A stretch of 64,000 bases of DNA from Balamuthia mandrillaris. Its lineage: Eukaryota; Discosea; Longamoebia; Balamuthiidae. The position numbers and the translations under genes were made by a program. Location: contig JAVKOQ010000115.1 of the NCBI GenBank assembly GCA_031835245.1, forward strand, positions 1 to 64,000. The letters run 5' to 3'. Below the pieces are notes generated by a model. That model did not search any database. It had not been told where the DNA came from and was given only the letters and a program-made list of their open reading frames with translations. Each line of letters opens with the position of its first letter. Position 1 is the first letter of the stretch. Shown here one piece after another: positions 1 through 64,000 of the stretch.

Positions 1-145
1 AAGGTTGGTCTCTCTTTTCGCTTTCGTCCTTGTTCCTCTCTTTTCTTTCTTTTTCGTTTTTGCTTTCGTGCATTCTATTTTTTCTCCATTTCTTTTTCGT
101 TTTTATTGCTGATCACTTATTTTATCTTTCAAATACAACGAATAG

Positions 146-297
146 AATTGGCGGAGATAAGGAAAAGTGGGTTGGAAAGGACGCTGATACCGGACTGGGT
201 GGCGGAGCGTTTGCGGGAAGGTGGTAGCAGTGGAGGAAGCAGCAGCCAAGACATGAGCTCCTCCTCCTCTTCTTCTTCCCAAAAGAGTCAGACGTAG
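146..297 (+). CDS. C-terminal exon of an unidentified protein (partial)
   Basis: I read this as a last exon that enters the window from the left. A pyrimidine-rich stretch (about 4-145) with a GT near its start and an acceptor AG at 144-145 precedes an open frame of about 50 codons. That frame begins around LAEIRKSG and ends in a Ser/Gly/Gln-rich tail with a TAG stop at 295-297. No domain is recognisable. The frame is short and could be fortuitous. The support is only the intron-like upstream sequence and a composition like the low-complexity tails of other genes here. Confidence 0.35.
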
Positions 298-594
298 CAG
301 CTACAATGACAAAACGCTTAACGAACCGGTAAACTTGCAGAAATACTCTAAAAAACAACTAAAAGACAGACGAACGAAAAAAAAAAGGAGGGAAACCCTT
401 TCATCTTCTTGACCTTGACCTCCACCACGTTACTCCTCTCTCTCTCTCTCTCTCTCCCTCTCTCCCTCTCTCCCCTCTCTCTCTCCCTCTCTCCCTCTCT
501 CTCTCTCTCCCTCTCTCCCTCATTCTCTATTTTTTGCTTTTATGTTATTTCGTTCAACTATAAAATTATTTCTTTCTTTATTACTATTTACACT
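298..594. other. gap with pyrimidine repeat
   Basis: This stretch lies between the partial left gene and the 3' end of the next minus-strand gene. I see no gene in it. An interrupted (CT)n/(CCCT)n tract fills about 434-521. Confidence 0.6.
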
Positions 595-1091
595 TTATCT
601 TTTGTTACATTTGTTCACCCTCTTCTCCTTGTTCTCTTCCTCCTCCTCTCCAGAAGATGCTTTACACGGAGGAGAAGAGGGAGGAGTATAATCTGCAGGT
701 GAAGAAGAAGAACCAGAAACAGAAGAAGAGGAGGAAGTCAAACCAGAGGATAAAGCCCTGGAGACCCCTCTCCGAGCAGCAACAAAGGCGTGATAAACGC
801 CAGCCGCCACAAAGACGCCCCCGCTGCCAACCACCAAGACAGGCACCGCCATGAGGCCTCCGCTCAAAACGCCCCCCACGACGACCCACTGGACGGCCGT
901 CAGGAGGATCCGCGGGGAGAGGGCCACCGCCATGGAGGCCATGAACCCTGCCCCGGTGGCCAACGTCCAGTTTTGGAGGAGGCGGTAGATCCCCTCCAGT
1001 GCGAACCTTCCGCCGAGCAAGAATCCGAAGAAGAAGGCCGTGCCTGTTGCCCGTAGAACCACTTGGGGTTGCAACATGAGAGTAAGAAGGG

Positions 1092-1127
<36 letters not shown>

Positions 1128-1771
1128 GACAGGCAGAGAAGCTGAGAGAGAAGTTTACCTCCAAGTTTGTTGGTGACACCAAAGGAAGGCCAGTTGGCAA
1201 AGAAGCTGCTTCGTTCGAGTGGATGTTGGGTTGCATCTTCCTGTTCAACCAGTTGGCTTTTTTCAATCCACACCCATTCCTCCTCCTCTTCTTCCTCTTC
1301 TTCCTCTCCTTCCTCCTCCTCTGCATCGTTTTCTTCAGAAGGGCTCTTCTGCTGTTTAGGTTTTCCTTCTTCTTGTTGTGCTTGTGGTTCTGTTGTTGTG
1401 GTTGTTGCGTTCTTATGAAGTTGTTCTTCGCTCCAACGATAGGCTCTCTTTCTTCTTGCCTCTTCCATTTGTTCAGCCAAGCTTTTGTCTTCTTCTTGCT
1501 CTCTTTTGACCTTCTCCTCTTCTTCTTTCTCTCCCTCTCCTTCTCCTTGTCCTACCACGACGAACCGTTCGAAGGGAGGGTTGGAGCGCAACCACTCCGA
1601 AAGGCCTGGCAGCTCCTCCGCCGGCACCAGGACGTAGTCCCGCTCTCTGGTTTGTTGATTGGTCATGTCCTCATGCACCCTCGCCAGCAAGGAGGACATC
1701 ATGGCCGTCCTTCCATCTGCCTCCTCTTCTTGCTCTTGAGTGACTACAGTGGTCGTTATGGTGGTGCTCAT
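595..1771 (-). CDS. uncharacterised acidic protein with C-terminal membrane segments
   Basis: Function unknown. Exon 1 (1771 to about 1159) encodes an acidic, Glu-rich region with one conserved-looking patch (VLVPAEELPGLSEWLRS). The intron (about 1158-1062) carries a (GA)n tract on the + strand, read as pyrimidine in the transcript. The join is phase 1 and reads cleanly into LGVVLRATG. Exon 2 holds several hydrophobic Gly/Ala/Val-rich segments (ATGTAFFFGFLLGGRF, TGAGFMASMAVALS, then VQWVVVGGVLSGGLMAV). These suggest three or four membrane passes or amphipathic segments. A Ser/Glu-rich tail follows. The start is the ATG at 1769-1771. Two GTCGAC palindromes lie 50-75 bases upstream. Confidence 0.6.
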
Positions 1772-1908
1772 CGTTGTTGTCTTCTTCTTTGTTGCTTTCT
1801 TTTGACCAGACGTGTGTTTGTCGACTGAAATTGCATTACCTGTCGACTAATGATTGATTTCTGATTGGTGTTTTGAAATGTATCCTTTGATCATCTGCGT
1901 TTTATTTC

Positions 1909-3111
1909 TTATTTTTCTTGTGGTTCGTCTCCTTTTTTTTTTTGCTCGTCTAGCATCCATGCATAGGGTGTATCTTTCAAGGCCTTTACCACATCCTCCC
2001 AGTTCTGAATGTAGAAAGACTTGGGCTTGTCGTGTAGCTTGAGGAAACTGACAAGCGCTGTTTGAGTCGAGAGTGCTCCACAATCGCATCCGATAAACCT
2101 GGCCAGGCGACAAAGTTCATTTGAAGTGTTGTTGCGGAGCTCCTCGTAGGTCAGGGATGTACGGTAACCCCGCCTACACAAAGCCACAAAGGTTTTCAAT
2201 TTTTTCGCCCAAAAGGAAGATCGCGAAAAAAAAATGAGATTGGTTGGGCGAACCTGTTTTAACTTGCCAGGTTGTTCTTCTATCGCATTTTCACGCTTTT
2301 TGAGAAACATCTTTAGAGAGCCCACATTGGCCTGGATCTTTAGCCGCTCATACTTGGCGGCACACTCCTCCGTGCGGCAGTTCCATTGCGTTTTTTCCAT
2401 TGTTTTGTGTTGTGACCGTGCCTCGTAGGAAAGATAAGCTGCCAACAAGTCTCGCCTCCTCAGCAAAACTACGGAGTAGTCTGTGCTTTTCAACCGGGGC
2501 AACAACCAGGGCTGCTGTACAACGTCGTCGTGCTGAGGAACAGAGTCATCATTGACGGGCCCAAATTAAACAAAACCAGCAGACCCGGAAGGGATGAAAA
2601 CAAACCATAATGATAAATGCGGTGAGGTTTGCATTCTCATGTGTTGCCAATTCTCTCTCAGAGACCTTAGAAGATTTTACAGGCCGCATGTGAGCAAAAA
2701 GTTCCTTTCCAACTGGGAGAGAGAATGATTCCTTGATAAGCTGTGCAAGGATAGACGCGATCATATTATAATGCTAGATGATTTTGTTTTTGAAGGAGTT
2801 TAGTAGGTAGGTACATCTCGAAGGTAGTGTGTGCCGCTGCGTTGCATGGAGTAGATAAAAAACTTTGGGATTCTATCAGCACAAGGTTTGCTGACATGCG
2901 CATAGGGTTCCGAAGACGGAACTGCTGCATCTTTCTTATCTATGCTTACTGCTGTGGGAATTGGTATCAGATGGGGAGACTGCTGAGGTTTTTCTTCCAC
3001 CGGCTGTGGCGTTGCCGACCGAAGCAAACCGTCCCCAAAGCAAAACACCAGCAAAACGCCAACCCCGATAACCACCTGCCTGTCGTTCGGAGGATGTCGA
3101 GTCTTTATCAT
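1909..3111 (-). CDS. sulfotransferase-like type II membrane protein
   Basis: Predicted PAPS-dependent sulfotransferase, probably in the Golgi lumen. The N-terminus is short and basic, followed by one hydrophobic anchor (VVIGVGVLLVFCFG, residues about 14-27) typical of type II Golgi enzymes. The 5'-phosphosulfate loop is visible as FIYSMQRSGTHYL near residues 85-97. The 3'-phosphate-binding strand and helix appear as VVLLRRRDLLAAYLS. A C-terminal SLTYEEL and a terminal helix with WEDVVKALK also fit the fold. Exons 2815-3111, 2606-2773 and from 2532 join in phase 0. A third intron (about 2265-2180) best joins as PGK/RGYRTS using the donor AA|GTTAAA. Total about 355 residues. The substrate cannot be told from the sequence. 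The family call is firm; the cell location is inferred. Confidence 0.8.
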
Positions 3112-3650
<539 letters not shown>

Positions 3651-4531
3651 TTGCACTACTACGAACTTGAAGACCGGAGTGACTTTCGCTTCGAAACTTA
3701 TTTCATCGAAAACAAACCTAAAACCTCCGTGGAACGGGGGTACGTGTTACTCGCAATGCATCCAAAAGGCACCAAACGCTTGGAACGACACCAGAAATAT
3801 CTCGTAGTTTCAGCAAGAAAGAAACCCGAAAACTGTTCTTTAATACATCTGTCAAAGTTCGACCTGTCCGTTACGCCTTATTCATCTGTCCAAAAAGTAC
3901 TCGCTGATTTCCCCGTCCATCCGCAAGACAGTGTTTTGCCGTTGCTCCATTCCCCCAGGCGGTTCACCCGACGACTTTTCGCTGAGATTGCGCGGGATGT
4001 AATGCGCCAAAGCGAGGGACCGGGCCGCCCATTGGTGGAGGCCATGAACAGAAAGGCGAAAAGAGAGGGCAGAATGGATAACGATTTGGTTCCTGATGCA
4101 GCTAGTTTTCATCTGTTTCATCCATCTGTTGGCCCCTTCCCTTCCCTTCCCTTCTCTTTCTTCAAACACTATAAAAATATATATTCTTTTGCAAAGAAAG
4201 AGAGAGAGAGAACAAAACATAAACAAACACTTTTAAAAACTACAAAAAAACACTCTCTCCGCCACTCAACAAAGCAAACGGCATGACGCATTACATGAAA
4301 CTGAAGAGGAAGGGAGCCTTTCAGAAGTACCTCAGGCGGGAGGAGAAGCTCAGCAAAACGCCCATCAGCCAGAGCTGCGAGGATCTCCCTACGGTGAAAC
4401 CCAAAAGCAAAAAGACGATGAGGAAGAGAGCGGGAACCACCACAGAGGAGTACAAGTTAACCAAGAGCTCCACTTTGCCCTCCTTGCCTTATCCCTCTAG
4501 AAAAGGTCCTCTTTACGTTGCTGAATGGTGA
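3651..4531 (+). CDS. uncharacterised protein, gene model incomplete
   Basis: A 150-codon open stretch (about 3651-4100, from HYYELEDRSDF to GRMDND) has amino-acid composition like a real protein. It contains no ATG before MHPKGTK, so an upstream exon is likely, with the acceptor near 3642-3648. It is followed by an AT-rich, intron-like stretch. A second Lys/Arg-rich frame (4283-4531, MTHYMKLKRKG to VAEW) then ends in TGA. I could not find a donor/acceptor pair that joins the two frames in phase. The second block may therefore be a separate exon, or the gene may end at 4286. No domain is recognised. Confidence 0.4.
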
Positions 4532-4700
4532 AAGGAAGGGAGGAACGATAGCGAGAGGGAGAGAGAGAAACAAGCTTGTACAAAAAACAAAAAAGATGAC
4601 TGCCAAGAGCTGGTAGTTGCTTGTGTGATTGTGAATATGAAGAAGTAAATAACAAAACTCCAAAGAGTTTTTCACGAAATGTGGTCAGCTATTTTTCCGG

Positions 4701-5315
4701 TCAAGAAAGATACGTCTCTGCGAATTGGTTAACCTCTTCTTCTGTGTGGAGAAGATAGATGCGTGAGAAGCCCTCCGCCTTCATGGGAGCCGTCAGCATC
4801 GACGCGAAGCGATCAATGATGGCGAACCCTTTTCAACAAAGAAATGATCAGTGGACAGCAAGCAAGAAAGGACAATAAAGAAACATCAAAAGAATGAAAG
4901 AGCGAAGGAGAGGATCTAAAAAGACTATTAAATAAATAAGACGGAATGCCAATAGAAAAAGAAGGGCGAGAAAAGTACCTGAATCTCCCTCCTGGATGGT
5001 GGGATGGTCCTTACGCACAAAGACACGTTGTTTACAAACCTCGGGAGGAAGGTCCAGCCATGCTATCTCAATCTGGTAACCAAACTTATGAGCAAACTTT
5101 ATCCAATTATGTCGTTGTTGATAATCAAAGTTGCAGCGATCGATGATAACATTCTAAAAGGAGAGAGAATGTAAGCAACGAACAAGAAAAAGGAGAAGGA
5201 GAACGAGAAGGAGGAGAGTTGAGATGCTACCTTGCCGTTCTTGAGGGCAACTTGCATTGCAGCTTCACATTTTTGCCTTGTTCTGCATTAAATAAAAAGA
5301 AACAAACAGAATCAG

Positions 5316-5347
<32 letters not shown>

Positions 5348-7291
5348 AAAAGAAAAAGAATATGGCAAAGAAAATGACCCCATTTCATCTTGATTGACTC
5401 TTTCCCATTGAGGAAAACCCACGTTGAGCAAGCGATTGGCAAGCGTGGACTTGCCGCTGCCTGGAACGCCCATCAACAACAGGATCCGTTTTTCTCCAAC
5501 CGTACCAGGTTCCTCTTCTACAAAAGGTCTTCCTTCCACGAATGCCATTATGTCCTATTGGTTTGATTATGTTTTTTTGAGCAACAAAAGTGAAATACGA
5601 GCAAGAAAAAGAATAAACGAAAACAAGGGGGAATACCTGTTCATAACGTTTCCACATGGTAGGACTCATGTCAAGGGCCTCACAAAGCGAAGCATCAGTA
5701 ACGGGCGTGTTGGCTTTATGCAGCTTGTCAAGAGCGTACAAAACCTCCGCTTGCAGCGCTAAGTCGAATTGTTCTCTGTGATGAGGCTCTATGTCGCGAG
5801 GTTTTATCTTAAAGAGAGAGTCTCTGCTAATAGCCGCTCCTCTTCCGTTCAACAAGTACAATACAAAACCTTCTGCCAGGAATCGGTCCAGTTGGAAGGA
5901 ATACGGAAGAGAATGCCGCTCGCGATGTTCTTTGTTGACTTGAGCGCATTCCTGTTGAATCTTTTGACAGCATTTTTGAAGATGAGCGCTGCTTTGAAAC
6001 GGATGAGGCCCGGCCATCTTCAAGAAAGAAAGACTCGCAGAATCAGAAGGAAAGAGAAGTTCATCTCGTTCGTTCTCAGCAGTGATTGCTTGCTGATTCT
6101 CCTTCTCTTGGTGGTCTGTCACTCTTGTTGTCCTTTGTAATGACGAAGAGGGATAGAGAAGAGGAAGAATGGAGCCCTCGTGTGTGGTAGAGAAAAGTGG
6201 AGCTAGGAAGAGGTCAGGATGGTAGCGAATCAGGTGCGGATTCTTTGCTCCGCACAACTCAAAAGTAAGGGACTGTACACTTCTTTCACGTAAAGGATTC
6301 AAAAGCGTTGGAAATGAGTCGTCATTCAGCCGTAATGGAGTTTTGAGACCAAAAGGCAATCTGCGATTCCTGTTTCGCTTCGCAGCTTTTCCCTCCCCTT
6401 CCTCCCCTTCCTCTCTTTCTTCCTCTTCTTCTCTGTTAGATTGCTGAGAAGCAGGCAACAGTGCCTCCAGTGTGAGAGACAACAGATCGGAATAGGGAGT
6501 ATCCAAGAGGAAGGGAGCAAATCTGGATTTGGCCGTTACGTGGTGTTCGCCTGCTCCGTCCCTGTACTTGTAGAACGTGATGGCATCACCGTTCCATTTC
6601 TGTTATTTGTCCCACCACCAGAAGCAAAGACAACGTTCAGAACGAGCGAAGGAGAGAGAACTCAAAGGGAAACGAACCTTGGAGAGATAAAACTGCGAGC
6701 AAGGACCAAAGTCCTTGAACGGTTTATCGGAGGCCTCCGTTTCCTCGCTGTCGGGGCCTTTAAACTTGTAAGGCATTTGGATACGTGGCACGCCAAAGAT
6801 CACAAGCGGGCTATCCCCCAGCGCCTCCTCGTTGATAGCCGTAATGAACAAGGAACCCGAGTGCCGTCCCTCCTGGTTTTGGTTGTTTAACATGATAGAG
6901 AAGGACGAGAACCAACAAGGAAGGAAGGAAGGAAGGCAGAAAAAGGGAGAGTAGAAGAACGAATGAAAAGACAACGCCAGACAGATCGTGTGAAAGAGAA
7001 GAAACGAGACCAACCTGTTTGCAAACAAAGCCGGAAAGCTTGTTCGACGGATTGAACGGATCCCTAGCATCGAACCAAACGCACTGGCCATTACCGCACT
7101 GGAAATAATTGGCCGCTCTTCAAAATAAAGATTGAAAATCGCAAAGAACGAAGAAGAAAAACAAAAAGCAAACGTCATCGGAAAGAAAAAGAACAAGCTG
7201 ATGATGCGAAAGAGAAAACGTACAAAGCTTGGGCTTGCCTATCGGGTTTGGTCTTGCCCACCGCTCGTTGAACTCCCCTTCCGTTCCTCAT
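4701..7291 (-). CDS. RNA ligase fused to 5'-polynucleotide kinase
   Basis: Predicted RNA repair or splicing enzyme that phosphorylates a 5'-OH end and seals it to a 3' end. The ligase half has all adenylyltransferase motifs: motif I KWNG (the KxNG form seen in Trl1-type tRNA ligases), motif III LTFELCGAKNPHL, motif IV AEGFVLY and motif V FKIKP. The C-terminal half is a P-loop kinase with GVPGSGKST, then VNQDE, then VIIDRCNFDYQQRHNW, as in PNKP-type kinases. The order ligase-kinase matches fungal and plant tRNA ligase, but I see no cyclic phosphodiesterase domain. The start is the ATG at 7289-7291. Exon 1 (7224-7291) and exon 2 (7015-7117) join in phase 2 and exon 3 in phase 0. The stop is at 4701-4703. 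Substrate (tRNA, mRNA or damaged RNA) is not decided by the sequence. Confidence 0.78.
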
Positions 7292-7505
7292 CTTTCGAAG
7301 ATCTTCTTGCTTATTTATTTTTTTTTGATAATTTTTTGAGTATAAAATTTTTCGCAGAAACGAATTTGCCTGAGGAGTAAAAGACAGTTCATAGGATGCT
7401 TTGTTCGTGTCGTCATGAAAATTTCTATTCTAAAAAAAATAAGAAAAAATAAAAGAAAAAATAAAAGAAAAAATGTGTTATACAAATCCAAAAAAAAAAA
7501 GTGAA

Positions 7506-10500
7506 TCATAGGGTTTGGTTCGAATGCGAAAGACGAAGGCCGGTCCTTTGTCTTGCCAACGAAGCACGTACGTAAAGCTCCTCTGCCTCCTGCGCGTTCT
7601 TGCCTCGACAGCTTAAAAAGTCGGCAAAGGCCTGTAATGCCACCGGGTCATCGTCCCCTTCCCTCAGCTCGATTGCTTTGCGATAGTGCAGCTCCGCCTC
7701 CTCCGCCAGCTCCATCGTCTCGTCCAGGAATTGGGCGTACTTCACGTGGCAGTCCACGTGGCCGGGGTCCAGTTTGAGCGTGTGGAGAAACGTGGCGTTG
7801 GCTCTCGCGCTGTCGCCGGAGCAGGCCAGGCAGTGCGCCCATTGGGTCAGAGCGCGAACGTCCGATGGATTGCTCTCGACTGCTTTTTCAAATTGTTCTG
7901 CTGCCAATCTTTGTGAATGTCAGCAAAACAAGAACAGAAAGAACAAAGTAGAGAGAGACAAAGAAAGAGGAGAGAGAAGTAGAGAAGCAGAGTAGAGAAC
8001 AAGAAAAAGAAACGACTTTTGAGAAATCCCGAGAAACGAAAGAGAGGAAGGAAAAGAAAGAAGAGAGTAACTGAAAGTATTTCCGGCTTTCTCCAGGGGA
8101 TGTAACGTCCAATACAATTGCTCTTGCTTTTAATACAAATCCCAATGCAAAATGCACTGATAGCAAAGATGATGATCGTTAATAAAAACACAAACAACAG
8201 CCAAAACAAAAACAATACCAATATTGAGATGCTTCACGCGAACACCCATCGCTTGAATATCAGAAGCATGAAACGGTTTCACCAATTGCTGAGTGAAGAA
8301 CTCGCGATCCAAGGCATCCACGTGTGGCACGCATTCCAATTGTGCCATTTCCTTCAAGCGATGAAAGAGCAGCGCCAAGGAAGCAAAAGGATCGGAAAAG
8401 CAAAGCTCGTCCTGCTGCTTCTTTTCCGTCTCGTCCGTTGAAGTTGTCGGCATTGCTACCACTTGACTGCTTTGAATACCTCCTATTACCATTTGCAACA
8501 TTCCTCCCGCTTCCATTTTTTTGGCCTTGTTTTTGTTCTTGCTTTTGTTTTTTTGTTGTTCTTTCTTGTCCTTTTTCGTTCGTTGTTGTTGCTGTTCTTT
8601 CGTTTTCTTGCTTTTGGATGAAAATATAGATGATATTGCTGAAGAGGAAGATGAGGAGTTCGAAGAAGACAAAGTGGAAGCAGCAGAAGGGGATGAGGAA
8701 GCAGCAGCAGTAGGAGGAGCTGAGGAAGAGAGATTTGACGTTTGCTTTGTATTGAAATTCTGTCCAAAGAAGATAGTTTTCAAACTTAGCTGGTTTTTTT
8801 TTTCGTCCTTCTGTTCCAACTCTTCCACGCCTCCCACATACTTCTTCGTTAACATCGGCAGCAAAACTTGATCCCAATATTGAGCGGAGGCAGGACTGTC
8901 CCCAAAAAGCAAGTTGAGATGGTCAGCGATGACGCCATGAGCTTCCTGTGACCGACCCAGGCCATTGCTCTGATGGTGAAGCTGCAGTCGCAGAGCAGCT
9001 CGCAACTCTGTTTTGCTGCACCGAGCTATCATCTCTATCAATAGCAGATGCTTACTTTCCCTGCGGCTTACCAAAGAGCGCAACAAACCAAGATAGCGCA
9101 TGTTGATGCCGCGTTTATGAAGCTCAAAGCTTAACTTACGTCGCCGCATGAGCGAGAGGAGGTAATGCGGGTCTGCCTCGAAGAGGGAGGCCTGAGCGGG
9201 GATGACTTGTTGGATGAGGCGCTTTGTGGCCTCCTCCACCTCTTTGTTGTGGCTGCGCTGTTCTGTATCGTGTATCTGAAACCCTGATAGAGCTGTATGC
9301 ACAGATGAGACAGAATGATGACGGTGAGAGTGAACGAGAACAAGAGAGGTGTGAGAAAAGGAATGAGGGTCGTTAAATAACAGGGAGAAATACCATCAGA
9401 ACACAAAGGCACAGGGTTGGTTTTTACAAGTTCGGGTCGCAGCAGCCAATACAAATTACTGCCAGTCTGCCTACATTGGTGTAATAAACGTATGAAGGGA
9501 GTATTAAAAAGCCTGATTCATTTTTGGAGAAGGAACAGAACAAAAATGAAACTCACGCTGGAAAATGAAGAGGATATTCTGCTGGAAACACCCGTGCAAA
9601 GTCGAGCAAGTAAAACCGATTCGTTTTCTACAAACATGCCAAGAGACAAGTAGAAGCTGATGGTAAACACAAGGAACCCAAGATAGAGGAAGGCTGACTA
9701 ACCTTGACATAATGGCCTTCTATATCAGCAGGCATGTACATTCTTTGCGGCTTTCGACATGGCCTGGATCCAGCCACATGCTCCTTCAAGTTTAGCTGCA
9801 CAGCCAATGCCTTGATTCTCCCTTTCCATCCTTTCGCTTGCTCCAAAGCATCATCATCTTCACCGCCAGGGGAGAAGACCGTCCTTCCTCCATCCGCTGA
9901 TCCATAGACCAAAGTAGAGACCCCAGAAATGGGCAGCAAGGCAGAGGCCAACAAACGAAAGCCCCGATGGTCAATGAGGCAGGCCAAAGGAAAACATAGG
10001 CCCCCAGAAGCGCCGGTACTTTGGCTGCCTTTATGGCTGCTCCAACTGGCGCGGCTGTTCAGGCAGGCGCCCAGGCCTTTGAGCTCGTGGGAGGCCACTT
10101 TGCCGGCCAAGCCAGCGTCGTTGTTGTAAAGGCCGCTGGTGTCGCGGGCAAACTTGAAGAGAATCTTGCGAACGATGTATCTATTGGTTTAGGAGAAGCA
10201 GAAGAGAAGAGAGAGAAGCGAAGAAGCAGAGAAGCAGAGAAGAGAGATCAATAAAACAAGGGAAGAGAAGAAAGACAAGAAGAGCAAACTTTTCGCCGCC
10301 AGCAATACCGCCAGCAGAGGCTGGAGGGATGGTTTTTTCCCCATCGGGCAAACACTGCTCGCGTATGATGATGGTGCCATAGAGCTTGGCCGTCTCCATA
10401 AAATCCATCGCCAGCTGTTTGATCTGATCATAAACTAAAGCATTTTGGAGGGCCGAAAAAAGTTTAGAAAAACAACGAAAAAAAAAAAACCGATCGGAAA

Positions 10501-10804
10501 CGAAACCTTCTTGTTGCATGGAAAGAGGGCAGTTGTCCTCCAGCTCTTTGAGCCTCTCCAAATAGTGCTGGAACGCAGAGTCCCAGTCATCCCCTTTGGC
10601 TTCGTCTCTTGCGGTGCTTGCCCTCTCCTCACCACCCGGCTTGCAGTTGTTCTGCTCCTCGCCGCTCAACAACGACGCCGTCACATCCTCATAGCCGCTT
10701 TCATTTTCTTCCTTCGCACCGGTGGGTGCGCCGTACGAGTTGCCTTCGCAGCGAGGAACCTCTTCGTACCCATCATCGCCGACTACGTCGTCTTCTCTTT
10801 CCAT
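7506..10804 (-). CDS. CLU (clustered mitochondria) family protein with TPRs
   Basis: Homologue of Clu1/CLUH, cytosolic proteins that bind mRNAs for mitochondrial proteins and control mitochondrial distribution. The CLU domain is recognised by YLLDFARVFPAEYP, LLRPELVKTNPVP and KRGINMRYLGLLRSL. A Ser-rich and Lys/Gln-rich insert follows the CLU core. The C-terminus holds TPR units (LAAEQFEKAVESNP, AELHYRKAIEL, AEELYVRAS). About seven introns interrupt the gene. The exon joins around the CLU core restore family-like sequence. The estimated 850 residues are shorter than the usual 1,200-1,300, and I do not see the N-terminal ubiquitin-like Clu_N domain. The start is the ATG at 10802-10804 in an acidic leader. 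Confidence 0.8.
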
Positions 10805-11229
10805 TCTTTTCTTTCTTTCTCCATTACATGTTTGTATGTCTACAATAATTCGTACGGTGTCGTGTCGTCATTGGAATGAGAATAAACCCTTGAGCACAAA
10901 AGATGCTCTATTGGAGCAACTTTCCTGGTCAACCAAATTTAATTTTTCTTGGAAAAATTTGGCATTACCTGCAATGAAAATGACGAAGAGGAAGAAGGGA
11001 CCAGAGGATGAGGACGAGGAGGTGGGAAGAAGAGAGCAGCGGCAGTAAATCAGAAGCCAAAGCACCAAACGACGGAGATGAAGGTGAAGTAGAGGTCGAA
11101 AGAAGAAGTGATCCAAAAACGCTTCCTCTCCTGTCAATCGAAGGTTTTGTGAGTTAACGCATGTGTTTACATAAACAAAGAGACAAAAGCGAGTTGCCTG
11201 TGAGAAGAGGTGATTGTGGCCACTTTTGG
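10805..11229. other. gap between CLU gene and RlaP-ligase gene
   Basis: No gene is supported here. The stretch would hold the 3' UTR of the upstream minus-strand ligase gene and the promoter of the CLU gene. Both strands carry only short frames. Confidence 0.5.
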
Positions 11230-12284
11230 TTACGTTGTGCGCACTGTGTTTATCATCCGCAAAAGAAGGTTGAGCGGCCAATCTTTCAACAAGACGCAAC
11301 TGTTCTTGTGTCCTCCATGCAACATCCGAAACAGCAACAAGCGCAAGGCCTGGGGTTGGTCGTTTATCATCTGGATGCGTGCTTCCTTGGATACCTCGTC
11401 GACGGCCAGTTTGGCAAGCAGATCGTCGAGGTAATGACATAACATCGCGTATTCACGTTGCACTTGTTGATAGAGAAGTTTCCATTGGGGAAAACGACGC
11501 AAGAACGGAGGAAGAATGCTCAACGCTGCTTGCTCGTTATTGTTGATGGATGGAAGAAGAGAAGAGGTACGAACCAACTCCAATAAAAGACGGCGGGTGC
11601 GGTCTTCGTCGTCAGAGCGCCAAGTTAAAGATTCCAATGCAACATGAGCGGTGGACTTGACTTTTAGACGATGAAAGTGGTCGTCTACCACCACGAATCC
11701 TCCTAGTTGTGTTGGCTCTAATCGTTCAGCTGCCGCGACCACGTCTTCCAATGAATGGAAGCCAGGGGTAAAGACCCGTTGCACACATGCCCAGCCGTAT
11801 AGACTTGCATAATCTTCAAAGTTTCTTACTTCCTTCAAAGTGCGCAAGTCACGCATCCCATGCAACGCCAACAGCTCGACTTCCTCTTCTGATAGTTGTT
11901 CGTGTTTGTTGCCTTCGTCAAAGTAAGCTCTTTCACGAGCAAGGATTAAGCGTTGACGGTCACTTCGCAGCACAAACATGTAACAAAAATGTTGTGCATC
12001 TTCTTCGGATGGATATTGATAGTTTTGCTTTCGCCAAATGTCCCAAAACACATCAGCAAAAGTTATTTCCAATCGTTTGTAAGAAGAAGAGGAAGAAGAA
12101 GCAAAGAGAGATGCAACTTGGTTTGGATAGTAGAAAGCGGAGTGGTCTGTTTCTTCAGATTGAGAGTCATTGTTGCTGCAATGACTTCGATTTTCACGAG
12201 CCCAGTTCCATTGAAGTTTTGCTTCGAAAAAGTCCCACGGATTATAACCTATGTCATGAATTAGCAATTATGCCAACAAAACAA

Positions 12285-12330
<46 letters not shown>

Positions 12331-13180
12331 AGGAGGAGGAGAGAGAAGAGAAGATAAAAGCCAAAACACCAAACAAGGTAGATCGAGAAGAAAGAAAACG
12401 TACATGGCTTGCTGGAATAGTAATAGTACCGATGCTGATCTGTAAGCAACGTGTTCAACCGTTCGGAGCCATCAGGAGTCTCGCGAGAGGCCACTCGCCA
12501 TCTTCCTCTGTGATAGTACAGAATAGCAATGGAGCCCTCTACCTTCTCATAGACTCTTGCAGTGTTCCAATCCATTTGGTGGATGGTAGCTGCTGCTTCT
12601 TTGCGTGTGTGACTGAAGAAAAGGTCGTAAGGATAACTCACCACTCTCCATCTGCCTTTACTTTTGTTCCCGGTTGTTGTGTTTTGTTCATTGTTGTCTA
12701 TGAAAGAAGAAGATAAAGAAGAAGAAGAAGAACAAGGAGAAAAGGCTAAGATGAGGCCATGAGCACATTCGGCAACCACAGGGTGGTCGTAAGGAGAATG
12801 AACTTGGTCTGCACAAAAGTGAAAGATGTGTTCCGCCTCATCATTCACTCCATCCTTCTCTTTTTCTTTCTCCTCTTCGTCATTGCAAAGCTCAGTAATG
12901 TTGATTGAAAGCTCTCTACGGAGAGCTTCTGGCCCGTCATACTGTTCCATGTAGGCTATCGTATGTAGCACATTCTCGGTTGTTGGTTTATAAGGTTTTG
13001 GGGTGCTGAGCTCCGTGAGCAACGAGTAGTAATGCTCAAAAGTGGGTTTGTATTTGTCTTCATAGCGAGGCCACTGTTGTGAGGTATCTGCCATTATCTG
13101 CAGCATACAGTTACACATGATGAGACCAGCAAAATCGACGAGATGAAGAAAGAAGGAAAGAAGGAATGGACAAGAACGAG

Positions 13181-13239
<59 letters not shown>

Positions 13240-13963
13240 AACGACAAGAAACGACAAGAAAGAAAGTCCACAAACCTCAGCCCAAACATCATTCCCGGCG
13301 GTAACATCATCGATCCTTCCCTTCTCCATCAGCTGCACCGCCAGCAAGAGGAACCGAATGCCATGCACCAAGTTCTTTTTGGCCTTGTAGAGCTCGCCCT
13401 CCTTCCACAGCCGTTTGGCCTTTTGGTAGTTGTGCTTGGCGTCGGCGATGGCGGCCTTGCGGAGGTTGGTCTTGCGCAGGGCGAAGCAGCAGCGGGTGAG
13501 AAAGCGCTGGTCCCGTCGGAGGACGAAGCGGTCGGCGGGGAGGAAGAGGAGCATCACGCACCACACCACGTTCTCATCGAGCAGCAAGCGAAAGTAGTCC
13601 TCGTGATAAAAGTTGATGTTGATGTCCTCTTTCTGTGGTGGAGTTTTGATTTTCTTTTAAAACAAACCAGCGCAGAAACGAAAAAGAGCAACAAGAGAAG
13701 AGGGAAGACACTACTTCTATGAGAAAAGGACCTTCGTAGTAGTGTCCCGAAACGATGGCAACCATGTCGCAGTCGGAGGAGGCGGAGCTGACGCCGTGGC
13801 ACCGCGAGCCAAAGATGAAGAGGGCACGAAGGGAGTCCGCCTGCCTCAACGTGAGATCGCTGCTCTCCGCCATCAGCTCCTCCACGCGTTGCAGCAGACG
13901 GGCATTCTCCAGAGGTGATGGAGGAGAGAGGGAGGGCTCAGCATCATCTTTCTTTCGTTCCAT
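11230..13963 (-). CDS. RlaP-type nucleotidyltransferase fused to RNA ligase
   Basis: Predicted RNA end-processing and sealing enzyme. The N-terminal third is a Pol-beta-fold nucleotidyltransferase with the metal-binding signature GSRCHGVSSASSDCD (residues about 55-70). An RlaP-like helical part (YHEDYFRLLLDEN, LVHGIRFLLLAVQLME) follows. RlaP (PF10127) is a family known to accompany RNA ligases in RNA repair. The C-terminal half is an RNA ligase: motif I EKVEGSIAILYY (Lys-x-x-Gly form KVEG), motif IV as LGGFVVVD and motif V RLKVKS. Motif IV normally starts with Glu-Gly; here the Glu is Gly (codons GGA GGA), which may weaken activity. Introns carry (AG)n near 12290-12325 and (AAAG)n near 13180-13241. 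The first ATG of the frame is at 13961-13963. Confidence 0.72.
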
Positions 13964-14093
13964 TTTTGATGAAGTAGAAAATCTTTGAATTTCATCCAAT
14001 TGGAAATCATAAATTCAAAGATCAGATCAAGATTAACCAATAGAAATTCAAAAGAATGAAAAAAAAAAGAGAGAAGAAAGCGAAGAAGAAAGA

Positions 14094-16291
14094 ATGCAAT
14101 CATCGGCACAGGTAACTCTATTTTTTCTTTTTTTCCACCAGTCCCCTGAGGACATGAAGTGGGAACATACTTATTTTTTCGTTTTTTATTATTCTTGTTT
14201 TGTTTGTTGGTGGTCACAGAAAGCAGAAGAGCTGAAATCCAGAGGCAATGAAGCGTTCAAGGCCCAGGATTACACCCTCGCCGTGCGATGCTACACGGAA
14301 GCGCTGCAGCATGACCCCAACAACCACCTTTTGTACAGGTATGAACCCTTCTCCTTTTCCTTTTACTTTTTCCTCTTTTTGTTTGTCTTCTTGTTCCGCC
14401 GCTTCTTTCCTCCTCCTTCTACTACTTCCTTGCTTTCATTCTTCTTCTTGTTCTAAACGCTCAAACAATGACTGGACACAGCAACCGGTCGATGTGCCTA
14501 TTCAAGTTGGGAAAGTACTTCCTTTCTTCCAACGACGCCGATCACTGTCTTCGCCTGCAGCCCGCCTTCCGCAAGGGCTTCTTCCGCAAAGCCCAGGCTT
14601 TGCTCGGCATGAACAGCCCTAACCAAGCGTACAAGTATCTCCTCATCGCTCTCAACAATCTTTCTTCATCCTCTTCTTCCGCTTCTTCGTTAGAAGAGAA
14701 GAAGAGCATCGCCGTGGAACGGCGACAAATCCTTCAAGAAATACAAAGAGCCATCCACTTGAAGAACCGAAAAATGAAAGCAGAAGGACGAGGAGAAGGG
14801 GTGCGCATAGTTTTCTTTGAGGAGCACAACAAAGGCCAAGGCCTCGTTGCAGAGCGGGACTTTAGTGCTGGAGAAGTCATCTTTGAGGACACTCCGTTGG
14901 TGGCTGCTCGCTATGAGCCTTTGGTGGAGACAAAAGATTCTGTTTGCTGCGCTCATTGCTTTCGCTCGTTGGTGCCTCTTCGAGTTGTAAAGAAGCAATT
15001 GAAACAAGCTGGTAACTAACATCAGGAATGCACACCGCTTTCTTCTCTGCTTGCTAACTCCGTTCTCTGTCCCTCTCTCGTTCGTTGTCTACTCTTCTCT
15101 GCCCTCTTCACCCTGCCCCTCCCTTATTATGAACCGAAAGGGAACAAGGATCCTCTTCAAGGCGCAGAGGCGTACTTTGAATACCAGCGCAACGCTGTCC
15201 GGTGTGCTGAATGCGACACTGAATTGTATTGTTGCGAACAATGTCAGACAACAGCTTGGGATCAAGTCATTATTCCACCCTCCTTTCTTCTGTTCTCAGG
15301 TCTATATTCTGTCATACTAATATATAAAATGCAGTACCACAGTGAACTTTGCACGAGAAAGCAGGAAGACCATCCAGTGAATCAACTCTATCAACGAGCG
15401 AAAGAAGTTTCCACGCCAGATGAACCCCACCTTTACATCGTTCGTCTTACTGCGAGGCTGGTTGCCACTCAAATTTGCCGTCTCAAGCACTTTCTTTCTT
15501 CTTCATCCGAAGGTATCAATTCTTCCTCTATCTAAATGTGTTGTTCAATTCGTTACCTTCTAATACCATTCCCTCTGCTGTTACACAATTAAGAGGATGT
15601 CTCTTCCGATAAAAGCCCTGTGGACGAACTCTGCGACCCGTTCCGAGCCTTCTCTTCTCCATCTATTCCGACCGTCTATCATGACAAGCCCGAGCTTCTT
15701 CGCTTCTTTTGCAACAAACTGGAAGAGGCGCTAGGTCCCTCTCGGCCGTATCTTCGTTCTTCTTCATCTTTAGATTCATCATCACTCAAAGCAGCCGCCA
15801 AGCTTTCATTCTTGTTCACACCACGAGCATTCGAGCAGATGTTCGTGCAATACTCCATGAACTCTGCCAAGTTCATCCCTAAGACCCCATTAGAGAGCTG
15901 GTGGAAGAGGAAGAGCGGGCAGCGCCCATCACCTCTTCAACTTGCCAGAAAGGAATTGCTGCTGGCTCAAAAGATGGAAGTGCCAGAAGAACTTCTTGGC
16001 GGTACTTCAACAATAACCACGAATAGAAGAAGGAAAGATACCATGAGCAAATGGCCCGGAAGCTGCGAACTGGGAGGTCTCTTCGAAGTGCACGCCATGT
16101 TGAATCATTCGCGAGAAAGGAGCGGAGTGAACGCCGTTGTTTCGGATCGTTTTGAGGAGGGAAGGATAGCGGTGGTAGCTTTCAGAAACGTGGCAGCTGG
16201 CGAGGAGCTACTGATAGATTACCTGATGGGAGTGGAGGATCCTGCGCTGAGGAGGCAACTAGAGGAGGACTATCTCATTACTTCTTCGTAG
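14094..16291 (+). CDS. TPR-MYND-SET (SMYD-like) protein methyltransferase
   Basis: Predicted lysine methyltransferase of the SMYD type. A tiny first exon (MQSSAQ, 14094-14111) splices to KAEELKSRGNEAFK, the first of about three TPR units. The SET N-terminal strand (NKGQGLVAERDFSAGEVIF) is followed by a MYND zinc finger split by an intron (CAHC, then CAECDTELYCCEQC and HSELC). The post-insert SET core has AMLNHSRE and ELLIDYL in place of the usual NHSC and ELxxxY. In SMYD proteins the TPR-like part is C-terminal; here a separate TPR block is N-terminal, as in SMYD4-like proteins. Introns are short and pyrimidine-rich. The stop is at 16289-16291. Confidence 0.8.
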
Positions 16292-16507
16292 CAGACTTCT
16301 CAATGAGCTTGCAAAAGGTTTGGTTGTTTAGGTGTTTGTTCTTTTCGTTGTTGCTTTATTATTTGTCGCTTCGCTAACCTTCTTTTGCTCAACTCGCCAT
16401 TTTCGACAAACATAGTAGTTCATTAAACTTATTAAAATATACTAGGGTAAATTGCTGTTGTTTTCTTATTTTCAACCTTTGGTTAGGAAACAAAAACTAC
16501 TGTAGTA

Positions 16508-19500
16508 ATGAAAACGGTGCGTTATGCTTTGGTGGTGTTGCTCAGTTTCGTGGCTCTGCAGTGCGAAGCCGCAGATCATGACCTACTCTATGCAATGGCT
16601 GGTCGTGAGTTATTGACTTCTTCGACAGGTTCAGCCGCTCTTTTTGCAACGGTTAGTCTCGATATGTTTGTCTGTTTTACACTCTGTTCTTCTCCGATTT
16701 AGTCTCTTCTGTTTGCGGAGATGAGGCTCTGACTTTAAAGCCAACATAGGTCTCTAATTTGGGAGACTTGGATGGGGATGGAAACCAAGACTTGCTCATG
16801 GGAAACCCTCCGCATCTTCGCCTTGTCTTCTTGAACGACGATGGCTCCAACAAAGCCGAAGTCCAAATTCCAGATGCCAACTCGAACCTCACCATGCCGG
16901 CTAGCTTTGGAGAGTTTCATGCCAGCTTTCGAAACGAAGAAGACAAAGTAACAGTCCTCGCCATCACCTGCGAGTCCACAGCAAGCTTTTGGTGGTTCCA
17001 ACTGGCTTCCGACGGTAGCATTATAGGCGGTGATGATGCGGTTGTTTCTGGACAAGTTCCAGGCCAACTCCCGGACGGTTGTCCTGCTGCCTTCCTTCGA
17101 TTCTTGTCTAGAGATGATGATAGGAAAGTGGTCCGCTTTGCGGCAGTGAATATCACAGACTTTGAGGAAACAGTGGGAGAGGAGTTGGTTATTCTTACAT
17201 TTGGAGAGGATGGAGAGGCTTTCTGGAATGAGACAGTTTCGACGTCGGCGCCAGCTAGACCTCCACTTTCCTATTACCCCTTCCCCAGGTATCCCAGACT
17301 CTTTACGTTGGGTATGTTTTCATTCGTTCAGTTTTGCCGCTTTATGCAAAGTTTAGTCATTGTCATTTATTTTTGCTTTTCATATAGATGCAGATGATGA
17401 TGGAGTCATTGATGTGTTATTCTCATGGCTTGTGCTACCAAACCTGTATGCCCCAATGTTGAGCGTTGATGCAGATGGAATAGATGATTTGTTGGTCACT
17501 GGAAGCATGCTGGACTATCCGAATTTCTCGCCTGTTAGTACAGCTGAATTTTTGGTGATGTCGTTGACTGCGGATGGAAGCTTCAAGGACTTGAACCTTC
17601 TTCCTGGAACATTCGATCCTGGCTTCAACTTTTTGAATTCGTAACCTCCCTTCTGTCTTGCATGCTTTTTTGTTCTCCTTCTCCTTTCTCCTTTCTCCTT
17701 CTCCTTCTCCTTTCTCCTTCTGCTTCTGCTTCTGCTTCTGCTTCTGCTTCTGCTTCTCCTTCTCCTTCTCCTTCTCCTTCTCCTTCTCCTTCTCCTTCTC
17801 CTTCTCCTTCTCCTTCTCCTTCTCCTTCTCCTTCTTGCTTACAGATCGACATTCAGAATGGACATGATACCTTTGCCAGACGTCAACCAGGATGGAACCG
17901 AAGATATAGCCATGAGAGTCTCGGGAGGGCTTTGGACCACCTTTATGCATCAAGCCACATTCTCTTTCAACATATCCTCCTTGACTATCTCCAGAAATGT
18001 CTCCGAAATACTTGTGGAAGTGACTTTCTCCCGCCAGCCGACCGATGGAGAGGTAACCCTTCCTTTCGAGATCACGGGGAGCGCAGTCAAGGGCAAGGAC
18101 TTCCGTGTGTCCTCCACCACTCCAAGTCCTTTGAGATTCCCTATCGGTGAAACCAAGGCAAACTTCTTCCTGTTGTTCTTTGAAGAAGAGAAGGAAAATT
18201 GGGGATTGGAGAAGCATCTTTGCATTCAACTCTTGCGGCCGACTCCCGAGCTGTTCAGGTTGCATCCTCATAGCAGTATTCTCAACATCACATTGCTTCC
18301 TATACATTCTGAACCCTACGTCCCTGGGGAGGACTCCGACTCCGCCTCTCCCTCCTCTTCTGCGTCTTCGAGTGGCGCCAAGGAAGCAGAAACTGGAGAG
18401 AGTTCAGAGGATTCAAGTCGTTTGGTTCCAATTTTGGTTCCGCTCTCGGTCGTGATTCTGCTGATGGCAGCATTCGTCACAACCGTCATCATTTGGAGAA
18501 GAAAGAAGATGAAGAAGCGGAAAAAAACGCTGGAAGGAAGCAGTACCATGATGGAAGACGTCGAAGCACTGAAAACACAAGAGATTTACGCCACCACTGC
18601 TGACCTCAAGGACGAGAACGAAGAAGCGGAGGAAGAAAATAAGGACAAGAAGGAAAAGAGAAAGTCGATGCGACCCGTGTCTTTGGTGATGAAGCAAAAC
18701 AAAATCATCGGAATCACTGATATGTGGTGTTTGAACTTCAAAGAACTGGAATTCCAAGAAGAGATTGGACAAGGGTCTTTTGGAGTGGTGTATCGAGGAA
18801 TTTGGAGAAACACGACTGTGGCCATCAAGTGCGTGAAGAGCAACTCGTTAAGCAAGAAGCAGATGGAAGAGTTCAGGCAGGAGGTGGACATGATGTCCGG
18901 CTTGAGGCCACATGTACATGTGGTGCAGCTGTTGGGAGTGTGTGTGGATGCTGCCTTTCCCCTATGCATCGTGACGGAGTTCTTGTCCAAAGGCAGTCTG
19001 TTGGACTACTTGCAAAGCCTCAAGCAAAACGAGTACACGTTCCCCTTACCCTTTCTTCTCGCTTCTAGTATTTCTTGATCTTCTTTATGCTTCCCTTGTT
19101 CTGCTCCTGCTTCTCCTCCTCCGCTCTCTTCATCTTCGCTCTTCTCTTCATCTTTCCTTCTTCTCCGTCTTCTTTTCACTGCTTCTCTTCTTTATTTTCT
19201 AAGCATTGTTGTTTCAACGTATAGGAGCAATTTGAGCATGAAAAAGATGATTAACATCGCGAAAGGAGTTGCAAGCGGAATGCAACACCTTCACGCAGAA
19301 CATGTGGTTCATCGCGATTTGGCTGCTCGCAACGTACTGTTGACTTCAGATCTGACCGCCAAAGTGGCTGACTTTGGGATGTCTCGTCTTGTGGCTTCGG
19401 AGGAGAATCAGCACCAAACTTCCACGTATGTGGGCCCTGTTCGATGGATGGTTGATTATCTCGTCTATCGTCTTTTTCTTTCATCTTATTCCTTTTTTTT

Positions 19501-19858
19501 CTTTCATTTTGCTCTTCCATTCTTTCCACTCTTCAATTTTATGTTTTTCTTTCTCATTTCATTTCATTCACAAAAGGCGCCAGAGAGCATTGAAGACAGA
19601 GTGTATTCTGAAGCATCGGATGTGTGGAGCTTCGGCGTGTTGCTGTGGGAGATCTGCACCCTCGGAGCCATGCCATTTGCTCAGATGACCGCCCTGAAGG
19701 CCACGCTCCATGTGCTGCAAGGTGGACAACTGGACATTCCCAGCGAGGAAGAGGGATGTCCTGCGGTGTTTGCAGAGTTAATGAGAAGTTGTTGGCGATG
19801 GGATGCTTCAGAGAGACCTACGTTTGCTGACATCGTTGTTCTATTAAAGCAAGGATGA
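16508..19858 (+). CDS. FG-GAP/Calx-beta receptor protein kinase (tyrosine-kinase-like)
   Basis: Predicted single-pass surface receptor kinase. A signal peptide (KTVRYALVVLLSFVALQCEA) leads into at least four FG-GAP calcium-loop units (DLDGDGNQDLL, DADDDGVIDVLF, DADGIDDLLV, PDVNQDGTEDIAM). A Calx-beta-like domain follows (VEVTFSRQPTDGEVTLPFEI to LNITLLP), then one membrane helix (LVPLSVVILLMAAFVTTVII) and a basic stop-transfer. The kinase has GQGSFGVVYRG, VAIK, HRDLAARN, DFG, APES and DVWSFGVLLWE. HRDLAARN is the tyrosine-kinase form of the catalytic loop. Introns include hexamer repeats at 17690-17834. The first join (GCAACG to GTCTCTAA) is phase 0. Ligand and pathway are unknown. Confidence 0.82.
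17680..17835. repeat. hexamer repeat (CTTCTC)n and (CTGCTT)n in intron
   Basis: An intron of the receptor kinase gene is made of CTTCTC/CTCCTT units, then about seven CTGCTT units, then more CTTCTC units. The sense strand is pure pyrimidine apart from the G of CTGCTT. It is stop-free in two frames and so produces long false reading frames. Confidence 0.85.
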
Positions 19859-20051
19859 TTCTCCGTGTTTCAGGTAATTACCTGTTCGTATTCCCGTGGC
19901 CCCTCTGTGCTCTCCTCTCCTGCCTCCTCTCTCCTCGCTTCGACCACAAAAATTGTCAAAATTATCCTTTAGTTTCTTGCTGCAACAGCTTTGATAAATA
20001 GTCAATGGTACAGTGGGAGAGGGCCAACCAACGCTCAGAGATTGGTCAGCT

Positions 20052-20558
20052 TTAGTTGATGGTAATGCGGTGGCCCTTGGGAGGTTCTGGCTTGGGGATG
20101 ATCACCTCCAGCACCCCGTCCTTGTGATTGGCCTGGATGGCTGAGGCATCCACCCCCTGAGGCAAGAGGATGGACCGGTGGAAGCAACCAAAGCTTCGCT
20201 CCACCCGATGGAACTGCTCCTTCTCCTCCTTGCTCTCCTGCTTCCTCTCTCCTCGGATGTGAAGGCGCTGGTTCTCCACCTCCACCTCGATGTCCTCCTT
20301 GGGGATGCCCGGCAGCTCGGCATGCACCACCACCGCCTTTTCTGTCTCCCTCACATCGCAGAGCGGGCTCCATTGGCGAGGCATCATGCTGAACAGGTCT
20401 TGCCTCCATGGGTTGGTGGTGGTGCTGAGGCTCTTCTCCTCGTTGCTGTTGGTGGGGTCCTTGGTGGCGGAGGAAGGTTGTGGTTGGTGGTTGTGGAATT
20501 CTCCGAAGAGGGAGTCCATTTGCCTTTGCAGGCGTCTCATTTCAGACCAAAGGCCCAT
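20052..20558 (-). CDS. small heat-shock protein Hsp20
   Basis: ATP-independent chaperone of the alpha-crystallin family, 168 residues and intronless. The alpha-crystallin domain starts at PLCDVRETEKAVVVHAELPG and continues through EDIEVEVENQRLHIRGERK and RSILLPQGVD to DGVLEVIIPK. The C-terminal RITIN supplies the IxI motif used in oligomer assembly. The start is the first ATG of the frame (20556-20558), giving MGLWSEMRR. The longer upstream reading lacks an ATG and overlaps the TATA region. A TATA box at 20671-20680 and a heat-shock element at 20767-20781 lie upstream. Confidence 0.93.
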   Translation of the reverse strand: MGLWSEMRRLQRQMDSLFGEFHNHQPQPSSATKDPTNSNEEKSLSTTTNPWRQDLFSMMPRQWSPLCDVRETEKAVVVHAELPGIPKEDIEVEVENQRLHIRGERKQESKEEKEQFHRVERSFGCFHRSILLPQGVDASAIQANHKDGVLEVIIPKPEPPKGHRITIN

Positions 20559-20670
20559 TGTGATTGCAGAATTGGTAGTGATGGATTGTGGTATGTGGAT
20601 GTTTAGAATCTTGTTGTTCGTTGGTGATTCTTGTTCAACGACGAAGGGGGTTGATAGTGACAAATGACGA

Positions 20671-20680
20671 AGTATTTATA
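20671..20680 (-). promoter_or_regulatory. TATA box of the Hsp20 gene
   Basis: On the minus strand this reads TATAAATACT, about 115 bases before the Hsp20 ATG. The placement leaves room for a 5' UTR of roughly 80-90 bases. Confidence 0.7.
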
Positions 20681-20766
20681 TCCGCGCAACATCCATTCCA
20701 CAAGTTTGTTTGGGCTGAGAATGACTGTTCTCAGATTCCTGATATTTTCGAGTTTCTTGCCTTGGA

Positions 20767-20781
20767 GGAAATTTCAAGAAG
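20767..20781. promoter_or_regulatory. heat-shock element (three nGAAn units)
   Basis: The sequence GGAAATTTCAAGAAG is a perfect set of three alternating nGAAn/nTTCn units, the binding site of trimeric HSF. It lies about 90 bases upstream of the Hsp20 TATA box. Further TTC units (20730-20760) surround it. Confidence 0.75.
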
Positions 20782-21609
20782 TTTGCATGAAATTTTATTT
20801 TCTGTCGACCGCACGCAAAGAAGAGAGGAAGAAAAAGAAAATGGAGCAAACACAAAAGCAAGCAAGCGTCGTTGCTACGTGCGGCACGGAAGGGGGAAGC
20901 AAGTTGTATGTCCCTTCAACACGACAACCACCCAAAACTGAAAAGTTCAAAAAGCAAAAATTAGTTGTAGGCGCACGTTTTTTTTTTTGTTGTTTTCCAG
21001 TTTTCAGGTTCAAAGAAAAAAAATAATGTGATGCAACGAAATTCGAGCGAAAAGAGAGTGAATGGCGTGATGACATCAGCCATGAAGGCGCAGCATTGGT
21101 CGATTGCTCGCCGCTTCATCACAAAGTTTTTTTGTTTTTGGATCGAAACGTCATGCCCAGAGATACTCGGTCCCTTTCATCTTGCGGGCAGGGGGAGTTG
21201 AGAAGATATTTAAAAGGAGAGAACGGCTGCGTCCCCCCTTGTGTTTGACAAGGTACGTCTACGAAACAAAGGAAAATAAAAATAATCCGTGTAGAAATGT
21301 GTGGAAAGCGAGGGGAGAGAAGGGAGAACTTTCGTAGAGAACAGAAAGGAGAAACAAAGGAAACAAAATAAAATGTGTCAACCTCACGTTTAACTCCCTC
21401 TCCCAACTCTTGAGTCTTGAGAGCTTCCCTATCTCTTTCCGTCTTCTTTTTTTTTCTCCTTGTTGTTTGTCGAATGAAAAACAAAAACACTTTTCTGAAA
21501 AACCAAAGCAGAGGAAGAAAGAAAGCATTTAGTGTCGTTAGTGAAGGAAGAAGGAGACCGCACAATAGAGGAAGAAGAAGAAGAAACTGGAGAGCCAAAG
21601 CATAGAACA

Positions 21610-22851
21610 ATGGCAGAGGTCATGAACCCTAAGGAAGAACGGGCCGAAGAAGCATCCGAGCTGACTCAACTCGTGGCCAGCATACCCGAACTGGTGGAGC
21701 GGATAGCGGCGCAGGTGGAGGACGCCCGCTCCTTCCTCAACCTCTGCTTGGCGGGGCGCTGCTTCGGTGCCGTCCTCTGCAACCGGGCCAACCAAAGAGC
21801 AGCCAAGCAACGCTACCGCCGCTTCATAGAACGACATGAAGGAGGAACAGACGAAGGAGCACTGGCAGATGGAGCAAACAATGAAACAAGAACAGGAGGA
21901 GGTGGCGGAGGTGGTGGCAATGGTGGAGGAGGAGGACCTTCTTTGCCGACGAAGCCTCGAACCACTCTAAAGTACTATGTTCTGCCCAATGGAGCTTTGC
22001 ATGGTCCCTTTGACCGATACAATCAGGAGAACGTCGTCATAGAGCATGTTCACTATGAGAACGGCAAGAGGGTGGGTCCTTACCATCAGTATCACGATGA
22101 CGGCAGCCTCAAAGTCAGATGCTTCTACAACGGGGAGGGGAAGAAGGAGGGGCCTTACAAGGAGTGGTACGCCAGTGGGGCTCTGAAGCTGCGCATGCAG
22201 TTCCGCAATGGCAAGGCGGAGGGTCGGTGCTTCATCTACTGGCCCAACAGGAAGCTCCGAGCGGTGAAGCATTACATCGGAGGAAAAGAGCACGGCTGCA
22301 GGCAGGAATGGTTCGGCAACGGCTTGCTCCGTAAGCAGTGCTTCTATAGACAGGGCCTCATGGAGGGAACCTACCGGGAGTGGCATCGTAACGGCAATCT
22401 CTTCTTGAGCGTGGATTACCGTGAGGGCAAGCGGCACGGACAGTTCTCCCGCTACTATGCCAGTGGCAGCCTTCATAGACGCTTTGAAATGCAGGCGGGC
22501 CTCCTCCACGGCCAGTACGTGGTGTGGCATCCCAATGGCAGGGTCCACATTCGGGCCTCCTACAGAGAAGGAAAGAGAGAGGGGAGATATGAGGTGAAGA
22601 ACGCGGCGGGAAAGATGGTGGAGAAGAAGAACTATCGAGAGGGCAGAGTGGAGAAGAAGAACCTGATGTACATACTTCGCAGGGCGAGCAAGCATCGTCG
22701 CAAAAAGCAGCAAACGCAACAAGGAGATGGTGGTGAGGATCAACGACAAGGGCAACATGAAACAAGAAGAAGAAAGATCAACGGACCTTTTCATGCCTTC
22801 ATGAGAGGGACATGCTTTCATCTTACGATGGCTACCCACAGCGTACAGTAA
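21610..22851 (+). CDS. F-box-like protein with MORN-type repeats
   Basis: Intronless, 413 residues. The N-terminus (SIPELVERIAAQVEDARSFL and LCLAGRCFGAVLC) fits an F-box helix bundle. A poly-Gly linker follows, then about ten tandem repeats of the MORN_2 kind, each like GxYKEWYxNGxLKxxxxYxxGKxxG (for example EGPYKEWYASGALKLRMQF and EGTYREWHRNGNLFLS). The tail is Lys/Arg/Gln-rich. MORN_2 repeats form beta-hairpin arrays of unsettled function. With an F-box they would act as a substrate-recognition surface of an SCF ubiquitin ligase, but that is inference. The first in-frame ATG is at 21610. A polyadenylation-like AATAAA lies at about 22928. Confidence 0.75.
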   Translation: MAEVMNPKEERAEEASELTQLVASIPELVERIAAQVEDARSFLNLCLAGRCFGAVLCNRANQRAAKQRYRRFIERHEGGTDEGALADGANNETRTGGGGGGGGNGGGGGPSLPTKPRTTLKYYVLPNGALHGPFDRYNQENVVIEHVHYENGKRVGPYHQYHDDGSLKVRCFYNGEGKKEGPYKEWYASGALKLRMQFRNGKAEGRCFIYWPNRKLRAVKHYIGGKEHGCRQEWFGNGLLRKQCFYRQGLMEGTYREWHRNGNLFLSVDYREGKRHGQFSRYYASGSLHRRFEMQAGLLHGQYVVWHPNGRVHIRASYREGKREGRYEVKNAAGKMVEKKNYREGRVEKKNLMYILRRASKHRRKKQQTQQGDGGEDQRQGQHETRRRKINGPFHAFMRGTCFHLTMATHSVQ

Positions 22852-22984
22852 AAAACACGATGAGAATGAGGCAAGAAAGAACTTCATCACCACTTTAATA
22901 ACTGCATCCGCTTATTTTGTTGTGTTAAATAAAGACTTTGTAACTATGAACAGACGTTACTACGAATCGCAAAAGATAAGGAAA

Positions 22985-23052
22985 ACGAAGAGAGAGACAG
23001 AGACAGAGACAGAGACAGAGACAGAGAGAGATAGAGAGAAAGAAAGAGGGAG
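22985..23052. repeat. (GAGACA)n hexamer and (GA)n
   Basis: Short purine-rich repeat in the convergent 3' region between the F-box/MORN gene and the BTB gene. At its centre are about five GAGACA units. Confidence 0.8.
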
Positions 23053-23075
23053 AGAATCCTATTCGTCCGCTGAGT

Positions 23076-23337
23076 TTACATAGTGCCACAACCTTGGTTG
23101 TTGCCTGCGTATGCAGCGGTTGCAGTTAAGGTTGGTAGTTTTCGTGAATCGGGTGCTGCAGACAAAGGCATTTGAGCAAGGCTTAACTCCCTTCCAAATG
23201 ATACCACCTCAATGCGTTCAGGGAGTAGTGACTTAAGGGTGGCTGGTGTCATCATCAGCTCATAGCTCCCATCTCCAGACGATGCATACAATACTTTTTG
23301 CATCAACACCCTTTGGTTTAAGAAAAAGTTAAACGCG

Positions 23338-23383
<46 letters not shown>

Positions 23384-26099
23384 CGTACTCTGGGTCGACA
23401 ATGGTGCGAAGATGTTTGCGGTGGTAAAAGGCAGGGAGCGATCCAGAATAGAGAGAATAGCCGGTGTGACGGTAAATGGTGGCCCTATCAGCCAAGGCCA
23501 GCATAGTCCTTCCACGTCCGGAGGGCACTTCCCTGGGCACTTTCCTACCAGGCACATGAACTTTTGTGAACAAGGGTCTCGACCTTTTGATGAAAGGCCT
23601 CTCTCCTTCAAGGCTCTTAAAGTAACGCTTCAATGCCTTTTCATCCGCCTTGCGAGAGCCCAGCGTCAGCAGAAGGATCAGGTCGTAGGCTCCGCGCTTA
23701 CCACGTTTGGCTCCATTGTCATGAAACTTGAACATGAACACCTCTTTGAGGATAGCGCGAAGTGGGAGTTTCATTGCGGTCGCTATTTCGGAGCACAGAG
23801 TGGGAGCGGCATATCTCTGAGTCTTCACCATGTAGATGTGGCCGTCTTGGAGGGTTTCTGGAGATGGCAGCTTTGTTACTTCAGCAGCGCTTGGGTTGCA
23901 AACGATGCCGCGCAAAGGGAAGAACTTGTTCAGAAGGTTTTGGCAACGCAGGCTGTGAACCACACGAGAGTCGGAAGCTGAAAGATCCACGAGAGAGACG
24001 AGGGTAATGGTGGACAGATCTCTCCACAGCTTCAAAGCGTTGTGAGGTTCTTCTGCTACGGAGGAAGCACTTGACGTGAGACGCTCTCTGCCTTTCTCGT
24101 CTTGCTCGCTCTCTTTTTCCTCTTCCGTTTCTTTCTCTTTCTCTGCTTCGATACGAGCTGACTCTTGCCGCATCTTTGCACGAGCAAGAGTGGCAGCATA
24201 CTCCGTCAAACCATCGGAAAGTAACTCAACGAGAGTCCTATAGAAGGTGGAATGGTTTAACGGAACCTCAGTAGGAGGAAAAGGCATGTGCTGGTATTTG
24301 ACGTCTTTTTGCACGCTGGTCACCAACTTTTTAAGAAGCTCCTCGCTGGCGTATTCTAGAAAACCACTTTCGGCCATCGTTACAAAGTGGGTGCGGAGGT
24401 AGGCCATGCAGAACTCGCTCAGAAGAGGGCAGTCATGATATTCGGCGATGTCGTACAGTAGGCATGCATTACTTTCGTCCACTTCTTTACACAAACAATA
24501 TTGGCATCTCTATAATGCATCATACTGAGAGTGAGCGAATGAAGAGAGAACGAGAAGCAGAAAAGTTGAGAGAGTGATGACGTACATAAACCAAAGCAGA
24601 AAGATTATAACGATGGGCGAGTGGCAATAGCTCCAACACAGCCTGTGCATTTGTAGCTTCTTGTTTCTTTTCGTCGATGATGTCGGGATTGGCACCGCTG
24701 TAAATGAATGCAAGCAATTGTTTGAAAATAGAAGGAGAGGCATCGTCCACCACTACTCTGTTGCTCTGTGATTCCAACAATCCAGCTGTTGGTAGAAATA
24801 TTGGTATCATAAGAATTAAAACAGACACGTTCTTATGGAAGAAAAATAGAGAGAGAAGAGAGAAGAGAGAAGAGAGAAGAGAGAAGAGAGAAGAGAGAAG
24901 AGAGGAGAGAAGAGAGAAGAGAGCAAAGAGAGAGAAGAGAGAGGAGAGAAAAGAGAAGTAAGAGAAGAGAGAGCGAGAGAGCAAGCTAGAAACAAAGAAA
25001 AACAGAAGAAAAAAGAAAAAAGAAGAATAGGACAAAAGAAAGCAGCAGTACCAGAAAACATTCTTTCAAAATAAGGTGAAACGGCAGTCAATATGGACTT
25101 GTGGGCACGCAATGGCTGCCCTTGCACCACAAACGTTACATCACTCAGTGCTTTGAGGCTGTTATCCGAAGAAGAAGAAGAAGCTGGTTTGCCTTCCTCC
25201 TCGCTTTCATCTTGGCAAGTTTTTTCAAGGCAGTCGAGCATAGATTCCACGAACGGGAAAGGATCAAAGGTAACACGCCGTGTTGAACTCTGCTGCACGT
25301 CTCCGGGTAGAACCAAAGGCACTTGATGTTTATGGGCGTAGTCTTTCAGCTCTTTTTCATGTGTGCGGACTTGCAGGTTATTTGTATAAACATATTCCTG
25401 GGATCGTTGTTTAAGTGTCTCTTTGTTATTTGCTCTCTGCTCTCTGCTCTCTGCTCTCTGCTCTCTGCTCTCTGCTCTCTGCTCTCTGCTCTCTGCTCTC
25501 TGCTCTCTGCTCTCTGCTCTCTGCTCTCTGCTCTCTGCTCTCTGCTCTCTGCTCTCTGCTCTCTGCTCTCTGCTCTCTGCTCTCTGCTCTCTGCTCTCTG
25601 CTCTCTGCTCTCTGCTCTCTGCTCTCTGCTCTCTGCTCTCTGCTCGCTTAGCTTCTCTCCTCTGGCGTACCATGAAAGCCTTAAAGACGGGCAAAGAAAC
25701 GTCGGTCATGTGCACTGCAACCATGGGTTCTTTAGGGTGGCTCTCCTCTCCCGCTTCGTCACTCTTGTCCGCGTCGAACGGCGGCAACACGGCAGCAGCC
25801 CAAGCGGACACGCGTGCATGAAACATGACCCGGTGGCCATAGACCTGTTGGGTGCATGCCTTGTTGGTATCAACCTCCTCCTGACCTCCCGCTCCCGGTG
25901 TTTCGCTCGCTGGTGCCTCAGGAGGAGCAAACACGAAACGGAGGTCGGGGTAGAAGCTCTCGGCCTTGTTGAGGAGCTGCTCCAGCGGTCTGCTCTGCGG
26001 GAAGGAAAACGTGAAGGGGAAGGCCGGTCGCCAGGGCTCGCCGTGTCGCTCGGCCTCCTTTTTGGCCGAGAAGGTGACCGTGGGGGCTTGTGGCCACAT
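23076..26099 (-). CDS. double BTB/POZ domain protein
   Basis: Adapter-type protein with two BTB folds. The first has YGHRVMFHARVSAW and, across an intron, VFKAFM/EYVYTNNLQ. The second has LSDVTFVVQGQPLRAHKSIL, SPYFERMFS, IFKQLLAFIYSG and a BACK-like continuation (LLYDIAEYHDCPLLSEFC). A Glu/Lys-rich coiled stretch and an unrecognised C-terminal region follow (EVFMFKFHDNGAKRGKRG, TMLALADRATIYRHTG). Proteins of this form often recruit Cullin-3, but no specific partner can be named. The ATG is at 26097-26099. Two introns carry heptamer repeats: 24844-24960 (pyrimidine in sense) and 25434-25645 (purine in sense). The second intron (25398-25670) is 273 bases and stop-free. Confidence 0.78.
24844..24960. 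repeat. heptamer repeat (GAGAGAA)n in intron
   Basis: Inside a BTB-gene intron the + strand reads as repeating 7-base GAGAGAA units, degenerating to GA/GAGGA at the right. The sense (minus) strand is pyrimidine-rich. Confidence 0.8.
25434..25645. repeat. heptamer repeat (CTCTCTG)n, about 30 copies
   Basis: A very regular 7-base tandem repeat with hardly a mismatch over about 210 bases. In the sense orientation of the BTB gene it reads (CAGAGAG)n. Every frame of the unit lacks stop codons, so an open frame continues through it. Confidence 0.9.
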
Positions 26100-26516
26100 C
26101 TTTGTTTCTGTAACTTTCAATTGCCCTTTTTTTGTTTTTTGTTTTTGGGTTGCCCTTCTGTTAAGTTAAACTTCTGCTCCCTCTCGCTCTCTTTACGTTA
26201 CACATGCGCCAGCACACCCGGCAACACAATGGCGGAATGTCCTCTCTCTCATTCATTCCGTACTGGAAAACGTTTACAAACAAAGGGGAGGAGGATGGAA
26301 TGGAAATGCTTGTTGTGGGGGGCGAAATACAGGATAACAAAAAAGAAACAGGTGTTTGTTTTGCGGGGTAGAAAGCAAAGGTTTGTTTTTTTTTTTTTAC
26401 TTTGTCTTCTTCTTTTTCTTCTTTTTCTTTTCCTTTTCCTCCGATCCGTTTGCTTCGCTTGTCTGCAATAGTCCAGAGAAAAATATATAAGCACATGTTT
26501 TGGCTGACAGCTAGCA
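26100..26516. other. gap between BTB and dyskerin genes
   Basis: Contains the BTB promoter and the dyskerin 3' region. A poly-T run sits near 26387-26398. No gene is seen. Confidence 0.5.
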
Positions 26517-28572
26517 TCATAACCAAGAGGGGTGGGATGGTACCTTTGCTTTCTTTTTCTTCTTTTTCTTGTCCTTGGTGGATTCCTCCGATGCCTCTTC
26601 CTTTTTCTCCGTTGATTGATCTTCCTCCCTCTTCCTCTTCTTTCCAACGGTTTCCTCCGTCGTCACAGAAACGACAGCAGGAGCCGATGGGGATGCTGAA
26701 GCACCATCCTCTCCTTGTTGTTGGTTGTAATCCACGTAGGCAGACTTCCAAGAGGTGGGCGTCTTCTCGTTGGGCCGTCCGTACTTGTCCAATTTGCCCT
26801 CCTTGATGAGCTCCTTCTTGAGTGAAGCCCTCGGACCCAGACCCCAACGCCTAGGATAGGTGTCCCTCTCCATAATCACGCGCTTGATCTTGGCGACCAC
26901 GCCGTGGTCGCAGGTTGCCATGTCGGCGGTGGACATGAGAGCAATGCCTAGGGCGATAGCCTCTCCCTTGGTGGTTATCAGCACGACCTCCTCGTTGACC
27001 TCCACGCCCGCCTCGTAGCGAAGGAGACCAGGGATCATAAACTTGGCACCATAGCAGATGGCATTGACGGCGCTGTCTTTAACGACCAGGCGCTTGTGTT
27101 TGACAAGAAGAGCTTCAAGGGGCTTGATGACTCTGCGAAGGTAGGTTTCTAATGTGAAGAGGGGAAAAGAGTAGTTAGCCATCAGAGCGAGTGAGCACGC
27201 GAGAGAAAGTAAAGGCACTAACCATCTTTGGTGGTGTCATAAACGTATTGAGCGTCGAGGATATCATGCATGGTTACCATGTTGTCCTGTGAAGGAGGGT
27301 AAAATAGGTTAACAAAACGAAGGGGGAGAAAATCAGAACCAACTAGGACGGTGAAACGAACGTGCTCAGTCAAGAGGCCAGAGCGCACACGCCGCAGCTC
27401 TTGCATGTGACCACCAACTCCGAGAATAAGACCAAGATGCACACAGAGTGTACGCAGGTAGGTACCGGCCTCGCAGTCCACCCAAAATACTCCCAAGTGC
27501 CTGTCCTTGTCAAACTCAAAGAGTTTGCTCTTGTAAATGGTTCTCACACGCAGCCTTCTTTTCACAGCAGAGATAAGGGGTGGGCGCTGGAACAGAGCAC
27601 CGGTGAGTTTCTCGATGGCTCTGGTCAACTCTGTCTCGTCTTTGATGGCATCATGAAGTCGGACTATGCAGACGTATTCCTTACCGGCATTTTGTTGTGA
27701 CTTTACCAGACGGGTGGCTCTTTGAATGCAAACTAGCAGACAGCCTGTGACCTTAGGATCAAGGGTGCCACTGTGTCCCGTCTTCTCCACACGCAATATC
27801 CTCTTTACCCAAGCCACAACCTCGTGAGAGGAGGGGTTGGCGGGTTTGTCCAGGTTGATCACACCATAGCGAACGTAGTCATCAAGGGGTCGCTTCAACG
27901 GAGAACATCCAGAGGGGATTGGCGTGTAGTGTCCCGTGCGCATGTGTAGTTTGTCATAATTCTACAGAACCGGAACAAAAGGCAAAGTCAGGGAAAAAAC
28001 AAAAGGGAGGGATAATAGGAACGAAAATATTCGGAAAGAGAAAACTAAAAGGGTCCCTCAGAGACAATAAATGAGTGGTCATAAGGCACAGCGCCTTTTG
28101 GGTAGGCAAACCCGACGCCTTTTCGTGCTCTTCAGACGCAAATTACTTTAATCACTGGGACATCGGAATTTCTAGTGATTAATACGTAAGGAAAAAGTTT
28201 ACCTTGAGTAGAAGGGGCCATTTGGAGGTGTCGAGTGTGGAGGTCTTCTCCGGCGGAATGCTGAAGCTGTCCTTTTGTTGAAGCTCCGCTACGCTTTCGG
28301 CCTGCTTGCCCTTCTGCTTCTTTTGTTTCTTATCTGTTTGTGTACGGAATGCGGTGAGTGAGTGAGTGATTAAATCAAAATTTAAGCGTCAAAAAATAAA
28401 TTTAAAGCGAAAAATCAGATTCTATGGGTTGGTACTAAGTGTTATAGTCATCAACGCGATTCAATAAGTTGGTGGGCTATGACAATGAAAAACTGTTGTT
28501 CATCCTTTTCTTTTTTCGAGTATCGGAGATAACAAAATAAAAATTTTATTAAAAAAAGTGCGTACCACTCAT
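26517..28572 (-). CDS. CBF5: dyskerin/Cbf5, H/ACA snoRNP pseudouridine synthase
   Basis: Catalytic subunit of nucleolar H/ACA RNPs, which turn uridine into pseudouridine in rRNA and snRNA. The DKCLD N-terminus reads [11 protein letters not shown], then [16 protein letters not shown]. The TruB core has [19 protein letters not shown] and the catalytic [13 protein letters not shown] with its Asp. The PUA domain ([34 protein letters not shown]) and a Lys-rich C-terminal tail follow. Exon 1 is only seven bases (28566-28572, ATGAGTG) and joins in phase 1 to exon 2 (28203-28333) to give MSDKKQKK. Exon 3 starts at 27961. Introns 1 and 2 (about 230-240 bases) are not simple repeats, and each holds a candidate C/D snoRNA on the sense strand. 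Confidence 0.95.
28053..28161 (-). ncRNA. box C/D snoRNA with U16-like guide, in dyskerin intron 2
   Basis: All elements fall in the correct order on the host's sense strand. A terminal stem GTCCC (28161-28157) pairs with GGGAC (28057-28053). Directly inside it are box C GTGATTA (28155-28149, one mismatch to RTGATGA) and box D CTGA (28061-28058). Box D' CTGA is at 28135-28132; a weak C' is near 28082. The guide before D' is GTAATTTGCG plus T (28146-28136), complementary to universally conserved 18S CGCAAATTAC. The box+5 rule points to the A methylated by U16/SNORD16 (human Am484). The guide before D, ATTTATTGTC (28072-28063), is complementary to 18S GACAATAAAT just downstream of the first target. 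Length about 109 nt. Confidence 0.8.
28409..28510 (-). ncRNA. box C/D snoRNA with two 18S guides, in dyskerin intron 1
   Basis: A stem GAAAA (28510-28506) pairs with the T-run and C after box D (28413-28409 region). Box C is AGGATGA (28506-28500, one mismatch). D' is TTGA (28464-28461), C' is TTGATGA (28454-28448) and D is CTGA (28418-28415). The guide before D, ACCCATAGAAT (28429-28419), is complementary over 11 bases to ATTCTATGGGT, a conserved 18S stretch just before GGTGGTGCATGG. The guide before D', CCACCAACT (28475-28467), pairs with 18S AGTTGGTGG about 30 bases further on. Two guides landing on one 18S neighbourhood argue strongly against chance. The target sites themselves are predictions. 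Confidence 0.72.
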
Positions 28573-28981
28573 GATGCCTGTGTTGTGTCGATCGCGAACC
28601 GGTCCCCGCGGCACTGACTGAATGCGACTACAAATCATCAATCAGACAAAATGAGCGACAATCAAAAAAAAAAACCCAGTGTACACCACTTTCCGTACTA
28701 CAACAAAAAAAAAAACCATCACCGAACAACGAACCACACTCACGCACACAAGGGTAAATAAAAAAGAAAAACACGAACCTTGGCTGCTTTTTTGTATTTT
28801 TATCCCCCTTGTCCGCAAAAGAGCTCTCCCCTACCGGCTGTCTGGTGGCCCTGTGTCGCTACGCTAAAAAATTAAAGAAAGAAAAAAAGCAAAAAAAATG
28901 AATTTTTTTTTTTTGGGAGGGGGCACCAACGAGAACGGGGAGACCCCTCAGCCTTCCTATTTTCTTCCTTCCTTTTGCAGG
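28573..28981. other. divergent promoter region, dyskerin and TFIIH p52
   Basis: AT-rich with several A-runs, and no gene. The sequence just before 28982 ends in a pyrimidine tract and GCAG. The TFIIH gene may therefore have a 5' UTR intron ending there. Confidence 0.5.
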
Positions 28982-30780
28982 ATGATCGAGGGTTCCGATA
29001 AAGCAAAGGGGAGCTCAAATGGTGCTCAATTCCTGCAGCCAGGCTGGTCTACAACCACCGGAAAAGAAATAAAGAAAAAAAAGAGAGAGAGAGAGAGAAG
29101 AGAGATGAATGTCTTCGACTATGTGTCCAAGTTGCCGCAGGAAACCTTGGACAAGCTCTACACCGATCCTTGGACATGTCAAGCCATCTTTCGGTGGGGA
29201 GTTTCCTTTTTTTCTCTCTCTCTCCCTCTCTCTCAATGTTGTTCTGACCCTCTCTCTTAACCCATGGAATAGCTCAGTGCCACCGCTAGGCAAACAATTC
29301 GTGTTGCGTCTCTTGTTCTTGGATGCCCCCGTCGTCCTCGCCACCATTCAGTCCTGGGTTAAGCCGCAGTACAAGCCACAGCACGATGCCTCCGTCAACC
29401 GGCTGCTCACCTTGAAGGTCCTTCGCGAGGCCGACTCCTCGCGCGCCACCAGCTCCCAGCAGCAACCACCGCCCCACAGCAAGAGATCGTCCGCCGCGGA
29501 GCAGCAGCGGTGGTTCGAGCTGAACCCCGTCTTCAAGAGCTCCCTGCGGGTGGCCCTGTACACCAGCGACGAGCCGCCGTGGGCCACCGCCATGTCCTTC
29601 GACAAGCGGGCGCCCAGCGTGGAGCTGCTGGCGCGTTACACCAAGGCCTGTTGGGAGTCCCTGCTGCACTTCATGGTCGGCACCAGCGCAGAGAAGAAGC
29701 CCTCCAGCAAACTGGTTTCCTTGCTCGTTAGCATGCAGCTGATGCAAATGTACTCCTCTCGTTTCTCTTCGCTCTCAACTCTGCTCTCGCCACCCTGATC
29801 TTCTTATTTGTTTCCAACGTTGATGACAGCGAAGGAGAAGACGTTTTGCGGATAACAGAGAAAGGGTTTCAGTTTTTGTTGAAAGATGTATATACGCAGG
29901 TGTGGACCCTGTTGTTGGCCTACATTGACAGCGTGCAGCAGCAGGGAATGGACCTGAAGGACGTCCTCTCTTTTCTCTTCCAGCTGAGCTTTTGTACTCT
30001 TGGCAAGGTTCTCTCTCTCTCTCTCTCACTCTCACACTCTCTCTTCTTTGCTTCTCTTTTCTTCCAATTGACCTTTCTGACCATGTTATGTGTTTGTGAG
30101 AACAGGACTATCCTGTCAAGACGCTTACTGAAGTGCAGTTGACTCTCCTCAAAGACCTCAAAGAATTCGGCCTCATCTACCAACGCAAGAAGAGCTCTCA
30201 CCGTTACTACCCCACTCAACTGGCCATAAACCTCTCTTCCGGCAAGACCGCCGACTCTCTCCTCAGCACTAGCGATATTGCCGCACCAGGAGGGGATGGA
30301 GGAGGTGAGGGATGGATCATCCTCAGCACCAACTATCATCTCTACGCTCACACCAGCTCTCCTCTTCACATCCTCCTTCTCAGCCTCTTTGTCAAGCTTC
30401 AGTACCAACTGCCAAACTTGGTGGTGGGCGTCATCACGCGAGAGAGCGTGCGCGCCGCGCTGATGAACGGTATCACCGCCCAAAACATTCTCGACTTTTT
30501 GGAGCAGAACGCCCACCCGGAGATGCGCCGGCAGCTGCCCGTCATCCCGGAGACCATTGCTGATGAGATCCGTCTTTGGGAGAGTGAGCGCAATCGAGTG
30601 ACCTTCTCCAAAGGTGTCCTCTATGACCACTTTCCCTCGGCGGAGGCCTTTGCAAAAGTGGAGCAGTACGCCAAGGATATGGGCGTTTGTCTGTGGTCGA
30701 GCCCCGAGCGGTACATGCTGATCGTGAGCACCGCTGGGCATGAACTCGTTCGACCGTTTATACAAAAGTATCGAATGTAG
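28982..30780 (+). CDS. TFB2: TFIIH subunit p52/Tfb2
   Basis: Core TFIIH subunit that anchors and stimulates the XPB helicase in transcription initiation and nucleotide excision repair. Matches along the family include LDKLYTDPWTCQAIFR, FVLRLLFLDAPV, GFQFLLKDVYTQVWTLL, GMDLKDVLSFLFQLSF, FGLIYQRKKSSHRYYPTQLA, NYHLYAHTSSPL, VGVITRESV, GITAQNILDFL and IRLWESERNRVTFSKG. The p8-binding C-terminal domain is present to the stop at 30778-30780. The start is uncertain. The ATG at 28982 gives a 41-residue leader that includes a GA-repeat-encoded KRERERRE. The ATG at 29105 (MNVFDYVSKLP) starts just before the conserved region and may be the true one. Introns are CT-rich. Confidence 0.92.
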
Positions 30781-30813
30781 AAGAAAGAATGAAAGGATTG
30801 TTTTTTTTTGTTT

Positions 30814-31555
30814 TTATACTACGGTAGCTTCATCGTCTTCTTCCTCTTCTTGTGTTTGCTGTGGTGGCTCTCCGGAAGGAATATTGTCTTGTTGATTTCG
30901 CTGTTGAAACTTGGAGATGGTTTCTGCGTCTAAAGCGGGCACTGATGCTGCTGATCTGGCCTGGAATACACTCCATGATACGTTCGTGGCGTTATGTGCA
31001 AACTTGCAGCCTGGTTTCTTGCACTGTTTCCCCAAAGACAGGGAATTAGAGGAATGAGAGAGAGAGAGAGAGAGAGAGAGAACAAACCTTTGCTCCATGT
31101 TTGCATGGGGGAGCATGAGAGTAAGGACACAACGGTCCTTTGGTGCATTGCTTGCCGAACTTACAAGGCCCCTTTTCACCATGTCAGGAGAGAAGCGGAA
31201 GAGGGAGAGAGGAGTGGAGAGGAAAGAAGTACCATTGGATGACTGTATTTACAGCCTTTGACAGTGCACGTAAAGCCAAAGCGACAAGGGGGAGGTGTGG
31301 TGCTCTTTAGCCTGCTCTTTAGGATGACCACCGGAGGAGGCGCGTAGTAAGGGGAATGAAGTGAGGAAGTGGATGAACGGTCGTGTACAAAGGCGCAGTT
31401 GGGTCGTGTACAGCGAGAACCGTACTTGCAAGGCGTTGTTGGGTGGATGTACAGACAGTTGGTTCCAAACGTACACTTAGGCCACGCTCTGCAAAGTCAC
31501 AGAAACCATCACATTAGAATGATAAGAACAATGAACAAAGAAAGGCATTGATAGT

Positions 31556-31605
<50 letters not shown>

Positions 31606-33189
31606 AACAAATACAAAAACAAGAAAACAAGCGCAAGAACACAATACGCACTTGCAAATTTCGGTTGGATGAAAATATTGGCACTCGTCCCCTTTGGTAC
31701 ATGCTGGCCAGTATGTGCATCGTTTTACTTTTTGAGAGGCAATCTTTGTGGCTTGTCTTCTCGATCCTGCTTCTTCTTCTGCCTCCTGTTCCTCTTGAGC
31801 CGTATCACTTGGCGCTATCTCCTCTCCCTCTTCTCTTATCGTTCTCCGCAGCCTTTTCTCAGGCGATTGGTTTGTCTCCTCTCCATTGCGACGGGGACGT
31901 GTCAACGCTCCCAATTGCGATCTTCCTGTCAGCGTTATCACCACGTTTACCGGTGGTCGTTTATTACGACCACCGCCAACGGCCACCCTACGTACAACTT
32001 CTCCTTCACTTGTAATGTGTTCTTCATTTTCATGTTCCTTTTCCGTGATTGATGTCTTTCGTTTCCTTGAAGTATTCTGCCGTTCGTGTTGTTGCTGTTG
32101 GTGATTATTTTGAAGGACAGAGGAAGTGGCCGTTTGCAGCGCCGATCGCATCAAACGGGCAGGCGCCAGTCCCGTGTTTTGCTTAAGGGTTGGCCGTGAA
32201 GAAGTTAAAGAAGGCACAGAAGAAGAGGAAGAAGAGCGGAATCTCCGTTCTCCTCTGCCGCGCGTAACAGCGGAAGAGGAGGCAACACCACCACGGACCT
32301 CACCTATTACAGAAGGCAAAGCTCGTGGACGTTGCACTACCTCTTCCTCTTCTTCCTCCTCTTCTTGTTGTACTTCTTCGGGGGCCTCCCTTTGCCTCTT
32401 ACTAACTTGAATTTCAGAAGGTAGCCTGGTGGTCGAAGCGTCGTTGAGCGAGCTTTATTATTGAAGAGAAAAGGAATTTAGTTGGTTTTGTGTGTACAGA
32501 ACGAGAGAAACGATAGAACGAACCTCTCCTCGGTAGAAGTGATGTCAACATTCTCGTCGTCTTCGCCATCTAAGCGGAAACAAACGGGTCAGGTAGAGAC
32601 GTGGAGAGAGAACAGATGAGAGAGCCAGCGAAGCAAAGCAGCGAAGAGAGAGGAAACAAAAGAAAAAGAGAAAGAGTACCAAAGTGATAAGTGGGAGGTG
32701 GTTGGGCACGTCCTTCTGGCAGTACGTCCCATAACCTGCAACAGAAAATAATAAATAAGAGCCATGTCAAAACAACTCCAATCTCCAAATGCAGGAACAT
32801 CAGTCGATGAAGACGAGACGAGTTACCAGGTGGCAAAGGCGTTGGCCTGTTGGGCACCAAGAAAGGCATCCAGCTCTTGGGCCACTTGATTTTGTTGTCT
32901 TCCATTGCCGACCATAACCATAACGTACTCCTGTTGTTGTTTTAAAAAGAATGACGTATGTTGGGGTCGAGAGAGAGAGGAGGTAAGTCAAATCCTTGGT
33001 TCTTGGACGCGGGGAGGAAAAAAAAAATAAATCAACAGGCCCGGCTCTACTCACCGATAAAACACCATCTGTGTGATCAGAAACCTCCGCCAGTCGCTTT
33101 TTAACAAGCTCTCGAATCTCCCTGTGTTGCGCGGGTTGCAAAACGATCTTCTGGGAGGGATCGCTCGAAGAAGCGTTCGTCTCGGCCAT
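30814..33189 (-). CDS. Nab2/ZC3H14-type poly(A) RNA-binding CCCH zinc-finger protein
   Basis: Predicted nuclear poly(A)-binding protein acting in mRNA export and tail-length control. The N-terminal PWI-like domain reads REIRELVKKRLAEV, EYVMVMVGNGR and ANAFATWLWDVLPEG. A long Ser/Arg/Glu-rich middle has basic clusters. The C-terminus has six CCCH fingers in tandem: CTYWPACTKGDECQYFH, CTFGTNCLYIH (after CKAWP), CKYGSRCTRPNCAFVH, CRFGFTCTVKGCKYSH, CKFGKQCTKGPLCPYSH, CKHGAKCKKPGCKFAH. Yeast Nab2 has seven fingers and animal ZC3H14 five. The ATG is at 33187-33189. The stop lies only 33 bases from the stop of the convergent TFIIH gene, so the 3' UTRs probably overlap. Introns hold GA tracts on the + strand (31045-31080, 31558-31602). 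Confidence 0.85.
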
Positions 33190-33234
33190 CTCTCTCTTGC
33201 CTTTTCCTGTCGCTTGCTGTCTTCCCTCCGTCAA

Positions 33235-33423
33235 TGACGTCATGACCCTCAACGAGGGGTCACCTAAGGATAGAGGTGACGTCATTTTTCGAGGGGTAAT
33301 GGAATCGCCCCAGCTGGGAAATTTCTTCATGATGACGTTAGCAGGTCTCAAAGAGGGGTCATTCTTTAGATGATGACGTCATCAAGTTTGGGATGAGGGG
33401 TCTTCATGTCAGTCGTGACGTCA
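33235..33423. promoter_or_regulatory. tandem TGACGTCA/GAGGGGT array in a divergent promoter
   Basis: TGACGTCA occurs at 33235-33242, 33277-33284, 33374-33381 and 33416-33423, plus TGACGTTA at 33333-33340. Between them GAGGGGT lies at 33254, 33291, 33353 and 33395, mostly followed by C. Four of the spacings are 41-42 bases or close to it; one is 56. TGACGTCA is the classic CRE bound by ATF/CREB-type bZIP factors. The array lies between the start codons of Nab2 and transketolase and could serve either or both. Confidence 0.8.
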
Positions 33424-33527
33424 TCAGTTTTTTTTTTCGTTTCCGTTCTCTCTCTCTCTGCGAGCAAGGCGAAGGAAAGAACTCTGCGATCTTGCTTGCT
33501 TTGTAATAGCTGTTCTGCACCACCCCC

Positions 33528-36135
33528 ATGGAATCGTCGACCATCTCGCCTGAGCTCTTGCAAAAGTGTGTGAACACAATCCGTCTGTTGGGGTAAGTCT
33601 CATGACACAAAGATGATGGGTTTTTGTTATTGGCTTTTGTTTTGTTTCTTTTTTCAAGTGTTTCTTAGCCCCAGCGTCAGTGGTTTCTAACTTGGGTGGT
33701 ATTGCAGGGCTGACCAGCCGCAGATCGCCAACAGTGGACACCCTGGTGCTCCCATGGGCATGGCTCCCATCGCTCACCTCTTGTGGACTGAGTTCATGAA
33801 CTATTCTCCCTCCAACGACAGATGGGTACCTTTCTTCTCTTCTCTCTTCGTTTTTTCTCCTCTTCTTCTTGTTCTCTCTTCTCTCTCTCTCTCTCTCTCT
33901 CATTTTTCCATTATTCATCACTTGCATTTTTGCAAAAAAAAAAAAGTTCAACCGCGACCGCTTCATCCTGTCCAACGGCCACGCCTGCGCCTTGCTCTAC
34001 TCCATGCTCCACCTGACGGGCTACGACCTCTCCCTGGATGACCTCAAGGCCTTCCGTAAGGTAGACAGCAAGACGCCTGGCCACCCCGAGGCTAACCACA
34101 CGCCCGGCGTGGAGGTCACCACTGGCCCTCTCGGCCAGGGTATTGCCAACGCTGTTGGCCTTGCCATCGCAGAGGCACACTTTGCAGCTCGCTTTAACAA
34201 GCCTGACTGCCCTGTCATCGACAACTACACCTATGTGTTCTGTGGTGATGGCTGTCTGCAGGAGGGCGTCTCTGCGGAGGCCAGTTCTTTGGCTGGACAT
34301 TTGGGTCTTGGCAAGCTCATCCTCTTTTACGATGACAACCACATTACCATTGATGGTCTTCCTCTCTCCTCCAAATTACAAGCAACAATAGTGCTGATTT
34401 GACAAACCAACAACAACAATAGGTGATACGGACCTTTCCTTCACAGAGGATGTGTTGCAGAGGTACAAGAGCTATGGCTGGCATGTGCAAGCCGTGGAGA
34501 ACGGTGACGAAGATTATGACGCCATCCGCCGTGCCATTGCCGAGGCCAAAAAGAACACCGACCGCCCTTCGTTGATCAAGGTCCGCACCACCATTGGCTA
34601 TGGCTCTGAGAAGGCAGGCACGGAGAAAGTGCACGGCTCTCCCCTTGGCAAGGAAGATCTCGCTGGAGTTAAGAAGAAGTTTGGCTTTGACCCTGAGCAA
34701 AGCTTCGTGGTGCCAGAGGACGTCAGAGAATACTACTCTCGCTTAAAGCCTCGTGGAGACGACCTGGAAAAGCAGTGGAACGCTCGCGTCGAGGAGTATG
34801 AGCAAAAGTATCCTGACTTGGCTGCTGAGCTGAAGCGACGCATGCGCGCTGAGTTCCCTGAAGGCTGGGAGTCGGTGCTGCCCACCTCCTCTCCTGATGA
34901 TTCCCCTGCGGCCACACGCGCCCTCTCAGGTGTGTGCATCAACAAATTGGCAGAGGTCATGCCTGACTTGATTGGCGGCTCTGCTGATCTCAATCCTTCC
35001 AACTTAACCTACCTCAAGTGTTCTCCTGACTTCCAGAAGGTTTTTTTTTTCATCCCCTTTCCTTTCCTTCCTTTCCCCTTAACTCATCAACGAATTGTGC
35101 TTCTCTACAATGCATTTTAATAATAGAACTCCAAAGAAGGCCGCAACATTCGCTTTGGTGTGAGAGAGCACGCCATGAGCGCCATTTGCAACGGTTTGGC
35201 AGCCTACGGAGGCACCGTTCCCTACTGCGCTACCTTCCTTAACTTTATCGGCTACGCCTACGGTGCTGTCATCCTCAGCGCCATCAGCCAGGTGCAGGTC
35301 ATCTACGTGATGACCCATGACTCAATTGGCCTGGGAGAGGATGGACCCACTCATCAACCCATCGAGAAGTATGCTCTCTGCCGATCCACTCCTAACATGC
35401 TCTTCCTTCGCCCGTGTGACGGCAACGAGGTCTCTGCTGCCTATATTGCTGCTCTGCGCAAGAGGGATGGACCTTCCGTGTTGGCACTCTCTCGTCAGAA
35501 CGTCCCTGCTCTTCCTGGCACTTCTATCGAGGGCGCTTTGAAAGGTTTGCCTCCTTTCCTTCCCTCTTCTTCTGTTTTTCATTTTCTTTGCTGATTGTGA
35601 CTCTCTGCTCTCTCCCCCTTTCTTTCTCTCCGTTCTTGTTACAATACAAAAAGGGGCGTACGTGATCAGAGACACAGAGGGCAAGCCCGACGTGACCCTC
35701 GTCAGTACAGGCACTGAAGTCTCCCTCTGCACATCCGCCGCCGACAAGCTCCAAGCCGCTGGTTGCAAGGTTCGTTTCCATTGCGTTCTACTCTTGCTCT
35801 TCTACCCCTTAACCAAAACGAACAAATAAAAGGTGAGAGTGGTGTCGATGCCCTGTTGGGAGCTCTTTGAGGAGCAGTCCACCGAGTACAAACACTCTGT
35901 CTTCCTTCCGGACGTCCCCGTGTTGAGCGTGGAGGCCGGTGCCACGCAAGGATGGAGCCGATACGCTCACGCCTCCCTTGGCGTGGACCGCTTTGGTTAT
36001 TCCGGCCCCGCAAAGGATGTCTACGCCAAGCTTGGCCTTACCGTGGATAACATCTCGAAGCAAGCCAACAAGCTGATTGGATTCTTTGAGAACCGTCCTG
36101 TGCCTCGGTTGTTGGAAGATCCTCTGGCTGAATGA
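33528..36135 (+). CDS. transketolase
   Basis: Thiamine-diphosphate enzyme of the non-oxidative pentose phosphate pathway that moves two-carbon ketol units. Signatures: [44 protein letters not shown], the ThDP/metal motif [50 protein letters not shown] with its catalytic Glu, [16 protein letters not shown] and [14 protein letters not shown]. First exon [13 protein letters not shown] (33528-33593) ends at GGGGTAAG. The join [12 protein letters not shown] across the intron near 34345-34422 is phase 1. Other introns are CT-rich. The length of about 660-670 residues after splicing is normal for the family. No targeting peptide is seen, so it is probably cytosolic. Confidence 0.95.
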
Positions 36136-36250
36136 ATGGGCTAAAAACGAAGAGAAGGAAGGGAATAAAAGAGCAAGTTATCTATCTGAATTGGTTTTTT
36201 TTGAGGGTGTGAGCTAAACAAGTTCCCAAGTTTTTTAAAAAGACATTGTT

Positions 36251-37185
36251 TCAACGAGCTCTTTGCTCTGCTTCTTGTTGTTCGAAAGCTTGCTTGAATC
36301 TCTGCTCGTATTGGTGAACACCAAAGTTGTGAGAAAGAAAGAAAGAAAAAGCAGAAAGCGAGGATGAAATAACCTGTTTGGTCAAGGCGGAGCATCTTTC
36401 GAGAGCTTGGACGGCAGCAGCGCAGGCCAATGGGTCCTTATTGGTCTGGTAGCATCGAAGGCACTGCTCCTTCTCCTCTTCGCAGCCCATGTCTATGCCG
36501 CGTTGTCTATTTTAACAAAAATATTGTGAATCGAAGAGAGAGAGAGAGAGAGTCAAAAGGAAAGGCGAGAGAGAGAGAGAGAGAGAGAAGCAGACGAGAG
36601 CGAGAAGAAGGAAGAAGTAGAAATAGAACAAGGCACAAGATGGAGGGAGAAGAGTAGCGAAAGAAGAAGAAAATTACATCTTGTAATTGTCGGCAAGCCG
36701 GTCCATGAACTCCTCCATCTTGTAAATCTGCTCGGCCTCACGGTTCTCCTGCTCCCTGCGGACGTCGTAGAAATGCTGCTTGACCTCACGCAGCTTCTTC
36801 TCCATTTGTTGCTGGAAGGGAGCGAGGTCCAGTTGGTTGGGCGGAAGTGGAGAAGGAGGTTGATGACGACCATACCCGCCGCCGTATTGTTGCTGTTGTG
36901 GTGGGTAAGGAAGCTCTTCCGCTCTTCTCGGTGGTTGACGAGGCTGGTGTGGTGGAGGATTGCCAAACATCTTCTCGGCTACATTTGGAGTCACCTTTTT
37001 TGTTTTGTAAGCGAAAAAAAAAAATAACTTTATAACCCCAAAATCAAAAAAAAAAAAAGACGTACAGAGATGGAAAACTCTTCATCGTCTCCGGTAGATT
37101 GCAAGACCTGCTCCTCTTCCTCGTAGATCTGGTCTTGCCAGGCCCTGTCTTCAGTCTCTCTGATGGTTGACGATGAAGCGCCCAT
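36251..37185 (-). CDS. MICOS subunit MIC19/CHCHD3-like
   Basis: Predicted inner-membrane-associated MICOS component that shapes mitochondrial cristae. The protein starts MGASSS, an N-myristoylation signal as in animal MIC19. The middle has Pro/Gln-rich sequence and a coiled coil (FQQQMEKKLREVKQHFYDV, REQENREAEQIYKMEEF). The C-terminal CHCH domain has a twin Cx9C pattern: C-EEEKEQCLR-C and C-AAAVQALER-C. The last exon adds a short Gln/Glu-rich helix. Three introns carry GA tracts (36532-36596) on the + strand. The start is at 37183-37185, with GTCGAC 34 bases upstream. Confidence 0.8.
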
Positions 37186-37584
37186 CTTTCTTTTTCGATT
37201 TGTTCTATTCTTTTTCACGTCGACCCGAAGCTAACTGCTCTCGACCCGTTCCAACCTAATAGTTCCCTCTGTGTTAGGTTTAAAATTTTTCATGGAAAAT
37301 CAAACTTTGTTTCCACCAATTCTTCACGAAAATTCGCCGTACAATCAGGCAAAAACTCAAATCAAACGACGCCAAAATATCCTCAGTCTCCCGCGAGCGC
37401 CATCCTCTCTCTTCCTCGAATAGCGCTGCAAAAAGCTAGTGCCTCCCATCCCTTCCCTCTCGCTCTCTTCTCTTGCCTTTTTTTTTTCTAAATTATTTGA
37501 AACAGAAGGAACATTATAACAGCCTACTCATTGGAATATACACACAATACCCTTTTTCTCTTCTGTTGTTGTTACAAAAAAAAG
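37186..37584. other. divergent promoter region, MIC19 and ENOD93-like genes
   Basis: No gene. It holds a GTCGAC palindrome at 37219-37224 and a pyrimidine/poly-T tract at about 37450-37490 before the right-hand gene. Confidence 0.5.
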
Positions 37585-38139
37585 ATGGCCAATGAAGAAA
37601 GTTACGACAGGTTGAAGCTGGCCGCTCGCGACCCCGCCTTGATGAAAAAGTGCACCGATTTGATGCTGCGGGAGGGCACCAAGGCTGGACTCTTGACTTC
37701 TGGCATCGCCGGCTCCACTTTCCTGGCTCTCAACTGGATGCGTACGTCACAACAAAAAAATACAAAATCAATCCAACCCGCAGTTTGCTTTGCTTTGATT
37801 TCTAATCTCATTTTCTTTATTTTTTCAGTGCCAAATCTGAAAAACTCGATGGCTTTCTTCATGAACTGGAGAGGACAAGTCTTTCTTGTTTGTGGTAACT
37901 ATTTTTTTTCTATTTTTTTATTTATTTTTTTTTATTTTTTTTATTTATTTTTTTGCTGGTTAACGCACTCGCTCACTCGCTTCGCGCTCACTTTGGAAGC
38001 CTCCGGTGTGGCCGCCTTTTGGATCAAGGGAGAGAAGAGCCTGATCAAATGTAAACATCAACATGACGAGGAGATCATGGCAAAGGTCATGCGCGCTCAC
38101 TATGCTGACAACAACACCAAGGCCAAATCCAAAGAGTAG
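37585..38139 (+). CDS. small ENOD93-like membrane protein
   Basis: About 120 residues after splicing. The pattern REGTKAGLLTSGIAGSTFLA, WMLPNLKNSMAF, GQVFLVCASGVAAFWIKGEK and SLIKC resembles the early nodulin 93 family. That family has two membrane segments and has been linked to mitochondrial respiration in plants. Two introns join in phase 1 (M/LPNLKN and VC/ASGVAA). The second is AT-rich with long T-runs. The ATG at 37585 follows an A-run. The family call rests on pattern memory only; a HIG1-type protein is an alternative. Confidence 0.55.
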   Translation: MANEESYDRLKLAARDPALMKKCTDLMLREGTKAGLLTSGIAGSTFLALNWMRTSQQKNTKSIQPAVCFALISNLIFFIFSVPNLKNSMAFFMNWRGQVFLVCGNYFFSIFLFIFFYFFYLFFCWLTHSLTRFALTLEASGVAAFWIKGEKSLIKCKHQHDEEIMAKVMRAHYADNNTKAKSKE

Positions 38140-38597
38140 ACAACAAAACAACTCTTACTTCGTTTTTTTTTTTAAATATGTTTGAATGTACATTACCTTT
38201 TCCTTTCTTTCCAATACCGCATACTCCTTTCAACGCCAACTTCAACATAAAAACGCATCTCATCCATTAAACGCTTGTTTGGACCAGTTTGCTGCTGCCA
38301 CTTCACGTTTCGCATCAACAACAAATGTATCAGCATTTATTGTGAAGATAAGACGAAGAAGCCAGCAAGCAAGAAGAACAACAAGAACAAGAACAAAAAA
38401 AAAAAAAAAACGGAGAACGAAGAAGAAAGAACAAGAGTACAACAAGAAAAAGAAACAGGAAGACTAACAGTATCGACAAGAACTCAAAGAGAGATGAGAG
38501 AGAGAGAGAGAGAGAGGAGCAGAGAAGCAGAGAATAGAGACATCGAGAATAAAAGAGGAGAGTAGAGAGAGAGGAGAGAGAGAGAGAGAGAACGTAC
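38140..38597. other. convergent 3' region with GA repeats and possible last CDK8 exon
   Basis: This stretch lies between the ENOD93-like stop and the last clear exon of the minus-strand CDK8 gene. GA tracts at 38490-38592 look like another CDK8 intron. A final CDK8 exon probably lies at about 38250-38490, but I could not fix its frame. A minus-strand AATAAA is at about 38334-38339. Confidence 0.5.
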
Positions 38598-38943
38598 ATC
38601 GCCGTTGTTGAGCCACTGAGACACGTTTGGGATAGGGCAATGACTTACTCCGCGAGTTCGGAGGCCAGAATGCACTGTTGGTTGGTTTTAAATCATCAAA
38701 CAGTGAGGAGGAGGAAAAAAGAAAAAACAAAGGAAAAAGTAAAAGGAACGAACTTCATGGAGGGCAAAGGAAGTTCTTTGAAGTAAGGATGCTCCAAGGC
38801 CTCAGCAGCAGTGATGCGCTGGGTGGGGTCATAGTGGAGCATCCTTGTTAACAGGTCAAAAGCAGCGCTGTCCGCACTGAGGTTTGGCAGAGCCTTGTGC
38901 AACGTGTTGCTGTATCTGTATATTTATTAAAATCAAAATTTGC

Positions 38944-38975
<32 letters not shown>

Positions 38976-40097
38976 CAAACCGATCAGCAAATTCATTTTG
39001 AATGCGTTTCCACTCAGGAAGACCGACCACATCTGGCCAATCCGTAGCGGTCGGCTTGCCCAGGATCCGAAATATCTTCTCCACCTGGTCCGTCTGGAAG
39101 AGGTTGGGGTTCTGCGGGTCCTTCTCCTTGCCAGGAAACAGTGGCTTAGTGGTGATCAGCTCGGCAAAGATGCAGCCGATGGCCCATATGTCCACCGCCT
39201 TGGTATAGTGCTTGGCCCCGAGGAGGAGCTCTGGGGCACGATACCAAATGGTAACCACCACGCCGTTGTCGGAGAGCGGTCTCATAGGTCCTTGGAAGAT
39301 GCGCGCCAGCCCAAAGTCTCCTATCTTCACGGTGCCTACGTCCTTGCCCTCGCCCATGACCAGGATGTTGGAGGGCTTGATGTCGCGGTGCATGATCCAG
39401 TTGGCGTGCAGGCACTGGATGCCGTTGAGGAGCTGCCACATGAGGGACTTTATGGTGTAGGCCGTCAGCCTGGTGCCGTGGTCTTGGTGGTAGCGTATGA
39501 TTTCCTGGTTGTTATGTTGTTAAGCGGTTGGTGATGGTTGAATAGGAGCAAAAGAGATAAGAGGCAAGAGAGAGACAAACCAACCAAACAACAAACAACC
39601 ATCAGAAACGAAGAAGGAGGAAAGAGGGAAGCGAGAAACGTACAAAGAGGTCATATTCGGCGTACTCAAAGACCATGTAGAGAGACTTTTCTTGGGGGCT
39701 GAGAAAGATGTCCTCCAAGCCCACTATGTTTTGGTGTTGTAATTCTCGCAGCAGCTAGTATTTATTCAGGAGAGAGAGAGAGACAGAGAGAGGTAAGAAG
39801 AAGAAGAAAAAGACCGGGTGGAGAGAAAAAAAAACGTACCGTGATTTCTCTGCAGGCAGTCAGGGAGATGCCCTCCCCTTCTTTGGTGTTTTTGAACTTT
39901 TTGATGGCCACCCGTTTGTTGGTCTCCACGGAGGTGGCCTTGTAGACCAACCCGTAGGTTCCCTCCCCTATCATGTCCTCCACCTCATCCCACACATACT
40001 TTTGGCGTATCCTCGGTCGTTTCTGCACGCGTGACCTGTCCACGAACATCATCTTCTCTCTCTCCACTTTCTTTTTTTTGTTGTTTATTGTCGACAT
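38598..40097 (-). CDS. CDK8: cyclin-dependent kinase 8 (Mediator kinase), C-terminus unresolved
   Basis: Mediator-associated CDK. The P-loop is [11 protein letters not shown], followed by VAIKKFK. The SxxCRE helix, ISLTACREI, is the CDK8/19 form of PSTAIRE. The catalytic loop is [14 protein letters not shown] with DFGLAR, and the activation segment [20 protein letters not shown] also fits CDK8. [37 protein letters not shown] and NAFWPPNSR to YPKR fit the family's C-lobe. After NNGD a good donor (GAT|GTACGT, 38598) leads to a last exon I could not place. The longest ATG is at 40095-40097; ATGs at 40050-40052 and 40047-40049 are alternatives. Introns hold GA tracts (38944-38973, 39770-39791). 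Confidence 0.9.
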
Positions 40098-40130
40098 TCA
40101 TTATTGTCGACATCAGCACGCCGTGTCGAC
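40090..40130. promoter_or_regulatory. three GTCGAC palindromes in a 95-bp divergent promoter
   Basis: GTCGAC at 40090-40095, 40106-40111 and 40125-40130, two of them within TGTCGACA-like contexts. They lie between the CDK8 start (40097, or 40052) and the ankyrin-BTB-patatin start (40193). The first overlaps the longest possible CDK8 start, which favours the later CDK8 ATGs. Confidence 0.5.
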
Positions 40131-40192
40131 ACGAACTGCGTTACGTGAAGCAAAAAGCCAGCGAGAGAACACAGAGAGTCTGGAGTGCTATC

Positions 40193-43100
40193 ATGGATCT
40201 GATGGGCCCAGCTGCGGCAGGGGGCTATGGCAATGACCTCTACCGAGCGGCTCGGCGAGGCGAGACGGATGACATAGAGCACATCTTGGAAGAGACCGAG
40301 GTCACGGTGGACCGACGCGACACCAGCGGCTGGACGGCCCTGCACCACGCCAGCCTCGCCGGCCAGGCCGACTGCATGGCGGCCCTCCTGCGTTGGGGAG
40401 CCGATGTGAACGCTGCTACGACGAGGGAGGGGCACACCTCCCTCCATCTTGCCTGCTTGGAGGGGCACCTGCCTTGTTTGTCTCTGCTCAACGATTGGGA
40501 AGCCTTCCTGCTGGAGCTCAACAAGAATGAAGAATGCCAGGCAGACGAAGGAGGAGGAAGTAACGCGAGAGTGGATGTCAATGCCAAGGACTATGAGAAG
40601 GGAAGCACGGCCCTTCACTTGGCGTTGGAGAGGGGCAACCTGCAGTGTGGCAGGTTCCTGCTGACGAGGGAGCCGCTGTGTCGGCGTGTGAAGATAAATG
40701 AGGTGGACCACTACGGCAGAACCCCGCTGCATTTGCTGGTGGAGAAGAGGCAGGATCCTGCTTTCGTTGTTTGGCTGCTCTCTCGTGGTGCTCGTGTACT
40801 CTCTGAAGTTGTGGTTTGTTTCTGCTTGCTGGATGCTTCTTGCTGCTTCGTTTAACCAACACTCGAATGCAGTTACCAGCGTCATGGGATACGACCCCTT
40901 GGGAGAAAGCGTGCTCGCAGCAGCCTGTCCCTCGTCCGGAGAGCTTTCAACCATTGTTGCGAAAAGAGGAGGACGATGTTTGCTTCCAGGTGGAAGGCTC
41001 GGAGCATCTCATCTTCTGCAACAAACAGCTCTTGTGTGAGGAGTGCGAGTACTTTAGGGCCATGTTTGGTAGCTCCATGCGGGAGGCACAGTCTTCGTTC
41101 ATCCCCTCCTCTGCATGCGACGATGAGGGCAGTGGGCTAGTGCAAAATAAGTTCCAAGGCTCTGCTGTATTTGTGAAAGACATCACTGAAGGATCTTTTC
41201 TTGGCGTTCTGGAGTGGCTTTACACAAAGTCGCTTTCCACAACCGACTTTGAGCTATTGTTGCAGATATGGTTCTCTCTTCCCCCCTTCTCACTCTGTCC
41301 TGTCTTGCTACCTTCTTCTTTTGTCTGTTTCTCTTCTCTTATTCATTGTACATGCAGGCAGGACAGCGAGATGTATTATCTGGAAGAGCTTAAGCAGTAC
41401 TGCCAGCGGCGGTTGTTGCAATACTTTAGAGAGAGCAAAGACATGCAGCAACATCACGATAAAGATCCAAGCCATCTCTTTCAATACTTGTTGGCCGTGT
41501 TCGAGGCGATGGACCCTGAAACTACAAAGGAGGATGCAACAGAAGAAGACGATGATGGAGACTCCATTATTTTCGACAACTGCGCAACTGCTCATGAACG
41601 ATGGGATGAGTTAAACTCTGTTATGAGGGCCATTATAGCCAGCTGCATTCTGCAACGACTGGATAAGGTGCTTCTCTACTATGACGGAGACCTCATCGAC
41701 CTGGTAGGACGCTTGTTCAGCGTTCTGGCCATGCAACCTTACGACCCTCATGTATATCCTCCTGCTGACGAGCATTGGTTAAAAGACATAGAAGTGTGGA
41801 GGCAGAGACAACCCACTGAACAGGATATCAATGGCTCTCTCCACAAACCTTCTTTAACCGATGAGCAGCATTCCACCAACGCTAAACAAAGGCAAGATGA
41901 AGACGAAGGTATGAAAATGCTTTGCTTTGATGGAGGAGGCATGCGAGCTCTTCGGCAGATTGCTATCATGAGGGAGTTGGAAAGGAAGACGAGAGAGGAA
42001 GGGCAAGAAGGTGCGTCCGGAATCTGCTCCAACTTTGATGTGATATGTGGAACCGGGTTTGGTGGACTTATTGCTCTGAGTATTGGCATTGGAAAGACTT
42101 GGGACGAGATGACCGCCCTTATCTGGGCCATATTTCACCGAGTGTTTGCGAAGCCATTAGGTTCTCTACCTCTCTTTCTTCCACGTCCTTTTTGTCTTTC
42201 TTGCTTCTTGTTAAAATGGAGCAACTAACTTTGTATATTCATCTACACCGCATTTCAAAAGGATATCTTCGTTGGACTCTAACAGGGACCCATTATGATG
42301 CGGCAGCGTTAGAGCACATTTTCGAGGAGTACTTTGGAGCAGCAACCATGCACGATCTTTTACAACCAGAACGAAACTGCAACATAATGGCCATTGCGCA
42401 ACGTATGGATGTACATCGGCCGATACTTCTGTGGCCTGGAGCGACACCCTCTCTCCAACAACAGCAAGAGGTCGCTTTGGGAGGAACAAAGGGGGAGGAA
42501 GAGGAAGAAGAGGATATGGTTCTACCCTGCACCCTTCTTAGGGATGTAGCGATGGCTTTGGTGGCATCACCAGGGCACTTTCCATCCAAACCATTAGGTA
42601 TGTTTCATTTGATTCTTTTGTTGCTCTCTTTCGTACTGTGCTCGCTCGCTCTCGCTCTCGCTCTCTCTCGCTCGATCTATCTCTCTCTGCGCCAAGGAGA
42701 TGCTCTTATTTAATCTTCTCATATTGATTAGAGATGAAAAATGGATCAAGGATACTAGTGGGAGATGCTAGCTCTCTTCATCACAATCCCAGCTATGTTG
42801 CCCTAACTGCTGCTAGACGGCTGCGGCCCCATAGACGAGTTAGCCTCCTACTTTCAGTTGGTTGTGGCCGTATGGACCCTTCCTTCTCCCCTGGGCAAAG
42901 CTTCCTCTCTTCTCTTCTTGTTCCACCAACCTTTTTGTGGAACCGCAAAACAAAAGTCACACCTGCAACCTTTGATGAACAATCTCGTGGTGCCACATTA
43001 CTCGCTAGTCTATTGTTGATGGAAGGACGACAACAGCGGTGGGAGCGGCTACGGCGGGGCTCCTCACCACCGCATTGCTTCCGCTTTTTCACACATTTAT

Positions 43101-43591
43101 CTGCACATAACTTCTCGCAAGAACACTCAGAAGATGAGGAGTGGCATCTTCTTCCTCGTGGCCTCAATGGTAACAGAAACAAAAAACAACTGTCCGCCTA
43201 TTTTGAAGACGTCTCGCTGAAGGAGAAGTGCGAGAGAGGTATCCAAGAAGACGACCAGGAGGATGAATTGTTGGAAGGCTTTGTAGTCCTAAATGCAACT
43301 GCAACGAGCATTGAAAATGGAAAAGAAGAGTGCAGTGAGTCGTGTTTCAAGGAAGGAATTGAGGAAGAGGCTTTGTACGAACGGATGTTGGATCGGATAG
43401 ACGTGTTGGTGGCAAAGGATGCCAAAGAAGACGGACGAGGATACCAAGCTTGTGCAAAGTATTTTCGGCTCAACCCAAGAGATGATCGGATACGTTGGAA
43501 TGAGTCCAATGCAGAGTTATTGCGCGACAGTGTGGCATCATGCAGTCGTTGGATAAAACGGATAAATCCTTCTCTCGTCTTTCACCCTTGA
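40193..43591 (+). CDS. ankyrin-BTB-patatin-like protein lacking the catalytic Ser
   Basis: The order of domains is visible. Three or four ankyrin repeats come first (GWTALHHASLAGQADCMAALL, GHTSLHLACLEGHLPCLSLL, GSTALHLALERGNLQCGRFL, GRTPLHLLVE). A BTB-like domain follows (LIFCNKQLLCEECEYFRAMF, SFLGVLEWLYTKSLSTTDFE), then an acidic linker. A patatin-like fold starts at MLCFDGGGMRALRQIAIM (oxyanion DGGGxR). The nucleophile elbow reads ICGTGFGGLIAL where active enzymes have GxSxG; the Ser position is Gly (codon GGG). The later Asp motif is present as VGDASSLHHNPSYVAL. Ankyrin plus patatin recalls calcium-independent phospholipase A2. The missing Ser suggests a non-catalytic lipid-binding or scaffold role. 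The start is the ATG at 40193; the stop is at 43589-43591. Confidence 0.72.
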
Positions 43592-43638
43592 ACGTTTGTT
43601 TGTAAAAAAGTATGTAAAATACAGAATAAAGTAGAGCC

Positions 43639-45250
43639 CTAAATGTTGGAAGTGTTGCGAAGGATGGTTGATATGGATTGTTGCAGTTGTTTATCCCATG
43701 ACCATCGACCAATGCTTTTAGCCACCTCCGCAATGCCTTCTTGTTTCATTTGTGTTGCTGCTTCCTCTGTTTTAATGGCATTAAATAGTGAGGACAGAAG
43801 AGAGAACTGGAGGGAGAGAGGCTTAAACAAACTGTTTTTGGATAAGGAAGCTAAAGTCTGGAGATAGAGTAGTCGTAAAGTTGAATCGCGGGTTTGTTTG
43901 AGGATCTCACAAAGCTGAGAAACCGCTTGGGTGTGGAGAAACTGCTTATGAGTAGATTCTGGATTTTTCATGGATATCAGTTTGTGGGATTGTGTCATTC
44001 ATAGAGAGAGTGCACAAACCATTGGTTGCCACATTGCACAACGTTTCAGCAATGTTTTTGTTACAATCAGCATCCCTTTCTGGCCGCAGCAATAAAGAGA
44101 TGAGAACAGGAAGGCCATTGTGATTGCAGATTAGCTCCGCGTTGTGCTCTGTATGATTGTAATAACGTTCAGTTCGTCATAGGTGATAGAAGGAAATTGG
44201 AACAGTAGCAGCAGCAGTACCATTATGCGACAATCTAGCTAATGCCAATGAAGCACGCAAGCTGTCCTCGGAAGTATGAGAGGATGCCAAAGCCAACAAT
44301 TTGGGAATAAGTTGCAACGTGCCCAACCGATGTTGAAATGTGTCGTCTAAAGAAACCAAACAAAATCACGCCAAAGTCAGTAGAAGAAAGAAAGAGAGAA
44401 AATAGGAGACAGTACCAGAATTAGCCAAGGTGATAGCCAGCTGGAGAGAATGACGTTGGAGAGGGAGATCTTGCTCTTGGAGAATACAAGACGTGAGACA
44501 AGAAACATCCATCTCCTCGGCTATCTGTCGTCGAGTATCATCATTAGTGGCGGCTAGGGTAGCTAAAGAGGCTGCAGCCATTTTCTGATAGGAGGGTGGG
44601 CTATTTGCAGGATCCAATGGACAAGCCATGTATGTTTCAAAGATAGGCAATACGCGCATTTCAATGAGTCTTTCTTGCCACCGTCCTTTAGAAACCAAGG
44701 AACAAGGAACATGAGTCAAGTTGAAACCGAAGAAAGGAAAATCAATAGTGAACATACCATCCTTAACCATTCGTTTGAGTGTTTTAACAGCATAAAACCG
44801 TGCGGTTGGTTGTTTCTCGTTCTTTATACGTTGCTTCCACGTTGGATCGGCCACTACCAGCAACGGGCTTAGACATCCATGACTAACCATCGATTCTCTG
44901 TGTTGCTCTTTGTGATGCAATGCAAACGACGATAAGAAAGCAATAAAAATAAAAGATATGGGGAGGAGGGAATCGAAATACTGTTTTTGGATAGTGTGGC
45001 AAAGGTTTGGCACGCAATCCGCTGTGTCAGCTTATCCGAAGAGAGTGCCAACATCTTCAGAGAACTTAATGTTCCTTGAAAAGAAAGCAATTTACTTTGG
45101 TAGGCTTCTATACTCGTTGATAGAGTAATATAGCATTAGATTCAAAGTGACGCGAACGAGGGAAAGAGCGTTCCATACCATTGTTGAGCAAATTTTGAAG
45201 AGCGCTTGCAGCGGTTCTGTGAGCCTCTTTCTTATTTTCCATTGCTAACT

Positions 45251-45296
<46 letters not shown>

Positions 45297-45854
45297 TTAA
45301 ACAGACCATAATGGAAAACAAGAGCCGACCTTCAAGAATGGTGACATGTTTGCTTGTCCAAAGAAAACCTGTTGATTATATTCTAGTATGAAGCAATGGA
45401 AAACTCATTTAGAAGAGAAACACAAGAGCAAAAAACAACGACATTAGATAAGCATACCAGGGATACACAACAACGCCACAAAATGGCTAGCAAAGAAGGC
45501 AACGGTTGGATCTCTATGCTCCGTTAACTGGAGCAACAAAGATAGACCGCCTGGTGCGAGCTTAACACCCTCTCCCTTTTCTGTTGGCAAAGCGAGGAGT
45601 GTTTAGGAGAAGAATGTGGAGGGGTTATGAAGAATTTTAAAGGATACCATAACAAGAAGCGGTCAGGGTGCACAGCATTTGAAGACAACGTTGTAAAGAG
45701 TCCAAGTCTGGAGGTGCTGCCAGCATCTCAAACAAGGTTTTCCCTCCTTCTGCCATTATATGTTTGTGATTCTTTTCTGCCAGGGATGGGAGAGAGCGCG
45801 CCACATCATTGTTTAGCAAAACTTCAATAAAGTTGAGAAGGAGAGAAGGAGAGA

Positions 45855-45898
<44 letters not shown>

Positions 45899-46035
45899 GG
45901 AAGTACCGAAAGAGGAGAGCATGTGCAAGGCCCAAACGCCTAAAGACTGCATTTGCTTGTCCGAGGACTTGAGCATATCGACGGCACGAGCTATGAACCA
46001 TTCACCTGTTGCCATTGTGGTAAGCATACGAGCGA

Positions 46036-46093
<58 letters not shown>

Positions 46094-46571
46094 TCATCGT
46101 TGTCGACGTACTCCAAACAAAGGGAACGGTGCCGACGGCAAGCAACGACGCCACAAAGGCAAAGAGTATGCCTCTCCCTCGTCGGCTCTGCTTGCCAGGG
46201 TGCGACAGCGTCAAGCTCTGGATGCGCCCCCTCAACACCGACATGGAGGCATAGCCAGCAGCATCTCCTCTTCCTCCTCCAAGCCCAACCACCACCGCTC
46301 GCCCAGCAGAAGAAGAAGAAGAGGCAACCCCCACAAGCGGCGTGGAAGAAGGCTTTGCGGCCAACAACAGCGGCCAGGTGCGTCGGCTTGGCCGCTGAGC
46401 GGAGGAGGAGAAGGAGCGGCAGGGAGGGAGGGAAAGCAGAAGAGAGGAGGAAGTGGAGCGAGAGGGAAAGGCATGACAACAGGGCCGAGAACGAGCATAG
46501 GTGCGCGGCAGTACTTCGCCCCAAGGCAGAACAGCCGGTGTGCCGCAGCAACGCACACCACCCCGCAGCAT
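43639..46571 (-). CDS. ARM-repeat protein with possible mitochondrial leader and membrane helix
   Basis: Armadillo/HEAT-type superhelix of unknown partner. The N-terminus is Arg/Ser-rich with few acidic residues (MLRGGVRCCGTPAVLPWG onward), as in mitochondrial presequences, and has one hydrophobic helix (ILFAFVASLLAVGTVPFVW). About ten short exons follow, each close to one ARM unit, for example DMLKSSDKQMQSLGVWALHM, PLLVVADPTWKQRI, AAASLATLAATNDDTRRQI, LLALASSHTSEDSLRASLAL and PVLISLLLRPERDADCNKNI. The exon-per-repeat layout suggests growth by exon duplication. GA tracts mark three introns (45251-45290, 45855-45895, 46040-46088). The start is at 46569-46571. The mitochondrial location is inferred. 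Confidence 0.65.
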
Positions 46572-46661
46572 GATCGAAGGGAAGAGACTCCTTTCTGGAT
46601 TAAAACTATTTTTTTTGGGTTGTTACACCCTTATTATTATTTTCCTGTTGCCCTTTTGTGT

Positions 46662-46673
46662 CCCCCCCCCCCC
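46662..46673. repeat. poly-C run
   Basis: A run of 12 C in the short gap (46572-46828) between the ARM-repeat gene and NAC-beta. Nothing else is notable in that gap. Confidence 0.7.
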
Positions 46674-46828
46674 TTCTTCAGTGATTTTGATGAAGCAATC
46701 TAACCACGCACTCACCTTCATAAAGTGGAGGGGAAAAAAAAACAAAGAATGTACGAAGGAGGATTATTTTTTTGGTTCATGCAGCGAGAGAGGGGCTGAT
46801 TTTTTGATTTTTCATTTTTTGAGTGTTT

Positions 46829-47239
46829 TTAGGAAGATTGATCAAAGTTTTCCACGAGCTCTGGCACGTCGTCATCTCCACCCTTATCAGCAGCAGCAGC
46901 GGCAGCAGCGCTAGCGGCCTGGAGCACTTGGCTGGCCAATCCCTCAGCGCCAGCGGGGAACTGGAGCTTCTCGGAGCGTCCGGTCACCACGAGCATGTTG
47001 GCGCCGCCGGAGGTCTGGACCTTGGGGTTAGTGAAGTGAAGCACGGATCCGTCCTCGTGGAACATATCCACAGCCTCGATGCCGGGCAGCTCGTTGACGC
47101 CCATTCGGCCCAACTCGCTTTGCAGCCTCCTGTCATTGGTGGCGCCAGCTCTGGGCTTGGCCTTGTGCTTCCTCCTGGGAGTACCCTTGCCTCCGATGCG
47201 GACGTTGGCTTGCAGACGAGCGAGTTTGGCGGCTTGCAT
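46829..47239 (-). CDS. nascent polypeptide-associated complex subunit beta (BTF3)
   Basis: Ribosome-associated chaperone subunit that pairs with NAC-alpha at the polypeptide exit site. Single exon, 136 residues. The ribosome-binding N-terminus KLARLQANVRIGGKGTPRRK is nearly identical to the family form. The NAC beta-barrel follows (MGVNELPGIEAVDMFHEDGS, LHFTNPKVQTSGGANMLVV). An Ala-rich stretch and an acidic end (PELVENFDQ) complete it. The start is at 47237-47239. Confidence 0.95.
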   Translation of the reverse strand: MQAAKLARLQANVRIGGKGTPRRKHKAKPRAGATNDRRLQSELGRMGVNELPGIEAVDMFHEDGSVLHFTNPKVQTSGGANMLVVTGRSEKLQFPAGAEGLASQVLQAASAAAAAAADKGGDDDVPELVENFDQSS

Positions 47240-47781
47240 GATGTTCCTCCGGTTTGATTTTTTTCCAACGCGTGTGCGTTTTGCTCTCTTCTTTTTTGTG
47301 TGACAAAAAATTGAGAAAAACTCTACCGAAAAAAAAAATTACGTGTTCTGAATTCTTTCCCTTTGTGGCATGTGGAAACGGAAGAGGCATTCCCCAAATT
47401 CTCAACCCTAGCCCAACTCGCAGGGAGCAGAACTGAATTGAGGGTTAGGGTTCCATCATAACGGGACACCTTCTTCCCGCTCGCGTGGATACACACATTT
47501 CTGTCGATTTTTGTCGACACGTAAACTCCGTATTTGTCCGTTTTCCGTTTTTTACGTCGACACCCAAAGCCCAAAAAAAAAAAATAAGGCACCACGCCTT
47601 TCTTTTGCCGCTGTCTCTCGGAAAGTCACTTCTAATTTATTTTTTATTTTTATATTTATTTTGTTGGTTGTTCTTTTGACGCGGTGACCTCTTTGTCAGT
47701 TTATCTTCTGTTGGGATCGTTGCGAAACCAAAAAAAAAAAGAGTAGCAGCAAAACACCAAAAAATAAAAAAACAATCAGTC
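47240..47781. promoter_or_regulatory. divergent promoter region, NAC-beta and Rab, with telo-box-like and GTCGAC motifs
   Basis: Contains AACCCTA (47404-47410) and, about 30 bases on, GGGTTAGGGTT (47442-47452), which reads AACCCTAACCC towards NAC-beta. Such telo-box motifs are typical of plant translation-gene promoters. GTCGAC occurs at 47513-47518 and 47556-47561. Several A-runs precede the Rab ATG. No gene is seen. Confidence 0.5.
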
Positions 47782-49001
<1,220 letters not shown>

Positions 49002-49281
49002 TGAACGTGTATATATCTGTTCCCTGTCACTTGTTGCAAAACCCTCTCCGCTATGTTTTTGTGCCTTATCTCTCTTTGCTCTGTTTTTTTCCCTAATCTC
49101 TCTTGCAACAAATTGGAACAGTTTGCGTCTTTCTTTTCTTTTCTGTTTCGCTTCCTCACCTGCTCTCTCTCTCTCTCTCTCTCTTTCTCTCGATGTTCGA
49201 GAAAAGACAAAAAAAGAGGTGAAGATGGAGAGGCGGAAAAAATAAGGAACAAATAATATTAAAAAAAAAAGAATAAGAAGC

Positions 49282-50932
49282 TTACAGCCTATTCCAATAG
49301 GTCCATCCACGGATCTGGTTGTAGTCAGGATAAGTGGCGGCATCAACGGAGCCAACGGCGGCAACGACAGGATCCACATCGTTGAGGTACTGGTAGGCGA
49401 CCTGCCTGACCTGGTCAGCGGTGATGGCGTCGAGGCGGAGGTAGACTTCAGCGGGGGTGAGGCGACGGCCCAGCGTCAACAGCTGACGACCAATGTCTTC
49501 GCAGATGGCGGAGGTTCCGTCCAGCTGCATCAAGAAAGTGGACTTGAGCTTGTTCTTGGCGCGCTCCACCTCGGCCTCGGTGGCGGACTGCCCGATGCGA
49601 ACCCACTCGCCGACCACCTCGGCGATGGCGTCGGGGTGAGGGGCAATCTCGCCCACAATATAGGCGCCAAAGAGGCCTGTGTTGTGGTAGCAAGTGTTGA
49701 AGGACATGAGGCTATGGGCTAACTGCTCCGTAGCGAAGGCCTCGCACACCCTGCTGGACAGGTTCTTGCCACCTCCCAAGGAGCGGTCCCAGTTGCCTAC
49801 CATGGCCTGCAGCACCATGAACACAAAGTAGTTGGGGTCGCTCCAGCCGACGCTCTCCACGGCGATAGCTGTGTGTACCAAGGGGATGTCGTCGTTTCGC
49901 ACGTGCACCGCCGAGCCTACGAACTCTATATTTTGGGGGTAGTGGAAAAAAGAGGCGAAGCGTCAGGAGTTTTCATTTTTTTTTTGTTTGTTTGTTTGTT
50001 TGTTTGTTTGTTTAAAGGAGAGAGAAAGGGGCAGAGAAAGAAAAAGAGGGCAGAAAAATAAAGAATAAACAAAAAACCAGAACAAGAACGAAAAGATAGT
50101 GGAAAAAAAAAAAGGAATACGAACCAACAGGGGGACGTCCACGCTGAGCGATTTTGTTTTCAGAGGAAAGGCGACCAAAGTGCTTTTCAGCGAGCTTGTG
50201 AAGCTCCTCATGGTCAACGGCGCCAGCAGCGGCAAGCACCATTCTGGGGGCAGTATAATGAGTTTCGATGTAGTCAGTGAGGTCCCTCTTGGAGATGTTG
50301 CGAATGTTCCTCTCAGGGCCGAGGATGGTGTAGCCCAGAGAGCTGCCCTGGTAGGCAATGGAGTGAAGGTGGTCCACGATGACTTCGTCAGTCTGGCTCT
50401 CCACCTCCTCCATTTCACGCAGGATCACTCCTCTCTCCCTCTCGATCTGCTGCTCTCCAAAGGTGGAGTTTTGCAAGATGTCTGCCAAGATCTCGACGGC
50501 CTTGCCGACGTCCTTCTTGAAGACGTGAGCGTGATAGACGGTTTGTTCGCGGGAGGTGTAGGCGTTGAGGTTGCCGCCCATGTTCTCAATCTCTTGTTCG
50601 ATTTGCTTCTCGGTGCGGTTGTTGGTGCCCTTGAAGGCCATGTGCTCCAAAAAGTGGGCAACGCCGTTGGTGCGCTCGTCCTCGTAGGCGCTGCCAGCGT
50701 CGATCCACACGCCAACGGTGGCGGTCTCTCCGTAGCGATACTCGCTGGCCACGCGGAGCTGGTTGGGGAGCGTGGTGACCTGTGTGGGGGTTTGGTTGAG
50801 GAGGTAAGGGGGAAGGCCCAACCTCCGCTCCGTGGCGCGAGCCTCCGCTACGCCGGCGTAGCACCTCTTGCCCAAGGCGCGGGCCTGAAAGAGATTGCCA
50901 GAGCTGGTGCGACTCAAACCGAAGAGTTTCAT
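49282..50932 (-). CDS. mitochondrial processing peptidase subunit beta
   Basis: Zinc peptidase subunit that removes matrix presequences. The inverted zinc motif HFLEH is followed by MAFKGTNNRTEKQIEQEI and the downstream Glu-rich EIENMGGNLNAYTSREQT, as in beta-MPP. The C-terminal M16 half has VGNWDRSLGGGKNLSSR, NTGLFGAYIVGE and LDAITADQVRQVAY. A basic presequence (MKLFGLSRTSSGNLFQAR) precedes the mature start near ATERRLG. One intron (about 50125-49935) holds a (TTTG)n repeat on the + strand. The start is at 50930-50932. The length of about 470 residues is normal. In many protists this subunit also serves as core protein 1 of complex III. Confidence 0.95.
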
Positions 50933-51630
50933 CTTTTAGTGGTGGTGGTGGTTGGGGGAGGTGGTGAGGTTTTTTAAAGCAGTGTTTTACTGTCTATTTA
51001 CTCCTGCGAGAAGATCAAGATGTGCTACTGGTAGAGTGACCGAGCAGAGAGAGATTGGCGCGCACTGAGACCACTGCTGCTGCTTCTGCCTTTCCCCCCT
51101 TATTTCAAGCTCTACTGTTTTTGTGCCCAATTTTTTTTATTATTTTTTTTTTTGTCGCAGAGCCCTAAATACATCATCGATGTGTCCCATTGGCCAACGG
51201 ATAATGTCCAAATCAGCGCTCGAGAAGAAAGCACAACCGGACCCCAATCGAAGCAAGGGGCAGGGCGGTGGGTGAGGATGATGCTGTATGGAACAAATAG
51301 CTTACGTCAGCACACTGTGATTGGGTAAAGCCGAAACTCCGCCGAACGAAAAGAAAATGACGATTGACCCTCGCGTTACACCCGAGGACGGACGGAAAGC
51401 ATTTTTTTTTATTTTGTATTTGCGGGGGTTATTTTTTCAGTGTTGTTGTTGAACGGAAAAAAACCCAAAGCACAAGTGTCTTGGGTACGTGCTTACTGCC
51501 CTTCTGCCTTGGCCACTCGATCTTCTTCTCTTTTGATCAAGCGAGAGTCAATTCTTGACCTGCTAGTAGTCCTAACTTGCGCTTCTTTTCTAGTCTTATC
51601 TCCACCACCACAAAAACTAAATCAAGAAAC
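50933..51630. promoter_or_regulatory. divergent promoter region, beta-MPP and CAP
   Basis: About 700 bases without a gene. Two CCAAT-type ATTGG motifs (51189-51193 and 51320-51324) and a TACGTCA half-CRE at 51303-51309 are visible. A pyrimidine tract sits before the CAP start. Confidence 0.45.
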
Positions 51631-53330
51631 ATGTCTGACGCTGCCGTCAAAGCCTTGGAAGCTCGCCTTAGCGCCGCTCTGCAACGCCTCGACCAGGTGG
51701 AGCGCCAATTGGCCTCTGGTGGAGGTGCTGCTCCCGCTGCCTCTTCCTCTTCCTCCTCCTCTGCTGGCGGAGACGGCTCTCCCAAGCTCGCTGCCTTTGA
51801 TGCCATCCTCTCCGCCATTGATGAGTACCACCAAATCTCTGGCCAGTTGGACCCGCTGATCAAGCAACAGGCTGATCTTGTGCGCCAGGCCTGGCAGGCT
51901 CACCGCGGCTTCCTCGCCGTTGCCGCCAAGTGCAAGAAGCCCAGCGACACCGTCCTGGGACAGCTCTTGCAGCCCATCTCCAAGATTGTGGGCGAGGTCA
52001 TTGAGATTCGCGACCGTAACAGACCCGCTGAGGCCTTCAACCACCTCTCCACCATCAGCGAGGGCATTAGCTGCATCGGTTGGGTCACCGTTTCCCCCAC
52101 TCCTGGACCTTTTGTCGATGAGAGCAGGGCCTCTTCCGAGTTCTACTCCAACAAGATCTTGATGAAGTACAGAAAAGACGAGTCCGAGGAGGGACAGCGT
52201 CACGTACGTTGGGTTAGTGCCTGGAACGGCTTCATGAAGGACCTTCGCGCCTTCATTAAGGACCACCACACTACTGGCCTTTCCTGGACTGGGGTAATAT
52301 TCTTAGCCATTCCTCTTTCCTCTTTCCTTTACTGGAACTACCCATTTATTTAACTTCGCCGTTGACAAACAGTCTGAGGATGCCAGCGCCTACGTTGGCA
52401 AGGTTGCCGCTGGTGGCGCCCCAGCTGCTGGAGGCCCTCCTGCTGCTCCTCCCGCCCCTGCCCCCATCACACCCACCGTCGATACCGGCAGTGTTGCTCG
52501 TGGTGCTCTCTTTGCTGAGATCAATGCCGTGAAGGACCGCCAGAAGAGCGGAGCCACCGAAGGTCTCAGGAAGGTAACCAAGGAGATGAAGACAAAGAAC
52601 CAGCCCAAGTCTAGCGTGGTGCCTGCCTCCGCCACCGCTCCCAAGGCTGCCCCTAAGGCTGCTGCTGCCCCTAAGCAGCCCCCCAAGTTGGCCCTGGAAG
52701 GCAACAAATGGGTTGTGGTATGTTGTCTTGCCCGTAGCTTTTTTTTCAAGTCGCTACAATTGTTTTTAGAGATGTTCACCAACCGTTTTTCTTTTGTTGT
52801 AAAAACCAGGAATACCAATTCAACAACAGTAGCATTGTCATTGAGGAGACTGAAGCCAGACAAACCGTCTACATCTACAAGTGCGAGAACTCTGTCATTC
52901 AGATCAAGGGCAAGGTCAACGCCATCACAATTGGTATAGTTTCATCCTTCCTCTTCTCTCTCTCTCTCTCCCTCTCTCTCTTCACGTTGAACTGGACTAA
53001 TTAGAATAATTATCAGACTCTTGCAAGAAGACCGGTGTTGTGTTTGAGAACGCCATCGCTACCGCTGAGACTGTGAACTGCTCTTCCATCCAATTGCAGG
53101 TTACGGGTAAGGTTCCCAGCATTGCTGTGGACAAGACTTCTGGCTGCCAGATCTTCTTGAGCAAGGATTGCTTCGACGTGGAGATTGTTACCTCCAAGTC
53201 TGACGAGATGAACGTGGTGCTCCCCGCAGCGACCGAGGGAGGCGACATTGAGGAGTTGCCCGTCCCTGAGCAGTTCAAGACCAAGGTGCAGGGCCGCAGG
53301 CTCGTCACCGAGGCTGTGCAGCACATCTAA
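51631..53330 (+). CDS. CAP: adenylyl cyclase-associated protein (CAP/Srv2)
   Basis: Actin-monomer recycling protein. The N-terminal coiled coil VKALEARLSAALQRLDQVER carries the oligomerisation motif. The helical folded domain has QAWQAHRGFLAVAAKCKKP, NHLSTISEGISCIGWVTV and EFYSNKILMKYR. A Pro/Ala-rich linker and a WH2 segment (LFAEINAVKDRQKSG, LRKVTKEMKTKN) follow. The C-terminal CARP beta-helix has WVVEYQFNNSSIVIEE, YIYKCENSVIQIKGKVNAI and GCQIFLSKDCFDVEIVTSKS. Three short introns; the last carries CT repeats. The length of about 490 residues is normal. The ATG is at 51631; the TAA is at 53328-53330. AATAAA signals follow near 53537. Confidence 0.95.
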
Positions 53331-53577
53331 AACGGTTTCTCTTACTTGTTGTTGTTTTTTAACTTGTGTTTTTTGTATTTCAGCATTAAAAGCAAAAAAG
53401 GCACCTTTGACCTATTCCCTTTTTTTTTTCTGGCGGCAAAGCAACAACTCGCCTGTGGTGAGAGCGAAGGAGGGTGTCCCATCTATGAAGGTGGAGTTCA
53501 CACTTCAGGCTTGAAGCGGGCGAAGATAAAAACACAATAAATAAACATAAATAAATAAGAGCCACAACAGCTCTGGT

Positions 53578-56500
53578 TTACAACAGTTCTTCGGGAGGTA
53601 AGGAAGCGACGCTCTCACGAAGAAAGCTGCTGTTGTTGCGAAGGGAGGTCACGTTTTGAGCATAGCAAGAGGGACAGGCCTCTTCGGGGCAGCAAAACAG
53701 GTGAAAGGCGTGCCCGCAGGGAAACACCACCACGTTGGTCGGCGGAATGGAGGTCATCTTTTCCATCAGAGGAAGGGTGCAGCATGGACAGGTTTGATAC
53801 TTAAGGCGAGCGCCCCAGTGACCCACGGTCATCTCCTCAAAGAAAGAAGGCACTGGTGTGGAGTAATCAAAGTCTAACACCAAGTCAAGCGAACCTTCTG
53901 CTGGTTGGTCAGAAGGAGATAGAAACAGCAGTTGCTTTTGGGTGATGAAAGGCGGCAGTTCTTTGTTTACGGCATCGCCTGAGTGGAGCTGGTGTTTGGT
54001 CTCTTTCTTGCGAAGAAGGTTGAATTGAGGGGCGATGGTGGGAGGGCGCTTCACTTTCTTGTCTGACCAAAAATATTCCAAAAGAATGTTGAGCATTTGG
54101 TGGTGCAATTCCTTTTGCTTGATGTCCGTTTGGATACACCGAATGAAGGAGGCATAGATGGATGGGCTAATGCCAGAGGAGAATAGTTCGTTGGAGTGGA
54201 GAATTTCCATGCACTTGTTTGCTCCCAGGCATATCACCATCATGGATACCACTTGTTCTTTGCTAATGTTGAAGGAGCATGGTGGTAGTTTCTCGTTTTC
54301 GCTTCGCAAGTCGTTCATTTTGTGGAGAATAAGGTCCCAGTGTGTTAGGCTTGTATCTGTGCGCATAAGAGCATGGAAAGACGGCCAGTCGTCGTTTTGG
54401 AGTATGGCATCAACGGCTTCTTCCCAGTGGTGTAACCGAAGACACAGTTCTTTGAATCCATAGTAGTAGCCATACCTTGGTTCATTAATTGGATTAGTAA
54501 TCATTCTAACAATACACGAGAAGTGAATCTACATACCTCCGACAAAGGTCTTTGAGGCAGGCGGCACTGTAAACGTATCTGTCGCACCCATGTATGATCT
54601 TTCGAAGCAGCCTTTCATTTCCGGAGTAAGGCTTCCACCTGCACGAATTTGTCCCTTGCAATGATGGTAATTGTCTACTGACGGTTGAGCCTGAAGGATA
54701 GTCAAGCATTGATTGATGCTTCTCCTCATCAGCTTCCTCTGCAAGGTCAATATCGTCTGGTAAGTTATTGACTTTCAGGCAATACTCGAACCAGGTTTCC
54801 ACCAGTTGAGGATCTTCCCTGCATTCCTTTCTCAGCTTCATGAGATGGGTGAGATACAACAGGAAGATGTGAGCCTTTTCCGCACGGTTTAGGCTCTGGA
54901 TCAGTTCATCGAAAAGGTGGTCGTTCTGAAGGGCCGCTGACTCAATATTCTCTTTGCGCTTGAATTTTCCTGCAAATGACAAGTGGTTGGAATCATCACT
55001 AGCGTTTTGCTGTTGGTGTTGTTGGAATTTTCGCCAAAGAGAAGGTGCTATTGAGGAGAGCCAAAACGAAGAAGACGAGATAGAGGAGCGCAGCTCATTC
55101 GGGCTTTCCTCAGAAAACAACAACAGTTGTTCCATCACATTCCACGGCTGGATTGATGGATAATTGGAAACGGCATATCTAACGACTGCCTGTGAAGAAG
55201 CAATCGCCAATAATCTGCCAAGATAGCGAAGGGATAGGCTCAAGCTGTTTTGCTTCCGCAACACCTCTAATGCCTCTTCGCTGCTTTGCTTTCCTCGCTT
55301 GGTGGCCCCACTCTTGCTTTGTTGCTGCTGAGTTCCTGTTTCCTCCTGTTCGGCTTGTTGCTTGAGTAACCGGTCTAACTTGCTCAAAACAGCCTTTGCC
55401 GGTAGATATACTGTTTGTAGGTTGTTAGGAGGGAGCGGACCTGCAGAGTAGCGCAGCGAGGATGTGGAGAGGCTCGAGGATTCTTCGTCAATGGGAGCGG
55501 CCTCGGCTCGCGGAGCTGGCTGCAAACAACAATCCTCCAGGAAAAGTAAGAACTTGATGCACCGTCTCTGTTCTCTGTTATTGCAAGCAAAGAACACTCG
55601 CGGCAGAATCAATAAACCAAAGTATCGCTCTATGTAAGCAATCACTTTGTCCTCCAACGAAGTTCTATCTTTTGACTCCAGCTCTTCTCCTATTTGCAAC
55701 TCAAGGCACGTCGTAAGCAGCTCTGATAACCAACTAGAGGGTAGGAAGTTTAACAGATCAGCCCCAAACAAGGTAGACGAGGCACGGTTCCGTTCCGCAA
55801 ACAAAGCTGCCCATTCCCTCAGGGACAACAGCCCGGCTTTAGTGCGTAGGTTAGTTAATTGTGGTCGTAGTAGCACATTTTGAGGGAAGAGAGGGAAGAG
55901 AGAGCGAGAGAGAGAGAGAGAGAGAGAGCAAAAGAGAGAAAGCGAGGAGATATCTCTAGGAGAGAGGGATTAGTACCTGGGTTAAACTTCTGGCTTTGTG
56001 GAACAGGTGAAGTGAGTAGCTCAAATAGGGTTCTAGAAAGCTCATATATTCGTATTTTCTTGTCTTCGGATTGGTTAGTGTGAAAGGTGGCAGCAGGGAC
56101 ATTGCCAGGATCCCCACTCACAGCCTCCTTTGGACTATCCTGTTGCCACTTGTAAAGTTTGCCCGAAGAAAAGGCAGAAAGGCTCGATACGCTCCTATGC
56201 AAAAGCGCGGTGGCGCTGGCTGCTGCATTGTTGTTACGCAACTTTTCCAGTGAAAATGAACTATCGGGTAGTGTTGATGAAGACGTTGAAGAAAAGGAGG
56301 CAGAACTATGAGTTGCAGTGGTGCCGGTTGTAACGTTGGCACTAACAGTGCTGTTAGAGGTAGTGGTGGCAGTCGCAGTGGCGGTGGTACTCATAGTGAC
56401 GGAGGCAGACGTAGCGAAAGAGGAGGAAGTTGAAAACATGCGGCTTAGATCATCTAATGAGGGCTTCTTTAGAGAAAGCGCCTCTGATGTTAGCTTGGCC

Positions 56501-59336
56501 GTTCTTTCCAAGTTTTTCTGCATTTCTTTGAAGTTGGAAGTCAATGACGGAGGCAAGCTGTAACCAAAGCCGAGGCCCTTGCCGCCAAAAGAGGGGGAAG
56601 AAGAGTTCGTGGTTTCTGTAGGCGTTACAACCATGCCTTCTTGCTTAGGCGCATCCATTTTGGGGACCATGTTGACTGGCAAAGAGCCAGTTTCTTGCTC
56701 CATCAGCAAGTTCTGTGCAAATTGTGCATCTTGTTGCTGCTGTTGTTGGGGTTGGTGTTCGTTGGGAAGAGAGGGCTGCTCCTTTAAAGGCGAATCATGA
56801 CCCTGAGGTAGTGACTGGTATGAGGTGTTCTTCTCTGATGGTGCGCTATTGTGCAGAGGTTGTTGGTTAGTTGTAGCAGCAGTTGTGGTGGGGGTAGGGG
56901 TAGTTGTTGCAGCGAGCGAAATGGGAGGTGGGGATGGCGATTGGGAACGCGGTGACGGTGAGGAGGATCGCGGTGACTCCGGCGAGGAACTGTCCCTCTC
57001 AGGAGAAGCTTCATGTGCAACAGGAACAGATGAAGAAGAGGAAGAAAGCGAAGGAGAGGATGTTGCAGATGAAGAAGGAGAAGCAAACGAAGTGGAAAAA
57101 GCTCGTCGTAGGGGGGTGTGAGAAACAGTCGTCGAACCCGAATTCCTACCGTTGCCGCGAAGAGGTAGATTGAGATTGGTGCTTGGAAGCATGTTGGAAG
57201 CGGATGGATCTGATATGGAAACGATGGTGGCTGGCTTTCGTTTGCCTTTGTTCTTGCGATCTGTTCCAGAGCGCTTCTTTCGTCTGTCGGTGTGTTCTCT
57301 CTTCCTAGGAACGGGAGCCACGACTACTGCTTCTGGTATGTCCTCGTTAATAGTTATTGAGTGTTGTTTGGCTTGAAGGTTATCTGCATAGAGATGTTCT
57401 TCAGCGGCGACTGGAGGAGCTAGAGAGGCTGCATCTTCTCTTTCTTCATTGCTACTTGTAGGCAAAGTATCAGGAGGAGGAGAAGGTGGCCATCCACTAT
57501 GTCCTGATAAAGTTTCAGTTTTTGCTGATAATCCTAAGGTACCATCAGCATCCTGTGTAGCAGAAGCAGCAGAAGAAGAAGGAGAAGAAGAAGGTGAAGA
57601 AGAAGAAGAAGAAGAAGAAGCAGAGGAGGAGGAGGAGGAGGTTTCGCGTAATACGGGACTATGGGATTGCGTGCTAGTTCCACTTTGCTCTATGGGCTCA
57701 TCGCTTGCCAATGTAGCTGTGACCACATCTACAGCCATCGGCTCTTCTACCGTCTTTACAGCACATGACTGCGAATAATACTGCGGAGACGACGCTTCCA
57801 CCGTTGCATTCTCCTTCTTATCCTCCCGTAAGGGTCTTAGTAGAGTAGGCAGCGATATTCTTGATACAATTGTTCGGTGGTTTTCTAAAGTTGGCTGCTG
57901 TTGAGCAGAAGAGGGTCCGTCCCAGTGGAGCAAATAAATACAGCCATCAACAAAAGCCAAGTCCTCTATTTTCCAAAAGCAAGTCCAGGCCACTATTTCT
58001 ACGGACTCCAAATCTATCAAGCATAGTGCGTTCTAGAAGGGATTCAATTGTTCTAGTCAATTATTCGAAAGCTAGAAACAAAGAAACAACAAGAAACGAC
58101 GAGAGGGAGAACCTGTGCTCTTTCAGAAGCGTCATCCCAGCACAGGATATAACGTGGAGGGAGGGATTCCTCTCCTATAGCAGCAGCACCCCGAAGAGGG
58201 ACCACTTTAGAGAATGCAACCGCAGAGAGAGCAGGGGATGGTTGGATGGAAGAGGCTGAGTCCGCTGTGTGGAAAGTAGAGGGAGGAATGCTGGCTATGG
58301 AGGCCTTGAAGTTAAGAGTTTTGAGAACGCGTGCGCTTTGGCTCTCCACAACCCACAACCGTTTGCCAGGGCGGGTGGCTATGGCACTCAGAGCAGCAGA
58401 AGGAGGAATGGAAGCGAATGAAGCAGAAGATTGCAAGAAACAAGCCCCATAGACGCCGTTGCGCAGCTTTTTGCCTATCTGCAGGCTCTGTGTGCCGTGC
58501 AATGGTCGGGACTGTTGTGGAGACGCACCTATCGCTCTATGAAGAGCAAGTAGCAAGCATCGCGTTAGCGTGGACACCAATAGTGACGGCTTGGGATTTC
58601 CTGTTGCCGCTTCCTCTTGCGGCTGTTGTTGCGCAGCAGAAGGAAGCAACAACGGAAGGTGAGGACAGTAGTCCATTTGTACAATGGCAGAGTCGGCCTT
58701 GAACACAAACTCGGAGAAGGCGGGCTTGCCCTTCTGGAAGCGAGTCAGCAGTATGACGCCATTCGAGTCACCGGAGAAGAGGCCTTCGCTCTTTGACCAC
58801 AGCATGCACGTTACAAGCGGTGCCCCTGCTGAAGCGGAGGAAGGAGTGGTAGAACCACCAGAAGAAGATAAAGAAGTGGAGGAGGAGCTGCTGTCCAAGT
58901 GAGCGCTTATCTTGGCGTACACTTTGTCCTTGTCTCGTCGTCGCTCTCGATTGAGGTTCGGTTTGACGATGTAAACAAGAGAGCCGGTGGCGATGGCAAA
59001 GAGAGTTTGGCTGGGACTGATGCGCACCTGCGAGATGGGCGCTCGTATGTCCAACGAGGAAAGCAGCTTGAGGAACCGCAGCGTGGCTCGCTCAAAGACG
59101 TAGAGTGTGCCTGTGTTGGTGCCGAAAATAAGGTAATCCGCAGAGGCGTCCATGCAGGAGTACTGCACGCGCGCGCCACTCCCTGCACCGCCTGAACGGT
59201 TCAACGCGGAACTTCCTCCTTCCTCTACCGCTTCTCCTCCTCCACTGCTGCCTCCAAAGTTCCATTGGACAGCCTCAAGGCTCTCGTACACCAACCTTTG
59301 TTCAACATTCTTTTGAGGAGTGGTAGTGGTAGCCAT
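53578..59336 (-). CDS. HPS5-like BLOC-2 subunit with C-terminal RING-type finger
   Basis: Predicted large trafficking protein. The N-terminal beta-propeller has YSCMDASADYLIFGTNTGTL and APISQVRISPSQTLFAIATG. QIGKKLRNGVYGACFL and ATRPGKRLWVVESQSARVL then parallel the HPS5 signature (KIGNKERDGEYGACF, RPGSRMWEV). A very long Ser/Thr/Pro-rich insert follows (exon 2, about 56000-58020), then an alpha-solenoid and a C-terminal CxxC-H-C finger (CPCC, FPCGHAFHLFCC, CPSC). Joins checked: FNP/AGLLSLRE across the intron with GA repeats (55904-55929), phase 1, and CRR/MITNPINE, phase 2. About 1,850 residues against 1,130 in human. BLOC-2 serves lysosome-related organelles; here that role is inferred from homology. 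Confidence 0.7.
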
Positions 59337-59553
59337 GTTCTCTTCGGCAGCTCCAGCTGCTGCTGCAGTCCTCCGCTACTTTCTTCTTTTCTGTCTTGAT
59401 TTTATGTCGACATCACAGATTGCAGCGAAGAGAGAGGCAGAGAGGAAGAACGGGAGACGAATGGTTTCTATGCAAACAAACTTGTTCCATTATTAAACGG
59501 TCGTTATAAATGTACAACAGAGGAGAAACTTTGGTCGGCAGGAGAAGGAGCCG

Positions 59554-62247
59554 TTACTGCTCTGCCGCTTCAAAGCGCTCGCCAGCATGAGCAGTATCGG
59601 CGGAGGTATCAACAGAAGATGGAGAAGAGAAAGAGAAGGAGGAGAAGGAGGCTAGCGCCGTAGCAGCTGCCGCTGTGGTAGCCGCAAAGAAGGAGGTGCG
59701 TGATGCTGACGATTGTGTGATTTGGGAGGGTGAAGACGAAGAGGATGTTGAGGTTTGTGCAGATGACGACAAAGAGAGTGCTGTGGTGTCCGTGTTCGTG
59801 TCAACAGTGCCGGCACTTGTCATGTGGGTGGCTACAGGGGCACCAGCAACAGCAGACGTTGATGGAGCAATGATATTGGTAGTGGTGGTAGTGGCGTTGC
59901 ATTGTTGCTCCTCTGCACCAGCGGTGGCAGCGGCAGTTGGCGAGGAGGGTATTACGGCAGTGTCGACGATAGAGGTGACTTTCCCCTCATGAGGAAGCAG
60001 CGGTTGCTGATTTTGGGGGGTGGAGGAGATAGTTTCGGTGGTGTTGGTAGGTGGTTCTGTTTCAGTAGTTTGGTCAGTTGTTAGGGTGGATGGAGAAGAA
60101 GGGGCAAGGGGAGAAGAAGAAGCAGAAGCAACTTTTCGCTTTCGTTTAGGGCGCCAGCGATTGCCTCCCTTTCGTTTGATTTTCCGTTTTACGGTCTGGG
60201 GAGTTGGTTCCTCTGGGGTGACATTCGCGTTGTTATTGTTTTCGGTGGGCGTGTTGTCAGTGTGACACTTGTGGCAGAACCAGTCTCCCTCTGGAATGAC
60301 AGTGAGCGGGATGGACATGCACCATAGGTGCCACCCTCCATTACATTTGTCGCACAACACGAGTTCTTCGTCATGCTCCCCAGATCCGCAGCCTTCGCAC
60401 ACAATCTCTTCTACTGGTAGCATAGAAGGAGTCTCTTCCTCTTCTTCTTGCTCTTTTCCTTCTTCGGCCTCCTCTTCCATTTCCTTCTTTCGCTTCGCCT
60501 TGTACTTGCTCTTGGGAGTTTTAGGGATGACTCGTTTCTTGATTGGTAGCTGTATTTTTCTCTTGTTTTTGAGTTTGGTATTGGCAGGACCAGTCTTCCC
60601 CTTGGATTTAGTCTTGTCCTTGGCCTTCGCCTTGTCTTTGTCTTTGGACTTGACAGTGAGTTTGGTTTTAGCTTTGGTTTTGGTTATAGCATTGCCCTTG
60701 ACTTTCGTGTCCATGTTGTTGGCGCTGTGTATTTTTACCGAATTCTTCGATGCACTGCTTGTTCGGCTTTTTGGTACGTTCTTCTCGTCTTTCTGTTTTT
60801 TGTTGTTAACGGCTTTTTCTTTCTTTTCCTCTCTCGCAGAAGGCCTGGAAAAGTCCGTTTGCATCTCAGGTGTCGCTAGGATTGCACTGACCCGCCTCAC
60901 TCTGCCACTTCTTCTACTGGGAATGGGAGTTTCGCTGGGTATAGGAACAGTTTTCTGTTTCTTGGTTGGATGTGGTTGCTTTTGTGGGTCAGAGGAGCTG
61001 ATATCTTTGGATGTTGTTGTGGACGTTAGAACGGGCGATTTCCTCTTCGAACCACTGCGATCAGTTGCTCCTAAGTGAGGTGAAGGCGGTGCGTTCGGTC
61101 GCAGAAGAATGTCGTCCTCTTCCTCCATGTTGTTTTCCTTTTCGTCTACTTTGGCACATTTGGGGTTTCTACGTTTTGCTTTTCTCTCTTTGCCGCCATT
61201 GCTCTTTGGAGTCGCTTCAGTAGCGGCAGTAGAGATTGATTCCTGAGCCTTGTTGCGAGAAGAGGAGAGGCCATTGCGCATTTCTCTATCTGCCACTTTC
61301 AAGCTGCGAAGCCGAGAGGATAGCTTCGCCTTGCCGCCACTTTTGCCTCCTCCTGCGCGTCTTAGCAGAGCCTTCTTTCTCTTGACACCAAATTCTAGTA
61401 CCGCAACATGATTACTGCCATAAGGAAGCACGTTCAAGCAATTGCCAAGCTTAGTGGGATCTTCCTGGTGTGACACGATGTTATACTGCATCTTAGGTTG
61501 CAGTGACAGAAATCGGTGCTGTGTTTTGTCTTCCACATCCTTGCTTTCTTCCGCAGAGCCACTTCCCCCTGCACTGCCACCACCAAACAGCTTCATCCGA
61601 ATAGCCATAGCTGCGTTGAGGTAAGGATCTGACTCGTCGTTATTCTCCTCAACCTCGTCTCTTGCTTCTTTTGCTTTCGCATGTTCTTCTGCTTTTTCTT
61701 CCTTGTCATTTTCCTTCCTATTTGTGTTTTCGTGAGTCCCATTAGCCTCAGCACCAGCACCACAGGCTAACGTCTGCCTCAGGCGACTGATTCGTTCCAT
61801 GCTCTTGGCAACTTGGAGGTGGTGCTTCCCGTACACCTCCTTCCGCAGAGCCAAAACGAGCTGACAGAGGTCAAGGGCATCTGCCCCTTCTCCCAAATCC
61901 TCGTAGCGCAGGCTCAGAAGGTCCAGCTGGAAGCTGAGGTCCGCCAGCCAGCCCCCGTGCTGCGTTCGTTTGGCCTCGTCGCAGCACTGCAACAGCTCTG
62001 CTTTCCGCTTATGGCACCACTGCAACAGATTTGCTTTCGGTGCTTTGGGAAGAAAAGTAGAGGAGGCTGAGGCAAGAGAGGGAGTGGAGGCTGACGACGT
62101 AGCAGAAGCGGCACCCAGGAGAGAGGCTGTCGGTTGTTCTCCCTGCATTGCGTTCGGTGTGGTTGACTGGGTGGAAGAGGAAGACGGTGACAGCTCTTGA
62201 GGCAGAGAGGGGGAAGTAGCGTCGCACGGCCGCCGATCCGTTTCCAT
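59554..62247 (-). CDS. TPR and PHD-finger chromatin-type protein
   Basis: Single-exon frame of about 897 residues. Near the N-terminus is a short helical region like kinesin-light-chain TPRs (LSLRYEDLGEGADALDLCQL, VYGKHHLQVAKSMERI). A long Lys-rich middle with many nuclear-localisation-like clusters follows. A PHD zinc finger reads CEGCGSGEHDEELVLCDKC, then WHLWCM and WFCHKC (Cys4-His-Cys3). The rest is Ser/Thr low complexity. PHD fingers bind histone H3 tails, so a chromatin role is likely. The first ATG is at 62245-62247. An acceptor-like GCAACAG just upstream hints at a 5' UTR intron. Confidence 0.7.
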   Translation of the reverse strand: METDRRPCDATSPSLPQELSPSSSSTQSTTPNAMQGEQPTASLLGAASATSSASTPSLASASSTFLPKAPKANLLQWCHKRKAELLQCCDEAKRTQHGGWLADLSFQLDLLSLRYEDLGEGADALDLCQLVLALRKEVYGKHHLQVAKSMERISRLRQTLACGAGAEANGTHENTNRKENDKEEKAEEHAKAKEARDEVEENNDESDPYLNAAMAIRMKLFGGGSAGGSGSAEESKDVEDKTQHRFLSLQPKMQYNIVSHQEDPTKLGNCLNVLPYGSNHVAVLEFGVKRKKALLRRAGGGKSGGKAKLSSRLRSLKVADREMRNGLSSSRNKAQESISTAATEATPKSNGGKERKAKRRNPKCAKVDEKENNMEEEDDILLRPNAPPSPHLGATDRSGSKRKSPVLTSTTTSKDISSSDPQKQPHPTKKQKTVPIPSETPIPSRRSGRVRRVSAILATPEMQTDFSRPSAREEKKEKAVNNKKQKDEKNVPKSRTSSASKNSVKIHSANNMDTKVKGNAITKTKAKTKLTVKSKDKDKAKAKDKTKSKGKTGPANTKLKNKRKIQLPIKKRVIPKTPKSKYKAKRKKEMEEEAEEGKEQEEEEETPSMLPVEEIVCEGCGSGEHDEELVLCDKCNGGWHLWCMSIPLTVIPEGDWFCHKCHTDNTPTENNNNANVTPEEPTPQTVKRKIKRKGGNRWRPKRKRKVASASSSPLAPSSPSTLTTDQTTETEPPTNTTETISSTPQNQQPLLPHEGKVTSIVDTAVIPSSPTAAATAGAEEQQCNATTTTTNIIAPSTSAVAGAPVATHMTSAGTVDTNTDTTALSLSSSAQTSTSSSSSPSQITQSSASRTSFFAATTAAAATALASFSSFSFSSPSSVDTSADTAHAGERFEAAEQ

Positions 62248-62562
62248 TATTACTGTTGCTGCCAAAACGAAAATTCAAGTAAAAGCGGGTCTGATGTCCC
62301 AGCCAGTGGCACGAAAACCGAGGCAAATGTCTGTATGCAAGCTTCACAACGAGCGGGCACGCCTTCGTGTGGTTTCCTCTCTGAAGTGGTATACACTACG
62401 CTCCAAAGTGATGGAAGAGATTTTGGTCTTGGTGTGTTTTCCTTTGCTTGGGTGGGTTTGTGTGCGCGCGTTGCTGCACATGCATACAGACGCACCACCA
62501 GATTAACCAACCAAATGAGGTGGTGAAAAGGCTCGCCCACCCACCCCTTCCACAATACAAGC

Positions 62563-62597
<35 letters not shown>

Positions 62598-63021
62598 ATC
62601 GGTTCCTCCTTGCCGCACTGAGATCCGCCTCACACAAACAACAACACAAATAACTGTCGACAATAGAGGTGACATGTGTAATTGATCGTGTCGTCATGAA
62701 ATACGCGTATTAAAAAAATACTGTAGGGAAAGCAAAAAATAAGAGAAGTTGGAAAAAAAAAAGTGTAGTGGTGGTGGGGGTGCTGCAGCAGAAAAGTTGG
62801 GCCGACTTCCCTTTTTTTCCCTTTTGATTGTTGCCCTGCCCCCTCTTTCTCTCTGTCTGTCTTTCTTGTAGTAATTTTTGTGTGCAACAACAAGCTCCAG
62901 TCACTACACTAAGTATTGACCTTGGTGGTTCACACCTGCACACTCCCCAAAAAACCCTCCACCAGGAGAAATTATTCGACAGAAGCATTCCACAAACTCC
63001 AAAAAAAAAAACAAAAGAAAT
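62248..63021. other. divergent promoter region, PHD protein and dynamin, with (CAA)n
   Basis: No gene. A (CAA)n trinucleotide tract fills about 62560-62597. GTCGAC lies at 62656-62661. A pyrimidine tract with AG near 62815-62870 may be a 5' UTR intron end of the dynamin gene. Confidence 0.55.
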
Positions 63022-64000
63022 ATGGAACAACTCATCCCAATCATCAACAAGCTTCAAGATGTCTTCAACGCCATTGGCATGGAGTCTTTTGATCTCCCTC
63101 AAATCGTGGTGGTTGGCAGTCAATCCAGCGGCAAAAGCTCCGTCTTGGAAAATGTGGTGGGCAGGGACTTTTTGCCGCGAGGCATGGGCATCGTGACTCG
63201 GCGTCCCTTGGTCCTCCAACTCATCAATCTTCCCTCCAACTCGAGCGCTGGCAGCAGCAACGGCAAAGAAGGCGATGACGAAGGTACAGCACTTTTTTCC
63301 CCCTTTCTATGCTGCACTGCAAGAAGAAAGCAAACAGCTTGCTGATGGTTAAATCAACACAACCAAAGATCGTTTCAAAGAGTGGGGAGAGTTCTTGCAC
63401 AAACCAAACGAGCTCTTTTATGACTTTGATGCCATAAGGGAGGAGATTCAGAAAGAAACGGACCGTCTTTCCGGCAAAAACAAGGGCATATCGCATAACC
63501 CAATCAACCTCAAGATCTACTCGCCACATGTCTTGAATCTTACTCTTGTCGACTTGCCGGGTATCACAAGGGTTTGTACTTTTTGTTAAAAAATGTTTTT
63601 AACTTGCTTGAGTGACATTATTTACACCCGTTCCCAACCAGGTCCCTGTAGGAGATCAACCAACCGACATTGAAGCACAGATTAGGGAAATGGTGTTGAA
63701 ATATATTACCAAGCCGAACGCTATCATTTTGGCTGTTACGGCTGCCAATACTGATCTTTCGAATTCCGATGCCTTGAAGCTTGCTCGGGATGTTGACCCT
63801 GAGGGTGAGTTCTACCAATTCATTTCTTGAAGTTGGCCAACTTTTGTGACACCTTCTCTCTCTCTCTCTCTCTCTTTCACCAACAGGCAACCGCACAATC
63901 GGAGTCATCACAAAGATTGATTTGATGGACAAGGGAACTGATGCTGCGGACGTGCTGCAAGGCCAAGTCATTCCATTGCGTTTGGGCTACATCGGAGTGA
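63022..64000 (+). CDS. dynamin-family GTPase (partial, runs off the window)
   Basis: Membrane-remodelling GTPase of the Vps1/DRP1 type. GTPase motifs are all visible: G1 [21 protein letters not shown]2 within [16 protein letters not shown]3 LVDLPGIT and G4 [29 protein letters not shown] fits the family. The N-terminus [15 protein letters not shown] is the usual BSE helix. Introns near 63280-63365, 63572-63640 and 63805-63887 (CT repeat at 63857-63884). The window ends within the GTPase domain, so vacuolar versus mitochondrial type cannot be decided. Confidence 0.95.

Follow-up and report, generated by a model that had tools for sequence, protein, structure and literature searches.

A candidate two-guide box C/D snoRNA of the U16/DdR8 type in a dyskerin intron of Balamuthia mandrillaris

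Results

The second intron of the dyskerin gene of Balamuthia mandrillaris contains a box C/D snoRNA candidate (28053–28161, minus strand, in the window of 64,000 nucleotides, i.e. the whole stretch analysed), characterized by two guides that each find their best site in the organism's own 18S rRNA. Judging from the sequence, this RNA is likely spliced out, trimmed to about 109 nt, and directs 2'-O-methylation of 18S A479 and A513, a reading to which we assign a probability of about 0.9. Its function is supported indirectly, since an RNA with the same two guides exists in Dictyostelium, where both sites are methylated (PMC8817022).

Host gene and anatomy of the candidate

In the splice model, all parts of the host gene are on the minus strand. 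They comprise the coding part of exon 1 (ATGAGTG, 28566–28572), intron 1 (GT...AG, 232 nt, 28334–28565), exon 2 (28203–28333), the host intron 2 (GT...AG, 241 nt, 27962–28202) and exon 3 (27344–27961). The 3' boundary of exon 3 was set by eye, and 27346–27961 was taken for splicing and for comparison of copies. Exons 1 to 3 stay open when joined, and the spliced product begins MSDKKQKKQ. Exon 3, read on into intron 3, carries the Pfam domains DKCLD (3.3e-27) and TruB_N (7.9e-24). Among relatives with a solved structure, H/ACA RNP complex subunit 4 (E 1.7e-114), CBF5 (3.3e-114) and DKC1 (1.3e-108) match best, over the first 199 residues of the exon 3 translation. Both the domain pair and the best match to Cbf5/DKC1 are as expected of a dyskerin gene.

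Two further features were observed in this part of the window. A divergently transcribed neighbour runs on the plus strand from 29106 onward, its start, MNVFDYVSKLPQETLDKLY..., resembling by eye the TFIIH subunit p52/GTF2H4. Positions 25431–25645 hold a perfect tandem array of the 7-base unit TGCTCTC (30.7 copies), with all six frames open across it; since the unit length is not divisible by 3, translation of either strand yields a single 7-residue repeat.

The candidate is read in the same direction as the gene; 41 intron nucleotides precede it and 91 separate it from the 3' splice site. Read on the minus strand, its order is GTCCC-A-GTGATTA-AA-GTAATTTGCGT-CTGA ... ATGACCA ... ATTTATTGTCT-CTGA-GGGAC. 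The 5' arm GTCCC (28157–28161) and the 3' arm GGGAC (28053–28057) are complementary and close a terminal stem of 5 bp, separated by a single base from box C (GTGATTA, 28149–28155, 6/7 to RTGATGA). Guide 1 (28136–28146) directly precedes a perfect box D' (CTGA, 28132–28135), while guide 2 (28062–28072) directly precedes an exact box D (CTGA, 28058–28061). Boxes C and D near the ends, the closing stem, and rRNA-complementary guides of about 10 nt beside D and D' are the hallmarks of a box C/D guide snoRNA. An earlier note on this DNA, made from the letters alone, had placed such a sequence here, with a 5-bp stem, a box C with one mismatch, a box D, and a D' box preceded by a guide, and each of these elements is present. 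The mismatch in box C falls on the base whose usual k-turn partner is the C of box D. The internal box C' is a weak motif (ATGACCA, 28076–28082, 5/7); C' and D' boxes are variable in Dictyostelium too (PMC8817022).

A scan of the window on both strands, which asked for C/D anatomy together with a 9-bp 18S guide, gave two matches, namely the intron-2 candidate and another one in intron 1. The same scan on 60 Markov shuffles of the window gave a mean of 0.6 matches (maximum 4), with one match carrying both guides in total. Because the shuffles average 0.6 matches, the consensus scan alone is weak proof.

Predicted targets in 18S rRNA

A search with the paired target pattern located the 18S rRNA of the genome at three places; any copy in which that pattern is not exact would have escaped it. 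The intact 18S (L007) scores 1662.6 bits and the other two 1301.5 and 280.3 bits, the last over part of the model. In the 18S, the published B. mandrillaris primers BalaF1451 and BalaR1621 find perfect sites and the probe BalaP1582 a site with one mismatch (letters as given in PMC2612680 and PMC7473209), which fits B. mandrillaris or a very close relative.

Taking the partner of the fifth nucleotide before D' or D as the target base, guide 1 forms 10 Watson-Crick pairs and one G-U pair with the intact 18S and points to A479, the next best run having 6 plus 3. Guide 2 forms 10 Watson-Crick pairs (nucleotides 2–11 before box D), with a mismatch at the base adjoining the box, and points to A513; its runner-up has 8 plus 2. 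Duplex energies are −14.4 kcal/mol for guide 1 and −10.3 kcal/mol for guide 2, and a mean of −13.9 kcal/mol is given for Dictyostelium in PMC8817022. Comparison with the organism's own 18S, a check that the earlier note had proposed, thus puts the best site of both guides at the expected place. Its claim of a second guide pairing about 30 nt downstream also stands, as the predicted targets lie 34 nt apart.

The same spacing is found in Dictyostelium. Table 1 of PMC8817022 assigns CD8 to Am432 and Am466, 34 nt apart, both sites having been found by RiboMeth-seq. The guide assignments, including that of CD8, were made bioinformatically, and contact of CD8 with both sites was judged feasible by its authors (PMC8817022). 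The counterparts of Am432 are Am436 in yeast (snR87), Am484 in human (U16) and Am438 in Arabidopsis. For Am466, that table lists nothing in any of these three species. Arabidopsis sites A440 (SnoR15, U16) and C473 (SnoR7) are listed 33 apart in PMC8053127; by this spacing, the base adjoining the Am466 position would be methylated there under another guide.

Survey of the assembly also disclosed rDNA outside the intact copy. The lower-scoring 18S copies lie inside contigs (L006 in C10, L008 in C32). A 428-nt piece from the 5' part of 28S has matches at 28 places, 25 of them nearly full length, and several lie 1.4–1.9 kb from a contig start; with the lower-scoring 18S copies, they make up scattered rDNA fragments of possibly subtelomeric position. 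One conserved 28S motif was not found in the assembly. Together with the 28 places of the 5' piece, this makes 28S look incompletely assembled.

Relationship to DdR8 and U16

At gathering cut-offs, Rfam gave no match anywhere in the window. A permissive Rfam search of 271 bases (27950–28220) against 4227 families, up to E 5, returned DdR8 (RF01576) as the sole family, with 40.6 bits and E 7.6e-6 over 28057–28158, end to end. This is about half the DdR8 gathering score of 80 bits. Both boxes and both guides are aligned, the printed consensus of DdR8 shows no mismatches to the two guides, and divergence is mainly in the middle. In a search of the whole genome (64.8 Mb), in which 57 of 5687 candidates were scored, RF01576 listed 14 places. 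The dyskerin locus and its second copy rank first with 24.8 bits and E 0.001 each, as scored by that search, and the remaining 12 have at most 16.4 bits. In 7 of 14 control genomes, RF01576 likewise gives matches below cut-off at E 10; its weak matches are therefore uninformative.

We infer that CD8 is the Rfam DdR8, from its number and from guides and targets that fit both sites; DdR-x RNAs with rRNA targets were renamed CDx (PMC8817022). The candidate shares with Dictyostelium discoideum DdR8/CD8 the order of boxes, guides identical over 11 and 12 nt, the 34-nt target spacing, D' being served by guide 1 and D by guide 2, and the ends CCAGUGAU...CUGAG. Kinship is thus indicated by both guides in common and by both CD8 target sites in the organism's own 18S. 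The two differ in length, with 88 model positions in DdR8 compared to 102 bases with a longer middle in the amoeba candidate, and in box C, which is UGAUGA in DdR8 and UGAUUA here. They also differ in setting, which is an intergenic gene in Dictyostelium and a dyskerin intron in Balamuthia.

The SNORD16/U16 model (RF00138), for which 51 of 6867 candidates were scored, had no match in the genome at E 10 (below-cut-off matches in 2 of 14 control genomes) and was absent at E 5 from the permissive scan of 27950–28220. Vertebrate U16 was accordingly rejected as the nearest relative, the nearest one found being Dictyostelium DdR8/CD8. Guide 1 would nevertheless direct the same 18S position as vertebrate U16/SNORD16, yeast snR87 and plant AtU16, A479 being taken as the equivalent of human A484 on the strength of Table 1 in PMC8817022 and of the 34-nt spacing. 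These RNAs differ from the candidate in the second target, which has no yeast, human or Arabidopsis entry in that table. Without an RF00138 match, kinship with U16 rests on the common guide and site. The U16 orthologue proposed in the earlier note is therefore retained as to the guide for the U16 site, while the closest kin found is DdR8/CD8.

A further RNA of this kind is Me-Eh-SSU-A431 of Entamoeba histolytica, listed as the yeast snR87/human U16 site in PMC3542256. Its D' guide resembles guide 1 with one mismatch in 11 nt, whereas it is intergenic, has one listed target, and has other letters before box D (PMC3542256). Guide 2 is absent from the sequence given there, the best fit having 5 mismatches in 12.

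Conservation between two genomic copies

Contig C559 (27,550 bases, positions 1–27550) parallels the window between 23.5 and 51 kb in five blocks of 89.7–92.5% identity, and probably represents a haplotype left unmerged or an old duplication. The pair is useful for spotting conserved non-coding islands. Counting gap columns among the differences, and with a sample of two copies from one assembly, the intron-2 candidate has 0 difference columns in 109 bases, compared to 29 in the remaining 132 bases of the intron, 3 in 131 bases of exon 2 and 10 in 616 bases of exon 3. At the rate of the flank, 109 unchanged bases have a probability of 2e-12, assuming independent sites.

Between 24.0 and 39.5 kb, 19 unchanged islands of at least 109 bases were listed. 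Four are in the dyskerin gene: two in exons, one in intron 1 and one in intron 2. Across the assembly there are two exact occurrences of the two-guide pattern, one in each copy of the dyskerin locus, and a pattern scan for copies outside the genome gave none in viral contigs.

Second candidate in intron 1

Intron 1 contains another box C/D snoRNA candidate (28409–28510, minus strand, ends approximate), recognized by conservation between copies and by a paralogue. It is comprised of box C (AGGATGA, 28500–28506, 6/7), box C' (TTGATGA, 28448–28454), the guide ACCCATAGAAT (28419–28429) and box D (CTGA, 28415–28418). The guide forms 11 Watson-Crick pairs with the intact 18S (−20.7 kcal/mol), its best site, and the predicted target is U1383.

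Compared with C559, the candidate has 3 difference columns in 102 bases and its flank 24 in 130 bases, and the unchanged island of intron 1 (28428–28537) spans most of it. The only substitution in the candidate is inside the guide, where, in our reading, a G-C pair would become a G-U pair. A paralogue on another contig (C11:115899–115966; near 1470–1570 of locus L023) matches at 80% (E 6.9e-12), with identical guide and C' and a perfect box C (ATGATGA). The exons flanking its host intron match importin alpha re-exporter (CSE1) at 2.7e-12; this value includes the preceding exon, the single 59-aa exon beside the paralogue not confirming a CSE1-like identity by itself. In Rfam, intron 1 gave weak matches to snR78 (17.0 bits, E 3) and snR61 (15.1 bits, E 4.3), and to an unrelated viral IRES model (8.1 bits); the paralogue gave no match.

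U1383 lies 11 nt before G1394, the G that precedes UGCAUGG in 18S. From the guide of the Entamoeba RNA for this site (PMC3542256; box assignment ours) and from the human 18S sequence, we take G1394 to be the equivalent of yeast G1271, human G1328 and Dictyostelium Gm1266. Human C1272, the SNORD66 site, was considered as the target and rejected, since counting from the conserved UGCAUGG gives the position of Um1255. In Dictyostelium, Um1255 is assigned to CD20, and lies 11 nt before Gm1266; Table 1 lists nothing for it in yeast, human or Arabidopsis (PMC8817022). Because both lie 11 nt before the equivalent G, U1383 maps to Um1255, and in this the intron-1 candidate is like D. discoideum CD20, the two being compared by target position alone. 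On the D' side, no run of at least 9 Watson-Crick pairs was detected in 18S or in two further 28S-bearing stretches. Runs of 9 Watson-Crick pairs plus one G-U pair occur in the C24 stretch, and the D' side of the paralogue has a 10-base match at two places, without placement in rRNA.

Discussion

The RNA would be transcribed within the dyskerin pre-mRNA and released from the debranched intron 2, whereupon 15.5K, NOP56, NOP58 and fibrillarin would bind at C/D and C'/D'. Guide 1 before D' would then direct methylation of A479, the U16/snR87 site, and guide 2 before D that of A513, the Dictyostelium Am466 site. The intron-1 RNA may follow the same route to methylation of U1383. With this second likely guide RNA in intron 1, the guides for three 18S sites would come from one dyskerin gene.

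We have also addressed whether guide 2 contributes. If only guide 1 worked, the RNA would be a single-target equivalent of U16/snR87, and guide 2 an inherited remnant without effect. The weaker duplex of guide 2, with its mismatch adjoining box D, would fit this, as would Me-Eh-SSU-A431, in which guide 1 recurs with a single mismatch and guide 2 is missing from the sequence given in PMC3542256. We regard this as unlikely, given that guide 2 is identical in Balamuthia and in Dictyostelium, which methylates Am466, a site attributed to CD8 (PMC8817022), and that the stretch between the guides diverged from DdR8 while guide 2 was kept.

A decaying intronic copy, with the working gene elsewhere in the genome, could explain the box C mismatch at a pairing base and the weak C', and the missing 28S motif indicates that the assembly may be incomplete. 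Yet there is no other exact two-guide place in the assembly, the two dyskerin loci are the only ones above 17 bits with RF01576 (57 of 5687 candidates scored), and 109 bases stayed unchanged while the surrounding intron diverged between the copies, so that a pseudogene seems quite improbable. Chance assembly of short motifs would be in line with the matches in Markov shuffles (0.6 each in 60 shuffles), one of which carried both guides. It is contradicted by the agreement of the two targets with those of a known two-target RNA and, above all, by the DdR8 match and the identity between diverged copies, which make a chance origin very unlikely, to the point of being negligible. The preferred reading is therefore a working RNA that uses both guides.

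U16 is intron-encoded in vertebrates, and its mammalian host gene is RPL4. The earlier note had concluded that the host has changed, with dyskerin, a gene for an H/ACA protein, carrying a C/D RNA. The C/D sequence in dyskerin is there; a change of host is only a contrast with mammals (RPL4) and with Dictyostelium (intergenic), and no direction is implied. The arrangement also has a precedent in Drosophila, where mfl/Nop60B (dyskerin) carries four copies of the C/D RNA DmSnR60 and an H/ACA RNA; mammalian DKC1 hosts two H/ACA RNAs (PMC1821038). By its description in that paper, mfl is, like the Balamuthia gene, a dyskerin gene in which C/D RNAs lie singly in introns and carry guides ahead of both D and D'. 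What sets DmSnR60 apart is that it targets 28S (G1083 and A1092) and that its four copies occupy the gene's variable 3' end (PMC1821038).

C/D RNAs inside a dyskerin gene are thus known from Drosophila, and the intron-2 candidate is a well supported further case. What was less expected is that both guides are conserved in two distant amoebae, that the next intron likely carries a second passenger, and that the genomic setting differs. A search of one paper collection for Balamuthia together with snoRNA found nothing.

Taken more broadly, introns 1 and 2 may each release a C/D RNA, covering three 18S sites, with Am466 and Um1255 as old features of amoebozoan ribosomes and with two RNA-modification machineries tied by the splicing of one pre-mRNA, as reached independently in Drosophila. 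We advance this only tentatively, as a possibility that we hold to be rather doubtful; in it, the Am466 and Um1255 sites would not be peculiarities of Dictyostelium. If the reading of the intron-2 RNA is true, a two-target guide RNA has kept both its guides in two distant amoebae, and methylation at Am466, so far described from Dictyostelium, would therefore probably be a wider amoebozoan feature. One and the same guide RNA would then be encoded between genes in one amoeba, while in the other it would ride in an intron of a gene for ribosome modification, next to an intron with a second guide RNA.
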